Shown here: piece by piece, positions 1 through 64,000 of the stretch | Position numbering within the stretch: position 1 is the first letter of the stretch | Layout: every line of letters starts with the position of its first letter | Origin: Panax quinquefolius | Lineage: Eukaryota > Streptophyta > Magnoliopsida > Apiales > Araliaceae | NCBI GenBank assembly: GCA_020205615.1 | Contig: CM035164.1 | Coordinates: 119,785,363-119,849,362, forward strand | Length of the DNA: 64,000 bases | Direction of reading: 5' to 3' | Position numbers and translations under genes: made by a program | Notes under the pieces: generated by a model | What the model saw: the letters and a program-made list of their open reading frames with translations, nothing else | Database searches by the model: none | Told to the model about the DNA's origin: nothing

Positions 1-586
1 ATATTAATTAAATAAGAATAAACCTCCAGACTTTTATAAACATTTTTTATCAAGATTTTTATATATGAAAGTGATAGACTTTTTGTATACTTCTAATATA
101 TCTTGCAATTTATATTAATTGTTAATTAGCCTTTTAGTGAATATAACTTCTCCTAAAAATTTTTTCATGCAAAACAAGAGTAAATCTAGAAAATTTATAT
201 TATTGTGGCAAAATAAATGAGATTTTATATATGCCATTGAAAGCGTTCACATTATTCTACATTTTCATTTCACGATACATTTGGATCAAAAATATTTCGG
301 AAACCAATAAAATTTTAGAAACTACATACACAATACTTAAAAAAATTAAGCTTTCACTTTTCATATATATATAGTTATATATACTTTATGCATATCATTT
401 TGCATCACGCGCTTTTAGTAAGAATATCAAACTCGTTTTTTTTCACAAAATAATATGACAATAAAAATTTATATGATCAAAAGTTGCAAAACATACATGT
501 GAGTAAATTCACCGAGAGTTATAGAAAATTTATCACAATTGGAATATACCAAAAATCACCCATCTTTGTAATCACCAAAATGAATC
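1..586. other. AT-rich intergenic sequence, no gene seen
   Basis: No open reading frame of note and no recognisable transposon end. It is strongly AT-rich with short (TA)n runs near 365-385 and 592-607. It ends where homology to the gypsy LTR begins (around 587). Confidence 0.6.
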
Positions 587-1825
587 AAAATATTATATAT
601 ATATATGGTGTGGATTTGATATAATGTTATAGTTGTGGATAGTATTTAAAAAGTAAGCAAGTGGTATATATAATATTCGATTGGTGGGGAATATTCGTTT
701 TATACGAGGGAATATTATGCATGATACACGATCATAATGGTGGACCCTAAAAAAAAAAAGCGGAAGTATTGTCGTAGTTAGAAAGCGAACAAAATTATCT
801 TTTTATAAAATAACTATGTTATAGGAGGTAGTATTTTACGTTAAAAGTGGTTATTGAACTACGGAGGAGTAGTAAAGAAACGATGTCTGGCGTGGTTGCG
901 TAGTAGCACTTGCGGTATTGATTATTGATGCTTAATTACGTGAAAGTCTTTCGAGTTATACGATTATTATTGCTACGATAATTGTTGCATCATATCTCTC
1001 GTATTATTGATTCAATTATTATTACGATATCATGCATAATATGATATATTATTAAATCGATAATTGAGGCGACAAAGTTATTCATATTATTATTTGCAAT
1101 ATTGACAATGATATACAGAAGTTACATCGAGGAGAGGTTTGGTCACACTAATTGCGGCATGATAAGGAGAAATCCTTATCGGAAAGCCCCCTCTTTCACA
1201 GGAGCGACTTTGGTTGTTAAATATTATGAGTTATAATATTAATGATGAATAAGTTCGTGTTGATTAAAGATGAATTTTATAGTTCCATTGTGTTGGAATT
1301 ATTTGTGTTAGTGGAAATCGACATTTGTTTTGATAATAATTGATGTCTGGAGGTTATATTGTTTGATGAATTATTCGGGACACTTTTTAGTGTGGAGATC
1401 TATTATTCAGAGTTACTATTCACGAGTTCTTATTCATGAGTTATTATTCATGATTTACTATTCATGAGATTCTTATTCACGATTCTTATTCTGATTCTTA
1501 TTACTATTGGGAGTCTTATTATTCACCGTAAGATATATTTATATTTTTTTTATTTCCCAAATCATTTTTGAGTACAATATTATTCCATGAGGAGATGTGC
1601 TAATTTTTGAATAGTTGGTTGAAGATATAATAGTAAATCAATATGGACCCATTGGTGGAAAGTTATAATAGTAAATCAATATGGATCATTTGGTTTAAAG
1701 TTTTAATAGTAAATCGGTATGAATAGTTGCTTTAAGTTTTAATAGTAAATCAATATGGATGATCAGTTTAAAAGTAAATCAATCTGGGATAGTTCATGAA
1801 TTAGTTCTTATTAGGTCCATTCTCC

Positions 1826-1834
1826 TATAAATAG
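1826..1834 (+). promoter_or_regulatory. TATA-box motif of gypsy LTR A
   Basis: TATAAATAG followed by AGCTCATTCC. The same motif is at 7597-7605 in the partner LTR and on the minus strand at about 10816, 17338 and 44865 in the B and C LTRs. Conservation in five otherwise diverged LTRs argues that it is the retrotransposon promoter. Transcription start is inferred to be ~30 bp downstream. Confidence 0.65.
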
Positions 1835-2028
1835 AAGCTCATTCCTTCATTATTTCTTTAAATTCTTTGAAACTCTCTGAGAGAGAAACTATAGAGAGAA
1901 AGAAGAAAAGTATACTACTACTTCACTACTCGATATCCGGTTTTTCTAAGGTAGGGGATATTATTTGTTGTACTTCGTAAGGGGTATTCTTTCTTTTTCT
2001 TATTCATGAAGAGAACTTACATTATTCC

Positions 2029-2470
2029 ATTCTTTATTATTACATTGGAATAACTTTGTATCTGTGAGGATACCTATACTTGGTGAAATTCTTACATTAT
2101 TCCATTCTTATTATTACATTGGAATAACTTTGTTTATCACAATCTGCATACATGGTGAAATTCTTCTAATATTTCATTCTTTATTATTACGTTGGAATAT
2201 CACATGCATGCGTTATGTGGGACTTGGTTCCATTATTTATTATTACGTACATCGAATATATCACATACATGCGTTCATGGGACTGGTTCCATTATTTATT
2301 ATTACATTGAAATATCACATACATACATTTTTCATGGGACTTGGTTCCATTATTTATTATTACATTGAGAATAATAACATGCATGCGATCTATCATACGC
2401 ATGGTGAATCATACATTATTCCATTCTTTATTATTACATTGGAATAACTTTTATACATGTGGATTACCAC
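2029..2470 (+). repeat. Minisatellite inside gypsy LTR (57-74 bp units)
   Basis: Seven or so tandem units built on CCATTATTTATTATTACATT with variable linkers such as CATGCATGCGT. Unit spacing read from successive CCATT motifs is about 57 to 74 bp. The array gives open frames (for example 2064-2447) that are repetitive and have no protein signature. Equivalent arrays occur at about 7785-8290, 10130-10640, 16670-17140 and 44220-44700. Confidence 0.8.
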
Positions 2471-3603
2471 ATGCGTGGTGAATGATCTGTGTATTCATTC
2501 CTTATTAAATTGTGGAAATGATGCATATCGTGGATTCTGCATGGCGGGTGAAAATCCATTTTGCGGTTTCATATATTATATTATACTCGGTTGGTTAAAG
2601 CTTTGGCTTCTATACTCCATGAAATTAGTGGAATATCCTTGATATTTGCGCTTCATCGATATCTTTTCATGGAAATATTCTTACGAGCATTCTTGAATTT
2701 TTTCTTTGCCAAAAGCGATATCATGTTGACAATTTGGGCGTTATTGAGTTCGGGATAAATTAACTTATAAATCTTTAAAATTTATTCTTGAACTTGTTTT
2801 ATTGAATTGTCATCATCCTCATGCTTATATTATGTTGAAAGTCATCTTTGGCTTACGTGCGTAGATGGACTTGGTATGATTATGATGACCGAGGATTATT
2901 CGGTATAATCATGGTAGTAATGTGACGAATGATGTGGTAAAAGTCCTCATTGGCACTGTAGTTCATTGGTGGGCGGTTGTTGGTATGATTATGACCGAGG
3001 ATTATTCGGTATAGTCATGACCATTGATGATTACATGAATATCCTTGGTAGTGGGCGAGGATGATTTGATTTTATTTATTAAATTTGAGTCTCGGTGATA
3101 AAGTTGATGAAAAACTTTTAAATCATAGAAGATAGTAGATTTTATACTTTACTTGACTCTTTAATGGATTGCTTATTCTTTTGATTTTTGTTAAACTTGA
3201 TGTTTATTATATTTTATCGGTTTAACATTGTTGAAGGCTAATGATAATTTATTACGCATTATCTTAGTCATAATATTTCTTCTTTGGGCTAGTTGAGCTC
3301 ACCCTTTCTTTCTTTATTCTCTTGAGGAAATGAGAGCGTAATTGGGACTAGTCGGGGAGCGAGTGATGGTCTAGATGGTGCATTAGTAGTCCTCACTATT
3401 ACGTGAAATAGTGTGATAATAAATGTAATGAGGACTCCATTGAGTGTGGATATTATCTAGATGACAATATTTGTATTAAAACTCACAGCCTATGTTTTGT
3501 CGTATTTTACACGACTGTTGTATAATTAAGTTGTATTTGTATTCAGTACCTTGTATCTGGCGACCCAAGATGGGTGATGTATACCTGTTTTGGGGGCGTC
3601 ACA

Positions 3604-3620
3604 GTTGGTATCAAAGCTTA
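3604..3620 (+). other. Primer-binding site of gypsy A
   Basis: TGGTATCAAAGC begins three bases after the LTR terminus CACA. It matches the 3' end complement of initiator methionine tRNA (canonical TGGTATCAGAGC) with one change. It fixes orientation and the LTR boundary. Confidence 0.8.
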
Positions 3621-3790
3621 GGGATATGATCCCTGGCTGAGATGTGAGACAAGAACTAGGAGGGGAGAGACGGGGAATTCCTTCGCTAGTATGACCTACC
3701 TAAGTTTATTTGGTATTTAATTGGTCGGTCAGAGTATATGGATAATATGTGACATGTTAATTAACCCTTGTTTTGTGGCAGTATTTGAAA

Positions 3791-4900
3791 ATGGCATCCG
3801 AAAATGTTGGGATAAGCAATGAAGCACATGAGACCGTTGAGTCACCAACGATCAATATCTAGGATAATGTGCAACAGGAAGACAATAATCCTCGGGTAAA
3901 CAATAATACCGATGAAATGATGAGCGATGGGATGTTCGGAGGCTTTATGCAATTCATGCGACATCGGTGAGAGAGACTCTCACATTCATAATGCGGTGGA
4001 AACAATGGCAACCCACGGTCGGTCACCGCATTAGCGATTCAAAAAGGCTGGGACCACGGAGTTTTGGGAAAGCGAGAACCACTTAAAGGCGGAGGCGTGG
4101 TTAAAGCGAGATCACCAAGATATTTGATGTCTTGGGATGCTCAGAGGAGCAAAAGGTTCCCTTTGCCACCTTTATGTTGCGTGAAGAAAGCGATTATTGG
4201 TGGGAATCGTAAAAGCGTACTTGACTGGCCTTTTCAAGATGTCTTGGGAGAAGTTCGAAAGTTGTTCAGCGACAAGTACTTTCCGAAAGTATTCGTCACA
4301 TGAAGGAGGTGGAGTTTATCAAGTTGGAACAAAACAATATGGCCAGGTGTCGCGATCGAGGCTAAGTTTGCTTGGAGTTATCGATTTGCATCCCATTTGG
4401 TCGATAATGAGGAAGCGAATGGCGCGAATGTTTCTAAGAGGTTTGAAACCCGATATCGTCGATACCTCATTTCTCACAAACTTTGTTTATATTAGGATGT
4501 TGTGAATAGGGCTCGATTATTGGGGGCGCGATAATGATTGAAACACAACAAAAGGTAACGACCAACAACACGATAATAATAAATCAGGTGGTGGCAGCGA
4601 CCATCGGAACAATGATAACCATCGTGGGGAAATTATCACGCCGAGAATGGTAACCACGCCGGTGGTAATCATGGCGAATAATAGAAGTGGAAATTTCAAG
4701 AAGAGAAGGTTCAATAATGATGGAAAACAATGACACTGACTTTTTGTTAAGGAAGGAGAAACGCCATCGGTCGTATGCTTCAAATCACGGAGGGAGGACA
4801 TATCGGTCAAGCTGCGTGATGCGGTCAAAGCATATTACAATTGTGGAAAAGAAGGTCACCTAGCTTTGATTTTTGTCGTGCACCAAAGTCAAGTCCATTT
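3791..4900 (+). pseudogene. Decayed gag of gypsy A
   Basis: The frame opens with ATG at 3791 (MASENVGISNEAHE) and hits a stop after about 23 codons. Further gag similarity is spread over frames: 'YLMSWDAQ' and 'KLFSDKYFPK' around 4115-4290, 'VYQVGTKQYGQV' and 'ARMFLRGLKPD' around 4315-4460. Near 4830-4885 the nucleocapsid zinc knuckle is recognisable as 'NCGKEGHLA', but its spacing cysteines are disrupted. Compared with the minus-strand gag of element C the capsid-like domain order is the same. Several frameshifts make it non-functional. Confidence 0.8.
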
Positions 4901-5009
4901 GGGATAGTGATGCAAAAGGATGTCCCCGAAAAAAAAGCCGGTAGTTTAAGAGAGTTTTTTTTTGACGAGGAACACGAATAAAATTATCACGGGTAAGTTA
5001 ATCATAAAC

Positions 5010-5640
5010 TCTTCTTGAAGTCTATACCGTGTTGAATCTGGGTTCTACTCACTCTTTTATTTCACCTAGTTGTGTTCGATGTTTGAATTTAACTCAGGAG
5101 AAGTTAGATTTTGATTTATCTGTTGAAACTTCGGTTGGGAGAAACCGCCGTTACCTCTCTTATTTATAAATCTTGTTTAATTCAAATCGACACTTTCACG
5201 TTACTGTCGATCTTATCTCTTTGAAAATACTTGCCTTTGATGTGATTTTAGGAATCGATTGGTTAACTACTCATCATGCTTTTTGTAAGGTTGTTAGCTT
5301 TCATATTCTAACCAACTGTTATGCGAATTCAAGCAACCAAACCACTAAAAGTCGATCATTGTCATATCAAGCCATAAGTAAAGAGCCCCCGGTCCTTTTC
5401 GTTTGTTGACTTCCTTGTGTGGAATGCAGAAGCGAGAACTTCCGTGGGGGCGTTGTGAATAACGATGGCAAGTTGATAGTATCGATGTGACGTGTTATCA
5501 AGTCTTGGATGAAGTCGCGATTTTGAATGATATTTCTATTGTTAATAAATTTCTGACGTATTCTTGAAGACTTCTTAGCCTACCCTAGGCGTGAAATGAA
5601 TTTTGTATTGACCCCGATACAAAACCCATTTCTAAAACCC
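5010..5640 (+). pseudogene. Retropepsin-like protease remnant of gypsy A
   Basis: Residues 'GSTHSFISPSCV' near 5040 mark the protease active-site region; the catalytic Asp-Ser-Gly context reads Asn-Leu-Gly here, so catalysis should be lost. Downstream 5173-5409 encodes 'LISLKILAFDVILGIDWL', the hallmark second half of RVP_2 domains of plant Ty3/gypsy elements. Sequence to 5640 continues into the protease-RT linker before the deletion. Confidence 0.75.
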
Positions 5641-6345
5641 TCAAATATTTCTTCACCTAAAAAATGAGCGTAATAATGTGCCAAAGAGCGTTGGCTCGAA
5701 ATTTGTTGAAGATTACGATCGTACCATTGATATCATCGTGGAAAAAGCGAGCGTGGTGGTGACGCGTTGAGTAGAAGATCGTATCGTTTCTGAGTGTGAT
5801 GTTGTTACACAAAGACCCATTCGTATAACTTACAAATGATGGAGATAGAGTTAAAGACTGAGGGACCCACGTGAAGATAACGAATATCTGAGTAGAATCG
5901 ACTTTAATCGATAAAGTTAAAAGCCGCTCAAGCTACACACGGAGGTGATGAATGTGAAGAATTAAGAAGGTTCGAGAGGCGTTATTCTAGAAGCAAGAAT
6001 CGACAAATAGAGAGAAATCTCAACCCTCGATTTAATTGGCCCATTTGAAATCCTCGATGAAGTAGGAGCGTGGCTTATAGACTCGTTTTACCGCTGAAGT
6101 ATGTCGGCGTGTTCATAACGTTTTTAACGTATCGACGTTACGTAAATATGGGGACGACCCGAACCACATTATTAATTTAGAAGCAGGACGAGATAGCGGA
6201 TGATTTAGCGTATGAGGAGATCGTGTTAAAATCTTGGATAAGAAGGATTATATTCGACACTCAAAGGTTATACCTCAAGAGTTAGAATATGAAATGAAGT
6301 GAGAGTATCCTCACCTCTTGACATACCAGTGCGTACGTAAATTTT
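5641..6345 (+). pseudogene. Integrase C-terminal remnant of gypsy A
   Basis: Around 6020-6330 the reading 'NWPFEILDEVGA', 'VHNVFNVSTLRKYGDDPNH' and 'EIADDLAYEEI' matches the integrase C-terminal end of chromodomain-type gypsy polyproteins. Frameshifts separate the pieces. Everything between protease and this tail, about 2.5 kb in a normal element, is missing. 5650-5950 is too degraded to assign. Confidence 0.7.
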
Positions 6346-6360
6346 GAGGGGAGAAATTCC

Positions 6361-6374
6361 ATAAGGAGGGAGAT
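6361..6374 (+). other. Polypurine tract of gypsy A
   Basis: ATAAGGAGGGAGAT lies immediately upstream of the right LTR start TGTGAGACCC, the expected plus-strand primer position. Confidence 0.75.
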
Positions 6375-9357
6375 TGTGAGACCCAGATTTTATGAATAAA
6401 TATTTAATTTTCTCGAAATAATTTTTTAATATTATGGTGTGGATTTGATATAATGTTATAGTTGTGGATAGTATTTATAAATTTTGCAAAGTAAGCAAGT
6501 GGTTATATAATATTAGATTGGTGGGGAATATTCGTTTTAATGGGGAATATTATGCGACGACACAATCATTAGTGGACCCCCCTAGCGGAAGTATATTGTC
6601 GTAGTTAGAAAGCGACAAAATTATCTTTTTATAAAAAATAACGGCGGAGGTATTCTAGATTAAAAGCTGTTGAACTACCCGGTAGTAAAAATGCGATGTC
6701 TGGCGTGTAGTTGCATAGTAGTACGCGGTATTGATTATTGATGCTTACGTGAAGTCACTCGGTTATACTCAATTATTACTACGATAATTTTTGCATCATA
6801 TCTCTCGTATTATTGATTCAATTATTGTTACGGTATCATCTGCATAATATGATATATTATTAAATCAATAATTGAGGCGACAAAGTTATTCATATTATTA
6901 TTTGCAATATTGATGATATCTAGAAGTTACATCGAGGAGAGGTTTGGTCACCTAATTGGCGCTTGATAAGGAGAAATCCTTATCGAAAAGCCCCTCTTTC
7001 ACAGGGAGCGACACTTTGGTTGTTAAATATTATGAGTTATAATATTAATGATGAATAAGTTCGTGTTGATTAAAGATGAATTTTATATAGTTCCATTGTG
7101 TTGGAATTATTTGTGTTAGTAGAAATCGACATTTGTTTCGATAATAATTGATGTCTGGAGGTTATATTGTTCAATGAATGGGTATTTAGGGGCACTTTTT
7201 TTGATTATTATTCTAGTTATGAGTTATTATTCACGAGTTATTATTCATGAGAGTTCTTATTCATGAGTTACTATTCTATTCGAGTTACTATTACGAGAGT
7301 CTTATTCACCGTAAGATATATTTCTTTTCGGTCAAATCATTTTTGGGTACAATATTATTCCATGAGGAGATGTGCTAATTTTTGAATAGTTGGTTGAAGA
7401 TATAATAATAAATAATATGGGCCATTGGTGAAAGTTATAATAGTAAATCAATATGGATCATTGGTTTAAAGTTTTAATAGTAAATCGGTATGGATGAGTT
7501 GCTTTAAGTTTTAATAGTAAATCAATATGGATAAATCAGTTTAAAAGTAAATCAATACAGATAGTTCATGAATTAGTTCTTATTAGGTCCATTCTCTATA
7601 AATAGAAGCTCATTCCTTCATTATTTCTTACGAATTCTTTGAAACTCTAGAGAGAAACTATAGAGAGAAAGAAGAAAAGTATTCTACTACTTCTTTACTC
7701 GATATCCGGTTTTTTCTAAGGTAGGGATATTATTTGTTGTTCGTAAGGGGTATTCTTTCTTTCTTATTCATGAAGAGAATTACATTATTCCATTCTTTAT
7801 TATTACATTGGAATAACTTTTGTATCATGTGGGATACCCTATACTTGGTGAAATTCTTACATTATTCCATTCTTATTATTACATTGGAATAACTTTTGTT
7901 TATCTGCAATTATTGCGCATACGTGGTGAAATTCTTCTAATAATGGTGAAATTAGTTCGTTCTTATTATTATCGGAATATCACATGCATGCGTTTCTTGG
8001 GATTGGTTCCATTATTTATTATTCAGAATGGAATATCACATGCATGCGTTTCTGTGGGACTGGTTCCATTATTTATTATACAGTTGAATATCACACTGCA
8101 TGCGTTTTTCTTGCGGGACTGGTTCCATTATTTATTATTACATTGGGAATAACTTTTTTATGCGTGCGATCTATCGCATGCATGGTGAATCATACATTAT
8201 TCCATTCTTTATTATTACATTGGAATAACACATACATGTGGATTACCACATGCATGGTGAATGATCCTTATATATTCATTCCTTATTAAATTGTGGAAAT
8301 GATCATATCGTGGATTTGCATGGCGCGGTGAAAATCCATTTGCGGTTTCATATATTATATTATACTCGGTTGGTTAAAGCTTTGGCTTCTATACTCCATG
8401 AAATTAGTGGAATATCCTTGATATTTTGCGCTTCATCGATATCTTTTCATGGAAATATTCTTACGAGCATTCTTGAATTTTTTTGCACAAAGCGATATCG
8501 TGTTGACAATTTGGGCGTTATTGAGTTGAGGATAAATTAACTTATAAATCTTTAAAATTTATTCTTGAACTTGTTTTATTGAATTGTCATCATCCTCATA
8601 CTTATATTATGTTGAAAGTCATCTTTGGCTTACGTGCGTAGATGGACTTGGTATGATTATGACGAGAGATTATTTGGTATAATCATGGCCGTAATGTGAC
8701 GAATGATGTGGTAAAAGTCCTCATTTGGTTTTGTAGTTCATTGGTGGGCGAGTTGTTGGTATGATTATGACCGAGGGATTATTCGGTATAGTCATGACCA
8801 TTGATGATTACATGAATATCCTTGGTAGTGGGCGGGGATGATTCGATTTTATTTATTAAAAATTTGAGTCTCGGTGATAAAGTTGATGAAAAACTTTTAA
8901 ATCATAGAAGATAGTAGATTTTATACTTTACTTGACTCTTAATGGATTGCTTATTCAGCTGCGGTTTTTGATTAAACTTGTTGTTTATTATATTTTATCG
9001 GTTTAACATTGTTGAAGGCTAATGATAATTTATTACGCATTATCTTAGTCGTAATATTTCTTCTTGGGCTAGTTGAGCTCACCCTTTCTTTCTTTATTCT
9101 CTTGAGGAAATGAGAGCGTAAATTTGGGACTAGTCGAGAGCGAGTGATGGTCTAGATGGTGCATTAGTAGTCCTCACTATTACGTGAAATAGTGTGATAA
9201 TAAATGTAATGAGGACTCCATTGAGTGTGGATATTATCTAGATGACAATATTTGTATTAAAACTCATGACTATGTTTTTGTGTATTTTTTTACATTGTTG
9301 TATAATTAAGTTGTATTTGTATTGATTACCTTTGTATCTGGCGACTCAAGATGGGTG
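6375..9357 (+). repeat. 3' LTR of gypsy element A (3'-truncated)
   Basis: Starts TGTGAGACCC after the polypurine tract and parallels the left LTR. Similarity stops at 9357 in 'AAGATGGGTG', about 30 bp before the expected GTCACA end, where the sequence switches to the inverted LTR of element B. Confidence 0.88.
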
Positions 9358-11567
9358 CTTATCCTACGGACCATTACTTACGTTCCCAGGCTTCGTCCCG
9401 GCTATGTTCTCATTTCACAGAGAGAAACGGTGAAAGAAAAGGTGAGCTCAACTAGCCCGAGAAGAAATATTATGACTAAGATAATGCGAGAATAAATTAT
9501 CATTAGCCTTGATGATGTTAAGCGATAAAATAAATGATAGACAACCGGTTTAAGCTGCGGTGAATAAGCAATCCATTAAAAAAGTCAAGTAGAGAATAAA
9601 GTCTACTATCTTTTAGGTTTTAAAAGGTTTTCATCAATTTTTATCATTTGAGACTCGACAATAAATAAACCACCACATTTAATCATCCTGTACCACGGTC
9701 GAGGATTTTCATCAAATTATCAATGGTCATGACTATCTAAGAATCCCCTGGTCATAATCATACCAAAAACTATCCATCTTTGCATTACAGAGCCTTTGAG
9801 GACTTTTGTCACATCATTTATATCAAGTCGTGATTATCTTAGAATGATCCCTGGTCATAATCATACTAAGTTCATCTATCTTGCGTAAGCGAAGATAACA
9901 TAATATAACATGAGGATGATGACAATGACATAGTAATTCAATAAAACAAGTTCAAGAATTATTTAATCCATGAATTATTAACGTCAAATTGTCGACGCAA
10001 TCTTTGTTTACGTGAGAGTAAAATTCAAGAATGATCGGAAGAATATTTCCATGAAAAGATCTTTGGATGAAACGCAAATATCGAGGATATTCTACTAATT
10101 TCATGGAGTATAGAAGTCAAAGTTTTAACCATTTGGGTATAATAAAGAATGGAATAACAAAAGAAATCACCGTGCATGCGGTACTTGCATAGGCAGAGTT
10201 ATTCAATGAGAATAATAATAACGGAACGAGGTCGGGGTGAAATTCACCTGCAAGCGGGATGTTCAACGAGAATAATAAAGATGGAACCCGGATCCGGTGT
10301 AAAACACACGAGATAGGATATTCAACGAGAATGATAAAAGGCGGAACCGGTCGGTGTAAAACACCTGATGACAGGATGTTCCAGCGAAGAATAATAAAAA
10401 GCGGAACCCGGTCGGTGTAAAACACCTGTGAGACGAGGATGTTCAGCGAGAATAATAGAAGAATGTCACCAAGTATAGGGTAAACAGCGTATCTGAGTTA
10501 TTCAGCGAGAATAATAAGCAATGGAATAACATAAAGATTTCACCAAGTATAGGGTATCTGGCGTATCTGAGGTTATGTATAGGGTATGCCACTTTTTACG
10601 AGTTATTCAAGCAGAATAATAATGAATGGAATAATGAAGAAGTTCTCTTGAAGAAAAGAATAACACCCACTACTAGTAAAAAAGGCTGAATATAGAAGTA
10701 GTGAAGTAGCGAGAATACTCTTCTTCTTTCTATAATTTTCTCTCTATAAACTTCTCTCTATAATTTCTCTCTCAGAGTTTCAATGAATTCGTAAGAAAAT
10801 AATGAAGGAATGAGCTTTATTTATAGGAAAATGGAATGCGTAGTAACTAATCCATGAGCGGTCCAGATTGATTTACTTTAATCGGCGGTCCATATTTAAA
10901 GAAAAATCTTTTAAATAAAATATAATATATTCTATTTATATAAAAACATTTTACTATGCAAACTTTATGCAAATACTATGCAAAATATTTATGAAAAAAC
11001 TATGCGACCTTATGCATAATAAAATATAATATATTCTATTTATAGAATAACTTTAATAAAGTATTCTATTTTATATAAAAAGATGTTTTACATTTTATTA
11101 CGTTAATAATCTGAATAAAACAAAAGCGTCATTATCATTATAATAATTCATATTATTAATCGAATGATAATGGAATCAAAATGAGTGACTTCTCACATAA
11201 GCATCGATAATCAATACAGGTGTCTACTACTTATGCGACCACACGTATTCTTTGTACTTTTTTACTACAAGAGTAGTTCAGCGGTAACCACGGTAAAACT
11301 TCATAGTTATTTTGATAAAATATTTTTGTCGTTTTCTCAATCAAACAATAATTACATTATGGGGTCCACTGATGATTGGTAGTTGTACGAATATTCCTGC
11401 TAAAAGAATATTCCCCGACCAATCGAATATAATATAACCACTTGCATACTTTTGCAAAATTTATAAATACTACCCACAACTATAATATTATCTCAAATTC
11501 ACACCATAATATTAAAAATTATTTTGACAAAATTTAAATCTTTATTGATAAAATCTGGGGTCTCTGA
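9358..11567 (-). repeat. 3' LTR of gypsy B (end-truncated)
   Basis: Runs parallel to 15890-17785 plus 26916-27228 with many short indels. Its inner end reads TCTCTGA in place of TCTCACA. The minus-strand promoter motif is near 10816-10827 and the internal minisatellite near 10130-10640. No protein is encoded; the open frame at 10117-10425 is minisatellite. Confidence 0.85.
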
Positions 11568-11584
11568 TCTCCCCTCCTTATGGA
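11568..11584 (-). other. Polypurine tract of gypsy B
   Basis: The plus strand reads TCTCCCCTCCTTATGG; its complement is a purine-rich tract ending at the LTR start, equivalent to 6361-6374 in element A. Confidence 0.7.
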
Positions 11585-11849
11585 ATTTTGCCCTCGAAAT
11601 TAGGGTGCGATACTGGTATGATAAAGAGGTGAGGATACCTTGAATACCTTTATCGTTAAAAATATTAAATTCATCTTTGCAATCAGGCGAAGATATTCAT
11701 TAACAATTCATCTTTTTCTGGGCCAAAGATATATAAGTTGTAAAACCAATAATCTTTGAGACTCGACAATAGTATCACAACCATGAATTATCCATGTACC
11801 TTTCTTGGCTAAGGATATTCGTGTTTTCAATTCTGATTATGATTATACC

Positions 11850-13170
11850 AAGAATAATCCGTGGTCGTAATAATACCAAGTCTATCAATGCACTTCTGAC
11901 GAAGATGACTTTTACTACATCAATGAATTAATATTTCATTCTTTGAGACTCATTTCGATAATTAATCCATATCATCGAATCATCCACGCTTTTACGGGCC
12001 GAGGATATTCATTAGTATCACGACCACAAATTATCCCACACTACTGACGAAGATAATCGTGTATTCATTAGTATCACGACCACAAATTATCCATGCACTA
12101 CTGGCTAAAGATAATTGTGTTTTCAATTCATTATGATTATTAGAATGATCCACAGTCATAATCATACCAAGTCCATCTATGCTACGTAAGACGAGATGAC
12201 TTTGAACACATCCATGAATTAATATTTCATTCTTTGAGACTCATTTCGATAATTAATCCACATCGTCGAATCATCCCCACTTTCGAAGATAAGGATATTC
12301 ATTAGTATCACGACCACAAATTATCCATGCACTACTGACTAAAGATAATTGTGTTTTCAATTCTGATTATGATTATACAAGAATGATCCTGGTCATAATC
12401 ATACCAAGTCCATCTATGCACGTAAGCCGCGAGATGACTTTGAACACATCCATGAATTAATATTTCATTCTTTGAGACTCATTTCGATAATTAATCCACA
12501 TGAATCATCCCGCCTTTACGAATTGAAGGATATTCATTAGTATCACGACCACAAATTATCCATGCACTACGGACTAAAGATAATTGTGTTTTCAATTCTG
12601 ATTATGATTATCTTAGAATGATCCCGGTCATAATCATACCAAGTATCTATGCACGTAAGCGCGAGATGACTTTGAACACATCCATGAATTAATATTTCAT
12701 TCATTGAGACTCATTTCAATAATTAATCCACATCGTCGAATCATCCATCCTTTTCTGGGCGAAGGATATCTATTATTAGTATCACGACCACAAATTATCC
12801 ATGCACTACTACTTAAAGATAATTGTGTTTTCAATTCTGATTATGATTATCTTAGAATGATCCTGGTCATAATCATACTAAGTCCATCTATCCACGTAAG
12901 CCGCGAGATGACTTTGAACACATCCATGAATTAATATTTCATTCTTTGAGACTCATTTCGATAATTAATCCACATCGTCGAATCATCCACCCTCGAGGAT
13001 ATTCATTAGTACTGGTATCCAGGATATTCATTAGTATCACGACCACAAATTATCCATGCACTACGGCCAAAGATAATTGTGTTTTCAATTCTGATTATGA
13101 TTATCTTAGAACAATCACTGGTCATAATCATACCAAGTCCATCTATGCTCTACAGGCCATGAGATGACTT
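11850..13170. repeat. Tandem array of ~240 bp units inside gypsy B
   Basis: About five units recur, each containing GAGACTCATTTCGATAATTA, then TCACGACCACAAATTATCC, then GATTATGATTAT, then a CCATGAATTAATATTTCATT segment. The GAGACT word lies near 11945, 12236, 12474, 12706 and 12948, giving spacings of about 291, 238, 232 and 242. The units resemble, in inverted orientation, a portion of the gypsy LTR (for example 2870-3110), so the array probably grew from an LTR-derived segment. Confidence 0.85.
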
Positions 13171-14390
13171 TCAAAAAAATATAAACATGAGGATAATGAT
13201 ATAAAGAATCAATCAAATAAGATAAAGGATAAATATTAAACATTTATAATATAATTTATCCGAGATTCAAGAATATCCCCATGTTATCAATCACTTAATA
13301 ATCTCATAATCTAATATCATTAATATTATAACAATATTTTAATCACTTCTTAAATTTATAAACAATTTATCTTAATTGTTTACGCTTTACCATATAATGC
13401 ATTTAATCATTCAAAATGCCATACTCATAAAATATCATCACCAATTATCAAATCCCTCAAAAAAATATGCATATACTCTATATAGGATTTTCTAGCCATA
13501 AAATCCTATTTTCAACTTTGTTACTTCACATAACATATTTAACTCATATGTTAAGTAACTAAACTATTTTCATGAAAATACCAAATCAGTCCCAAAAATA
13601 TTTCTTTTCTGGGATTTAGCATAATATAGTCCCATAATGAAAATATATTTTTCTCGAAATTTTAAAATTCATTTACTATTTTTAAAAATCAATTTCCACT
13701 TAATTCCTTAAGAAATTAGCTACCTCAAGTTTAACTCCAAAAATTCCCAAATCTTGGCAGGACCTTACACATGTTAACGTGAGCTTCAGTTTAAATTTCA
13801 TGGTCATCGGAGTTATAGAACTCGGTTATAGCGTTTTTAAATCGGAAAAACCTAAATATTAAAATAGTCATAACTTGCTCATTTTAAGTCGAGAATGAGC
13901 TCATTTTTGGACAGGAGGTACTTTATACCATATACCTTCATGTCCCAAAAGGCCAGAATTTTTCTCATAATTTAAGTGGCCGAAACAGTCCCTTAAAGTT
14001 TCTGGGCAGTAGCATTTTTAAAATTTACAGCTTTGGCCTCCTTTGCTAAAATCAGTCCACACAAAATCTACAACACCTTTTCCAGTAATTCCACTTGGAT
14101 TAGTTAGGTAACTCATAGATCTAACTCTAGGACTTGACCACACTCAAAAATTCAAAATATAATAGGAGATATGGTCAATTGAATTTCATATTATTCGTTT
14201 TCACCAAAAATCGATTTTCAACTCTTTGTGATTTCTAAGAAACTTTCATGTTTTCACATACTAACCAACATAACTCATCATAAAACTTACTAATACTTCA
14301 TATACCCATGATTTTCATTATTCCAATGCTTTTATTATGACTTTCATCATAAACCACGTAAAGCATTCCTTTTAGTTGAAGAAATATTTG
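13171..14390. other. Non-coding interior of gypsy B, unassigned
   Basis: AT-rich, no open frame and no recognisable protein. The section 13730-14050 has a less AT-rich, LTR-like texture and could be a fragment of another retrotransposon's LTR, but no partner copy is in the window. Confidence 0.4.
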
Positions 14391-15471
14391 AGGTTTAAGA
14401 AATGGGTTTTTGTCTTTGGGGTTGATACAAAATTCGATTTCACGCTCTAGGGTAGGCTAGAAGTCTTCAAGAATACGCCAAGAAATTTATTAATGATAGA
14501 AATATCATTCAAAGCTGTTACTCTCATCCAAGACTTGGATAATACGTCACATTAATACCAAGCTGTGACTTTATCCCTTAACACCTGGATAGCACCTCAC
14601 AATGATACCTATCAACTTGCCATCTTGATCACGGCGTCGCCGCCTAGAGAAAGTGCGGCTTGGTGCATTCCACACAAGGAAGTCAACAACGAAAGGATCG
14701 GGCTCTTTACTTATGGCTTGATATATAATGGTGATTAACTTTAGGATTTGGTTACTTTGAATTCAGTATAACGAGGTTGGTTAGGAATATAAAAGCTAAC
14801 AACCTTACAAAAAGAATAATGAGTAGTTAATCAATCGTTTTCAAAAATTACCTCAAAGGCAAGTATTTTCAAAAGATAAGATCGACGAGTAGCGTGAAAG
14901 TGTTTATTTGAAACAACAAGATTAATAAGCGAGTGGAGTAGTGAAGGTTTCTCCCAACGAAGTTTGATAGATAAATCAAAGTCTAATTTTTTTTTGAGTC
15001 AAATTTAAGCGTTGAGCATAAAGCAAGAGAGATAAAAGAATGGGTAGAAGCCGGTATCTAATAAGGTATAGACTTATAAGAATTTATAATTAACTAAACC
15101 GTGCTAACTTTGTTCGGGTTACCCACTTTTTGAGAAGTCGTGAAAACGCTCTTCACAAAACCACCGACTTTGTTTTTTGTCGTATCCGCCTTTGGTGCCA
15201 CTATCCCGGCTGGACTTGACTTCACTATCGACAAAATCGAGCTAAATGACCTTCTCTTCTTGAAATTTCCACTTCTATTATCTTTGCCATGATTACCACC
15301 CGAAGTGGTTACCATTCTTAGCATGATATTTCCCCCCGATGGTTATCATTGTTACGATGGCCGTTGCCACCGTATGATTATTATCGTGTTGTTGGTCGTT
15401 ACCTTTTGTTTGAAATTTGAATCAACACTCTCATGTGCTTCATTGCTTATCTCGGCATTTTAGGATGCCAT
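14391..15471 (-). pseudogene. Decayed gag-protease segment of gypsy B
   Basis: Minus strand. The presumed start codon at 15469-15471 is followed by a stop at codon 4 (GAA to TAA relative to element A). The body of gag is deleted so that the N-terminus is joined to the zinc-knuckle region (about 15094-15420, with 'GNFKKRR'). Further on (14400-14900) plus-strand complements of the RVP_2 region and of the protease-RT linker seen in A and C are recognisable but frameshifted. Confidence 0.7.
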
Positions 15472-15643
15472 TCTCAAACTTGTCACAAAACAAGGGTTAA
15501 TTAACATATAACAAATTATCCCTATATTACGGCCAATGATTAAATTAAATACCAAATAAACTTAGGTAGGTCATTCTAGCGAAGGAATTCCCGTCTCTCC
15601 CCTCCTAGTTCTTATCTCACCTCTTAGCGAGGATCATATCCTA

Positions 15644-15658
15644 AGCTACGATACCAGT
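15644..15658 (-). other. Primer-binding site of gypsy B
   Basis: The plus strand reads CTACGATACCAGT before the LTR end TGTGGCGCCC; the complement ACTGGTATCGTAG resembles TGGTATCAGAGC. It fixes the minus orientation. Confidence 0.75.
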
Positions 15659-17785
15659 TGTGGCGCCCCCAAAATTAGGTATCGTCACCCATCTTGGGTC
15701 GCCACTTACATGGTACATAAATTCAAATACAACTTACTTAATATAATGCGTAGGTATGCAATCGACGATAAAGCTATGAGTTTGAATACAAATATTGTCT
15801 ACTAGATATTATACAAACTCAAAAAGAGTCCTCATTACAACTATTATCACACTATTTCACGAATAGTGAGGATTTACTAATCTTATCCTCGGACCATTAC
15901 TTTCGTTCCCAGGCTCGTCCCGGCTATGTTCTCATTTCACGAAGAAACGGTGAAAGAAAAGGTGAGCTCAACTAGCCCGATAAGAAATATTATGACTAAG
16001 ATAATGCGAGAATAAATTATCATTAGCCTTCAACGATGTTAAAGCGATAAAATACAATAGACAAACCGGTTTAAGCTGCGGTGAATAAGCAATCCATTAA
16101 AAAGTCAAGTAGAGAATAAAAGTCTACTATCTTTTAGGTTTTAAAAGGTTTTCATCAATTTTTATCATTTGAGACTCGACAATAAATAAACCACCACATT
16201 TAATCATCCACTGTACCACGGTCGAGGATTTTCATCAAATTATCAATGGTCATGACTATACCGAATCACCCCTGGTCATAATCATACCAAAACTATCCAT
16301 CATTTGCATTCTACAGCCCCTTTGAGGACTTTTGTCACATCATTTATATCAAGTCGTGATTATCTTAGAATGATCCACGGTCATAATCATACTAAGTTCA
16401 TCTATGCACGTAAGCAAAGATAACATAATATAACATGAGGATGATGACAATGACATAGTAATTCAATAAAACAAGTTCAAGAATTATTTAATCCATGAAT
16501 TATTAACGTCCAAATTGTCAACGGCGTAATCTTTGTTTCGTGAGAGTAAAATTCAAGAATGATCGGAAGAATATTTCCATGAAAGATCTTTGGATGAAAC
16601 GCATGAATATCAAGGATATTCTACTAATTTCATGGAGTATAGAAGTCAAAGTTTTAACTTATTTGGGTATAATAAAGAATGGAATAACAAAAGAAATCAC
16701 CATGCATGCGGTGCCGCGCATAGGACGAGTTATTCAACGAGAATAATAATAACGGAACGGTCGGGTGAAATTCACATGCAAGCGGGATGTTCAAGCGAGA
16801 ATAATAAAGATGGAACCGATCCGGTGTAAAAAACACGAGATAGGATATTCCAGCGAGAATGATAAAAGCGGAACCGGTCGGTGTAAAAACACACATGAGA
16901 CAGGATGTTCAAGCGAGAATAATAAAAAGCGGAACCGGTCGGGTGTAAAACACATGAGCAGGATGTTCCAGCGAGAATAATAGAAGAATGTCACCAAGTA
17001 TAGGGTAATGGCGTATCTGAGTTATTCAAGCGAGAATAATAAGCAATGGAATAACATAAGATTTCACCAAGTATAGGGTATCTGGCGTATCTGAGGTTAT
17101 GTATAGGGTATGCCACTTTTACGAAGTTATTCAATGAAGAATAATAATGAATGGAATAATGAAGTTCTCTTGAAGAAGAAAGAATAACACCACTACTAGT
17201 AAAAAGATGAATATAGAAGTAGTGAAGTAGCGAGAATACTCTCTTCTTCTTTCTATAATTTTCTCTTATAGCTTCTCTCTATAATTTCTCTCTACAGAGT
17301 TTCAATGAATTCGTAAGAAAATAATGAAGGAATGAGCTTTATTTATAGGAAAATGGAATGTATAGTAACTAATCCATGAGCGGTCCGATTGATTTACTTT
17401 AATCGTCGACGGTCCATATTTAAAGAAAAATCTTTTAAATAAAATATAATATATTCTATTTATATAAAATATTTTACTATGCAAACACTTTATGCAATCT
17501 TATGCAAAATCTTATCAAAACACTATGCAACACTATGCATAATAAAATATAATATATTCTATTTATAGAATAACTTTAATAAAGTATTCTATTTTATATA
17601 AAAAGATGTTTACATTTTATTACGTTAATAATACTGAATAAAACAAAAGCGTCATTATCATTATAATAATTCATATTATTAATCGGCAATAATGGAATCA
17701 AACCGAGTGACTTCTCACATAAGCATCGATAATCAATCTACCGTGTCTTTCTTATGCTGACCATACGTATTCTTGTACTTTTACT
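15659..17785 (-). repeat. 5' LTR of gypsy B, left part
   Basis: From TGTGGCGCCC to the copia insertion point. It carries the minisatellite at about 16670-17140 and the promoter motif near 17338. The LTR resumes at 26916 beyond the copia element. Confidence 0.88.
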
Positions 17786-19661
17786 TATTAGGTTTGTAAT
17801 ATTTATAAAAATGATCAATTTCAATAAAAGTTTTTGTCGCGTGTAAAAATCGAGTTTAAAAATTTACAAACCATATACGGATCACCCTTTATGCATAATT
17901 ATTAATTAAAGCGAAAAGATAAAGAATAAATCATACCCTTGAAGATCGAGCTTCCTCGTATACAAGTTCACCTCAAGAATCCTTTGCGTTCAATCTTGAA
18001 TCCATAGGGTTTGGTTCCTTCCTTTGATCAACGTTAGCCACCCAAATGTTTGGCCTCTGGGGTGATTTTTGAGGAAGAATAAAATTAAAGAAGATGGGTG
18101 TTATGGCTAACCCTAGTTTTCTATCTCTATATAGAAAGGCATACTCCCAACAACTTGGAATTATTACGTCTTTGTTAAAAGTCAACAACCCATACCACCC
18201 ATAATAAGACTCCTCTTATTTATAGATGTGGGCAACCCATCTTAACAATTAAGGAATTGGGTTTTATTTAATTAATTAAATTCTTTTAATTAATTAAGCT
18301 CCCTAATCTTATTAGGGATAATTAATTAAACTCTTTAACTAATTTTCCTTCCTAATCCAATTAGGAATAAATGAAATACTTATATTAAATTAATTCCTAA
18401 ACTCTTTTAGAAATTAAAATAATAATAATTGTAATAATATTAATAAGACTCCTCTTATTAATTTATATTTAATATTTCTAAAATATTAAATAATAAATAT
18501 TAAGCTATTTAATTTATTCTATCACCATAGATTAAATTAAATATACTTAATATATTATTACGATTATGCCATTAACTTCTTAAATAATTATTCTTCCTTT
18601 TATGGTGTGACCCTTTAGATTCTCCATATTAAACCTAGGTTGTGAATAAATCAATTAGAACAATTCTAATCTTATTTAAATAAATAAATTAAACAATTAA
18701 TTTATTTAAATAATATTTATTTATTCAATAGGGATAAGCCTCCCTAGCGATCGGCGACTTTCCGGATAATATAGATTTCAACATTAATCATTAAAGAACC
18801 TTTGAGTAAATAGTTACCGTATAATTCAATCCTTCCACCATATAATGTCCCAATTAAATATAAGACATGGAATTCTTGTCAAGTCTTATTTTATTTAATT
18901 ATATGTATTTCGATCCTTAAATGCACTGACTCAAATAATGCAAATTAGAAACTCCTTTCTAATTTCATTACGCTTTAACCAAAGACTACTTGGGTTGTCA
19001 TTTATCGAATCACATAGGACATTTCTCTTCTTTTATTAGAAGTGGTAGATTCTTTATTGATCATACATTATCTCCATGTACAACTTATTATACCCAAGCA
19101 TACCCTTTGATATACCCTAAGGGTCTTAAGGAATAAGTCAAAGTATAACTCATCATACACAAGATCTTATGATGATCTCGAGTCAAGGATCACTTGACTA
19201 CTATCACTACTGAGAATTCCTATTGACATGCAAATAAAACTCCATTAGGTATTCCTTAGCGAGCCACGTTCGATGAACTTATTCTCTAATAAGCACCTAC
19301 ATACTTGCTTTAATGTCTCCACACAAATGATCGTGAGATCAATCATCCTCATCCGATGAAGCAAGCAACGTATGTACCAATCTATCCGGATTCACTAATC
19401 CCCAATTTAGTAATCCAATGATTGGGAACTATTTTAGTTTTAAGCTTTCTAAGAATTTAGATCTCATTAGAATGATCATCATCATTATTCTAAAAGCATT
19501 GCTTAAAACTATGGGTTTATCACATATTATAAAACTTGACATCATGTAGATAATTAAAAGCCTTTAATAAATTAATACTTTTTATTAATAAATGAATAAG
19601 ATTGTTACAAAGTATATGCTTTATCATCAAATATGATTGGCTTGTGTGCATACTACTTTCA
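17786..19661 (-). repeat. 3' LTR of the copia element
   Basis: Nearly identical to 25050-26915 over its length. A TATA-like CTATAAATAAGAG lies on the minus strand at 18214-18225, repeated at 25474-25485 and at 58069-58079 in the orphan copy. The open frame at 17973-18188 falls inside the LTR and has no protein match I recognise. Confidence 0.92.
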
Positions 19662-19675
19662 ATCTCCCACTTGCA
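19662..19675 (-). other. Polypurine tract of the copia element
   Basis: The plus strand reads ATCTCCCACTTGC; its complement GCAAGTGGGAGAT ends right at the LTR start TGAAAGTAG, typical of plant copia elements. Confidence 0.8.
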
Positions 19676-21815
19676 CTAAAGCCGATCGTCGTGGTATCTT
19701 ATACTCTTCTTTCTCTAAGTGGCGATTATCCTGCTGTTGGATAAGCTTTAGTTAATGGATATGTAATGTTGTTCATGAGAGTCCACTATCTCTATAGTGA
19801 TTTCCCATCTTTCAATGATTCTAATAATCAAATGAAAGTGCCACAACACATGTTTAGATCCAAGATGAGACTTAGGAACTATTCTAGTTACGTAATGAAC
19901 TTTTAATCCAAACAATCAACTTGCGACTTCATTTATAGTTATATACTTTATCTTTATCACTAAACCAACAACTCTTTCTTGTTTTGGAACCTTTCGATTC
20001 AACGCACCCTTTGTTGAGATAATAACTTTACCTTAAAGTGGATTTTTCTGTCGTCTTAGTGCATGCGAAAAACTTGAGTCTGTTAAGCCCTCTAGTTTTA
20101 ATTAAGACCCACCATGAATATGATCACATCCTTAGTGTCGGTTAAGCACTTTAAGATGTTTTCACTAACTTCATAGTGAACTTCTCCATAATATGGTGAT
20201 CGACATCGGTCTCGTATATTTCATTGCATACATGATAGTCACTCATGCGATCTCTCTTCTTTGGAGTCTATGGGGACTATTAAGAGATACACTCCATGGC
20301 TCATCGATATGAGACATCTCTTGAGTTTGCCATGCTAAGCGACTTTAGCATCAAATGAATATCGTTCTTTTGGGTTAAGTCGAGCATCCTCTTAAATCTA
20401 TCTATATAGATTTTATCCCCAATTAAGATACTCTTCCAAATCATTCATGGAGGAATGTTTAGACAACTTTATCTTTCTTGATTGTAGCATTGGTATGTCA
20501 TTCCTTATCCGTAGTATATCAACATATAATACTAAAATTTCACGGCGCTCCCCTGATCGACCCTTTTGTACATACTAGAAGTCTTACCTCATCGAATGTA
20601 ACTACGGATCATCATCTTCTATGATGTGTACCTCATCATCATCATCCATGATGAATCCATACCTCTAGGTATCTTTGGTACTATTCATTTTACGATTCGG
20701 TTGTGGTGCAATACAGTACATCTCTGAGGTTCCTCTTATTTGACTTATAGTATTTTGTGGATCTTGAACTTTTCAAGATCTATAATCCTCCCACTAGCCC
20801 TTTCAATGATAAACACCTTTATCTTAGAATGCGCGTGTTTCATAACAAACACCTTTTGCTAAGTAGGATTATAGAACACATACCCTAAACTTACTTTAGG
20901 ATGTCCCACAAATCTGTACATGTCAAATTTTGTCCCAAGCTTATCCTTGAAACATTTTCACATAAGTTGGACAACCCCTTATCTTAACATACTTAAGATT
21001 AGGAATCCTCCTGTCCATAACTTTTATGGAGTCTTGAAATTTGGATTTTGAGGTTACCTTTTTCGTAGATATGCGATTATTTCTAGGACATGACCCTGAA
21101 GGATTTGGAATGTCGGTAAAATCATTATGGACCGCAGTACCATGTTCAACAAGGTATGATTTTTCCTTTCGGATACATCAATCAATTATTGCGTATCATG
21201 GAGGTGTCCATTATGAGAAAACCATTTGAGATGATCTAGAAACTTATTGCACAAGTATTTATTCCTTGATCTAATCAAAGAATCTTAATACTTTGCCAAT
21301 TTGTTTCACTTTTGAATTCTTTGAACCTTTCAAATAATTCACACTTGATATTCAAACAAATACACACATTCAACTCTTTGAATGATCATCTCCTTTTCTT
21401 ATACTAGTTTGTTCAATTTACAAAATGATTTTCACGTAAGTCAAGTATACAAAATTTATTAAGTAATATTTTAGATTCTATACAAAACATTATTATTATA
21501 AATAGAACAACAATTGTTCTTAATTATAATACCAAAAAGTTTTCATTGTCCAACAATAAAATGGAAATAATATTTTAACAAGAAGCTGGAATACAATAAC
21601 AACTTATTGACTTAATAGATTTTTCCGTAGGCATTGTTAAACTATAAGTTTCTATGGCTAATGTAGCAACCTTTGCTTCATTTTTCACATAGGATTACTT
21701 ATATTTGTTTAGCTTTCTACTTACGCTTGGTCCTTCATAAATCTATATTTATGATAACCAAAGTCGGTATCCAATACCCAGTAGAACCTTGACTTAAAGA
21801 AAATTTTATTTTAAA
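19676..21815 (-). pseudogene. Decayed copia pol (integrase, RT, RNase H)
   Basis: Read on the minus strand. At about 20700-21050 pieces such as 'NLKYVKIRGCPTYVKMFQG' match the end of the copia integrase region. At 20240-20470 'SMNDLEEYLNWG' and a following 'MSHG' correspond to the end of the reverse transcriptase. Traces of RNase H lie at 19740-20200. Many in-frame stops and shifts are present. The stretch is short for a whole pol (about 3.3 kb expected), so parts are missing. Confidence 0.7.
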
Positions 21816-22645
21816 TTATGAACAAATTTGTATTTATAAGCAGAAACTTCACTAAGCTTCTTTGGTTAGCCTCTGCAAGATACTTCTCATGATTTCTTTC
21901 CGGTGTCGGGCTTATTGCGGTGGAAGCAAACTCCTTTCTTTATCCGTGTCGCTTTTGTCCTTATTATCCTTTGTTTTGCCTTCTATATACCTTCTTTGAA
22001 TCATTCTTCTTTTCGGAAGATCCTTTGACCCCTACCGGTAAGACATGATCTTTCTTGGTTGGAAAGTGACTCTCAATATTTTTCAATATATTAAGCAAAT
22101 CGGTGAGGCGATATCTAGCTTGTTCATATGAAAATTCACAACAATTGTGAAAGGAGTTAGGGAGTGAGTGCAAGATCAAATCTTGGCTCAACTCTCCATC
22201 CATGACAAAACTCGTTGTCTAATTGATCAATCAAATTGATAATGTTAAGGACTTTTATCTATCTTATAGTGCCATTGGCCATTCTAGATCGGAAGAGCTC
22301 CTTAGATATCTCGATATCTATTAGTCTACTTTCCTCACCATCAACTACTTGATGTGCGGGAATATAGTAAGAGCATCCATAGTTTCATCTTTCGTGACTG
22401 AAGCTCGTTACTTCGTGGATGCGAGCATGATGCATTGAGCCAATTGTGCATCATCTTGTCACTTTCTAAAAGTAGCAATCTCTTCCTCGAGGCATTATCG
22501 CAACCATTGCGAGGATAGGCGTATTAGGGACATAAGATAGCTTTTGACTATGAGAACTATTCTCAAATTCCTTAACCAATCCGTTTAATTTGGTCCGATT
22601 AATTTAGCATCTAATATGCTTTGTGATGATAGTAATTTTAGACAT
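21816..22645 (-). pseudogene. Decayed copia gag with zinc-knuckle trace
   Basis: The minus-strand start codon is at 22643-22645, opening 'MSKITIITKHI'. The frame 21964-22203 gives 'LILHSLPNSFHNCCEFSYE' and 'LTDLLNILKNIESH', the standard UBN2-type gag core of plant copia elements. At 21860-21960 a degraded CCHC knuckle reads 'CFHRNKPDTGKKS', with the second Cys replaced by Arg and the His lost. Frameshifts lie between the parts. Confidence 0.78.
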
Positions 22646-22845
22646 TGTAAAATTACGTAAATGAATTTGTAATTAACAACATTTTAACATACATTCTTTT
22701 ATTAATTACCAAAATAAATTAGGTCTTGTTTTAAATTGGTATCTCCACTATTTTCTTCAAACTATATTACCCTCACTTATATAGTTTAAGCAAAATCTAA
22801 TTAAAGATTTGCTAGTGAGAATAAGGATCCCATTTCAAATGTATA

Positions 22846-23160
22846 TAGCCTTGTGGTGACACAACAAACTATATATAAATAAATAGGTAGACAACTTTTG
22901 TCAATTACATCAACTATGCAACTCCTTGTATTTTGCCTCTTAGATTATTTTGATCAAGTGGTGGCACATCAAGAATCAAAATTATCCAAGTTAAGTCAGG
23001 CCTAGCACTCCATATATTCGAAAAAGAAAAATATCATCCTTGTGGTGACACAACAAAACAATATTGTTCAATTTTCTTTATAAGCATCAAATGTGATAAA
23101 TTAACATCTTAAATACTTAATACTTGCCTTGTGGTGACACAACAAACTCATATTAAATAT
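22846..23160. repeat. Three copies of a CCTTGTGGTGACACAACAAA motif in copia leader
   Basis: The 20-21 bp word occurs near 22848, 23038 and 23126, separated by AT-rich variable sequence. It lies between gag and the 5' LTR, in the untranslated leader. The function is unknown. Confidence 0.7.
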
Positions 23161-23879
23161 TTAATACTCTATTAATTTTATCATGCTAGAAAGCGACGTT
23201 CGATATTCCAAATATCTTTAAGCGCTTAGGACTTAATATAAAAATTGAGGGTTTGTTATTAATTTTGTCTCATCTTGTTTTAGCGCATGCATATATATAT
23301 ATAAAATACGCGTTATATTAATGAACATGCGAAGCATGTTTGCATAATATATAATATATATATATAAGCATGCACATATAGAATACTATATTCTACCGGA
23401 TTGATTATGGACTTTTATTCTAGTTTGGTTCACTAGAGCCACCAAGTGAACCAAAAGGTCAAACCCCCAGGGGTGCAAGAAATAATATTTAAATATAACT
23501 ATTACATTTAAACCCGGGCTCTATTACAAACGTCTTCTTGGCGCTTCTTGTCCTTGATCTCTAATTCTTCAAAATTAATTCTAACTATTCTATTACAAAA
23601 CTATTTAAAATAAATAGAAACCTTGATCGTGATCGAGGGAAATACATAGGAGGAGATAGAATTTACATTAAGAAAAATTAGAGAAGGCAGTCTGTGAGAC
23701 CCATTTAATAAAACCCATATCCATATTATTCATGCATCCAACTAAAATAAAATCCAATCGCATTTAATTGATAATCCATAATCAATCCCATTTATTATCA
23801 TACACATCACCGTATGCATCGATAAATAACATTCATCTCATGAATAATAAACATTTAATATATATATTGATATCATTTA

Positions 23880-24591
23880 ATGGGCAAAATTTAGTTAGTA
23901 TAAAATCTATTTTTGAATCAAAATAAACTCTTTTATTTTAATCCAAATTTAAATCAAAATAAAACTATTTTATTTTAATTTATCCAATTTTGAATAAAAT
24001 AAACTATTTTATTTTAATCAAAATTTTAATCAAAATAAACTCCTTTATTTTAATTAATTATGGAATCCAATTCCATATATATATATATATAAAAAATCTT
24101 TAATTAAAATAAAATCTTTTATTTTAATTAATTATGGAATCAATTCCATGTGTAAAAAAAATCTTTAATTAAAAGAAACACGGATATTTCTTTCCTATTC
24201 ACAAATAAACTCATTTATTTTGAATAATATGAAATCATATTTCATATCTAAATAAACTCCTTTATTTAAGGAAATTAGGATTCTCTTTCCTATTCACAAA
24301 TAAACTCTTTTATTTTGAATAATATGAAATCCTATTTCATATCTAAATAAACTCCTTTATTTAAGGAAAAATAGAATCCAATTTCAACTCCAATTAGTTA
24401 TCATGGAATCTAATTCCAACTCTAATTAGTTGTCATGAAATTTAATTTTAATATTAAAATAAACCTTTTATTTTAATAATAAAATAAATCTTTTATTTTT
24501 AAAATTAAAATAAACTTTATATTTTAATATTAAAATAAACTTTTTATTTTAAAATTAAAATAAATTTTATTTTAATTATTAAAATAATTAA

Positions 24592-24625
<34 letters not shown>

Positions 24626-24645
24626 CTATTATATATATATATATA
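23880..24645. repeat. AT-rich imperfect repeats and (TA)n in copia leader
   Basis: Dozens of short units of the type AAATAAACTCTTTTATTTT, many self-complementary, followed by (TA)n runs near 24594-24645. Two longer near-duplicate segments occur at about 24180-24290 and 24290-24370. No coding sequence; the open frame 24544-24729 is low complexity. Confidence 0.75.
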
Positions 24646-25033
24646 ATTAACGGTAATAATTAGAATGCCCAGCTGCTTGGATAACATGATTTGCATGAAT
24701 TTCTTGCCTTGAAATCCGTGCTGCTCCAAGTTGCCAATTTGTTTCCTGTTAACTTAACCGAATCTTTTCACATGAATTCCTGCCGTTTTTTTTTTTTTTA
24801 TTTGGATGACACAGCTTTGGAAAGAAAAACAATCGATTCAATTTAAAAGTGCATGTCATGATTTCTCGATTTAAAATGCGGTCTTTGATTTCCTTGACTA
24901 ATGAGTTGAAAGTAAAAAAAACTGTTTTTTTTTTTAAATAAATTTTATACAATAAAATTATACCCAATTAAATTGTTCTAAACACATATCAATTTATATA
25001 TCAAATTAAAACAATTAATAATTTACATAAAGG

Positions 25034-25049
25034 TTTGGCTCGATGCCAC
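25034..25049 (-). other. Primer-binding site of the copia element
   Basis: The plus strand reads TTGGCTCGATGCCAC before the LTR end TATTAGG. The complement GTGGCATCGAGCC corresponds to the methionine-tRNA site TGGTATCAGAGCC with changes. Confidence 0.75.
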
Positions 25050-26915
25050 TATTAGGTTTGTAATATTTATAAGCTTGATCAAATTGCATAAAAAGTAAGT
25101 GAGTGTAAAAAATCGAGTTTAAAATTTACAAACCATAACCCGGATCACCTTTTGCATAATTATTAATTAAGCGAAAAGATAAAGAATAAATCATACCCTT
25201 GAAGATCGAGCTTCCTCCGGTACAAGTTCACCTCAAGAATCCTTTCGCGTTCAATCTTGAATCCACCGGGTTTGGTTCCTTCCTTTGATCGGCGTTAGCC
25301 ACCCAAATGTTTGGCCTCAGAGGTGATCCACCGAGGAAGAATAAAATTCAAGAAGATGGGTGTTATGGCTAACCCTAGTTTTCTATCTCTATAGAAAAGG
25401 CATACTCCCAACAACTTGGAATTATTACGTACTTTGTTAAAGTCAACAACCCATACCACCCATAATAAGACTCCTCTTATTTATAGATGTGGGCAACCCA
25501 TCTTAACAATTAAGGAATTGGGTTTTATTTAATTAATTAAATTCTTTTAATTAATTAAGCTCCCTAATCTTATTAGGGATAATTAATTAAACTCTTTTAA
25601 CTAATTTTCCTTCCTAATCCAATTAGGAATAAATGAAAGTACTTATATTAAATTAATTCCTAAACTCTTTAGAAATTAAAATAATAATAATTGTAATAAT
25701 ATTAATAAGACTCCTCTTATTAATTTATATTTAATATTTCTAAAATATTAAATAATAAATATTAAGCTATTTAATTTATTCTATCACCATAGATTAAATT
25801 AAATATACTTAACATATTATTACGATTATGCCATTAACTTCTTAAATAATTATTCTTCCTTTTATGGTGTGACCCTTTAGGTTCTCCATATTAAACCTAG
25901 GTTGTGAATAAATCAATTAGAACAATTCTAATCTTATTTAAATAAATAAATTAAACAATTAATTTATTTAAATAATATTTATTCTACAATAGGATAAGCC
26001 TCCTAGCGATCGTGACTTTCCGGATAATATAGATTTCAACATTAATCATTAAAGAACCTTTGAGTAAATAGTTCAAATACAATTCAATCCTTCCACCATC
26101 TGATGTCTCAATTAAATATAAGACGTGGAATTCTTGTCAAGTCTTATTTTATTTAATTATATGTATTTCGATCCTTAAATGCACAACTCAAATAATGCAA
26201 ATTAGAAACTCCTTTCTAATTTCATTCTCGCCTTGCCAAGGACTCTTTGGGTTGTCATTTATCGAATCACATAGGACATTTCTCTTCTTTTATTAGAAGT
26301 GGTAGATTCTTTATTGATCATACATTATCTCCATATACAACTTATTATACCCAAGCATACCCTTTGATATACCCTAAGGGTCTTAAGGTATAAGTCAAAG
26401 TATAACTCATCATACACAAGATACTATGATGATCTCAAGTCCAAGGATCACTTGTACTACTATCACTCTGAGAATTCTATTGACATGCAAATAAAACTCC
26501 ATTAGGTATTCCTTAGCGAGCCACGTTCGATGAACTTATTCTCTAATAAGCACCTACATACTTGCTTTAGTGTCTCCACACAAATGATCATGAGATCAAT
26601 CATCCTCATCCAATGAGCAAGCAACGTATGTACCAATCTATCAGGATTTTACTAATCCCCAATTTAGTAATCCAATGATTGGGAACTATTTTAGTTTTAA
26701 GCTTTCTAAGAATTTAGATCTCATTAGAATGATCATCATCATTATTCTAAAAGCATTGCTTAAAACTATGGGTTTATCACATATTATAAAAAAAACATCA
26801 TGTAGATAATTAAAAGCCTTTAATAAATTAATACTTTTTATTAATAAATGAATAAGATTATTACAAAGTTTATGCTTTATCATCAAATATGATTGGCTTG
26901 TGCATACTACTTTTA
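25050..26915 (-). repeat. 5' LTR of the copia element
   Basis: 1866 bp, paired with 17786-19661. The outer end reads ACTTTTA against ACTTTCA in the 3' copy, so the terminal TG has mutated to TA. The outer flank is the TTACT target duplication. Confidence 0.92.
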
Positions 26916-27228
26916 TTACTACCTAGGAGTAGTTCAACAAGAATTACGGTAAAAACTTAAATAGTTATTTCAATAAAATATTTTGTCGTTTTCTCAATCC
27001 AGACAATAATTACATTGTAGGGGTCCACCAATGATTGAGTAGTTGTACGAATATTCCCTGCTAAACCTAATATTTCCCACCAATCTAAATATAATATAAC
27101 CACTGCATACTTTGCAAAATTTATAAATACTACCCACAACTATAATATTTATCTCAAATTCACACCATAATATTAAAAATTATTTCGACAAAATTTAAAT
27201 CTTTATTGATAAAATCTGGGGTCTCACA
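26916..27228 (-). repeat. 5' LTR of gypsy B, right part
   Basis: Continuation of the LTR interrupted at 17785. It ends in TCTCACA, the complement of the LTR start TGTGAGA. The next bases ACTTC would be the right target duplication, but the left one is lost at the 9357/9358 junction. Confidence 0.88.
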
Positions 27229-27337
27229 ACTTCAATTAAATAGTAATTTAAAAGGACAATTTAAGTAAAAAAAAGTATATTATTAATTAACGTGTCAAAA
27301 CTAATTAGAACGTTTAATACGGGACATGTAGAGGGTA

Positions 27338-27680
27338 TCTCATATTGGGTTTGGGGCGATTCCGGCACCTATCCAGAATGCATAGTCAGGTGCCTTTTAT
27401 TTTTTATTTTTTTACCACAATTATGAGAATAATAAATAAAAAATAATAGAGCAAGTTCGAACAAAAAATTGTAAAAGAAAATTTATTTTTTATTGAAAAA
27501 ACACTGTAAACCACTGTATACAATTTACGGTGTTTTTTTAATAAAAAATATACTTTTTTTACAGTTTTTTGATCAAACTTGTTCTATTATTTTTTATTTA
27601 TTATTCTCATAATTGTGGTAAAAAAAAAAAAGGTGCACCGGTCAATAGGTGCACCGGACGCCCCCAATCTTCTCATATTG
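27338..27680. mobile_element. Mutator-type MITE with long terminal inverted repeats
   Basis: TCTCATATTG occurs at 27338-27347 and again at 27671-27680, a 9-10 bp target duplication. Between them the left end TTTGGGGCG...CCGGCACC pairs with the right end, and the arms continue through an inverted pair around ACCACAATTATGAGAATAAT for over 100 bp. The 9-10 bp duplication points to the Mutator superfamily. It has no coding capacity. Confidence 0.8.
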
Positions 27681-27720
27681 AGTTCATCGAATACAATCAC
27701 ACATAAATATATGAGTCCTT

Positions 27721-28070
27721 CTAGGGGGACATTTTTTTAGAGATATTTCTAGTGACATTTTTTTTAATTTTTTTTTTGGGTTTTTTTTTTGTAGTACCTC
27801 CCAAAAAATATAAAGTATTTATTCCAACTGAATTTTTTATAAAAAACAGTGTTTTAGGTGTAATTTGAATACATACAAAAAGCGGGGCATATGCAAATTG
27901 CATGCAACCCATTTCTTGTATGTATCCAAATTACACATAAAACACTATTTTTTACAAAAATTTAAGTTGAAATAAATACTATACTTTTTTTGGGAGGTAT
28001 TAAAAAAAACCAAAAAAAATAAATTAAAAAAAATGTCACTAGAAATGTCACTAAAAAAATGTCCCCCTAG
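27721..28070. mobile_element. Foldback (MITE-like) element with ~170 bp arms
   Basis: Begins CTAGGGGGACATTTTTTTAG and ends with the inverse, ATGTCCCCCTAG. The arms include TCTAGTGACATTTTTTTT against its complement and continue to the centre near 27895. The flanks (CCTT and ACTT) show no convincing target duplication, so the superfamily is unassigned. Short open frames on both strands are arm sequence. Confidence 0.78.
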
Positions 28071-28303
28071 ACTTATTGTAAATATATTCAAGCACAACTG
28101 TGACAATGGAGTAATGAAATAATCCACAATTAATGATGTGATTGTATTAAGTTCGTAATGTGCTATATATCTCTCTTTATAGTATATAGAGTGAGAGATA
28201 GAGAAATAACTGCTCTGAAACTATGTCACAATTTCACTTCAAATATTAATTCTAATTTCTTTCTCTCTCTTACTCTCCATCTCTCAAATCTCTCCTACAT
28301 TGT
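28071..28303. other. Short unique spacer
   Basis: AT-rich, with a CTCTCTC-rich stretch. No gene seen; the open frame 28158-28364 overlaps the start of the copia LTR and looks fortuitous. Confidence 0.5.
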
Positions 28304-28672
28304 TGTTGGAAAAATACGAATAAATATAGGATTCAACTATAAAATAAAAGAAGGGCAGAAATAAAACTTATCGATGTAGAGCAAATTATATTTGAAAGAG
28401 AGCGATGCAATGACCTGCCCTTAAGTAGAAATTTCGCCCCTCGGAGAACTTTTTTTCTCGGTTCTAAGGTCACTGACGAAATCCTACTCCAGGATTCAAC
28501 GGCTCTTCACCCAACTAACCAGCACTTGAAATAGTTGAATGACCCGGGAACAACTTCTAATTTCTCTTACTCAAACTCAAAATATAAACCATGTATAAAC
28601 AACAAAATATAGATATGAATTACTGTTTTTATATATATATAATATATATGTATATAATACTTGCAAAGGATA

Positions 28673-28707
<35 letters not shown>

Positions 28708-29072
28708 GTGTAAGAGAATAGAATTTTGAAGTGACACCACTTAGTTACTATAATATATATATGTATAATCTTTAGTAGCAAGCTTTATCAAATATAAGCA
28801 AAGAATCATTCTTTCCACCAAGTAACTCGACTCTTTATATAGGAAAACAAAGTAGCAATTCAGTAATAAAGATGCAATCAACGGTAATATAATAATTAAT
28901 ATCTCAATAATAAGAATTTAATATATATTTAGCATTATAAATCTTCATAAATATGTATTATAACTCATTTAATTTATACATTAAACTCTTTTAATGGTAC
29001 ATCATTAAATAAAATATAAAAATATTTATTTTTATTTAACTTTGTAATATATTATTTGTATAAAATACAACA
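28304..29072 (-). repeat. 3' LTR of second copia element
   Basis: 769 bp with TG...CA termini; contains (TA)n at 28628-28703 that is much longer than in the partner. A minus-strand TATATAAAGAG promoter-like motif lies near 28832-28843. Confidence 0.87.
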
Positions 29073-29589
29073 ATCCCCCACATATTACAAAGTAAAAATA
29101 AAATAAATTGAGTAAGAAAATTAAGAATGCAGTGCGTTAACACTGGTGTCTTTTGGACTATGAACCAATGTATAGAGTGAATAGGACTTGATTCACAGGA
29201 ATTAGGTGAAATAAAAATTTCTATGAACCTTCTTCCTTATTATGAATCAGTAATCATATTACTCACACTACAAACTTTGATTAGAAGTTGTTTTACGCGA
29301 TTTGACACATTTTGGCCTTGCGCCATACCTGGAATTCATGAGGGCTCTAGAAAATCTGTCTTATTTTCATAAGAGGCGGCCCACCTCTACACTCATATAG
29401 GTGTTTCCATCAAATGTGTTCTACAGTTAAACACATCACCCAACAGGACTATGAAAAACATTAAGAGTATATAACTCAACCTCTAACACTGTAGAATTAC
29501 ACTATCCTACACCATAGGGATGAGCTCAAATATTTATAAAATTGATAGTGTCTCAACCAATCAACCAATGACTTGTTATTACCCATATG
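29073..29589 (-). other. 3' untranslated interior of second copia element
   Basis: Holds the purine tract next to 29073 and then about 500 bp without an open frame before the RNase H end. Confidence 0.6.
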
Positions 29590-30250
29590 AACCTACTTCC
29601 TGGGATTACCATTCATATAGGTTGGGTTACCATCACTGTTGATATTTGTAATAGACAGTAGTCCCATCCCCCTCGATGTATTGCTCATTAGCCTCTTGCT
29701 TAGTGACTTTGTCAGAGGATACACAAGATTTAACTCTGATCTTACAAAGTTAAAGGATATAATCCCATCACATAACAGCTGTCTCATAATATTATGTCTT
29801 AGGCGTATATGCCTACTCTTGCCATTATAGCTCTTATTCTTAGCTCTGCCTATAGCAGCTTGGAAATCACAATGTAGATACACAGATGAAACTGGTCTCG
29901 TCCACAAAGGAATATTTTCCAAAAGATTTCTGAGCCACTCTGCTTCAGAAATTGCCTTCTTTAAGGCAATAAACTCAGAATCCATAGTAGAGCGAGTTAT
30001 ACAAGTCTGTTTAGTAAACTTCTAAGAAACTGCACCTCCTCCTAAGGTAAATATGTAGTCACTCATGGATTTGATCTCATCTGAATCAGAAATTCAGTTG
30101 GCATCACTATAGCCCTCAAGAACTGCATAATCACCGCAGTAATACAAACCAAATCTAATAGTACCTCGCAGATACTTGATTATTCTACATAAAGCAGTCT
30201 AATGATCCTTATTAGGATTATAAGTGTATCTGCTGAGTTTATTAACTGCA
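29590..30250 (-). pseudogene. Copia RNase H C-terminus
   Basis: The minus-strand frame 29593-29985 (130 aa) reads 'MDSEFIALKKAISEAEWLRN', then 'HCDFQAAIGRAKN', 'YNGKSRHIRLRHN' and 'LVYPLTKSLS', the diagnostic end of copia RNase H with the usual ADE/H-type residues partly kept. Upstream, to 30250, a second block gives 'YSDANWISDSDEIKSMS' after a stop, including the canonical Asp of the SDxD motif. A stop at about 30025 separates them, so it is inactive. Confidence 0.85.
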
Positions 30251-30255
30251 AATTA

Positions 30256-30400
30256 GCAGTTTTAGAACTAATTTTTCTTTTTTAGGGTCAGGTAATAATA
30301 CCTTAGTAAGACACCCCCACACTTTAAGGCATTTCAAGTTAGGTAAATGATTTTCCCAAAGCTCAAAATTTGTTTTTCCAGTTTTCACTAACAGGTAACT
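30256..30400 (-). pseudogene. Copia integrase C-terminal scrap
   Basis: The minus strand reads 'TNFELWENHLPNLKCLKVWG' and 'CLTKVLLPDPKK', a strongly conserved motif at the end of the copia integrase domain. It abuts the RNase H block at about 30250, so the whole reverse transcriptase has been deleted between them. Confidence 0.75.
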
Positions 30401-31907
30401 TTATATACACACAAGTATTCAAACTTGACTACTCATATTGGGAATTGAAATTTTAAACTTTGTTCTCAGTTTAGCCCACCAATAAAGAGTCACTAAACGT
30501 AGATTAAAAAACATAAAGCCAAAAACCTCTAGCAGAAAATAAAGATTACCATTGCCAAACACGTCACAATCTACTTTAAATAATTTGACATTTTTCCTAA
30601 CCAACCAACAAATTTTTTTTTTCGAGACCCCAAGTGATCAGTTTCATCTTACAAAGACTAGCACAATGCTATAAATAAGAACATCATTTAAAAAGGTTCA
30701 CTGGCTAAAAGGATGAGTCTCAAACCCACACTACTTGAAAATGGAATGATTATAGTGCTAGTTACTAAACCAACCCTTAGACTTCGTAATAAAGGCCCAC
30801 ACATTCATATCAAATTACATTATATTCCACGACTCATTAATTTTAGAATAGCAAAAATCTCATCACTACTCTAATTATGTCATCAGAATAAAATTTTAAA
30901 AAAAACATCACTGATATGGCATAGCATACCAAAAAAGTCTTTAAATCATCCATAATAATCAATATCACCTGAAATGTAAGGGACCTTTTGGATGTTGACA
31001 ATATGATCATTGAAATTATATTTTACAATAGAGCTCAGTCCATGAATGTCCCAGATTTTAAAGTTGAGTCAACACAAGGTTTCAATTACGCAATTCACAT
31101 TATCTCAGAATTTCCAGGATGCATCTGTAAAACCAAGTGAAATTATCAGTATCCATCTATAGGACCAACATATCAATCAAGCTCAAAAATTACCATATTA
31201 AACTAAGTAATTTTATCTCACTCAGAAAAAATCCAAACAAATAAATCAACCGGGTTCAAGTATAGAGTCTACGCTTTTATATAATACCCATTAATCTCAC
31301 CAATATAGTTAACGTAATGAACAGAAAATATCAAACCCATCAATTAAAAGGAAAGACCAACTAAACTCAACAAGTGAACTTTTAAACATGTTCCTATGTT
31401 GTGATTCTGATAATGTCAATAGTGCTGACAAGATTGCACCATTATATGCAACATGCTTTAGAGCATTTAATTCGAGATCTGTTTGATAGAGCAAAGCATT
31501 TAAGAATTAGGAAATTACATAACGGGATCTTCAGTTTCAAACATGCAAACCCCATAATACAAAATCTAGGCATAGTTATAATACAATTTTTCATTAAATT
31601 TCATTGTTCTTGCTTTCTATTATTTATATCACAATACTCATGCAGAATACCTTTGCGCAGCAAAAGAGATGAATGACATCACATGATTACCGATTGTAAT
31701 TTTCTTCATTTTTTTTCTCCAGTAAAACTTTTCTAACAAAGGGAATAAATTAAAACGAAAATTGGATGCACTCTATAACTGAAAGCAAAACAATCACAGT
31801 AGGAAAAACTTTTTAGTTCACAGGGAATGAAAATTAACCTTTGTATCAGATTCGTCGCCAGCATTATAGGAACATATAAGAATCCAAGAAATTTTCTACT
31901 TAAGATT
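30401..31907. other. Unassigned interior of second copia element
   Basis: No clear gag similarity. Short open frames (minus 30419-30604, minus 31309-31494, plus 31401-31676, minus 31733-31939) show no domain I recognise. It may be leader sequence plus a replaced or highly decayed gag region. Confidence 0.4.
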
Positions 31908-32649
31908 GTTGGAAAAATACGAATAAATATAGGATTCAACTATAAAATAAAAGAAGGGCAAAAATAAAACTTATCGATGTAGAGCAAATTATGTTGAAAT
32001 AGCGATGCAATTTTGACCGCTTAAGTAGAAATTTCTACTCGGAGAACTTTTTTCCGGTCTTTAAGGTCACTAAAGAAATCCCTCTTTCAGGGATTAATTT
32101 TGTTTCTCAATTTCAATGTAAAGACTAACAAATAGTTGAATGGCCAAGAACAACTTACAATTTCTCTTACTCAAACTCAAAATATAAACCGTGTATAAAC
32201 AACAAAATATATATATGAATTACTGTTTATATATATATATAATATATATGTATATAATATTTGCAAAGGATAGTATATATATATAATATGTGTAAGAGAA
32301 TAGAATTTTGAAGTGACACCAGCATGGTTACTATAATATATATATATGTAAAATGCTAGGCGCAAGCTTTATCAAATATGGCAGTAATCATTCTTTCCAC
32401 CAAGTAACTCAGCTCTTTATATAGGAAAACAAAGTAGCAACGGTAACAAAGATGCAACGGTAATATAATAATTAATATCTCAATAATAAGAATTTAATAT
32501 ATATTTAACCGTTATAAATTTTCATAAATATGTATTATAACTCATTTAATTTATACATTAAACTCTTTTAATGGTACATCATTAAATAAAATATAAAAAT
32601 ATTTATTTTTATTTAACTTTATAATATATTATTTGTATAAAATACAACA
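31908..32649 (-). repeat. 5' LTR of second copia element
   Basis: 742 bp, paired with 28304-29072. No good methionine-tRNA primer site directly abuts its left edge; that end may have been altered. Confidence 0.86.
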
Positions 32650-32729
32650 ATCGTCACCATGTGTGTGCCACAAATGCTAATGAATACATATAGAATGAAC
32701 AAAGTAGAGAAAAATCAGATTAGTATAAT

Positions 32730-32790
<61 letters not shown>

Positions 32791-33603
32791 TTTTAGTCAA
32801 AACCCCTAGCTTCCATTTAATAATATATCCCAGCCAAGAGTTGATTCAATTATGTATCTGTAGATATATACTATCAATAGATATCTTCTAATATATATAA
32901 AGCTAGCGGGAATCAGAAACCCCCCACTTTTCTAAAGTTTAAAAAGTTAATTTAGCAGGTGTCGAATCATCTCACGTTGCATGTGGCCCTATCTATGCAC
33001 TTATTTCACTCCTTTCTTTTAATATCATTGTTCAAAATTAGAAATATCTTTTACTTTGTTAAAATTTTCAATTTTAAAATTAATATGAATTATTTAATTT
33101 TAATAGTAACTATAATGAGCTAGTTTTTATAATTTTTTATTTTTTTAAATTTAAATAAAATTGTATTAATTTAAAAATTTTAAGAACTTAAGAATTAATG
33201 TCAAAATTAATATATATTTAATTTTAAAACGAAAGAAGTATTATTCACCCATGCACTTTTTTCTTTCCTACCATTATTAGTCATGCATGCACTTCTTTCT
33301 TTCTTTCTTTCTTTCTTTCTATTATTATTCTTGTTTCCGGTCTTAGTACTATAGTAGTACCACTACTCCATATAGGAAAAGAAAAAAATCTCTGAACTTC
33401 TGAACTTTCAAACTTTTACAAGAATGATATGATGACTCTTCTTCATTCTTTTCTTCAAAATATATATATATATATATATATATCTTTGACTCTCTCCAAA
33501 TTGAATTATAAGAATTAACTAAGCGAATCGGTTATAACGACAGATAAAATCGTCGATATAACCAGTTTATTTTTAATTTGTTCCCTATGATTCGCTGGAA
33601 AAA

Positions 33604-33639
<36 letters not shown>

Positions 33640-33717
33640 CGCTACGATTTTTATGCATGTGAAATCACCCAAAACAAAATGAAGAGCCAAAATAGCGCCA
33701 ACGGTTGATGGGGTAAT
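32650..33717. other. Intergenic sequence with microsatellites
   Basis: No gene. It contains (CT)n at 32731-32783, (TTTC)n at about 33292-33320, and (TA)n at 33461-33482 and 33606-33638. The segment 33545-33605 resembles 48510-48560 on the far side of the nested block (shared TTTATTTTAATT and TTCCCTATG words followed by GATATATAT), suggesting the two flanks were once related. Confidence 0.7.
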
Positions 33718-34133
33718 TGTTGTGAAATCAAACTCACGAAATACACTCACATAAACATAAATAAAGAAATATAAAGTATGAACACAAGAATTTACGTGGT
33801 AACCCAATTGGGGAAAAACCACGGAGAGAGAGTAATCCACTATAATAATATTGAGAGTACAAGTTGTGTATTTGTGTTGTATCTCTTGTGCCCTATCATA
33901 TTGTCTTCTATTATCTTCCCTAACCCTAGCTTGTAGCCGTATATATAGAAGCAACCTCCACCTGCATCCAATTAAGAGAAGGATTCCTTATCCCTCCAAA
34001 TAAGGAAATACAATCCTATTTTAATAAGGACTATTCCACTGTCATAATAAATACATATGAGCCATCACCAGATCCGGACCATTAAACAGATTGTGCTGCA
34101 CCATGGCTAGACCCAAATAATTACACTCCAACA
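33718..34133 (-). repeat. LTR of the outer host element at 33.7-48.5 kb (left copy)
   Basis: 416 bp starting TGTTGTGAAATC and ending CTCCAACA, followed at 34134 by TTGCCCCCCAGTC, the complement of a purine tract, which makes it a minus-oriented 3' LTR. The segment 33781-34000 is of the type common in plant copia LTR ends. A closely similar sequence lies at 48179-48515 in the same orientation. Confidence 0.65.
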
Positions 34134-34329
34134 TTGCCCCCCAGTCTCTTTTTTATAAAGAACTTATAAATGAGAGAGTATACAAATTTATCCCAACAAA
34201 ACGACCAAATATTCCGAAGACAAAATATCACTTTTTGAACTCCATGTGTAGAACTAAAATTGTTGGCTCCCAATATCATTTGCCTACTCCACTTGTTCAC
34301 TCATAAAATAGATAAACAATTTCCCTTAT

Positions 34330-34570
34330 TACTACCGAAGATATAAAGAACCAACCTTATACCAACCGAACCAACCTTATCACTACCGAAGATATAAAGA
34401 ACCAACCTTATACCAACCGAACCAACCTTATCACAACCGAACCAACCTTATACCAACCGAATATATATAAAGAACCAACCTTATCAAATCCGAACCAACC
34501 TTATCATAACTGAATATATATAGAGAACCAACCTTATCACAATCGAACCAACCTTATCACAACCGAACAC
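34330..34570. repeat. ACCAACCTTATCACAACCGA minisatellite, left block
   Basis: About eight units of ACCAACCTTAT(CACA/ACCA)ACCGA, alternating with (G)ATATATA(AAGA/GAGA) spacers. The same array is larger at 46259-46757, on the other side of the Tat-like insertion. Confidence 0.85.
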
Positions 34571-34740
34571 CAATTATAAAGTTCGTTCCGAGGAACTAAT
34601 CGTATTCGTTCCGAAGAACCGTATAAATGTTTATTTCGACCGTTTGGGAGGACGTTGGTCCGTCCTGAAGGATATTGTCCGATCGAGATGATGATGGTCC
34701 ATCCCGAAGGATCCAACCTTATTACACCATCCAACCTTAT
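34571..34740. other. CCGAAGGA-rich degenerate repeats of the outer element
   Basis: Variants of GGTCCGTCCTGAAGGAT recur up to the Tat-like LTR start. They match 46790-47330. No coding potential. Confidence 0.6.
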
Positions 34741-36304
34741 TGATGAGTGAGTTTTATACACATGAATTGGATACATTCGGGCTTAATTTATTGTTGTTCT
34801 CAAGTCTTTTAGGATGTTTTTATGTGTTTGTGTCTATTCAAACATGTTTTATATTGTTTTGTAGGATTTGGGACAAAAGTTACTTGGATCGACGTTTGGG
34901 GTGGCTAGATTCGCGTTTTCGGCTTGCCATTTACACAGTAGTCACTTTAGAGCCAATTTGACTATAGGTCCGGACATTATTTCGAAAAACTCAAAGAATA
35001 AACGTTGTAGATCTACTTCTCCTCTTTCCGGAACATCTTGAATCATCGAAATCGGAATTCAGACGAAGACGTTATGGCCATTTTCTCAAAGGACGTCGGA
35101 GCAGAAAATGTCAGAACTTGTAACAGCGCCGGGGCGCTAATTTTAGGCTTAATTCCAGCGCCGGGGCGCTATAAGGCAGATTCTCAGCGTCGTGAACAGT
35201 GCTGGAGCACTGGGGAAGAGGCTTGGTGCGGCCTGGACGCGTTTTGGGCGAATTTTGACACCTTTTTGACTCCAAATTGGATTGGGTTTGTTCCTAAACT
35301 AAAAATTGGACTTGTAACCTATAAATACATGATGTAAGGCATAAAATAAAAGGGGATTACATAGTTTAGACTAGATTAAACACTCCTTTAGATTAGAACA
35401 TAACCCTAGTTCTTATTAGTTTTGGAGATTGAAGCAACTTGGAGACCATTGAAGATCAAGAGAAAAGAAAAGAGGGAGCATCAGATTTGCTGACAACAGA
35501 TTCTATTCTCTTCTCTCATCTTACTTTTATCTTTTAATGTCTATTCAATTGTGGATTCTTGGTTTTAATTCATTAATTATGAACTAATTCTTTTTATTAA
35601 GATTCCAATGGAACCTTTTATGGTTATGAATTGATTATTTAATTTATTTTAATTATTTATGTTGAAGTGAATTGTTCATCTTGCTTTGAGCTTATTGATT
35701 AATTATCTGATCAATAATTACCTTGTTACTCTAGAAGGAATTGAGAAAGGAATTCTAGGGTTAGAACTGGGCATGGTGACATGTGACTTAGTTATTTGCA
35801 CAAATGAATAATTAGGTTTGTGAATAGAATGAGAATATCTATTTGCCGCATGTAACACATAAGGAATTGGGATTAGAATGAGTTTAATTCAATTGTTTTG
35901 CATAGAGATATATAGCTAATTAATCTGGGTTAAATAGAAGGCAATTGATCACTCGAGAGAGGGCTTTTGGCATTTGAGAATTCTCATTAACAATTCAAGA
36001 GACATAATAATTGGGATAATTGAATAATTGGTTTATAGTTCATAATTGGGGATATTGGAGTCTTAGCCTTTATTTATTTGAATTCATTCGTTTAAAATCC
36101 TAGTTTTAATTGATTAATTTAGTTTTCTTAATTAGAAAAATTCACGATTTGAGATTGTTTAAATAAAATTGATTTGGTTAAGAGTTAGTAATTGGTAATT
36201 TTTATTAAATAATTCCTCGTGGGAACGATACTCTACTTTCACTTTATTACTTGTTGATCGTGTATACTTGCACGTATTCATTGATTGATCGAAATCGATC
36301 AACA
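34741..36304 (+). repeat. First LTR of the Tat-like element
   Basis: Starts TGATGAGTGAG; the end is placed at GATCAACA before AGTTTTTGGCG, which resembles a Tat-type primer-site context, so the right edge is approximate. Similar to 39187-40705 over 1.5 kb. The open frame 35038-35337 (99 aa) includes twice the word GCGCCGGGGCGCTA and is LTR sequence, not a host gene. Confidence 0.82.
35320..35327 (+). promoter_or_regulatory. TATA-box motif of the Tat-like LTR
   Basis: TATAAATA following GACTTGTAACC, conserved at 39770-39777 in the second LTR. Position in the LTR fits the retrotransposon promoter. Confidence 0.6.
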
Positions 36305-36437
36305 AGTTTTTGGCGTGCAATTCTTAGGAGAATTAATTTAATAATTTTTACCAATATTAATTTCAATCAAATTAGTCTTAATTTAAACATTTTTATTTTT
36401 ATTTTAATTCTCTTCCTATATTTCTCTTTTAGGTACC

Positions 36438-37090
36438 ATGGATGAGTTTGAGTATCAATGGCCATACACAAACATGACTCAACCAATGGAAACATAAATC
36501 CACAATCCCACACAAGAGTAAAATGATGGTTTGTGAAATTTGTCTTTGAAATCATATGAGTCATCAATGTGCCATCGGTTTTGAGTTGGTACAATATAGT
36601 GAAGGCCAATACAAATTGAGGCAACTTCAAGACATTGGAGGTTATCGCAAAATTTCAACAAAGTCGAAGGATGGCAAGAATGACTCGACCGAGGGAGCGG
36701 AGATTGACGGACTCGAGGCATTTTTCGTTATTGTCAAGACATTTGAGAAACTTTCGAGGATGTTTGAAGCTTTTAAAGCTCAACGTCATAAAAAGTGTGG
36801 CGATTACATTTGTGATTATTATCTTTGGAAATCATATGAGTCATCAATGCGCCCATCGGTTCGGAATGCAGACTGATATGGTGGTAATTACCCCAACAAT
36901 TATGTCTATCCCAATAACTATTATCGGATTGGGGTATCACCTTGATTTTCATGGAGCCATACTCATCAAGATCAATTTTATGCTCCAAGTCCAACATATC
37001 AACCGGATTTCTCGTGTCCACCTCCACTACAACGGAAGAACATTCAAATTTGGAGGAAACTTTGTCCAAGTACATAGCTTCATGTGAGAG
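36438..37090 (+). pseudogene. Gag-like remnant of the Tat-like element
   Basis: Opens ATGGATGAGTTTGAGTATC (MDEFEYQWPYTNMTQPMET) and stops after 19 codons. Downstream frames overlap as broken pieces with 'FEKLSRMFEAFKAQRHK' and 'SYESSM' matching the second copy at 45849-46195, which is less broken. The two copies together define the family. Deleted and frameshifted. Confidence 0.65.
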
Positions 37091-37233
37091 AGGGGATTAA
37101 TCAAGAGATATTGAAGTCAAAATTTTACGAACCAAACAGAACAACTAACCAATGCCTCAAACATCATCCTCAATACCCTGGCTCTATGACATGAGATTAC
37201 GAGATCGATGGTGAGCCCAAGCCAAATCTCTAT

Positions 37234-37710
37234 TTGGATGAGCCACGAGATGAAAAAGAGGAGACAAGTGGGGATAATGACAACAAGGTCGGTGAAGAAC
37301 TAATTGTGAGAACCAATGATGATGAGCAAATATTATTTACGCCTCAAGTGCCTTCTCCTCCACAGTTCAAGAGTCCGGTTAGATTTGCAAAACCTTGTCC
37401 GATTGGTAGTCATGTCGTCGGCAATACTCCTTGTGACGTAAAAGTGAGTACAACTTCGAAGCCATGGTTTAATGAGTTGGAGAAGATAGAAGAAGAGATT
37501 GTTGTGTCTGACAAGCTTCAATGCCAGAATCTATTCGCAGACACAATGGAAAAAATACCTAGATGTTGGACGTTCTTGAATGTGATCTTATCTAAAGAAA
37601 GCATGTTAGGTGACTTTAATACAATGGCTATCGTAAATGGGAACCTACCAAAAGCTATATTATTTCCGATGGATGGAGGGTTCCTCAACTTTCGAAGAGG
37701 AATTGGATAG
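37234..37710 (+). CDS. 158-codon ORF of unknown function in the Tat-like element
   Basis: The longest uninterrupted frame in this element. The N-terminal third is acidic (for example 'DEPRDEKEETSGDNDNKVGE'), the middle is proline-rich ('FTPQVPSPPQFKSPVRF'), and the C-terminal part is mixed with no transmembrane segment. I recognise no domain. It precedes the conserved Tat/Athila 3' untranslated words, so it may be the remnant of a gag-pol junction or an additional element ORF. Whether it is expressed is unknown. Confidence 0.35.
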   Translation: MDEPRDEKEETSGDNDNKVGEELIVRTNDDEQILFTPQVPSPPQFKSPVRFAKPCPIGSHVVGNTPCDVKVSTTSKPWFNELEKIEEEIVVSDKLQCQNLFADTMEKIPRCWTFLNVILSKESMLGDFNTMAIVNGNLPKAILFPMDGGFLNFRRGIG

Positions 37711-39186
37711 CATTGACCAGACAAAGTCAGGCTGAGACTATAAAACAAGCGCTTATTGGGAGGCAACCCAAGTTTAATTTTAATTTTTAGTTTTTATTAA
37801 GGTTTATATTAGTAGTTTTGAATTTGCATTTATTTAGAATTTAATAAAATTGCTTCTATCATGGTTTTACAGGTTATTCAAGTCAAATTTAAGTGTGGTG
37901 CCCAATTTGTTCCATGTGCTTAGCCTATTCTCCAAACTTAGCGGGCAAGGAGGAAGATTGCTATATTTTCAGGGAAGTCCTCTACTTTAATTTTTTCAAT
38001 TGTAGCCATTGAGGACAATGTCTAGTTTAAGTTTGGGGGCATTTTAGTGTCGTATTACATATAGTTAGTTATTTACATTATAGTTCGTTATGTTTTCGGG
38101 TTATTTACATTTAGTTTTTGCATTCAGTTTTTTGTTTTAAATTTTTTTTTTAAAAAAAAATCGCAAAAATAGTAGTTAGTTTACTATGTTTGTTGCGGTT
38201 AGTTTATATTTGCATGATTCCAACTATTAGATAGTAAAAGTATATTTTGTGATGATGAGGCGGAGTTAAGTAGATAAGTATAGTATTGAATATTAGGGCT
38301 TTGATGTGATTTCTTGTTATGAATTGAATCTTTTTTCCGTTTTGGCTGGTATAATTAAGGTTAAGACGTTAATACTTGACTATGTTGGTGATTAACTTTA
38401 AATTGATACATAATGGATTTCTTAAGGATAATACTAGTGTGAAGGAATGAAAGACATGAATAAAGGAGATGGCTAAATTTTGATAAAACTTAAGTTTGGG
38501 GGAAAATTTGGGATATATAAGCTTCGCTAAAAAAAAGAGAAAAAAAAAAAATTCTATCGTGGCTAGTTTTGTTTGGGGCCTTTGTTACTTGAGTAGAAAC
38601 GCGCTAGAAGGTATCTTAAAACCTAGTGCCCTAAGGTCTTTATATGGTGCGAGAGTCGTTGGTCGAAAAGCTTCGCTAAGGGTGACCTTTATTAGCCTAA
38701 TGGAATGAGACATTTATACGATCATGGTTAAAAAAAAAAAAATGGAAAAAAAGCGGAAAAAAAAGCCCCGTAATGAAAAGTAAAGCATAAGTATCCGGAT
38801 TAGACTCTTGAACTTGGTGGATGTTTGACTTTAGTTGGATCTAGCTTGTTCGTGAATTTTGTGAGTTTTCATTATGTATGATGCCTTTAAAGAGACCTAT
38901 TATGTGTTAAATTTAATTTTATATCGATTAACATTGTTGTGGAGCACACACGCACTATATCGTTGATAATATCTAAGATTTGATGATTGATTGGGAAATT
39001 CTTGATTTGTTTTAATATGATGTATTATCATGTTTACTTGATTTCTCTAAAAAGTAGGTTGAATAGACTTGTTTCTGTCATTACTGTTGGAGTCGTAGGC
39101 ATATAGATTAGTTTCATTACATTGCATTGCATAACATTTTTGTGTTTTTGCTTGAGGACAAGCAAATGTTTAAGTTTGGGGGTATT
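37711..39186 (+). other. 3' untranslated region of the Tat-like element with polypurine tract
   Basis: No coding frame of note. It includes TATTGGGAGGCAACCCAAG at about 37755, a poly-A/poly-T section near 38140-38160 and 38730-38770, and ends TAAGTTTGGGGGTATT (39171-39186), the purine tract next to the second LTR. The frame 38496-38708 is low complexity. Confidence 0.7.
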
Positions 39187-40705
39187 TGATGAGTGAGTTT
39201 TATACACATGAATTGGATACATTCGGGCTTAATTTATTGTTGTTCTCAAGTCTTTTAGGATATTTTTATGTGTTTGTGTCTATTCAAGCATGTTTCATAT
39301 TGTTTTGCAGGATTTGGGACAAAAGTTACTTGGATCGACGTTTGGGGTGGCTAGATTCGCTTTTTTTAGCCACTTGCCATTTTTACGATAGTCACTTCAG
39401 AGCCAATTTGACTATAGCTCCGGACATTATTTCGAAAACCTCAAAGAATGAAAGTTGTATATCTGCTTCTCCTCTTTCCGGAACATCTTGAATCATCGAA
39501 ATCGGAGTTCGAACGAAGAAGTTATGGCCATTTTCCCAAAGGACGTCGGAGTAAAAAATGTCAGAACTTGTAACAGCGCCGGGGCGCTAATTTTAGGCTT
39601 AATTCCAGCGTCGGGGCGCTATAAGGCAGATTCTCAGCGTCGTGAGCAGTGCTGGGGCGCTAGGGAAGAGGCTTGGTGCGGCCTGGACGCGTTTTGGGTG
39701 AATTTTGACACCTTTTTGACTCCAAATTGGATTGGGTTTGTTCCTAAACTAAAAATTGGACTTGTAACCTATAAATACATGATGTAAGACATAAAATAAA
39801 GGGGGATTACATAGTTTAGACTAGATTAAACACTCCTTTAGATTAGAACATAACCCTAGTTCTTATTAGTTTTGGAGATTGAAGCAACTTGGAGACCATT
39901 GAAGATCAAGAGAAAAGAAGCAGAGGGGAGCATCAGATTTTCTTGACAACAGATTCTATTCTCTTCTCATCTTACTTTTATCTTTTAATGTCTATTCAAT
40001 TGTGGATTCTTGGTTTTAATTCATTAATTATGAACTAATTCTTTTTATTAAGATTCCAATGGAACCTTTTATGGTTATGAATTGATTATTTAATTTATTC
40101 TAATTATTTATGTTGAAGTGAATTGTTCATCTTTCTTTGAGCTTATTGATTAATTATCTGATCAATAATTACCTTGTTACTCTAGAAGGAATTGAGAAAG
40201 GAATTCTAGGGTTAGAAGCTGGGCATGGTGACATGTGACTTAGTTATTATTTGCATGTTGAATAATTAGGTTTGTGAATAGAATGAGAATATCTATTTCG
40301 CGTACGTAACACATAAGGAATTGGGATTAGAATGAGTTTAATTCAATTATTTTGCATAGAGATATAGCAAAATTAATCTGGTTAAATAGAAGGCAATTGA
40401 TCACTCGAGAGAGGGCTTTTGGCATTTGAGAATTCTCATTAACAATTGAAGAGACATAATAATTGGGATAATTGGATAATTGGTTTATAGTTCATAATTG
40501 GGGATATTGGAGTCTTAGCCTTTATTTATCTGAATTCATTCGTTAAAATCCTAGTTTTAATTGATTAATTTAGTTTTCTTAATTAGAAAAATTCACGATT
40601 TGAGATTGTTTAAATAAAATTGATTTGATTAAGAGTTAGTAATTGGTAATTTTTATTAAATAATTCCTCGTGGGAACGATACTCTACTTTCACTTTATTA
40701 CTTGT
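39187..40705 (+). repeat. Second LTR of the Tat-like element (truncated)
   Basis: Parallels 34741-36254 and stops at CTTGT (40701-40705), where gypsy C begins. About 92 bp including the LTR end and primer site (36255-36346 in the first copy) are missing before the copy resumes at 45611. Confidence 0.85.
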
Positions 40706-41200
40706 GATCTTGTGTTGCTTATGATCTTCACGGCTTTTGGAATAAATAAGGATGTCATCAATAAAGACGACCACAAAGTGATCTAAATATTCCTTGAATA
40801 CTCGGTTCATCATATCCATGAAGGCAGCAGGAGCATTAGTCAATCCAAAGGACATGACTAGGAATTCATAATGCCGTCTTGAGTTCGAAAGTCATCTTTG
40901 GAATGTCAATGGTTCTAATCTTCAATTGGTGATATCAGGAACGAAGATCAATCTTTGAAAAGAATTTGGCTCCTTGCAAATCGGGTCAAACAGGTCATCA
41001 ATACGTGGCAATGGATACCTATTTTTGATGGTGACATGATTCAACTCCCGATAATCAATACAAAGTCGCATACTCCCATCTTTCTTCTTCACGAATGTAA
41101 ACAGAGAGCACCCCAAGGAGAAGTACTAGGGATTTAATAAAGCCAATGTCTAACAATTCCTGCAGTTGGGTCTTTAACTCGAAGTTCAATAGAGCCATTC
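40706..41200 (-). pseudogene. Reverse transcriptase fragment of gypsy C
   Basis: Minus strand. '[19 protein letters not shown]' and '[17 protein letters not shown]' are RT motifs (about 41000-41110). After a ~100-codon-scale gap with frame loss, '[20 protein letters not shown]' and '[18 protein letters not shown]' follow (about 40720-40855); the Asp-Asp pair of the F-I-D-D motif is the RT active site. The segment between, which normally carries the first catalytic Asp, is deleted. Confidence 0.88.
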
Positions 41201-41227
41201 GATATGGGGCTTTGGAAATAGGTTTTG

Positions 41228-41800
41228 TCACGGGTTCAAGGTCGATACAAAATTCAATTTCATGCTCGGGGTAGGCCAGAAGTTCTTGAGAATACGCTGA
41301 AATTTATTAACAATAGAAATATCGTTCAAAACTGACGTATTTTTGTTTAAATCTATGACATGAGCTAAGAAAGCTTGACATCCGTTTTTCAATAAACGAA
41401 TAGCTTTATAGCTTGAGATGACCGTGATTGATTTTAATGGTTTGGTCGTTTGAATTTGCATAATAGGTTGATTAGGAATATGAAAGCTAACAACCTTATG
41501 AAAACAATCAATTTTTGCATGATAAGTATTTAACCAATCAATCCCTAAAATCACGTCAAATGCAAGTATTTTTAATGAAATAAGATCGACAGGTAATGTG
41601 AGGGTACCGATTTGAACCAAACAAGACTTATAAACGATTGGATGTAATGAAGGTTTCTCCCAACGGAGTTTCCACAGATAAGTCAAAGTCTAATTTCTCC
41701 GAGTCAAATTTAATCGATGGCGCAAGTAGGAGAAATAAAAGAATGGGTAGAACCAGTATCAAATAAAGTATAGACTTCATTAGAGTTTATGATAAGCTTA
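41228..41800 (-). pseudogene. Retropepsin-like protease of gypsy C
   Basis: The minus-strand frame 41228-41686 (152 aa) contains 'LISLKILAFDVILGIDWLNT' then 'AKIDCFHKVVSFHIPNQ', the RVP_2 signature, followed by the protease-RT linker 'VLNDISIVNKFQ'. The N-terminal active-site segment lies beyond a frame break near 41700-41760. Confidence 0.8.
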
Positions 41801-43012
41801 CCCGTGATGACCTCATTCGGGTTCCTTGCTCTCTCGGGAGGTCACAACAAACGCTCTCTCAGACTCACGGTTTTGACTTTTACGGGGACGACCTTTGGTG
41901 CCTCCATCCTAGTTGAATTTGTCTTGAACGACAAAATCGAGCTAAGTGACCTTCTTCCACAATTATAACATGTTTTGACTAAGATGGCATGCTTGATTCG
42001 GATGATGTGTCCCTCTTCTCCGCATTTGAAGCATATGATAGGTGGTTTTTCTTCTTCCTTAACAACTGTGGTCTTTGGTCTTGACGTCTTTCCATCATTG
42101 TTGAATCTTCGTTTCTTGAAATGTCCATTCTTATTGTTTTGGCCCGATTACCACCAAGTGGTTACCGTGATCGCCCGTTGATTCCCTCCTCTTGTTGTCA
42201 CCGCTTGATGACTACTCTCATTGGTATTATAATTTTTTTTCTACCGCTCTCTTTTAGTTCGTTGACTCGTTATCGCGCTCCACTAATCGAGCCCTATTTA
42301 CAACATCTGAATACAAAAACACGGTTTATGAGAAATAAGATGTTGACGTATCTCAAACTTGAACCTCTTAAAACATTCGTGCCATTCTCTCTTCATTATC
42401 CACCAAGTGGGGATGAACCGTGATAACTCCGCAAATTTTGCCTCGTATTGCGACACGGCCATATTGTTTTGTTCCAACTTGATAAACTCCACCTCCTTCA
42501 TGTGGCGAATACTTTCGGGAAAGTATTTGTCGTTGAACAACTCTAGAACTTCTCCCAAGATATCTTGAAGACAAAGAAGTTGAGTACGTTTTACCGATTC
42601 CCACCAAGAATCGCCTCTCCACGCAATATAAAGGCGTGAAGGAAACCTTTTGCTCTCGGAGCATCCCAAGACATCAAATATCTTGGTAATCGCTTTATCC
42701 ATGCTCCGCTTGAAGTGGTTTTGCTCTCCTTAAACTCCGTGGTCCCACTCCTTGAATTGTTTAGCGGTATGACCACCGAGAGTTTTTTCGTGTTTCCACC
42801 TACGTTTTGGATGAGAGTCGCTCTCATCTTTCTTTGTTGCATAAATTCACATAAAGCCTCGAACATTTGATCATTCATCATTTGGTCGGTGTTATTGTTT
42901 GTACATGAGGATTGTTGCCTTCTTGATGCACATTATCCACGATTATTGATATGTGGTGAATCAACGATCGCTCACGTGCTCCATTGCTATTCTCAACATT
43001 CTCGGATGTCAT
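41801..43012 (-). pseudogene. Gag of gypsy C, frameshifted
   Basis: The start codon is at 43010-43012 ('MTSENVENSNG'). Frames 42591-42881, 42298-42702 and 42368-42664 overlap and together show the capsid-like retrotransposon gag domain ('ITKIFDVLGCSESKRFPS', 'GDSWWESVKRTQ', 'ELFNDKYFPESIRHMKEVEF', 'MAVSQYEAKFAELSRFIPTW'). The nucleocapsid knuckle is near 41940-42030. Several one-base frame changes break it; the key residues of the domain are otherwise well kept. Confidence 0.85.
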
Positions 43013-43179
43013 TTCGAGACATCGCCACAAAACAAAAGATTAATTGACATGTAACAATTATATTTATATTCTCGAATGACCAATAAAATAGCACATAAAC
43101 TTAGGTAGGTCATACTAACGAAGGTATTCCGTCTCTCCCTCCTAGTACTATTCTCACATCTTAGCCAGGATCATATCCC

Positions 43180-43194
43180 AAGCTCGATACCAAC
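43180..43194 (-). other. Primer-binding site of gypsy C
   Basis: The plus strand AGCTCGATACCAAC precedes the LTR edge CGTGGCGCCCC; the complement has TGGTATCGAGC, matching the methionine-tRNA type. Confidence 0.75.
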
Positions 43195-45610
43195 CGTGGC
43201 GCCCCAAAATTAGGTATACATCACCCATCTTGGGTAGTCGGATACATGGTATGTAATTTAAATACAACTTACTAATATAAGCGTCAGGTATAATAATACG
43301 ACATAAAGCGTGAGTTTGAATACAAATATTGTCTACTAGATATTATACAAACTCAAAAGGAGTCCTCATTACAATTATTATCACACTATTTCACGTAATA
43401 GTGAGGACTACTAATGCTATCCTCTGGACCATTACTCCGTTCCTCGACTCGTCTCGGCTATGTTCTCATTTTCAAGAGAACGGTGAAAGAAAGGGTGAGC
43501 TCAACTAGCCCAAAGAAAAATATTATGACTAAGATAATGCGTAATAAATTATCAATAGCCTTCAACATTGTTAAACTGATAAAATATAATAAACATCAAG
43601 TTTAACTGCAGCGGAACAAGCAATCCATTAAAGAGTCAAGTAGAAAATAAAATCTACTATCTTTTATGATTTAAAAGGTTTTTCATCACTGTTATAGCTG
43701 AGACTCAGCTTTAATAAATAATCCACATCATCGAATCACCCCTGCACTACGGCCAAGGATATTCTTTAGTATCACGACCACAATTATTCTCGCACTACGC
43801 CAAGAATAGTTGTGTGTATTCATTAATGGTCATGATCATGCCAACAATCTGTCCATCAATGCACTACTACCATCGAGGACTTTTACCACATCATTTGTAA
43901 TATTACTACCATGATTACAAGAATAATCCCCTCAGTCATAATCATACCAAGTCCATCCATGCTCTCTACAGCCAGCGAGATGACTTTAAAAAAATATAAA
44001 CATGAGGATGATGACAATGATATAAGAATTCAATAAAACAAGTTCAAGAATTAAGTTATTCAGAACTAATAACATCCAAATCACAACACGACATCGCTTT
44101 GTAGAGTAAAATTCAAGAATGATCGATCAAGAATATTTCCATGAAAAGATCTTTGGATGAAACGCAAATATCAAGGATATTCTACTAATTTCATGGAGTA
44201 TAGAAGTCAAAGTTTTAACCAATTTGGGTATAATAAAGAATGGAATAACAAAAGAAATCACCATGCATGCGGACTTGCATAGACAAAAGTTATTCAATGA
44301 GAATAATAATAACGGAACCAGATCGGTGAAATTCACACAAGCGGGATGTTCCACAGTAATAATAAAGATGGAACGCATCGGTGTAAAACACATGATAAGA
44401 TATTCCAACATAATGATAAAGAGCGGAACCAGTCCGTGTAAAACACACATGCATGTGATGTTCCAAAGAATAATAAAAGCGGAACCAGTCTGTGTAAAAC
44501 ACATGATGTGATGTTCCAATGTAATAATAATAAAAAAGCGGAACCCGGTCCTGTAAAACACATGCATGGATGTTCCAATGAATAATAGAAGAATGGAATA
44601 AAAGAAGAAGATCACCAAGTATAGGGGATTCACAGATACAAAGTTATTCCAATGAATAAATAAGAATGGAATAACAAAAGAAGTTCTCTTCATGAATACA
44701 AAAGAATAACACTCTTTACTTAAGATACAACAAATAATATTCCCTACCTTAGAAGAACTGAATATTGGCAAAGTGAAGTAGCAGAATACTTTTCTTCTTT
44801 CTCTATAGTTTCTCTCTCAGAGTTTCAAAGTGAATTCGTAAGAAAATAATGAAGGAATGAGCTTCTATTTATAGGAAAATAGAACGCATAGTAATTAATC
44901 CATGAACGGGTCAGATTGATTTACTTTAATCGACGGTCCATATTTAAAGCAAAATCTTTTAAATAAAATATAATATATTCTATTTATATAAAAATATTTT
45001 ACTATGCAAACACTATTATCAACACTATGCAAAACACTATACAAAATACTATGCATAATAAAATATAATATATTTTATTTATAGAATAACTTTAATAAAG
45101 TATTACATTGCTTATATATAAAGATGTTTATGTTTTATTACGTTAATAATACTGAATAAAACAAAACGTCATTATCGCTATAATAATTCATATTATTAAT
45201 CGACAATAATAGAATCAAACCGAGTGACTTCTTCACATAAGCATCAATAATCAATACCGAGTGCATCTACTATGCAACCACACACGACATCGTACTTTTA
45301 CTACCACAGAGTAGTTCAACAAAGATCAACCAGTAAAACTTTCGCCGTTATTTCAATAAAATATTTTGTCGTTTTCTCAATCCGATAATAATTACATTGT
45401 AGGGTCCACCAATGATTGAGTAGTTGTACGAATATTCCTCGCTAAACCGAATATTCTCCGAACCAATCGAATATAATATAACCACTTGCATACTTTTGCA
45501 AAATTTATAAATATTACCCACAACTATAACATTATATCAAATTATTCCATAATATTCAAAATAATATTTATAGAAAATTCATCTTTATTTATAAAAAGCC
45601 GGGTCTTACA
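43195..45610 (-). repeat. 5' LTR of gypsy C
   Basis: About 2.42 kb, ending GGGTCTTACA at 45610, complement of the LTR start TGTAAGACCC. It contains the minisatellite at 44220-44700 and the promoter motif near 44865-44874. The 214-codon minus frame at 44127-44771 is minisatellite translation and not a gene. Confidence 0.87.
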
Positions 45611-46195
45611 TTTACCAATATTAATTTCAATCAAATTAGTCTTAATTTAAACATTTTATTTTATTTTAAATTCTTCTTATATTTCTCTCTTTTCGTGTAC
45701 CATGGATGAGTTTGAGTATCAATGGCCATACACAAACATGACTCAACCAATGGAAACATGGCGCCCACAATCCATACAAAGCAGTAGCGATGGTTTGTGA
45801 AATTTGTCTTTGAAATCATATGAGTCATGATGTGCCATCGGTTGAAATTTGGTACAATATATTGGGCCAATACAAATTGAGGCAACTTCGAAGACATTGG
45901 AGGTTATCGTAGCCCAACAGAGTCGAAGGATGGCAAGAATGACTCAGCCAAGGGGAGCGGAGATTGACAGACTCGAGGCATTTTCTACATTGTCAGCACA
46001 GTTTGAGAAACTTTCGAGGATGTTTGAAGCTTTTAAAGCTCAACGTCGTCAAAGTGTGGCGGTTACTTGTGATTATTGTGCTGGAAATTATATGAGTCAT
46101 CAATGCGCCATCAGTTTCGAGCTGGTACAGTATGGTGGTGATTACCCCAACAATTATGTCTATCCCAATAACTATTATCAGGATTGGGGGTATAC
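45611..46195 (+). pseudogene. Second interior copy of Tat-like gag, better preserved
   Basis: Resumes the Tat-like sequence at TTTACCAATATT. The frame 45849-46328 reads 'QSRRMARMTQPRGAEIDRLE', 'LSAQFEKLSRMFEAFKAQRR' and 'CDYCAGNYMSHQC', a CX2C...H.C cluster that may be a degenerate zinc knuckle, then 'YPNNYYQDWG'. Similarity with the first copy stops near 46195, after which the outer element resumes. The rest of that frame (to 46328) is outer-element sequence. Confidence 0.65.
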
Positions 46196-46258
46196 TGCCA
46201 AAATAGCTGTCCTGACCCCTGCAGGAGGCTTCCTTTCGGGAGAACTAAGTCTTCCCAA

Positions 46259-46757
46259 AGGATCCAACCTTATTACGTCATCCAACTTTATACCAACCGA
46301 ACCAACCTTATCACTACCGAATATATAAAGAACCAACCTTATACCAACCGAACCAACCTTATCACAACCGAACCAACCTTATACCAACCGAATATATAGA
46401 GAACCAACCTTATCACAACCGAATATATATAGAGAACCAACCTTATCACAACTGAATATATATAGAGAACCAACCTTATCACAACCGAAGATATAAATAA
46501 CCAACCTTATCACAACCGAATATAGAGAACCAACCTTATCACAACCGAAGATATAAAGAACCAACCTTATCACAACCGAATATAGAGAACCAACCTTATC
46601 ACAACCGAATATATATAGAGAACCAACCTTATCACAACCGAACCAACCTTATCACAACCGAAGATATAAAGAACTAACCTTATCACAACCGAATATAGAG
46701 AACCAACTTTATCCCAACTGAATCAACCTTATCACAACCGAACCAACCTTATACCAT
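46259..46757. repeat. ACCAACCTTATCACAACCGA minisatellite, main block
   Basis: About 20 units of 20 bp (ACCAACCTTATCACAACCGA), singly or separated by ATATATAGAGA or AGATATAAAGA spacers. The minus-strand open frame 46379-46573 translates this as a repeated 'FGCDKVGSLYI' motif, an artefact of the array. Confidence 0.9.
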
Positions 46758-47330
46758 CATTGCCCCCCAGTCTCTTATTTATAAGGAACTTATTTATAAG
46801 AGACTATTCAAAAAGTCTCTATGGGATTTTTATCCTCGGGATTTTATCCTCGGAATTTTTATCCGGTGGATATTCATCCTTTCGGGAGATCAAAGCCTTC
46901 CCGAAGGACGTTTGTCCGACCTTATAACCCTTGCAACCTTATGCCGCCATAATATCCGTAGAATGTTCATCTTTTCGGGAGATCAAAGCCTTCCTGAAGG
47001 ACATTTGTCCGATCTTATAACCCCTGCAACCTTATGCCACCATAATATTCGTCCCGAAGGAGGCTTGACTGTTCGGGAGGACGTTGGTCCATCCCGAAGG
47101 ATATAATCTGTTTGGAAGGATGTTGGTCCGTCCCGATGGATGTTGTCCTTCCTTATAACCCCGCCGACCTTATGCCGCCATAATATCCGTCCCGAAGGAT
47201 GATCCGTTGGTGAGGATGTCGGTGTCCGTCTCGGAGGATGTTATCCGTTAGAGAGGATGTCGGTCCGTCTCAAAGAATGTGATCCGTTGGAGAGGATGTC
47301 GGTCCGTCTCGAAGGATGTGACTAGAGCGT
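46758..47330. repeat. Degenerate GGTCCGTCCCGAAGGATG repeats
   Basis: After ATTGCCCCCCAGTCTCTTATTT (a repeat of the word next to the left LTR at 34134) come many variants of TCCCGAAGGAT, GATGTCGGTCCGTCTC and CTTATAACCCCTGCAACCTTATG. Unit length is irregular. No coding sequence. Confidence 0.75.
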
Positions 47331-48178
47331 ATTCGGTTGAGAAACCCATGGCCACACGTCTATAGCTAGTGGTCCATTAACATAGTGTTTTGATTGGCTC
47401 TAAATAATTTGAACCCTGCATGCCAAACTCTTTTAAGTGCCGTTGCTTAACTAGCTTCGGAAGGCAAGACCAAAGGATCCAATGCTCTGCCAACGAGTGT
47501 TACTCCTGTCCAAAGTCGTAGAGGCTGAAGAGATGACGTCATAACATAACATGTATGACTCTTTTTCTAAATTGTAATCAAAGCACTGCATGACCTTGGT
47601 AACTCTGCAGCAACATTCTTTATATTAGAAATTTAGAAGGCAGGGTCTGGATTAAATAATGAATGGCACTTAAAGGTTTTGCACCCATGACAGGTATTGG
47701 CCAGTGAACGACGACTTATCCCATAAATCGCATGACGAATGTTGTCAATAATATTATGTATAACAAGAATTGTATATATAATACTAGTAATATCATTCGC
47801 AAAATAGGGATCCGTTAATTAAAAAATAATTGTCAAGATTAAAATTATATGCATATCAAGAATCCTAATGAATGAATGAGCACGTGAATGTCTGTATGTG
47901 TTTCTCACAAATAATTTATAAATAGAGAAAGAAATAAAAGACTTAGCTTTAGTTGAATTGTTAATGGTTCTGCATGTTACACGGATCCAAATATTTTAGT
48001 AAATCACGTAATTGCCTTGTCTTCGATCACAAAGATTAATTGTGTCGGTGATTTTTTGAATAGAATTTTTCTTTCCACAGATTAGCGTCAATATTAGCAC
48101 GACGATTTTATATACCGATTTAAATCACCAAAACAATGCAGTAATCAAAAAAGCTAACCAGCCGGTTGATGGAAGAAT
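47331..48178. other. Non-coding interior of the outer element
   Basis: No open frame or domain recognised. The last ~100 bp (48080-48178) resemble 33640-33717 beyond the left LTR. Confidence 0.5.
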
Positions 48179-48515
48179 TGTTGTGAAATCAAACTCACTT
48201 AAATACACTCATATAAACATAAATAAAGAAATATAAAGTATGAACACAAGAATTTACATGAAAATCCAATTCGGAAAAAACCACGGAGAGAGAGTAATCC
48301 ACTATAATAATATTGAGAGTAAAAGTTGTGTATTTGTGTTGTATCTCTTGTGCCCTATCATATTGTCTTCTATTATCTTCCCTAACCCTAGCTTGTAGCC
48401 ATATATATAGAAGCAACCTCCACCTGCATCCGATTAAGAGAAGGATTCCTTATCCCTCCAAATAAGGAAATACAATCCTATTTTAATAAGGACTATTCCA
48501 CTGTCATAATAAATA
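48179..48515 (-). repeat. LTR of the outer host element (right copy, truncated)
   Basis: Matches 33718-34055 closely, starting TGTTGTGAAATC, but stops after CATAATAAATA without the CCAACA end. The last ~75 bp of the left copy are absent. Confidence 0.65.
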
Positions 48516-48559
48516 TAATAGGTTTATTTTAATTGATTCCCTATGTTCATTTGGAGAAA

Positions 48560-48561
<2 letters not shown>

Positions 48562-48634
<73 letters not shown>
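48562..48634. repeat. (AT)n microsatellite, about 36 units
   Basis: Uninterrupted AT dinucleotide run on the left edge of the large hairpin element. Confidence 0.95.
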
Positions 48635-48637
<3 letters not shown>

Positions 48638-49428
48638 TGCATCCATGATAAGAATTAGATTGAACTATTCCAAAGAATCAAAGAAAATGAATAATAAGTT
48701 ATTACAAGTTGTAGTGGTTGAGGCAATTAAATTGGGACATGCCACTACAACTTGTAGCTAGGACAACTTAACATAATACTATTAATATTTTGTTATATTA
48801 TTAATATTTTGTAATATTATTCTTAATAATATTTATATTAATAATATTAATATTAATAATAATATTTTGTAATATTATTAATACTAATATTAATATTTTG
48901 TAATATTAGTATTAATAATATTAATATTAATAATAGTAATAACTAATATATATGAATATTAATACTAGTATTACTATTATTCTTATTAATATAAATATTA
49001 ATAATATTATCGATTAATATTAATCCAACTATGTAGTTCCAATAATTTACTCCTGCAGTAACTAATTTACTCACGTATTAGGTTCTATTAGGTACGGATG
49101 GAGTAAATTATTGGAAACAAAGTTGGATTAATATTAGTTGGTAATATTATTAATATTTATATTAATAAGAATAATAGTAATATTTGTATTAATATTCATA
49201 TTAGTTATTACAATTATTAATATTAATATTATTATTAATATAAATATCATTAATACTAATATTATAAAATATTAATATTAGTATTAATAATATTATTATG
49301 TTGAAGTTGTCCTAACCGCTACAAGTTGTAGTGACATGTCCCAATTTAATTGTCCCAAACCACTACAATAGTAGCTTATTCTTTTTTTGGGTTCAGTGGA
49401 ATAGTTTCATAACAACCTATTACATGGA

Positions 49429-49432
<4 letters not shown>
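48638..49432. mobile_element. Large foldback element bounded by (AT)n tracts
   Basis: Arms of roughly 350-390 bp. The left arm words ATCCATG, GAACTATTCC, TTGTAGTGGTT, AATTAAATTGGGACATG, CACTACAACTTGTAG and AGGACAACTT recur in reverse order and complement in the right arm up to CATGGATG. The arms are filled with ATTAATATT repeats and the centre is near 49035-49050. (AT)n of 36 units lies to the left and ~25 units to the right. Insertion into or creation of TA microsatellites recalls Micron-type MITEs; that assignment is inferred. Confidence 0.8.

Positions 49433-49480
<48 letters not shown>
49430..49480. repeat. (AT)n microsatellite, about 25 units
   Basis: Uninterrupted run between the large foldback and the small foldback. 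Confidence 0.95.
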
Positions 49481-49482
<2 letters not shown>

Positions 49483-49667
49483 AAATATGGAGAGACGTAC
49501 AGTAGTGTAACTTTTAAAGTTACACGTTTATGATCGTAGAGTGATTTCACTCTACGATCGTAAGTAATCCCTCAATGATTTGTGAATTCACTTTACGATC
49601 GTAGAGTAAAATCACTCTACGATCGTAGACCGTGTAACTTTTAAAGTTACACGGCTGTGTACCTCCA

Positions 49668-49672
<5 letters not shown>
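49481..49672. mobile_element. Small MITE-like foldback (~190 bp)
   Basis: The left end GGAAATATGGAGAGACGTAC pairs with the right end TGTGTACCTCCATTTTT. Inside, GTGTAACTTTTAAAGTTACAC, itself nearly palindromic, occurs in both arms, and CTACGATCGTAG-type palindromes occur three times. No coding frame. It sits between (AT)n and (AC)n. Confidence 0.8.

Positions 49673-49728
<56 letters not shown>
49672..49728. repeat. (AC)n-(AT)n compound microsatellite
   Basis: About 18 AC units followed by about 10 AT units. The minus-strand frame 49547-49753 with poly(Val-Cys) is a product of this repeat. Confidence 0.95.
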
Positions 49729-49942
49729 GGAATGGGAGAATTATCTTATACAAACTTTATTATTTTATTTACCTAAAAAAACTTTAATATTTAGAAAAGA
49801 TCAAGAGAAATATAGGAGTATGGGGTTGTTTGATAAAATACAATGAAAAAGTTTTGAATGTATAAGAAAGTCTGATTGAGCATAATGAAATAGAAGTTCT
49901 AAATATGGAATAAAATGATGTAGTTGATAATTGTCTGTCTAA

Positions 49943-50280
49943 TACTACATGAAAAATGTTTACTTCCAACGGAATATTTCGTCTGAATTATTTAGACCTA
50001 TTCCGTCGAAAATAGGGCAATTCTGTCAAAATATTATGTCAGCCATTCCATCGAAAATAGGTGCCTCGAGGATAAATCTGATGAGAATTTCGTCAGGGCT
50101 TGACAGACATATTTCCTACATAATTTCTGTTAGAATTAAGCTATGGTCGACAGAATTACGTCCGACGGACAATTCCGTCGAAAATAAGTATGACATGTGT
50201 CATTTGGAGAAATAAATGAAATAACCTATTTTTGACGGAATTTGTCCATGGGGAATAGGTTATTCCGTTGAGGTTTAGTA
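49943..50280. mobile_element. Decayed CACTA terminus with TTCCGTCGAAAATAGG subterminal repeats
   Basis: The edge reads TACTACATGAAAAATG, a slightly changed CACTACAAGAAAA. Behind it the word (A)TTCCGTCGAAAATA and variants, direct and inverted, occur at least six times, as in subterminal regions of plant CACTA elements. The matching far end is not found in the window. Confidence 0.5.
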
Positions 50281-51133
50281 AAAAAAAATTAATGTTTTTG
50301 TTTTTGCAGTTTATAGGTTTTTAAAACATAATTTATACATGTTCATGTTTTTAGCTAGTTTTTCCCAACAATATATATCAGAATATATGCTAAAATATGA
50401 ACTACTCCCAACAACACATACATACAACAACATACACGTCTCTTGGATAATAAATATAAACTAAATTATGATAGATAACATTAATATACATAAGTTTAAC
50501 AAAAAAATGGGACTCTAAAATGATTTACAACGTAAAATAAGGTAAACTATATATAATTTCCAATAACGTAAAACTACAATTTACATCATAAACTAAGTAA
50601 AAATAAAATTATCGACAAACGACGACTGGTACTACCATCGGTATATGAGGACGATCATTGAGCGGGGGTTAATGTTGATGCTCCGAAGTCTGAAAATCAT
50701 CATCATCATCCCCGTCATTCTCGACATCATCCCCCCGCTCCGCATCGCCACCATGTTGATACAATAAAAAATATAACCTATTAGTAAATATAAATAAGAA
50801 TTAAAGAAACAACTAATTAATAATTAAGTAGCAAACAAAATATAAAACTTCAAATGAAGAAAAAAAGGAATGGTCGGGGGCCGACTCAGCAGCAACCCAA
50901 AGCCCTCAACAGTAAGGTAACAACCATCTTTATACCTCATCTAATATCACGTCAAACTGCCCCGACGAGATACCCACACTCTTGGTGGTGGCCCCTGTTG
51001 TAATGTCATACTACACAAGCTGATATAGGGAATAATGAGTAAGCAATTCCTGCTGACGAAATATTGTATTCGTACCAAATGTCTTCGAAACCTACATCAT
51101 AACCCTTTTGAATATCTCGTCGGACAAGCCAAC
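50281..51133 (-). pseudogene. Possible C-terminal exons of a CACTA-encoded protein
   Basis: Between 50640 and 50760 the minus strand reads 'HGGDAERGDDVENDGDDDDD' then 'FQTSEHQH' and a stop, an acidic tail like those ending some CACTA transposases. A second coding-like, less AT-rich block lies at 50880-51130. Frames are broken, no catalytic motif is visible and the family call rests on position behind the terminus. It is interrupted by the TRIM and may continue at 51802-51870. Confidence 0.3.
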
Positions 51134-51801
51134 TGTAACACCTCAGTCCCACATCGAATGATATAGGAAAAATATTTATGTGTATAAGGAATTAAATTAC
51201 TAACAATGTAATACCTTCAGTCATGACCTTTTTGGTGAGCTTGTAATGGGCTAAGATGACCCAAGAAGATACTATTGGGATAGTGGTTTAAGGCCATATT
51301 TTGGATGGATTTGATTCAATTCAAACTTGGGATTTGACCTGAGATTTGTTCCGGACTCAAAATTTGATCCAGGTTATTTCAAATGGTGTCAGAGCCGACT
51401 CTCTAAAGCTCGATTTGGATTATTTGATCGGGTTACTGGAGGCGGGGACACGAAGTCAGCCAGTATTATCCCATAATGACTAAAGAGACAAAGTTCTATG
51501 GATCATGTGTGTAATCAGTTTTGACGGGAATGTCATAAATTTAAGTGGGGGAGTTTATAACACCTCAGTCCCACATCGAATGATATGGGAAAAATTTGTC
51601 TATGTATAAGGAATTAAATTATTAACAATAATACCTTCAATCATTACCATTTTGGTGAGCCTGTGGTGAGCTAAAATGACCCAATAAGATACTATTAGGA
51701 TAGTGGTTTAAGGCCTTATTTTGGATGGATTTGATTCGATTCGGACTTGAGTTTTGACTCGACATTTGTTCTGAACTTGGGATTTGACCCGAGTTATTTC
51801 A
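51134..51801 (+). mobile_element. TRIM (terminal-repeat retrotransposon in miniature), complete
   Basis: 668 bp. LTRs 51134-51381 (248 bp) and 51556-51801 (246 bp) both start T(G/A)TAACACCTCAG and end TTATTTCA. PBS TGGTGTCAGAGCC at 51384-51396, purine tract AAGTGGGGGAGTT at 51543-51555. Perfect 5 bp target duplication CCAAC at 51129-51133 and 51802-51806. The 174 bp interior encodes nothing. Unlike Cassandra TRIMs, the LTR shows no 5S rRNA promoter block. It must have been mobilised by another element's enzymes. Confidence 0.95.
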
Positions 51802-51972
51802 CCAACACCTGTATGAGATGGTCCAACAGATGCTCTCGGACTCTGACGATGACTAAAGCCTGCGAAAATAGAAAAAACTTTAGAAAATATGTACGAAATG
51901 ATAAAAATTTCAAAAGAATAAGAAACATAAAAAATGAATATTTCCAGGAAATGTATATGCTGGTATCCGCGA
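51802..51972. other. Continuation of the decayed CACTA region
   Basis: 51807-51870 on the minus strand reads 'VIVRVREHLLDHLIQVL', possibly the upstream part of the broken transposon gene interrupted by the TRIM. The remainder is AT-rich up to the copia LTR fragment. Confidence 0.3.
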
Positions 51973-53057
51973 CTACATGATGTTGTTTTATAATATGTGA
52001 TAAACTTATAGTTTTAAGCAATGCTTTTAGAATCATGATGATGATCATGATAATGAAATCTAAATTCTTAGATATTTCATAAACTAAAATTGTTCCCAAT
52101 TGTTGGATTACTTAAAAGGGGATTAATGAATCAGGATAGATTGATACATACGTTGTTTGCTCATTGGATGATGATGATTGATCTCATGATCATTTGTGTG
52201 GAGACACTAAAGTAAGTATGTATGTGCTTATTGAAGAATAAGTTCACTGAACGTGGCTCCTTAAGGAATATCTAATAGAGTTTTACTTGTTTGTCAATAG
52301 GATTTCTTGTAGTGATAGTAGTACAAGTTATCCTTAGACTTGAGATCATCATAGTATCTTGTGTACGATGAATTATACTTTGACATATTCCTTAAGACCC
52401 TTATGGTATATCAAAGGGTATGCTTGGGTGTAATAATTTGTACAGGGAGATAATGAATGAAATAAAGAATCTATCGTTTCTAGTAAAAGAAGAGAATGTC
52501 CTTTGTGATTCGATAAATGACAACTGAGTATTCCTTGACCAAGGCAGAATGAAATTAGAAAGAAATTTTTAATTTACATTATTTGGAGTTGTCTATTTAA
52601 GAATCGAAATACATAGAATTAAATAAAATAAGACTTGACAGTAATTTCGTACGCCTTATATTTAATTGGGACATCAGTATGGTGGAAGGATTGAATTATT
52701 AAGAACTATTTACTCAAAGATTCTTTTATGATTAATGTTGACATCTATATTATATGGAAAGTCATTGATCACTAAGGAGGCTTTATCCTTATTGTAAAAT
52801 AAATATTATTTATTTAAATAAATTAATAGATTTATTTATTTATTTAAATAAGATTAGAATTTTTCTAATTGATTTATTCACAATAGGTTTAATATGGAGA
52901 ACCTAAATGGTCACACTATAAAAGAAAAATATTTCTTTGAGAAGTAAATGGCATAATCGTAATAATAAGTTAAGTGTATTTAATTTAATATATGGTGATA
53001 GAATAAATTAAATAGCTTAATATTTTAAAAATATTAAATATAAATTAATATGTAAGA

Positions 53058-53093
<36 letters not shown>

Positions 53094-53174
53094 TAATTAT
53101 TAAAGGAGTTTGGGAATTAATTAATAAATTGTACTCTCATATATTCCTTATAAGATTAGGAGACTAATTAATTA
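51973..53174 (+). repeat. Orphan copia LTR, left part (5'-truncated)
   Basis: Complementary to 17786-19661 and 25050-26915, starting in CTACATGATGTT about 120 bp inside the LTR. Interrupted at 53174 by the CACTA element. An (ATT)n expansion lies at about 53058-53092. No partner LTR or interior is in the window. Confidence 0.85.
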
Positions 53175-53640
53175 CACTACTACAAAATAGTAAATAGACA
53201 ACACTTAAACTACAACGTTTTTTATAAAAATATTATGGTATTTTTTTTCACAACGTTTTAAAAAAAACGTTGTAGATACATATGCAAAAATGTTATCTAT
53301 TTAAAAGGGTATTTTTTTTGGTTTTAAATAGATAACATTTAAAAAAAAAACGTTGTGTAGGTCAAAAACACGGAGCAAAATATCGGCCTTAAGTGAAAAC
53401 TTAAAATTAAAAGATAAAGTCTTTTGTCTGTGCTCGTGAGTTCATTTTCGTTCCTTTCTTCAATTTTCATCGTCTCTTTCGATTTTTCTCTCATTTTTTC
53501 TTCTGTTTTGGGGCTAGATTTTCATTCGTAAGTTCTTCATCTCTTTGGATTTGTTCCAGAATTATACGGGATCAACCCTAGGAGGAGTTGGACATAAGCC
53601 ATAAATCGTCTCGAAGAAACCCTAAAAGGAGGCTAGAATC

Positions 53641-53714
53641 ATGAAGAGCATGAAGCCACTTAAGCAACTGAAGCTCTCCGTACCTGCTCAAGAAACACCT
53701 ATCACCAGTTTCTT
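53641..53714 (+). pseudogene. Captured first exon of an MKK6-type MAP kinase kinase
   Basis: ATG at 53641 begins 'MKSMKPLKQLKLSVPAQETP' followed by 'ITSF', the conserved N-terminus of plant MKK6/NQK1-type MAP2Ks, ending at a phase-2 donor GTAAGC (53715). The ~200 bp before it look like a 5' UTR. The kinase domain is absent. MKK6 acts in the cytokinesis MAP kinase cascade; this fragment can retain only the N-terminal tail. It probably supplies the transcript start and initiation codon for downstream captured pieces. Confidence 0.82.
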
Positions 53715-53773
53715 GTAAGCTCTCTCAAGTTTCGCTTATCTATTTTGACATTTTCTATTTATTATCTTTCTAG

Positions 53774-53970
53774 CTTACTGGGTTCACGCCAAAATCCTGC
53801 TTATAGAAAAACCTTACGCCATTTCTTTAGCACAACACAAACCCTAAACGGGTTATTACCCGAATCACTCTACAAAAGGTTATCATCAATCGGTGACCCT
53901 AGCATTTCGGTTGTGCCAGTTCTCGATCAATGGGTCCGGAAAGGAAGAGAGATCCGGAAATTTCAAATCG
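53774..53970 (+). pseudogene. Captured N-terminal piece of a mitochondrial PPR protein
   Basis: After an acceptor CTTTCTAG (ending 53773) the frame reads 'QNPAYRKTLRHFFSTTQTLN' then 'LLPESLYKRLSSIGDPSISV' and 'VPVLDQWV', typical of the targeting and linker region of At1g80270-type pentatricopeptide proteins. No PPR motif array follows. The piece is in frame with the MKK exon if the 59 bp intron is removed, giving an open frame to 54215 of about 171 codons. The intron is short for a plant. Confidence 0.7.
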
Positions 53971-54060
53971 ATTATTTTTTGATTGGGCAGAGTACTGGGC
54001 TGCTGATGAGTGACCTGAGCAATAGGGGCCCTCAGATTTCAAAATTTCAAATAATTTGTA

Positions 54061-54201
54061 GAGAATGTGGGTTCTCCAATTCTTGTATCTGGGTTGTCAC
54101 CCTCCGGGATTGCAGCAGCTTTCTTGCTTGGTACTCTCACTTGGCGTGCTTTTGGCCCTTCTGGTTTTCTTCTGGTTGCTACTTATTTTGTTCTTATAAG
54201 T
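54061..54201 (+). pseudogene. Captured VTE6-like membrane protein fragment
   Basis: In the frame starting at 54061 it reads 'NVGSPILVSGLSPSGIAAAF' and 'LLGTLTWRAFGPSGFLLVAT', which matches the DUF92/VTE6 (phytyl-phosphate kinase, chloroplast membrane) family with two hydrophobic segments. This frame differs from the PPR frame, so a read-through product would not preserve it. Confidence 0.6.
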
Positions 54202-54843
54202 TGAAGTTTAATTAATTTGATTCTGGGTATTAAGATTTGCTTATATATTCTCTGGATTAGCATAATTTTTTGATAATGAAATTGGCATATTTTAGCATAA
54301 ATGTGATTACAAGCCAATAAAAAAAATCTTGATTTTTTATTTGCCTTTCCTTGAGACTTTTGTTAGTAAATGACTACATTATACTGCCATAATTTTGTTT
54401 CCGAGTTTGAGAAGAACAGAAATGATACATGGAATGATTATTAAAGGCACTCCACCATTGTAAATTTGTAATCTGTGTCATTACAGATTACAAATTCGCT
54501 ATATCTTTGATCTTGCCTTTGATCAGGTGTGTTCTCTGCCTTATTCTTCTTCCTGCATTGTGCCTAATTTAGCTGATTCTAATTTTTGTGATGGTTAATG
54601 TACTTACCTTTAGTTTGCACACCCTGTTAAGGACTATCTGTGAAGGACAGGAAGGTTTGATGTTGTTTCTCCTTTATTTCAATTTCTACAAGTGAAGTGT
54701 TTATGCAGTAAATTGTCCTTTGAAGGCAGTAAAACTTAACAGAAGGTTCAACTATTTCAGGAGCAAATACTAATGGAACAACAGGTTAAATCTTGGAAGT
54801 TTTTATTTCCTTAGAGAAATCATTTGGTATATGGTATCAACAG

Positions 54844-54948
54844 GTTTTTGATGAAGGCGATGTTCTTTATGTTTTTCCAAAAGACCGATCAAAGCTTGCA
54901 GCCAAGTCACTTTGGATAAAATATGAACCTCTAGTTGAAAAGGCTAAG
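54844..54948 (+). pseudogene. Captured exon of an At5g03900-like chloroplast protein
   Basis: Between an acceptor CAACAG and a donor GTATTG the exon reads 'FDEGDVLYVFPKDRSKLAAK' then 'SLWIKYEPLVEKAK'. I recall this motif from uncharacterised chloroplast proteins of the At5g03900 type; function unknown. A further coding-like piece, 'YDAINPWLVLTGM' near 55045-55085, is not recognised. Confidence 0.5.
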
Positions 54949-55946
54949 GTATTGCCCTTGTATCTTCTTCACGTTTGTGTTTCTTTGGAAGAATCAATGC
55001 TAGGGGATCCAAAGTGTTTACCAAAATATCCTTTTCTTTTACAGTATGATGCAATAAATCCTTGGCTGGTTCTGACTGGAATGGCTTTTGATCTATTGTT
55101 GGGTATGCAAAGTTGGGTTTGTTTGGGTCTTGTTGTCTACAAAGTTGGGTCTGTTTGGGTTTTGTTGGGAGGTTGGGCAACTGTATACCGTGTGCTGCTG
55201 GGATTTCTTGGCAGTTTGGCTACAGTTGTTATTGCTGGCCTCTGCATTTACTCCTTGCTGGTTTGCAAATATAGAATTAGTTTTTGACTGTCTATGTACC
55301 AGACATTACAGTTTTGGAAATTTTGAAGATTTTAATTATCAATGTACTTGTCATAATATCTTACTTGAATTTCAAACTCCTCTTGTTTTTGTCTTAGTTC
55401 TTTATTCTTTTGACAGTTTTCTATCGTAATTTTGCTCATTTTGTTAACATTTTTCAAGTAAGGACAGTTAATATGTTTGGAAACTCCTGCTGTTTGTTGC
55501 TGCTATGAATATGGTGTATCTAACCAACCAGTTCCAGAAGTTCATGCAGTTAGTTATTTTAATTATCTATGCCATTTTCATTGGCAGCCATCATTGCTTG
55601 GAACTTCACAGTATCTATTTTCTGTTCATCTTTCTAGTACTTTGTTATTATTCAATATTTATTCGCTGTACTTGTTTATCATTGGGGTGAATACTAACAT
55701 TGAAGATTATCTGCTTCTTTGTGGGAACTAAATTTAGGTGCAACTTAGTGCAGAGCCGGTAATGTGATACCACTTACATGCAATGAACGTAACTGTACTC
55801 ATATGTTCCTACTTAATGGAATCATTCTTTTGAGTTGAGAATTATACCCTCCTTAGCAGAAATGATTATTGGGGGTTTTTTATTTGGTAATATAGAAAAA
55901 ACCTCTCATGTTCACTATATATATGTTATGTTTTATCATACTGCAG

Positions 55947-56034
55947 TTACTGAATAGTTTGGTGGGCTTTATGTGTCCCCAACCATAGCTGGTAGTAGGC
56001 CTGGAGGTTTAATTGCTGGAGCTTGGGCAGCCAT
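55947..56034 (+). pseudogene. Captured exon of sphingosine-1-phosphate lyase
   Basis: After the acceptor CTGCAG the exon reads V-T-E-stop-F then 'GGLYVSPTIAGSRPGGLIAG' and 'AWAAM', the strongly conserved segment of the PLP-dependent sphingosine-1-phosphate lyase (DPL1). A TAG replaces the tryptophan codon of the usual TEW motif, so the exon cannot be read through. Only this exon is present. Confidence 0.85.
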
Positions 56035-56295
56035 GTTTATTGGATTTGAAAATGTCATGATGTATGATAGATTTTGGCATGTGATATATCTCCACTCTCA
56101 TTATAACTTTTCATCAATCAAACTCTGTTCAAATATGATCATATGTGTTCACATTGTCTATATTTGTGTTCTAGTGGATCAATAATGGTTTGAAATGTTA
56201 GGAGGCATATTTCTTATGTCATTCAAGCTATTCTAAACTTTTTACTGGCACTCCAAAAACTGAAGTTAGTACATTGTATTGAGATGGAAAAAGAA

Positions 56296-56327
56296 TGCAT
56301 ATAGCACCATCTGGATTGATTGGCAAG
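56296..56327 (+). pseudogene. Captured enolase exon (partial)
   Basis: Reads 'IAPSGLIGK' up to a donor GTATAT, matching the cytosolic enolase segment before the next exon. Its left edge is uncertain because the preceding intron boundary is not obvious. Confidence 0.65.
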
Positions 56328-56455
56328 GTATATTTTTGCACTTCCTTTTCTTTATTTCTGTTTATGAAGCTTCATTTTGTATTCTTAGTGTTCTTTTCTT
56401 TAAAAGAATTGGATTATTTATTAAAAAATAAAGTTTTAGTCCTATTCAACTATAG

Positions 56456-56542
56456 GACCCTACAGAGCAAACCAAACTTGACAATTTCATGCTACAACAA
56501 CTTGACGGAACAGTGAATGAATGGGGTTGGTGCAAACAAAAG
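56456..56542 (+). pseudogene. Captured enolase exon
   Basis: 87 bp exon, acceptor TATAG and donor GTACTG, reads '[20 protein letters not shown]' and 'NEWGWCKQK', nearly the canonical cytosolic enolase (2-phosphoglycerate dehydratase) sequence. Open in frame. Confidence 0.9.
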
Positions 56543-56666
56543 GTACTGTGAAGTTCGCTGCTCTGTCCTTGATAACTTGGTTTGTGCACTTTATACTAAT
56601 TTATGTAGATGAATCTTGAGAGTTTTGTCTTCATTGGTACTCCTGTTTTCTCTTTGATTATAGCAG

Positions 56667-56747
56667 CTTGGTGCAAATGTTATCTTGGCAGTATCACTTG
56701 CTGTTTGCAAAGTAGGAGCTAGTGTCAACAAAATCCCCCTCTACAAG
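56667..56747 (+). pseudogene. Captured enolase exon, consecutive
   Basis: 81 bp exon, acceptor TAGCAG and donor GTATTG, reads '[20 protein letters not shown]' and 'NKIPLYK', directly following the previous exon in enolase. The intron between the two is kept, so the capture was at the DNA level and not from spliced mRNA. The catalytic C-terminal barrel is absent. Confidence 0.9.
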
Positions 56748-56986
56748 GTATTGAATTGCTACATTGTCTCTTCCTTTCTCAGTTTGATGTATAAATAAAT
56801 ATTTACTTTCCATACTGTAGAAGCTGCCAAGGCTTCCATGGGTATGTTAATTTGAAGTTGATTGTGAATGAAACCACACATCCTCTATTCACTTTGACTT
56901 TTCCCTCTTTTAGGATAGGATTTGTCCCCAGTTGACTTGATTAATGTCAAGTTATTTGCATGACCAGTTTCCATTATTTCCTCCAG

Positions 56987-57105
56987 AATCCTGCTGAGCT
57001 TGATGACTGGCTTGGTGATTTGAACCCAGAGTCTAAAGTAGCGATGCCGTGTGCTTATGCTGTACCTACACTTCGTCCTGCTGCAGTTGGAGATAGCTTT
57101 TAGTT
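56987..57105 (+). pseudogene. Captured exon of unrecognised gene
   Basis: After the acceptor CTCCAG the frame 'NPAELDDWLGDLNPESKVAM' and 'PCAYAVPTLRPAAVGDSF' runs to a stop. Codon-like composition and boundaries suggest another captured exon; I do not recognise the family. A possible mini-exon 56820-56839 precedes it. Confidence 0.4.
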
Positions 57106-57273
57106 TGAAAGGCTAGGTAAATTCAAGAACCCTTTAGTTGTTACTTTAGTGAAATGTTAAGGTATTATTGGAATTAGGCACCGTTATACATGACATATTC
57201 TACTTGGAATATGATGTATGAAACTGATGTATTTATGTATTATCATTGAAGTAATGATTAATATTGCTTACAG

Positions 57274-57414
57274 AATAAAAGATGCAAGTGTGAAGATTAT
57301 GTGTGCTGGTGTAGTTGTTGGACTTCTAACTTTAGCTGGCTTGAAGTATTTACCATTTAGGAGCAGCTTTGCCGTTCCACGTAAAGATATGGGTTCAGCA
57401 ATTGCTTTTAAAGT
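57274..57414 (+). pseudogene. Captured ARC6-like plastid-division protein fragment
   Basis: After the acceptor TTACAG the frame reads 'IKDASVKIMCAGVVVGLLTL' and 'AGLKYLPFRSSFAVPRKDMG', which resembles the transmembrane region of ARC6 (inner-envelope plastid division protein). The rest of the gene is absent. The call is from family memory of the 'SVKIM..G' and 'LAGLK' motifs. Confidence 0.6.
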
Positions 57415-57953
57415 GCAACCATTCATGCTGAGCCTTTTATTCTTCTGGCTACATGAGGCTTATTCATGGCTCTTTTCCTTTCTTGTATTTTTTTAGAAGA
57501 GATGTGACTTGACTTAGTTTTTATTTTTTGGATGTAGCAATTTGAAACTGTAAACGAATGGTATTATTGGGATGTATTTTGAATGGTTGATACATTTTGG
57601 CTATATATCATGGCATTAGCATATTGCAGGTGCATTGGGTAATATAGGTGAATCACATCTTTTTTTTTTCTTTTTTCTTTTTTATCTACAACATTTAAAA
57701 AACGTTGTCTGATATACTAAACAACAACATTTTTATCCAAAAAATGTTGTGGAATCATACCTTTTACAATGTTTTTAAGTATCTACTAATTTTTGGAAAA
57801 CAAATCTACGACGTTTGTGTATTGTGCTTAACTACAACGTTTTAAAAACGTTGTGTAAGGGTATCAAATAGACAACACCCTTAACCACGACGTTTTTCTG
57901 ACTGAAACCACAACGTTTTTTTCGCGTTGTCTATTTACTGTTTTGTAGTAGTG

Positions 57954-58507
57954 TTAAAAGAGTTTAATTAATTATTCCTAATAAGATTAGGAGCCTAATT
58001 AATTAAAGGAGTTTAATTAATTAAAATAAAATTCAATTCCTAAATTGTTTAGGAGGGTTCCCTACATCTATAAATAAGATAGTCTTATTATGGGTAAGGG
58101 TTACACAAAATAACAATTCCAAGAGTTGGGAGAGTACTGACATATTCCATAAAGATAGAATTAGGATTTTGTCAAACACTCATCTTCTTGAATACTTGTT
58201 TTTCCTAGGTGGACCACCTCTAGATGTCAAACATTAGGGTGGCTAACGTTGATCAAAGAAAGGAATCAAACCCGGTGGATTCAAGTAGAACGTAAAAAGG
58301 AATTGGAGGTGAACTCGTACATGAGGAATCTAGTTTTTACAAGGGTATGAATCTGATCTTCATCTCCTTTCTATTGATTGATAATTATGTACAAAGTATG
58401 ATCATGTGATGTTTTAATTTGTATGAAAAATTTAAATTCCGTTTTATCGCGATTTCGCACATTTTATGTAATTTGATTGCATTATCGCGCTATATACAAA
58501 CCTAACA
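57954..58507 (+). repeat. Orphan copia LTR, right part
   Basis: Resumes after the TTA duplication with AAAAGAGTTTAATTAATTA and ends CCTAACA at 58507, preserving the ancestral LTR terminus that is mutated in the 17.8-26.9 kb element. A TATA-like motif CTATAAATAAG lies at 58069-58079. Confidence 0.87.
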
Positions 58508-58671
58508 TGAAATGTCAATTTAACACTTTTGGGCTAAAAATATTTATTCTCCCAATTGATTATCCCACCAACTGAATTTCTCAAGTGGCCGGCTGATTAT
58601 GATTACCTGCGTTTGGGACATGGATATATATGATTCCAGTCAGTGAATATGGCGAATCGGAATTAGGGAAG

Positions 58672-58719
<48 letters not shown>

Positions 58720-59680
58720 AAAAAAAATCTCTTGCTTTCAAGATCAAATAAAAAATTAAGATTTGATTTGGTAAAAGGGGAAGATTTGATTTACCAAAAG
58801 AAGGATTTTATTAGATTAAATTTTATTTGGTGATATTTGACTTTTTTTTCCTTGTTTTCAATTTCCAGAAAAAAAATAATATAAGGAAACAAATCTTGGG
58901 CAAGTTAATGAATTTTTTTTGGAGGATTTCTCAATATGTCCAAGGAAGAGCCTTACTAGGTTTTTCCTCCCTGGGGTTTAACCCTAAGAGTTTGGCTTCT
59001 TAAGGGTTCCCTATTCTAGAACTTTCATCTTCAAGACCTGTAAAGTAAAGTCCCGCAAAATCGTTCAAAGTATTATTGCACGATCATCTATTTGGGAATG
59101 CGATTCTCGTGTATGGTGCAAATGTGGGCCCAAGTGCAAAATTAGGATTCACATGACCAAATTGAATTAAATGCACAATTAGGATTTCACGACCTCATTA
59201 AATGAGCAAATTATGGTTCGCATAACCTAATCGAATGAACACGAAAAAGTTATACATAAATGTGCTAGACCCGGGAGAAGCATCCACGTGTCCCTAGGCA
59301 GAGGACTCGTGGAGGCGGCTCGTTTTGGGAATTAATTGATGGATTGGATTGGTGGCTAGAAGGACAAGGCAATATGGACATTATTCTAATGACTAAAGTA
59401 TATTTATGGAATTTCCTTGAAAAACATGTGCCTAACATGTGACTACTTAAATCCAGGAAACTCTATAATTAAATACTTCTTCCATTCTAGGAAGGGGGAA
59501 CTCTTTTGGTGACTTAAGGATTGGATATTCCACCTAAAAGCACTAAAAGGTTTGGACATTCTCTCAACTCGAAGCACTTAAGAAGGCTCTTGGAATCCCT
59601 GCTACCTTAACACGGTTCCCGGATTCTAGGAGTTCTGTCACGAGTAATCGCCCACCTGTTCTTCTCCCCTCTTTAATCAA
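58508..59680. other. Intergenic sequence, no gene seen
   Basis: AT-rich with (AT)n at about 58676-58717. The part 58930-59650 is less AT-rich but has no open frame or domain I recognise. Confidence 0.5.
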
Positions 59681-60420
59681 CACTACAAGAAAATGGTCTA
59701 TCAACGATCAGCGTAGTAATGATCGCATGTGGTCGCAGATAAATATATTAGCAACCGAGTGCGATACCGATAGTCGTCAGATAAAATATGGTCATTTGGG
59801 ATGCACATCACGACCACTATTAGCGATCGATATATCTCATGACCGCTAATAAGCGGATCAATTCGTCATTTTGGTCGCTAAGTCGAAGTCAAGATGTCGA
59901 GGGGTACAAAGGTCGACGTGGTCCACGTGGCTATGACCGCTATCAGTGACCGCCGTCGGTCGCTGATACCCTCAAATGCTTAGCATAATTCCCAAAAAAC
60001 TGTACCTGTTTTGTACCTGCTATATCCTAACACACATACACAACAATATAAACAATGTGCACAACAATATAAACATCCATCGTCCAAAGAATGAATATAA
60101 ACAATGTGCACAACTAGCTAGTATATAAACTATATATATAAACCTTTAAAAACCGCTATGAATTGAATAAATAACCACAAATCTAATGTTTAAGTAACAT
60201 ACAGACATCCAAAGAATGAATATACAAGTACAAGCTTATACTATAACTACAAAATTGATCTAACGCAGGTACGTCAACCATCATCGCCTCCTTGATCACC
60301 ATATAATTAACAAAATAATAAAATAAGTTACAAATATAGTAACTATGTTGATACTGATATATATTACGACAATATATACAACAAATTGATCCGGAGGATC
60401 TGGCGGCGGCAAATAGATCG
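59681..60420. mobile_element. CACTA terminus and possible transposon gene tail
   Basis: CACTACAAGAAAATGG starts at 59681. Direct and inverted words such as GGTCGC, GCGACC and GACCGCTA recur in 59720-59975, as in CACTA subterminal regions. At 60270-60300 the minus strand ends 'GDQGGDDG' with a stop, and at 60383-60420 reads 'YLPPPDPPDQFVVY', similar to C-terminal tails of CACTA transposases. The other terminus is not in the window. Confidence 0.55.
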
Positions 60421-61020
60421 TTGATCTTGATAATTTAATTCTCTTTTGTTTTATTTTTAGGTGGTTGGCTAATTGAATGGAGGAGAAAATTAGTGGTTAT
60501 GAAATGGAATGGTTAGGGTGAAGAATCAATAAAGAGAAGGCTGGAGGGAAGAGGAGGAGGAGGGCTTGGAGGGAGGGAGTATATCATTTTCCATTTCAAG
60601 GATATATTAATGGCTATAAATCTTTTTTTCTTCTTTCAAATTTAATCTTTTTCCTATTTGTTTTTTGGACATGTTGTATTAACTATGTAAAACAAATAAT
60701 TGTGATATTTTTAGCGTAATAATTGATATCTTCTCACGCCTAGTATATGACTTTTAATACACATAATCCAAACTTTGAGATGAAAAATCATTTATTATTA
60801 TGGTGGAAATATCACTATCTAGAATAAATGAAATTGTAGTTATTCATTGAATTTGTATTCAATAATGGATTTACGTTTTTAAATTAAATATGAAAATATT
60901 TTAGTATTTTCGTGACTCTCGTAAATTTCTTTTGTTGAGTAGATATTTTAGAAAAAAAAATAACTTTGGGCAAAAGTAAAAATATTATAATTTTAAGCAG
61001 AAGCATTTTTTTTCCAAAAC

Positions 61021-61063
<43 letters not shown>

Positions 61064-61560
61064 CCTATTGTTGATTTTTTTAAAAAGTTCATACCACACT
61101 TTTTTGTATAATTTTATCTTTTATTTATTAAAATAATTTATAAGTATTTTAAAATATAAAAGTATTTTTATTTTATTTTTAAAATAAAACATACATATTA
61201 TAAATATTATAATATTAATTTTTATTAATATTATTCATATTATAAATATTTAGGTAAAGAAAAAGAAAGAAAATTAAACATAAAAATATTTTTAAAACCA
61301 CAGTGCGCTAATTACATTTTTTTTAAGTATAGTGGCTCAATAGTATTAAGAATTTGGATGACTGGCTTGCCACGTAGGAAATAACTTATTTTATTTTATT
61401 TTTAAAAAGCCACGTAGGAAAATCAGCCCAATTTTTTGACGTCCGTCTACAAAATTAGTCGGAATGGGTTGATTGAACATTTTTAAAAAGTACAGTGGGC
61501 TAATTGAATTTTTTAAAAACACAGTGGCTAATTGCTTAAACCACTATAACCACAGTGGTG
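60421..61560. other. AT-rich sequence without gene
   Basis: Includes (TA)n at about 61023-61060 and near-repeated phrases CCACGTAGGAAA and ACAGTGG(G)CTAATTG around 61290-61545. No coding frame. Confidence 0.5.
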
Positions 61561-63240
61561 AAAAAGTGCTTTTTGCCAATTGATTTTATACTTCGTCACC
61601 ATCCCCATGATGTCCATTCGTCATTATCACCATCGCTTCAAACTAACTCCTCAGGATCAAGAGCCCCCAGATGCCCGCCCAATATCTTCAAAAGATTTCG
61701 ATCTCGACATATAGCTCTCACACAGTCAGCCGGAGTATGAACAACTGGATGACTCGATGATCAGAAGACCGGGTAAGATAATTGCCGAGCCATCTGAAGG
61801 ATGGGCGTCGTCGTTGTCCTTGACCTTTAATGTAGTTCTTCTTCACAATGACGCCTCTCTCACAACTCTTGATCAATAAAGCGGACGTGGAGTGCTTTTC
61901 ATGATAAGCGCTTTATTCAATAAACGCTTATAAGTATCCCGTTATCATGTTAACAATTAAATAGTTAAAATAAATTTCGTAAGCATTGATAAACAAGATC
62001 AAGTTGTTAAAACTTATTACCGCTTATCCGGATAGAATCAGTGCACCATCACGGGTGGCCACGCATACATCCAAACCAATGGATAGGTGTACCTTAAGAT
62101 CGAGACTCTATACAAAAAATAGCACAATATTACTAAGTAAAATGTGATATATTTTCTAGAATTCATAATTGTAAACATATTAAAACTTGTAAACACGCAC
62201 TCGGCAAAGCGGTGATATGTCAGAATCGTGAAATCTCGCCGCCTTGTATGTCCCTTTAGCCTTTTTCGCCATCTGCACACCCGAGGATCTTCACCACTCT
62301 CGGCTCTCCATTGGGCACACATCATCTTTATATGGACTGGGTGCACCACCTGAGGGCTATGCTTTCAGTGCATATAATCCTCTCCCCAGCTTGGATGGTC
62401 GATCTCAATCATTGTAAAGGGCATTTTATCTTTCTTTGTTCAAATTGTCTTTGGTGCGGACCGCACACTTCGCTTGTAATAATGTATCAGATTATCAAGC
62501 TCGTAAGGTCCTCCCATCTATACCGTTTCTGCAAATAAAATAACAATAATAATATTACTAAACAATTATCCTTTGAATATTATATTATCTGTTATAATTA
62601 AAAAAAACACACCTGAAATTCAGCCCAAACAGAATCCTTGTGGGCGATAGGTGTGCTTGCTCACGTAATCGCAGGTGTAGGCCAATTCGGTAAACACATC
62701 TGTGATATGCACTTGACGATCTTATTATCTGAAAAATCACTATAATATACAACAATTTACATCAGCGATAAGTAGATATATTAAAGCAATTTACATCTAA
62801 GTTATAATACTTATGAACATTTTTCAAACTTATACTTATAATACTTAAAAAAAATTCGCCAGATTCTCCCCTACAATATAGACTAGCCACATGCACGACG
62901 ACATGCATATATGGACATTTCTAGGCACCCAAGACACAAACCAAGAGAAATATACAAATTTTCAATACAATAAGCATATTAACATCAATTAGCATATTAA
63001 CATCAATTTACATCAACGATAAGTAGATATATTAAAGCAATTTACATCTAAGTTCTATATGTCTTGTATAAATGGAATCTTAAATGTTTATATATAAATG
63101 ATATATGCGAGACGTACGTGCTATTCGGAGGAGGGCGAATCTGAATAAGAATCCGATCATCCGGATTAGTAGGGGCCTTGGGCACATAATTAGGCCCCCT
63201 ACCCAAGTCGCACTTTTCTACGCTGCTTCAGAAGCCATTA
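61561..63240 (-). pseudogene. Possible degraded CACTA transposase exons
   Basis: Less AT-rich islands on the minus strand at 61600-61740, 62200-62480 and 63110-63240, the second reading 'MMCAQWRAESGEDPRV' and the third 'GPNYVPKAPTNPDDRILIQI'. They alternate with AT-rich, intron-like stretches. They may be exons of the gene belonging to the 59681 CACTA terminus. No catalytic motif is visible and frames are broken. Confidence 0.25.
62846..62970. repeat. ~125 bp direct repeat, copy 1
   Basis: AAAATTCGCCAGATTCTCCC, then GACTAGCCACATGCACGACG, then AGGCACCCAAGACACAAACC. Copy 2 is at 63573-63700. A second pair, ATAAGTAGATATATTAAAGC, is at about 62768 and 63019. Confidence 0.8.
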
Positions 63241-63359
63241 CAAATTTCAAGATGTTATTATGAGTCATATTTGATTACATGTATATATGACAATAAACAT
63301 GACAGTGATATGACTTGAGCTTATTAATGTATTAATGTACCTACTACAGACAACATGAG

Positions 63360-63515
63360 CTTATTAATGTATAGCTTGATTGTAAGCATGTGACTTGAGT
63401 ATACTTGTAACCATATGACTTGAGCATACTTGTAAGCATATGATTAACATTTAAGCATACTTTTAAGCATATGACTTGAGCATACTTGTAAGCATATAAC
63501 TTAAGCAAACTAGCT
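63360..63515. repeat. Short tandem repeat, TATGACTTGAGCATACTTGT units
   Basis: About five imperfect units of 25-35 bp containing AAGCATATGACTTGAGCATA. No coding significance seen. Confidence 0.75.
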
Positions 63516-63572
63516 AGTAAGCATCAGACTTGAGCTCGTTAATATTATAAATGTTTGTAACTACCCGACCAA

Positions 63573-63700
63573 CAAAAAAATTTCGCCAGAGTCTCCCCTA
63601 TAATATGGACTAGCCACATGCACGACGACATGTATATATGGGCAAATTTAGGCACCCAAGACACAAACCAAGAGAAATATACAAATTCCCAATATAAATG
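63573..63700. repeat. ~125 bp direct repeat, copy 2
   Basis: Starts AATTTCGCCAGAGTCTCCCC and parallels 62846-62970. Duplication spacing is about 730 bp. Confidence 0.8.
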
Positions 63701-64000
63701 GATCAATCCACCATTTGTACAAAATGGCAGAATTAATTAGCATGTCTCAAGTGTATTTGTTCATAAGTGTATTGTTGGGGGCATGCATTATAATTGAATT
63801 TCTTGGTAGTCCTCTACAATTCTATAGTGTAGAGTTGACATGGTACTCAAGTACATGAACATGGTTTTGGTTGGTATATTTGCCCTGTGCCATTTATAAT
63901 TGCCAGCTGATTGGACTTTTTGAGTTTACCGATCTAGAACTATTAGTAACCGTACGGATACTTTTTCCATGATAAATCGTGAGATTTATAGTTCTATTTC
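63701..64000. other. No feature seen
   Basis: Mixed-composition sequence without an open frame or recognised repeat up to the window edge. Confidence 0.5.

Follow-up and report, generated by a model that had tools for sequence, protein, structure and literature searches.

The element at 53175-57953 of the window, the 64-kb stretch of DNA analysed here, is a non-autonomous gene-capturing CACTA (Pack-CACTA) element, a reading first made from the sequence alone and now supported by a donor map and by termini and target site duplications (TSDs) that recur elsewhere. The same mosaic of host gene pieces was observed again at another site (C19), so in its finished form it was mobile or duplicated as a unit. 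We consider it very probable that this Pack-CACTA was mobilised in trans, that its cargo grew stepwise by joining or fusion, and that sense, splice-competent pieces were preferentially kept.

Element ends and target site

The ends lie exactly at the coordinates given in the sequence-only reading, and its 13-bp perfect termini (CACTACTACAAAA) match at 13 of 13 positions within an inverted repeat alignment of 27 of 28 identical bp. At up to one mismatch, CACTACTACAAAA occurs at only two sites in the window, both of them element ends, against a chance expectation of 0.15. The proposed TTA duplication is present at both flanks, with an empty-site copy in the adjoining tandem unit: in-silico excision of the element and one TTA leaves a site that agrees with the adjacent tandem unit at 48 of 51 positions (score 43.5 vs 14.5 for the highest of 200 shuffles), and retaining both TTAs breaks this alignment. 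The subterminal repeats noted earlier were likewise recovered, with ACAACGTTT present four times in the left 246 bp and four times in the right 283 bp (ten times in 57671-57925 if one mismatch is tolerated), never in the 4,250-bp interior and once in the remainder of the window.

Terminal inverted repeats (TIRs) that start CACTA, a 3-bp TSD and a subterminal motif at both ends place the element in the CACTA (En/Spm) superfamily, while host gene DNA between TIRs without a transposase (the longest stop-free frame is 183 codons and spans the MKK6-VTE6 pieces), together with copies sharing the same ends and holding different cargo, identifies it as Pack-TYPE (Pack-CACTA). The predicted recurrence of termini and TSDs as a family was borne out by three complete sister elements that carry other cargo and have the TSDs CTT, GTC and AGA; at the remaining 12 of 15 sister loci, no full end pair with a matching TSD was found within the stretch examined. 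Pack-MULEs are distinguished by long TIRs and a TSD of roughly 9 bp, and a 28-bp TIR with a 3-bp TSD falls outside that pattern. The element also departs from the Helitron structure (5' TC, 3' hairpin with CTRR, no TIR or TSD) in having TIRs and a TSD and no paired Helitron ends. A search for RNA genes inside the element gave none at E<=0.1, and the TIR pattern had 0 exact matches among viral contigs.

Table 1. Features of the element and its target site, in window coordinates.
Feature	Position	Strand	Evidence
TTA target site duplication, left copy	53172..53174		in-window paralogous empty site
5' TIR, 28 bp, 27/28 with opposite end	53175..53202	+	end alignment
5' subterminal region, 4 ACAACGTTT repeats	53203..53420		motif count
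MKK6: pre-start-codon sequence, exon 1 (53641-53714), intron 1 start	53575..53770	+	protein homology, donor locus
PPR-gene first-exon piece; donor C13:15500055 (95%) / C24	53766..53960	+	donor locus
Piece common to several sister elements	53970..54065		sister comparison
VTE6 exon + intron; donors C11:124129958 (97%) / C14:126139010	54066..54485	+	protein homology, donor loci
Piece of host locus C6:30552347 (97%) / C22:24653501	54491..54640		donor locus
Piece of host locus C8:31844719 (98%) / C15:17236397	54633..54785		donor locus
At5g03900-like exon (54844-54948) + introns; donor C11:30557763 (95%)	54786..55052	+	protein homology, donor locus
Dispersed repeat, two pieces (55050-55141, 55158-55263)	55050..55263		host genome copies
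Piece of host locus C22:28319999 (95%) / C655	55262..55881		donor locus
Sphingosine-1-phosphate lyase (SPL) intron end + exon; donor C21:136064236 (98%)	55876..56035	+	protein homology, donor locus
Enolase, three exon pieces with introns	56029..56796	+	protein homology, donor locus
NOP56-like (Pfam Nop) exon-intron piece; donors C19:7937993 (97%), C3, C10	56816..56959	+	donor loci
Glutamine--tRNA ligase (GlnRS), two stretches (56961-57199, 57195-57254)	56961..57254	+	protein homology, donor loci
ARC6 exon; donors C5:155008697 (98%) / C12:141744924	57263..57407	+	protein homology, donor loci
NAT10-like (GNAT_acetyltr_2) gene, intron piece; donors C3:133444983 (97%) / C19	57404..57522	+	donor loci
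3' subterminal region, 4 exact ACAACGTTT repeats	57671..57925		motif count
3' TIR	57926..57953	-	end alignment
TTA target site duplication, right copy	57954..57956		in-window paralogous empty site

Donor loci and orientation of the cargo

Rather than forming one contiguous native locus, which the sequence-only reading had named as the outcome that would speak against it, the pieces map in the host genome to 13 separate loci at identities of 92-99%, and where donors share a chromosome 3.7 Mb or more separates them. The host genome probably belongs to a tetraploid Panax. All seven donors named in that reading (MKK6, PPR, VTE6, At5g03900, SPL, enolase and ARC6) proved real, each with a host locus, but its count of "at least six" was too low, the additions being GlnRS, NOP56-like and NAT10-like genes and three loci known by position only. 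Together with the dispersed repeat, the 13 loci account for 3,794 of 4,250 interior bases, in pieces of about 60-620 bp. The captured pieces retain introns, indicating capture from DNA, and on this ground retro-copied cDNA was rejected as their source.

The MKK6 piece agrees with the MKK6 protein at 25 of 25 residues and has its best donor at C10:143352046-143352253 (92%), with a second locus on C16; the enolase piece, with a 121-bp internal deletion, comes from C10:14782674-14783570 (97-99%), and the donors of the GlnRS piece are C21:128379283 (98%) / C23. No match to the PPR piece was obtained in protein searches (one of them scored among 120 matches listed of 414), and its confirmation comes solely from the donor locus, where PPR repeats are encoded further downstream. 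Another apparent VTE6 match, at 28-32% identity near 55033-55182, was judged to be chance, this stretch being dispersed repeat, and we rejected a break in the GlnRS piece near 57118 given that the splice site at that point is also present in the donor.

The cargo had been described as running in one direction, and we observed sense orientation in 10 of the 10 donors that could be oriented (two-sided p 0.002, captures assumed independent), a count that leaves out three donors, the dispersed repeat and 53970-54065; at all ten identified donor loci, neighbouring exons lie on the same strand. Sense orientation likewise holds for four further donors, recognised in three of the four sisters, bringing the tally to 14/14 (p 1.2e-4, again assuming independent captures). 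A T>A skew was present in 11/11 sister cargo segments vs 1/11 flanks, and donor loci carry the same skew on the coding strand (11/11 loci, 9 genes). Comparisons of sister cargo with PDB covered chosen sense frames only, and weak Pfam matches to Nlp36 (sense) and to Zn_ribbon_20 and EsV_1_7_cys (antisense) were judged noise and set aside.

We regard it as unlikely that the sense bias reflects chance or detection, with neither selection nor mechanism behind it. Open frames of at least 45 aa number 59 sense vs 37 antisense, and T-rich strands are richer in such frames, making sense exons in the sisters somewhat easier to detect; translations were also inspected before the Pfam test of sister cargo, and orientation could not be assigned to three window donors or to much of the sister cargo. 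Against this, the orientation of the ten window donors was read at the gene loci they came from, and noncoding cargo also shows the sense-like skew while flanks differ. We tentatively propose, as a possibility rather than a probability, that this CACTA family captures genes strand-selectively, accumulating only sense, splice-competent pieces through directional growth by trimming and fusion, with intermediates preserved. Such selectivity might arise if an insertion escapes selection or silencing when its cargo is spliced as any pre-mRNA would be, or if capture is coupled to transcription.

Relatives of the element and assembly of the cargo

Several relatives hold nested subsets of the cargo. 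Beyond the ends, L015 and L016 have in common with the window element only block 53976-54485 (VTE6), L014 this block and two more pieces, L010 and L011 further the At5g03900 piece and dispersed repeat, and L012 and L017 the 3' blocks. At 4 of 4 inspected boundaries the relative continues for 30-300 bp as donor or repeat beyond the window element's cut: at the VTE6 boundary for 85 bp in L015 and 300 bp in L016 (the entire tested stretch), at the C8-piece boundary for 30 bp in L014, at the dispersed-repeat boundary for 286 bp in both L010 and L011, and at the C22-piece boundary for 164 bp in L012. These longer donor tiles argue against the nested relatives being internal deletions of a full element. 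In its layout the window element resembles a C11-type 5' part fused to a C10-type 3' part, in support of capture in steps and of fusion between elements. L014-L016 had no recognised 3' end within the stretch examined and therefore may be damaged elements. Positions 933-1211 of L012, a putative galacturonosyltransferase-like N-terminus, had no Pfam match and were left out of the donor count.

Exact donor overlap of at least 3 bp was observed at 4/14 junctions (simulation 0.011) and of at least 5 bp at 2/14 (0.0045), with summed overlap marginal against simulation (0.048). Ten of 14 junctions have zero exact overlap vs a null expectation of ~53% without any, so long overlaps alone are enriched and short ones are not. 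Other junctions contain short runs of unexplained bases.

Under stepwise growth, a CACTA transposase provided in trans would have moved the element, and at each enlargement a trimmed 5' part would have been linked with new host DNA or with the 3' part of a different element, through end joining or template switching that followed excision or local insertion. Cargo that is sense-oriented and splice-competent would then be preferentially retained, being spliceable when the element sits in a gene or is read through with one. The interior showed no leftover TIR or subterminal sequence, an absence that the fusion model permits but does not predict. Assembly in a single template-switching burst, with gap repair hopping among many loci, would fit the small pieces, the overlaps at some junctions and the short unexplained bases, but we disfavour it as improbable given the nested subsets in relatives, with their common junctions and longer terminal pieces, and the presence of the MKK6-PPR module at nine other places. 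The MKK6 piece, moreover, is 92% like its best donor vs 95-99% for other donor pieces, and is thus probably older.

That the element is a functional chimeric gene appears very improbable. The element retains the start codon of MKK6 and numerous splice sites; however, a premature stop (TGG to TAG) interrupts the SPL piece in the window and C19 copies alike, and another (CAG to TAG) interrupts the GlnRS piece in the window copy but not at C19. Joining MKK6 exon 1 to four placed exons flanked by AG and GT left 0/15 combinations open, and a looser splice model with approximate exon ends, one exon of which (near 54763) was misplaced, reached a stop after 106 codons at the most. Judged by their sequence, the captured exons are decaying. 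Least probable of all, despite the stepwise multi-gene capture documented for maize Helitrons (PMC3288121), is capture by a Helitron or MULE later enclosed by the CACTA element, since the interior holds no convincing Helitron ends (one weak CTGG hairpin within the SPL piece and three unpaired 5'-like 9-mers at up to one mismatch, leading us to reject a nested Helitron), no long internal inverted repeat was seen among the 25 longest listed, and in the sisters the CACTA ends are joined straight to the MKK6 module.

Comparison with known gene-capturing elements

The way in which CACTA elements pick up genes has so far been deduced mostly from completed elements. In this case a single assembly contains the donors, the completed mosaic with its second copy and several partly built relatives, so that the order, boundaries and orientation of capture are open to direct reading. 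Should the sense bias prove true family-wide, it would tell which kinds of captured cargo persist and hint at why these elements are tolerated inside genes without destroying them.

As the sequence-only reading had noted, CACTA elements that capture genes are known, under the name Pack-CACTA; what is unusual in the window element is its donor density, strict sense bias and surviving intermediates. Soybean Tgm-Express1 (PMC1947982), a non-autonomous CACTA of comparable size (5.7 kb), has exon and intron pieces of five unrelated donors, compared with 13 in the window element; its pieces are spliced as cassette exons, implying that they are sense to the host transcript, and assembly intermediates, present here, are not described in the parts of that report available. 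The Pack-CACTAs of Arabidopsis, maize and rice likewise combine CACTA ends and coding DNA of several loci without a transposase (PMC8903248); those of maize hold the most distinct loci, and growth through fusion of neighbouring elements has been proposed (PMC8903248, PMC13317346). Beyond what the available parts of these accounts describe, the window element adds nested intermediates with longer donor tiles in one genome and sense orientation of all oriented donors; we found no report of cargo strand bias for Pack-CACTAs in those parts. PgCACTA1 of Panax ginseng, an En/Spm-like CACTA in the probable host genus, differs in that it is described as having two transposase genes and 31-bp TIRs (PMC6181221). 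Maize Helitrons (PMC3288121) resemble the window element in multi-gene cargo built in sequential steps and in relatives that differ in cargo, but belong to another transposon class, whereas the window element has TIRs and 3-bp TSDs.

Ends, insertion site and donor loci

The element is bounded by inverted repeats that are perfect over 13 bases and match at 27 of the first 28; allowing up to one mismatch, the 13-mer occurs at two sites in the 64 kb, both of them element ends. Each end region holds four copies of the ACAACGTTT motif, whereas the interior has none and the remaining window has one. The element interrupts a single unit within a tandem array of 49-bp repeats. There is good support for the TTA duplication: removing the element with one TTA restores the interrupted unit (48/51 identical to the adjoining unit), a match that is lost when both TTAs are retained.

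We then searched the 821 contigs (3.57 Gb) of the host assembly at the DNA level, together with fetched loci, and observed that the interior is tiled by pieces from 13 separate loci, to which they are 92-99% identical: MKK6, PPR, VTE6, At5g03900, sphingosine-1-phosphate lyase (SPL), enolase, NOP56-like, glutamine--tRNA ligase (GlnRS), ARC6, NAT10-like, and three without gene identity, designated by their contigs (C6/C22, C8/C15 and C22/C655). This rejects an origin as one contiguous native locus; some donors share a chromosome, the nearest such pair lying 3.7 Mb apart. With two further pieces from a dispersed repeat (92-95% identity), these loci cover 3,794 of the 4,250 interior bases. Ten donors could be assigned to genes from adjacent exons found on the same strand, including SPL (E 8.6e-9) and enolase, with Enolase_C downstream; the sequence-only reading had proposed at least six captured host genes. 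At the protein level, the MKK6 exon 1 piece is identical at 25/25 residues to Heracleum and Apium MKK6 and to one unnamed entry. Named plant proteins align with the pieces of VTE6, At5g03900, GlnRS and ARC6, and solved structures gave matches for SPL and for the three exon pieces of enolase. Many of the splice sites survive. None of 15 exon combinations tested gave open reading, and in its sequence we saw no sign that the element would act as a functional gene.

For nine of the 13 donors there is a pair of loci on separate contigs, the pattern that homeologs would give, and for the NOP56-like donor there are at least three loci; At5g03900, SPL and enolase each have one good donor among the matches listed. 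By inference, this pairing, together with the MKK6 identity to Apiaceae, the 3.57-Gb assembly size and hits at megabase positions on contigs C1 to C24, suggests a tetraploid Panax host (the P. ginseng genome is given as 24 chromosomes and 3.45 Gb; PMC11179851).

Features of the window and of related copies (L-numbers) elsewhere in the host genome
Feature	Coordinates	Evidence or content
CACTA element	53175-57953	terminal inverted repeats, subterminal motif, TTA duplication
Repeated 54 bp near 5' module	53503-53556	at least about twenty further near-identical short copies in genome
Stretch without donor	53970-54065	
Dispersed repeat, two pieces	55050-55263	many genomic places, several sister elements
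Decayed retrotransposon pieces	41228-42729 (-)	gag and retroviral aspartyl protease domains
Several long inverted repeats	48796-49296	arms 73-102 nt, 75-93% complementary; adjoin AT microsatellites
L015, L016		VTE6 block
L014		VTE6, C6/C22, C8/C15
L010, L011		L014 set, At5g03900, repeat; L011 with internal gap
L012, L017		3' blocks
L009 (C19)		mosaic up to window 57608; one internal insertion; LTR-like sequence where match stops
TGTGA-initial sequence in L009	3409-6301 (internal); after 8444 (right break)	resembles LTR retrotransposon insertions

Junctions and proposed stepwise growth

Exact overlap between two donors was observed at 4/14 junctions (3, 3, 7 and 5 bp) and was absent from the other ten; up to 27 bases are unexplained, and two junctions are internal to one donor. 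Overlaps of at least 3 bp (0.011) and at least 5 bp (0.0045) exceed chance, while overlap of any length does not (4/14 vs 47% expected), in part because overlaps are masked by filler bases and by 2-8% divergence. The pattern is compatible with microhomology-assisted joining at some junctions.

The sister copies anticipated by the earlier reading exist, and they carry nested or different cargo besides their ends. L009, examined over a stretch ending short of the element's 3' end, shares the TAG in the SPL piece and lacks that in the GlnRS piece. At 4/4 boundaries inspected, relatives extend as the source does past the window element's cut: VTE6 by 85 bp in L015 and, in L016, by the full 300 bp assessed; C8 by 30 bp in L014, the repeat by 286 bp in L010 and L011, and C22 by 164 bp in L012. 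These stretches are absent from the window element except for short chance matches, and the relatives are therefore not simple deletions of it. Under stepwise growth, each later step would have trimmed the preceding piece. At the repeat/C22 junction near 55260, a C11-type 5' part meets a C10-type 3' part, so that the window element looks like a hybrid.

Orientation and strand composition

All ten identified donors lie in sense relative to the element's 5' end, bearing out the proposed single transcriptional direction. We assessed four sisters (L010, L012, L023 and L028; five cargo blocks) through all open frames of at least 45 aa (n=96; 59 sense vs 37 antisense). Sense frames matched Pfam (E<=0.01) dynamin (two domains), 14-3-3, 2-hydroxyacid dehydrogenase and cation exchanger, in a test that was not blind, the translations having been inspected beforehand; one sense and two antisense matches at this threshold were judged noise and set aside. 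PDB sequence matches for selected sense frames agreed with this: formate dehydrogenase (1.3e-26), vacuolar exchanger (3.5e-10) and dynamin-related protein 1A (9.8e-8). These four extra sense donors, spread over 3/4 sisters, bring the pooled count to 14/14 (p 1.2e-4, assuming independent captures). Separately, cargo at L012 933-1211 resembles a galacturonosyltransferase N-terminus in sense; a Pfam search of it gave no match, and it is left out of the count.

Among 1,025 overlapping same-size windows elsewhere in the 64 kb, none matched the interior's T skew and none was more strongly skewed in either direction. Sister cargo segments are T-rich in 11/11 cases, several sharing sequence and those of L014-L016 coming from copies with no 3' end found. 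The coding strand of the donor loci is likewise T-rich (11/11, 9 genes, 0.005 to 0.195; flanks 1/11). Noncoding composition thus agrees with sense orientation of the cargo.

Comparison with known elements

Within the literature searched, titles and abstracts yielded no report of strand bias in CACTA cargo. Gene-capturing CACTA elements are an already known kind: Tgm-Express1 is an earlier example (PMC1947982), gene pieces are described in maize CACTAs (PMC2773423), maize Pack-CACTAs contain many loci (PMC8903248), and Chenopodium (PMC8978399) and soybean Tgmt (PMC2613891) are further cases. The apparent hybrid fusion in the window element resembles the formation proposed for Pack-CACTA (PMC8903248; PMC13317346).
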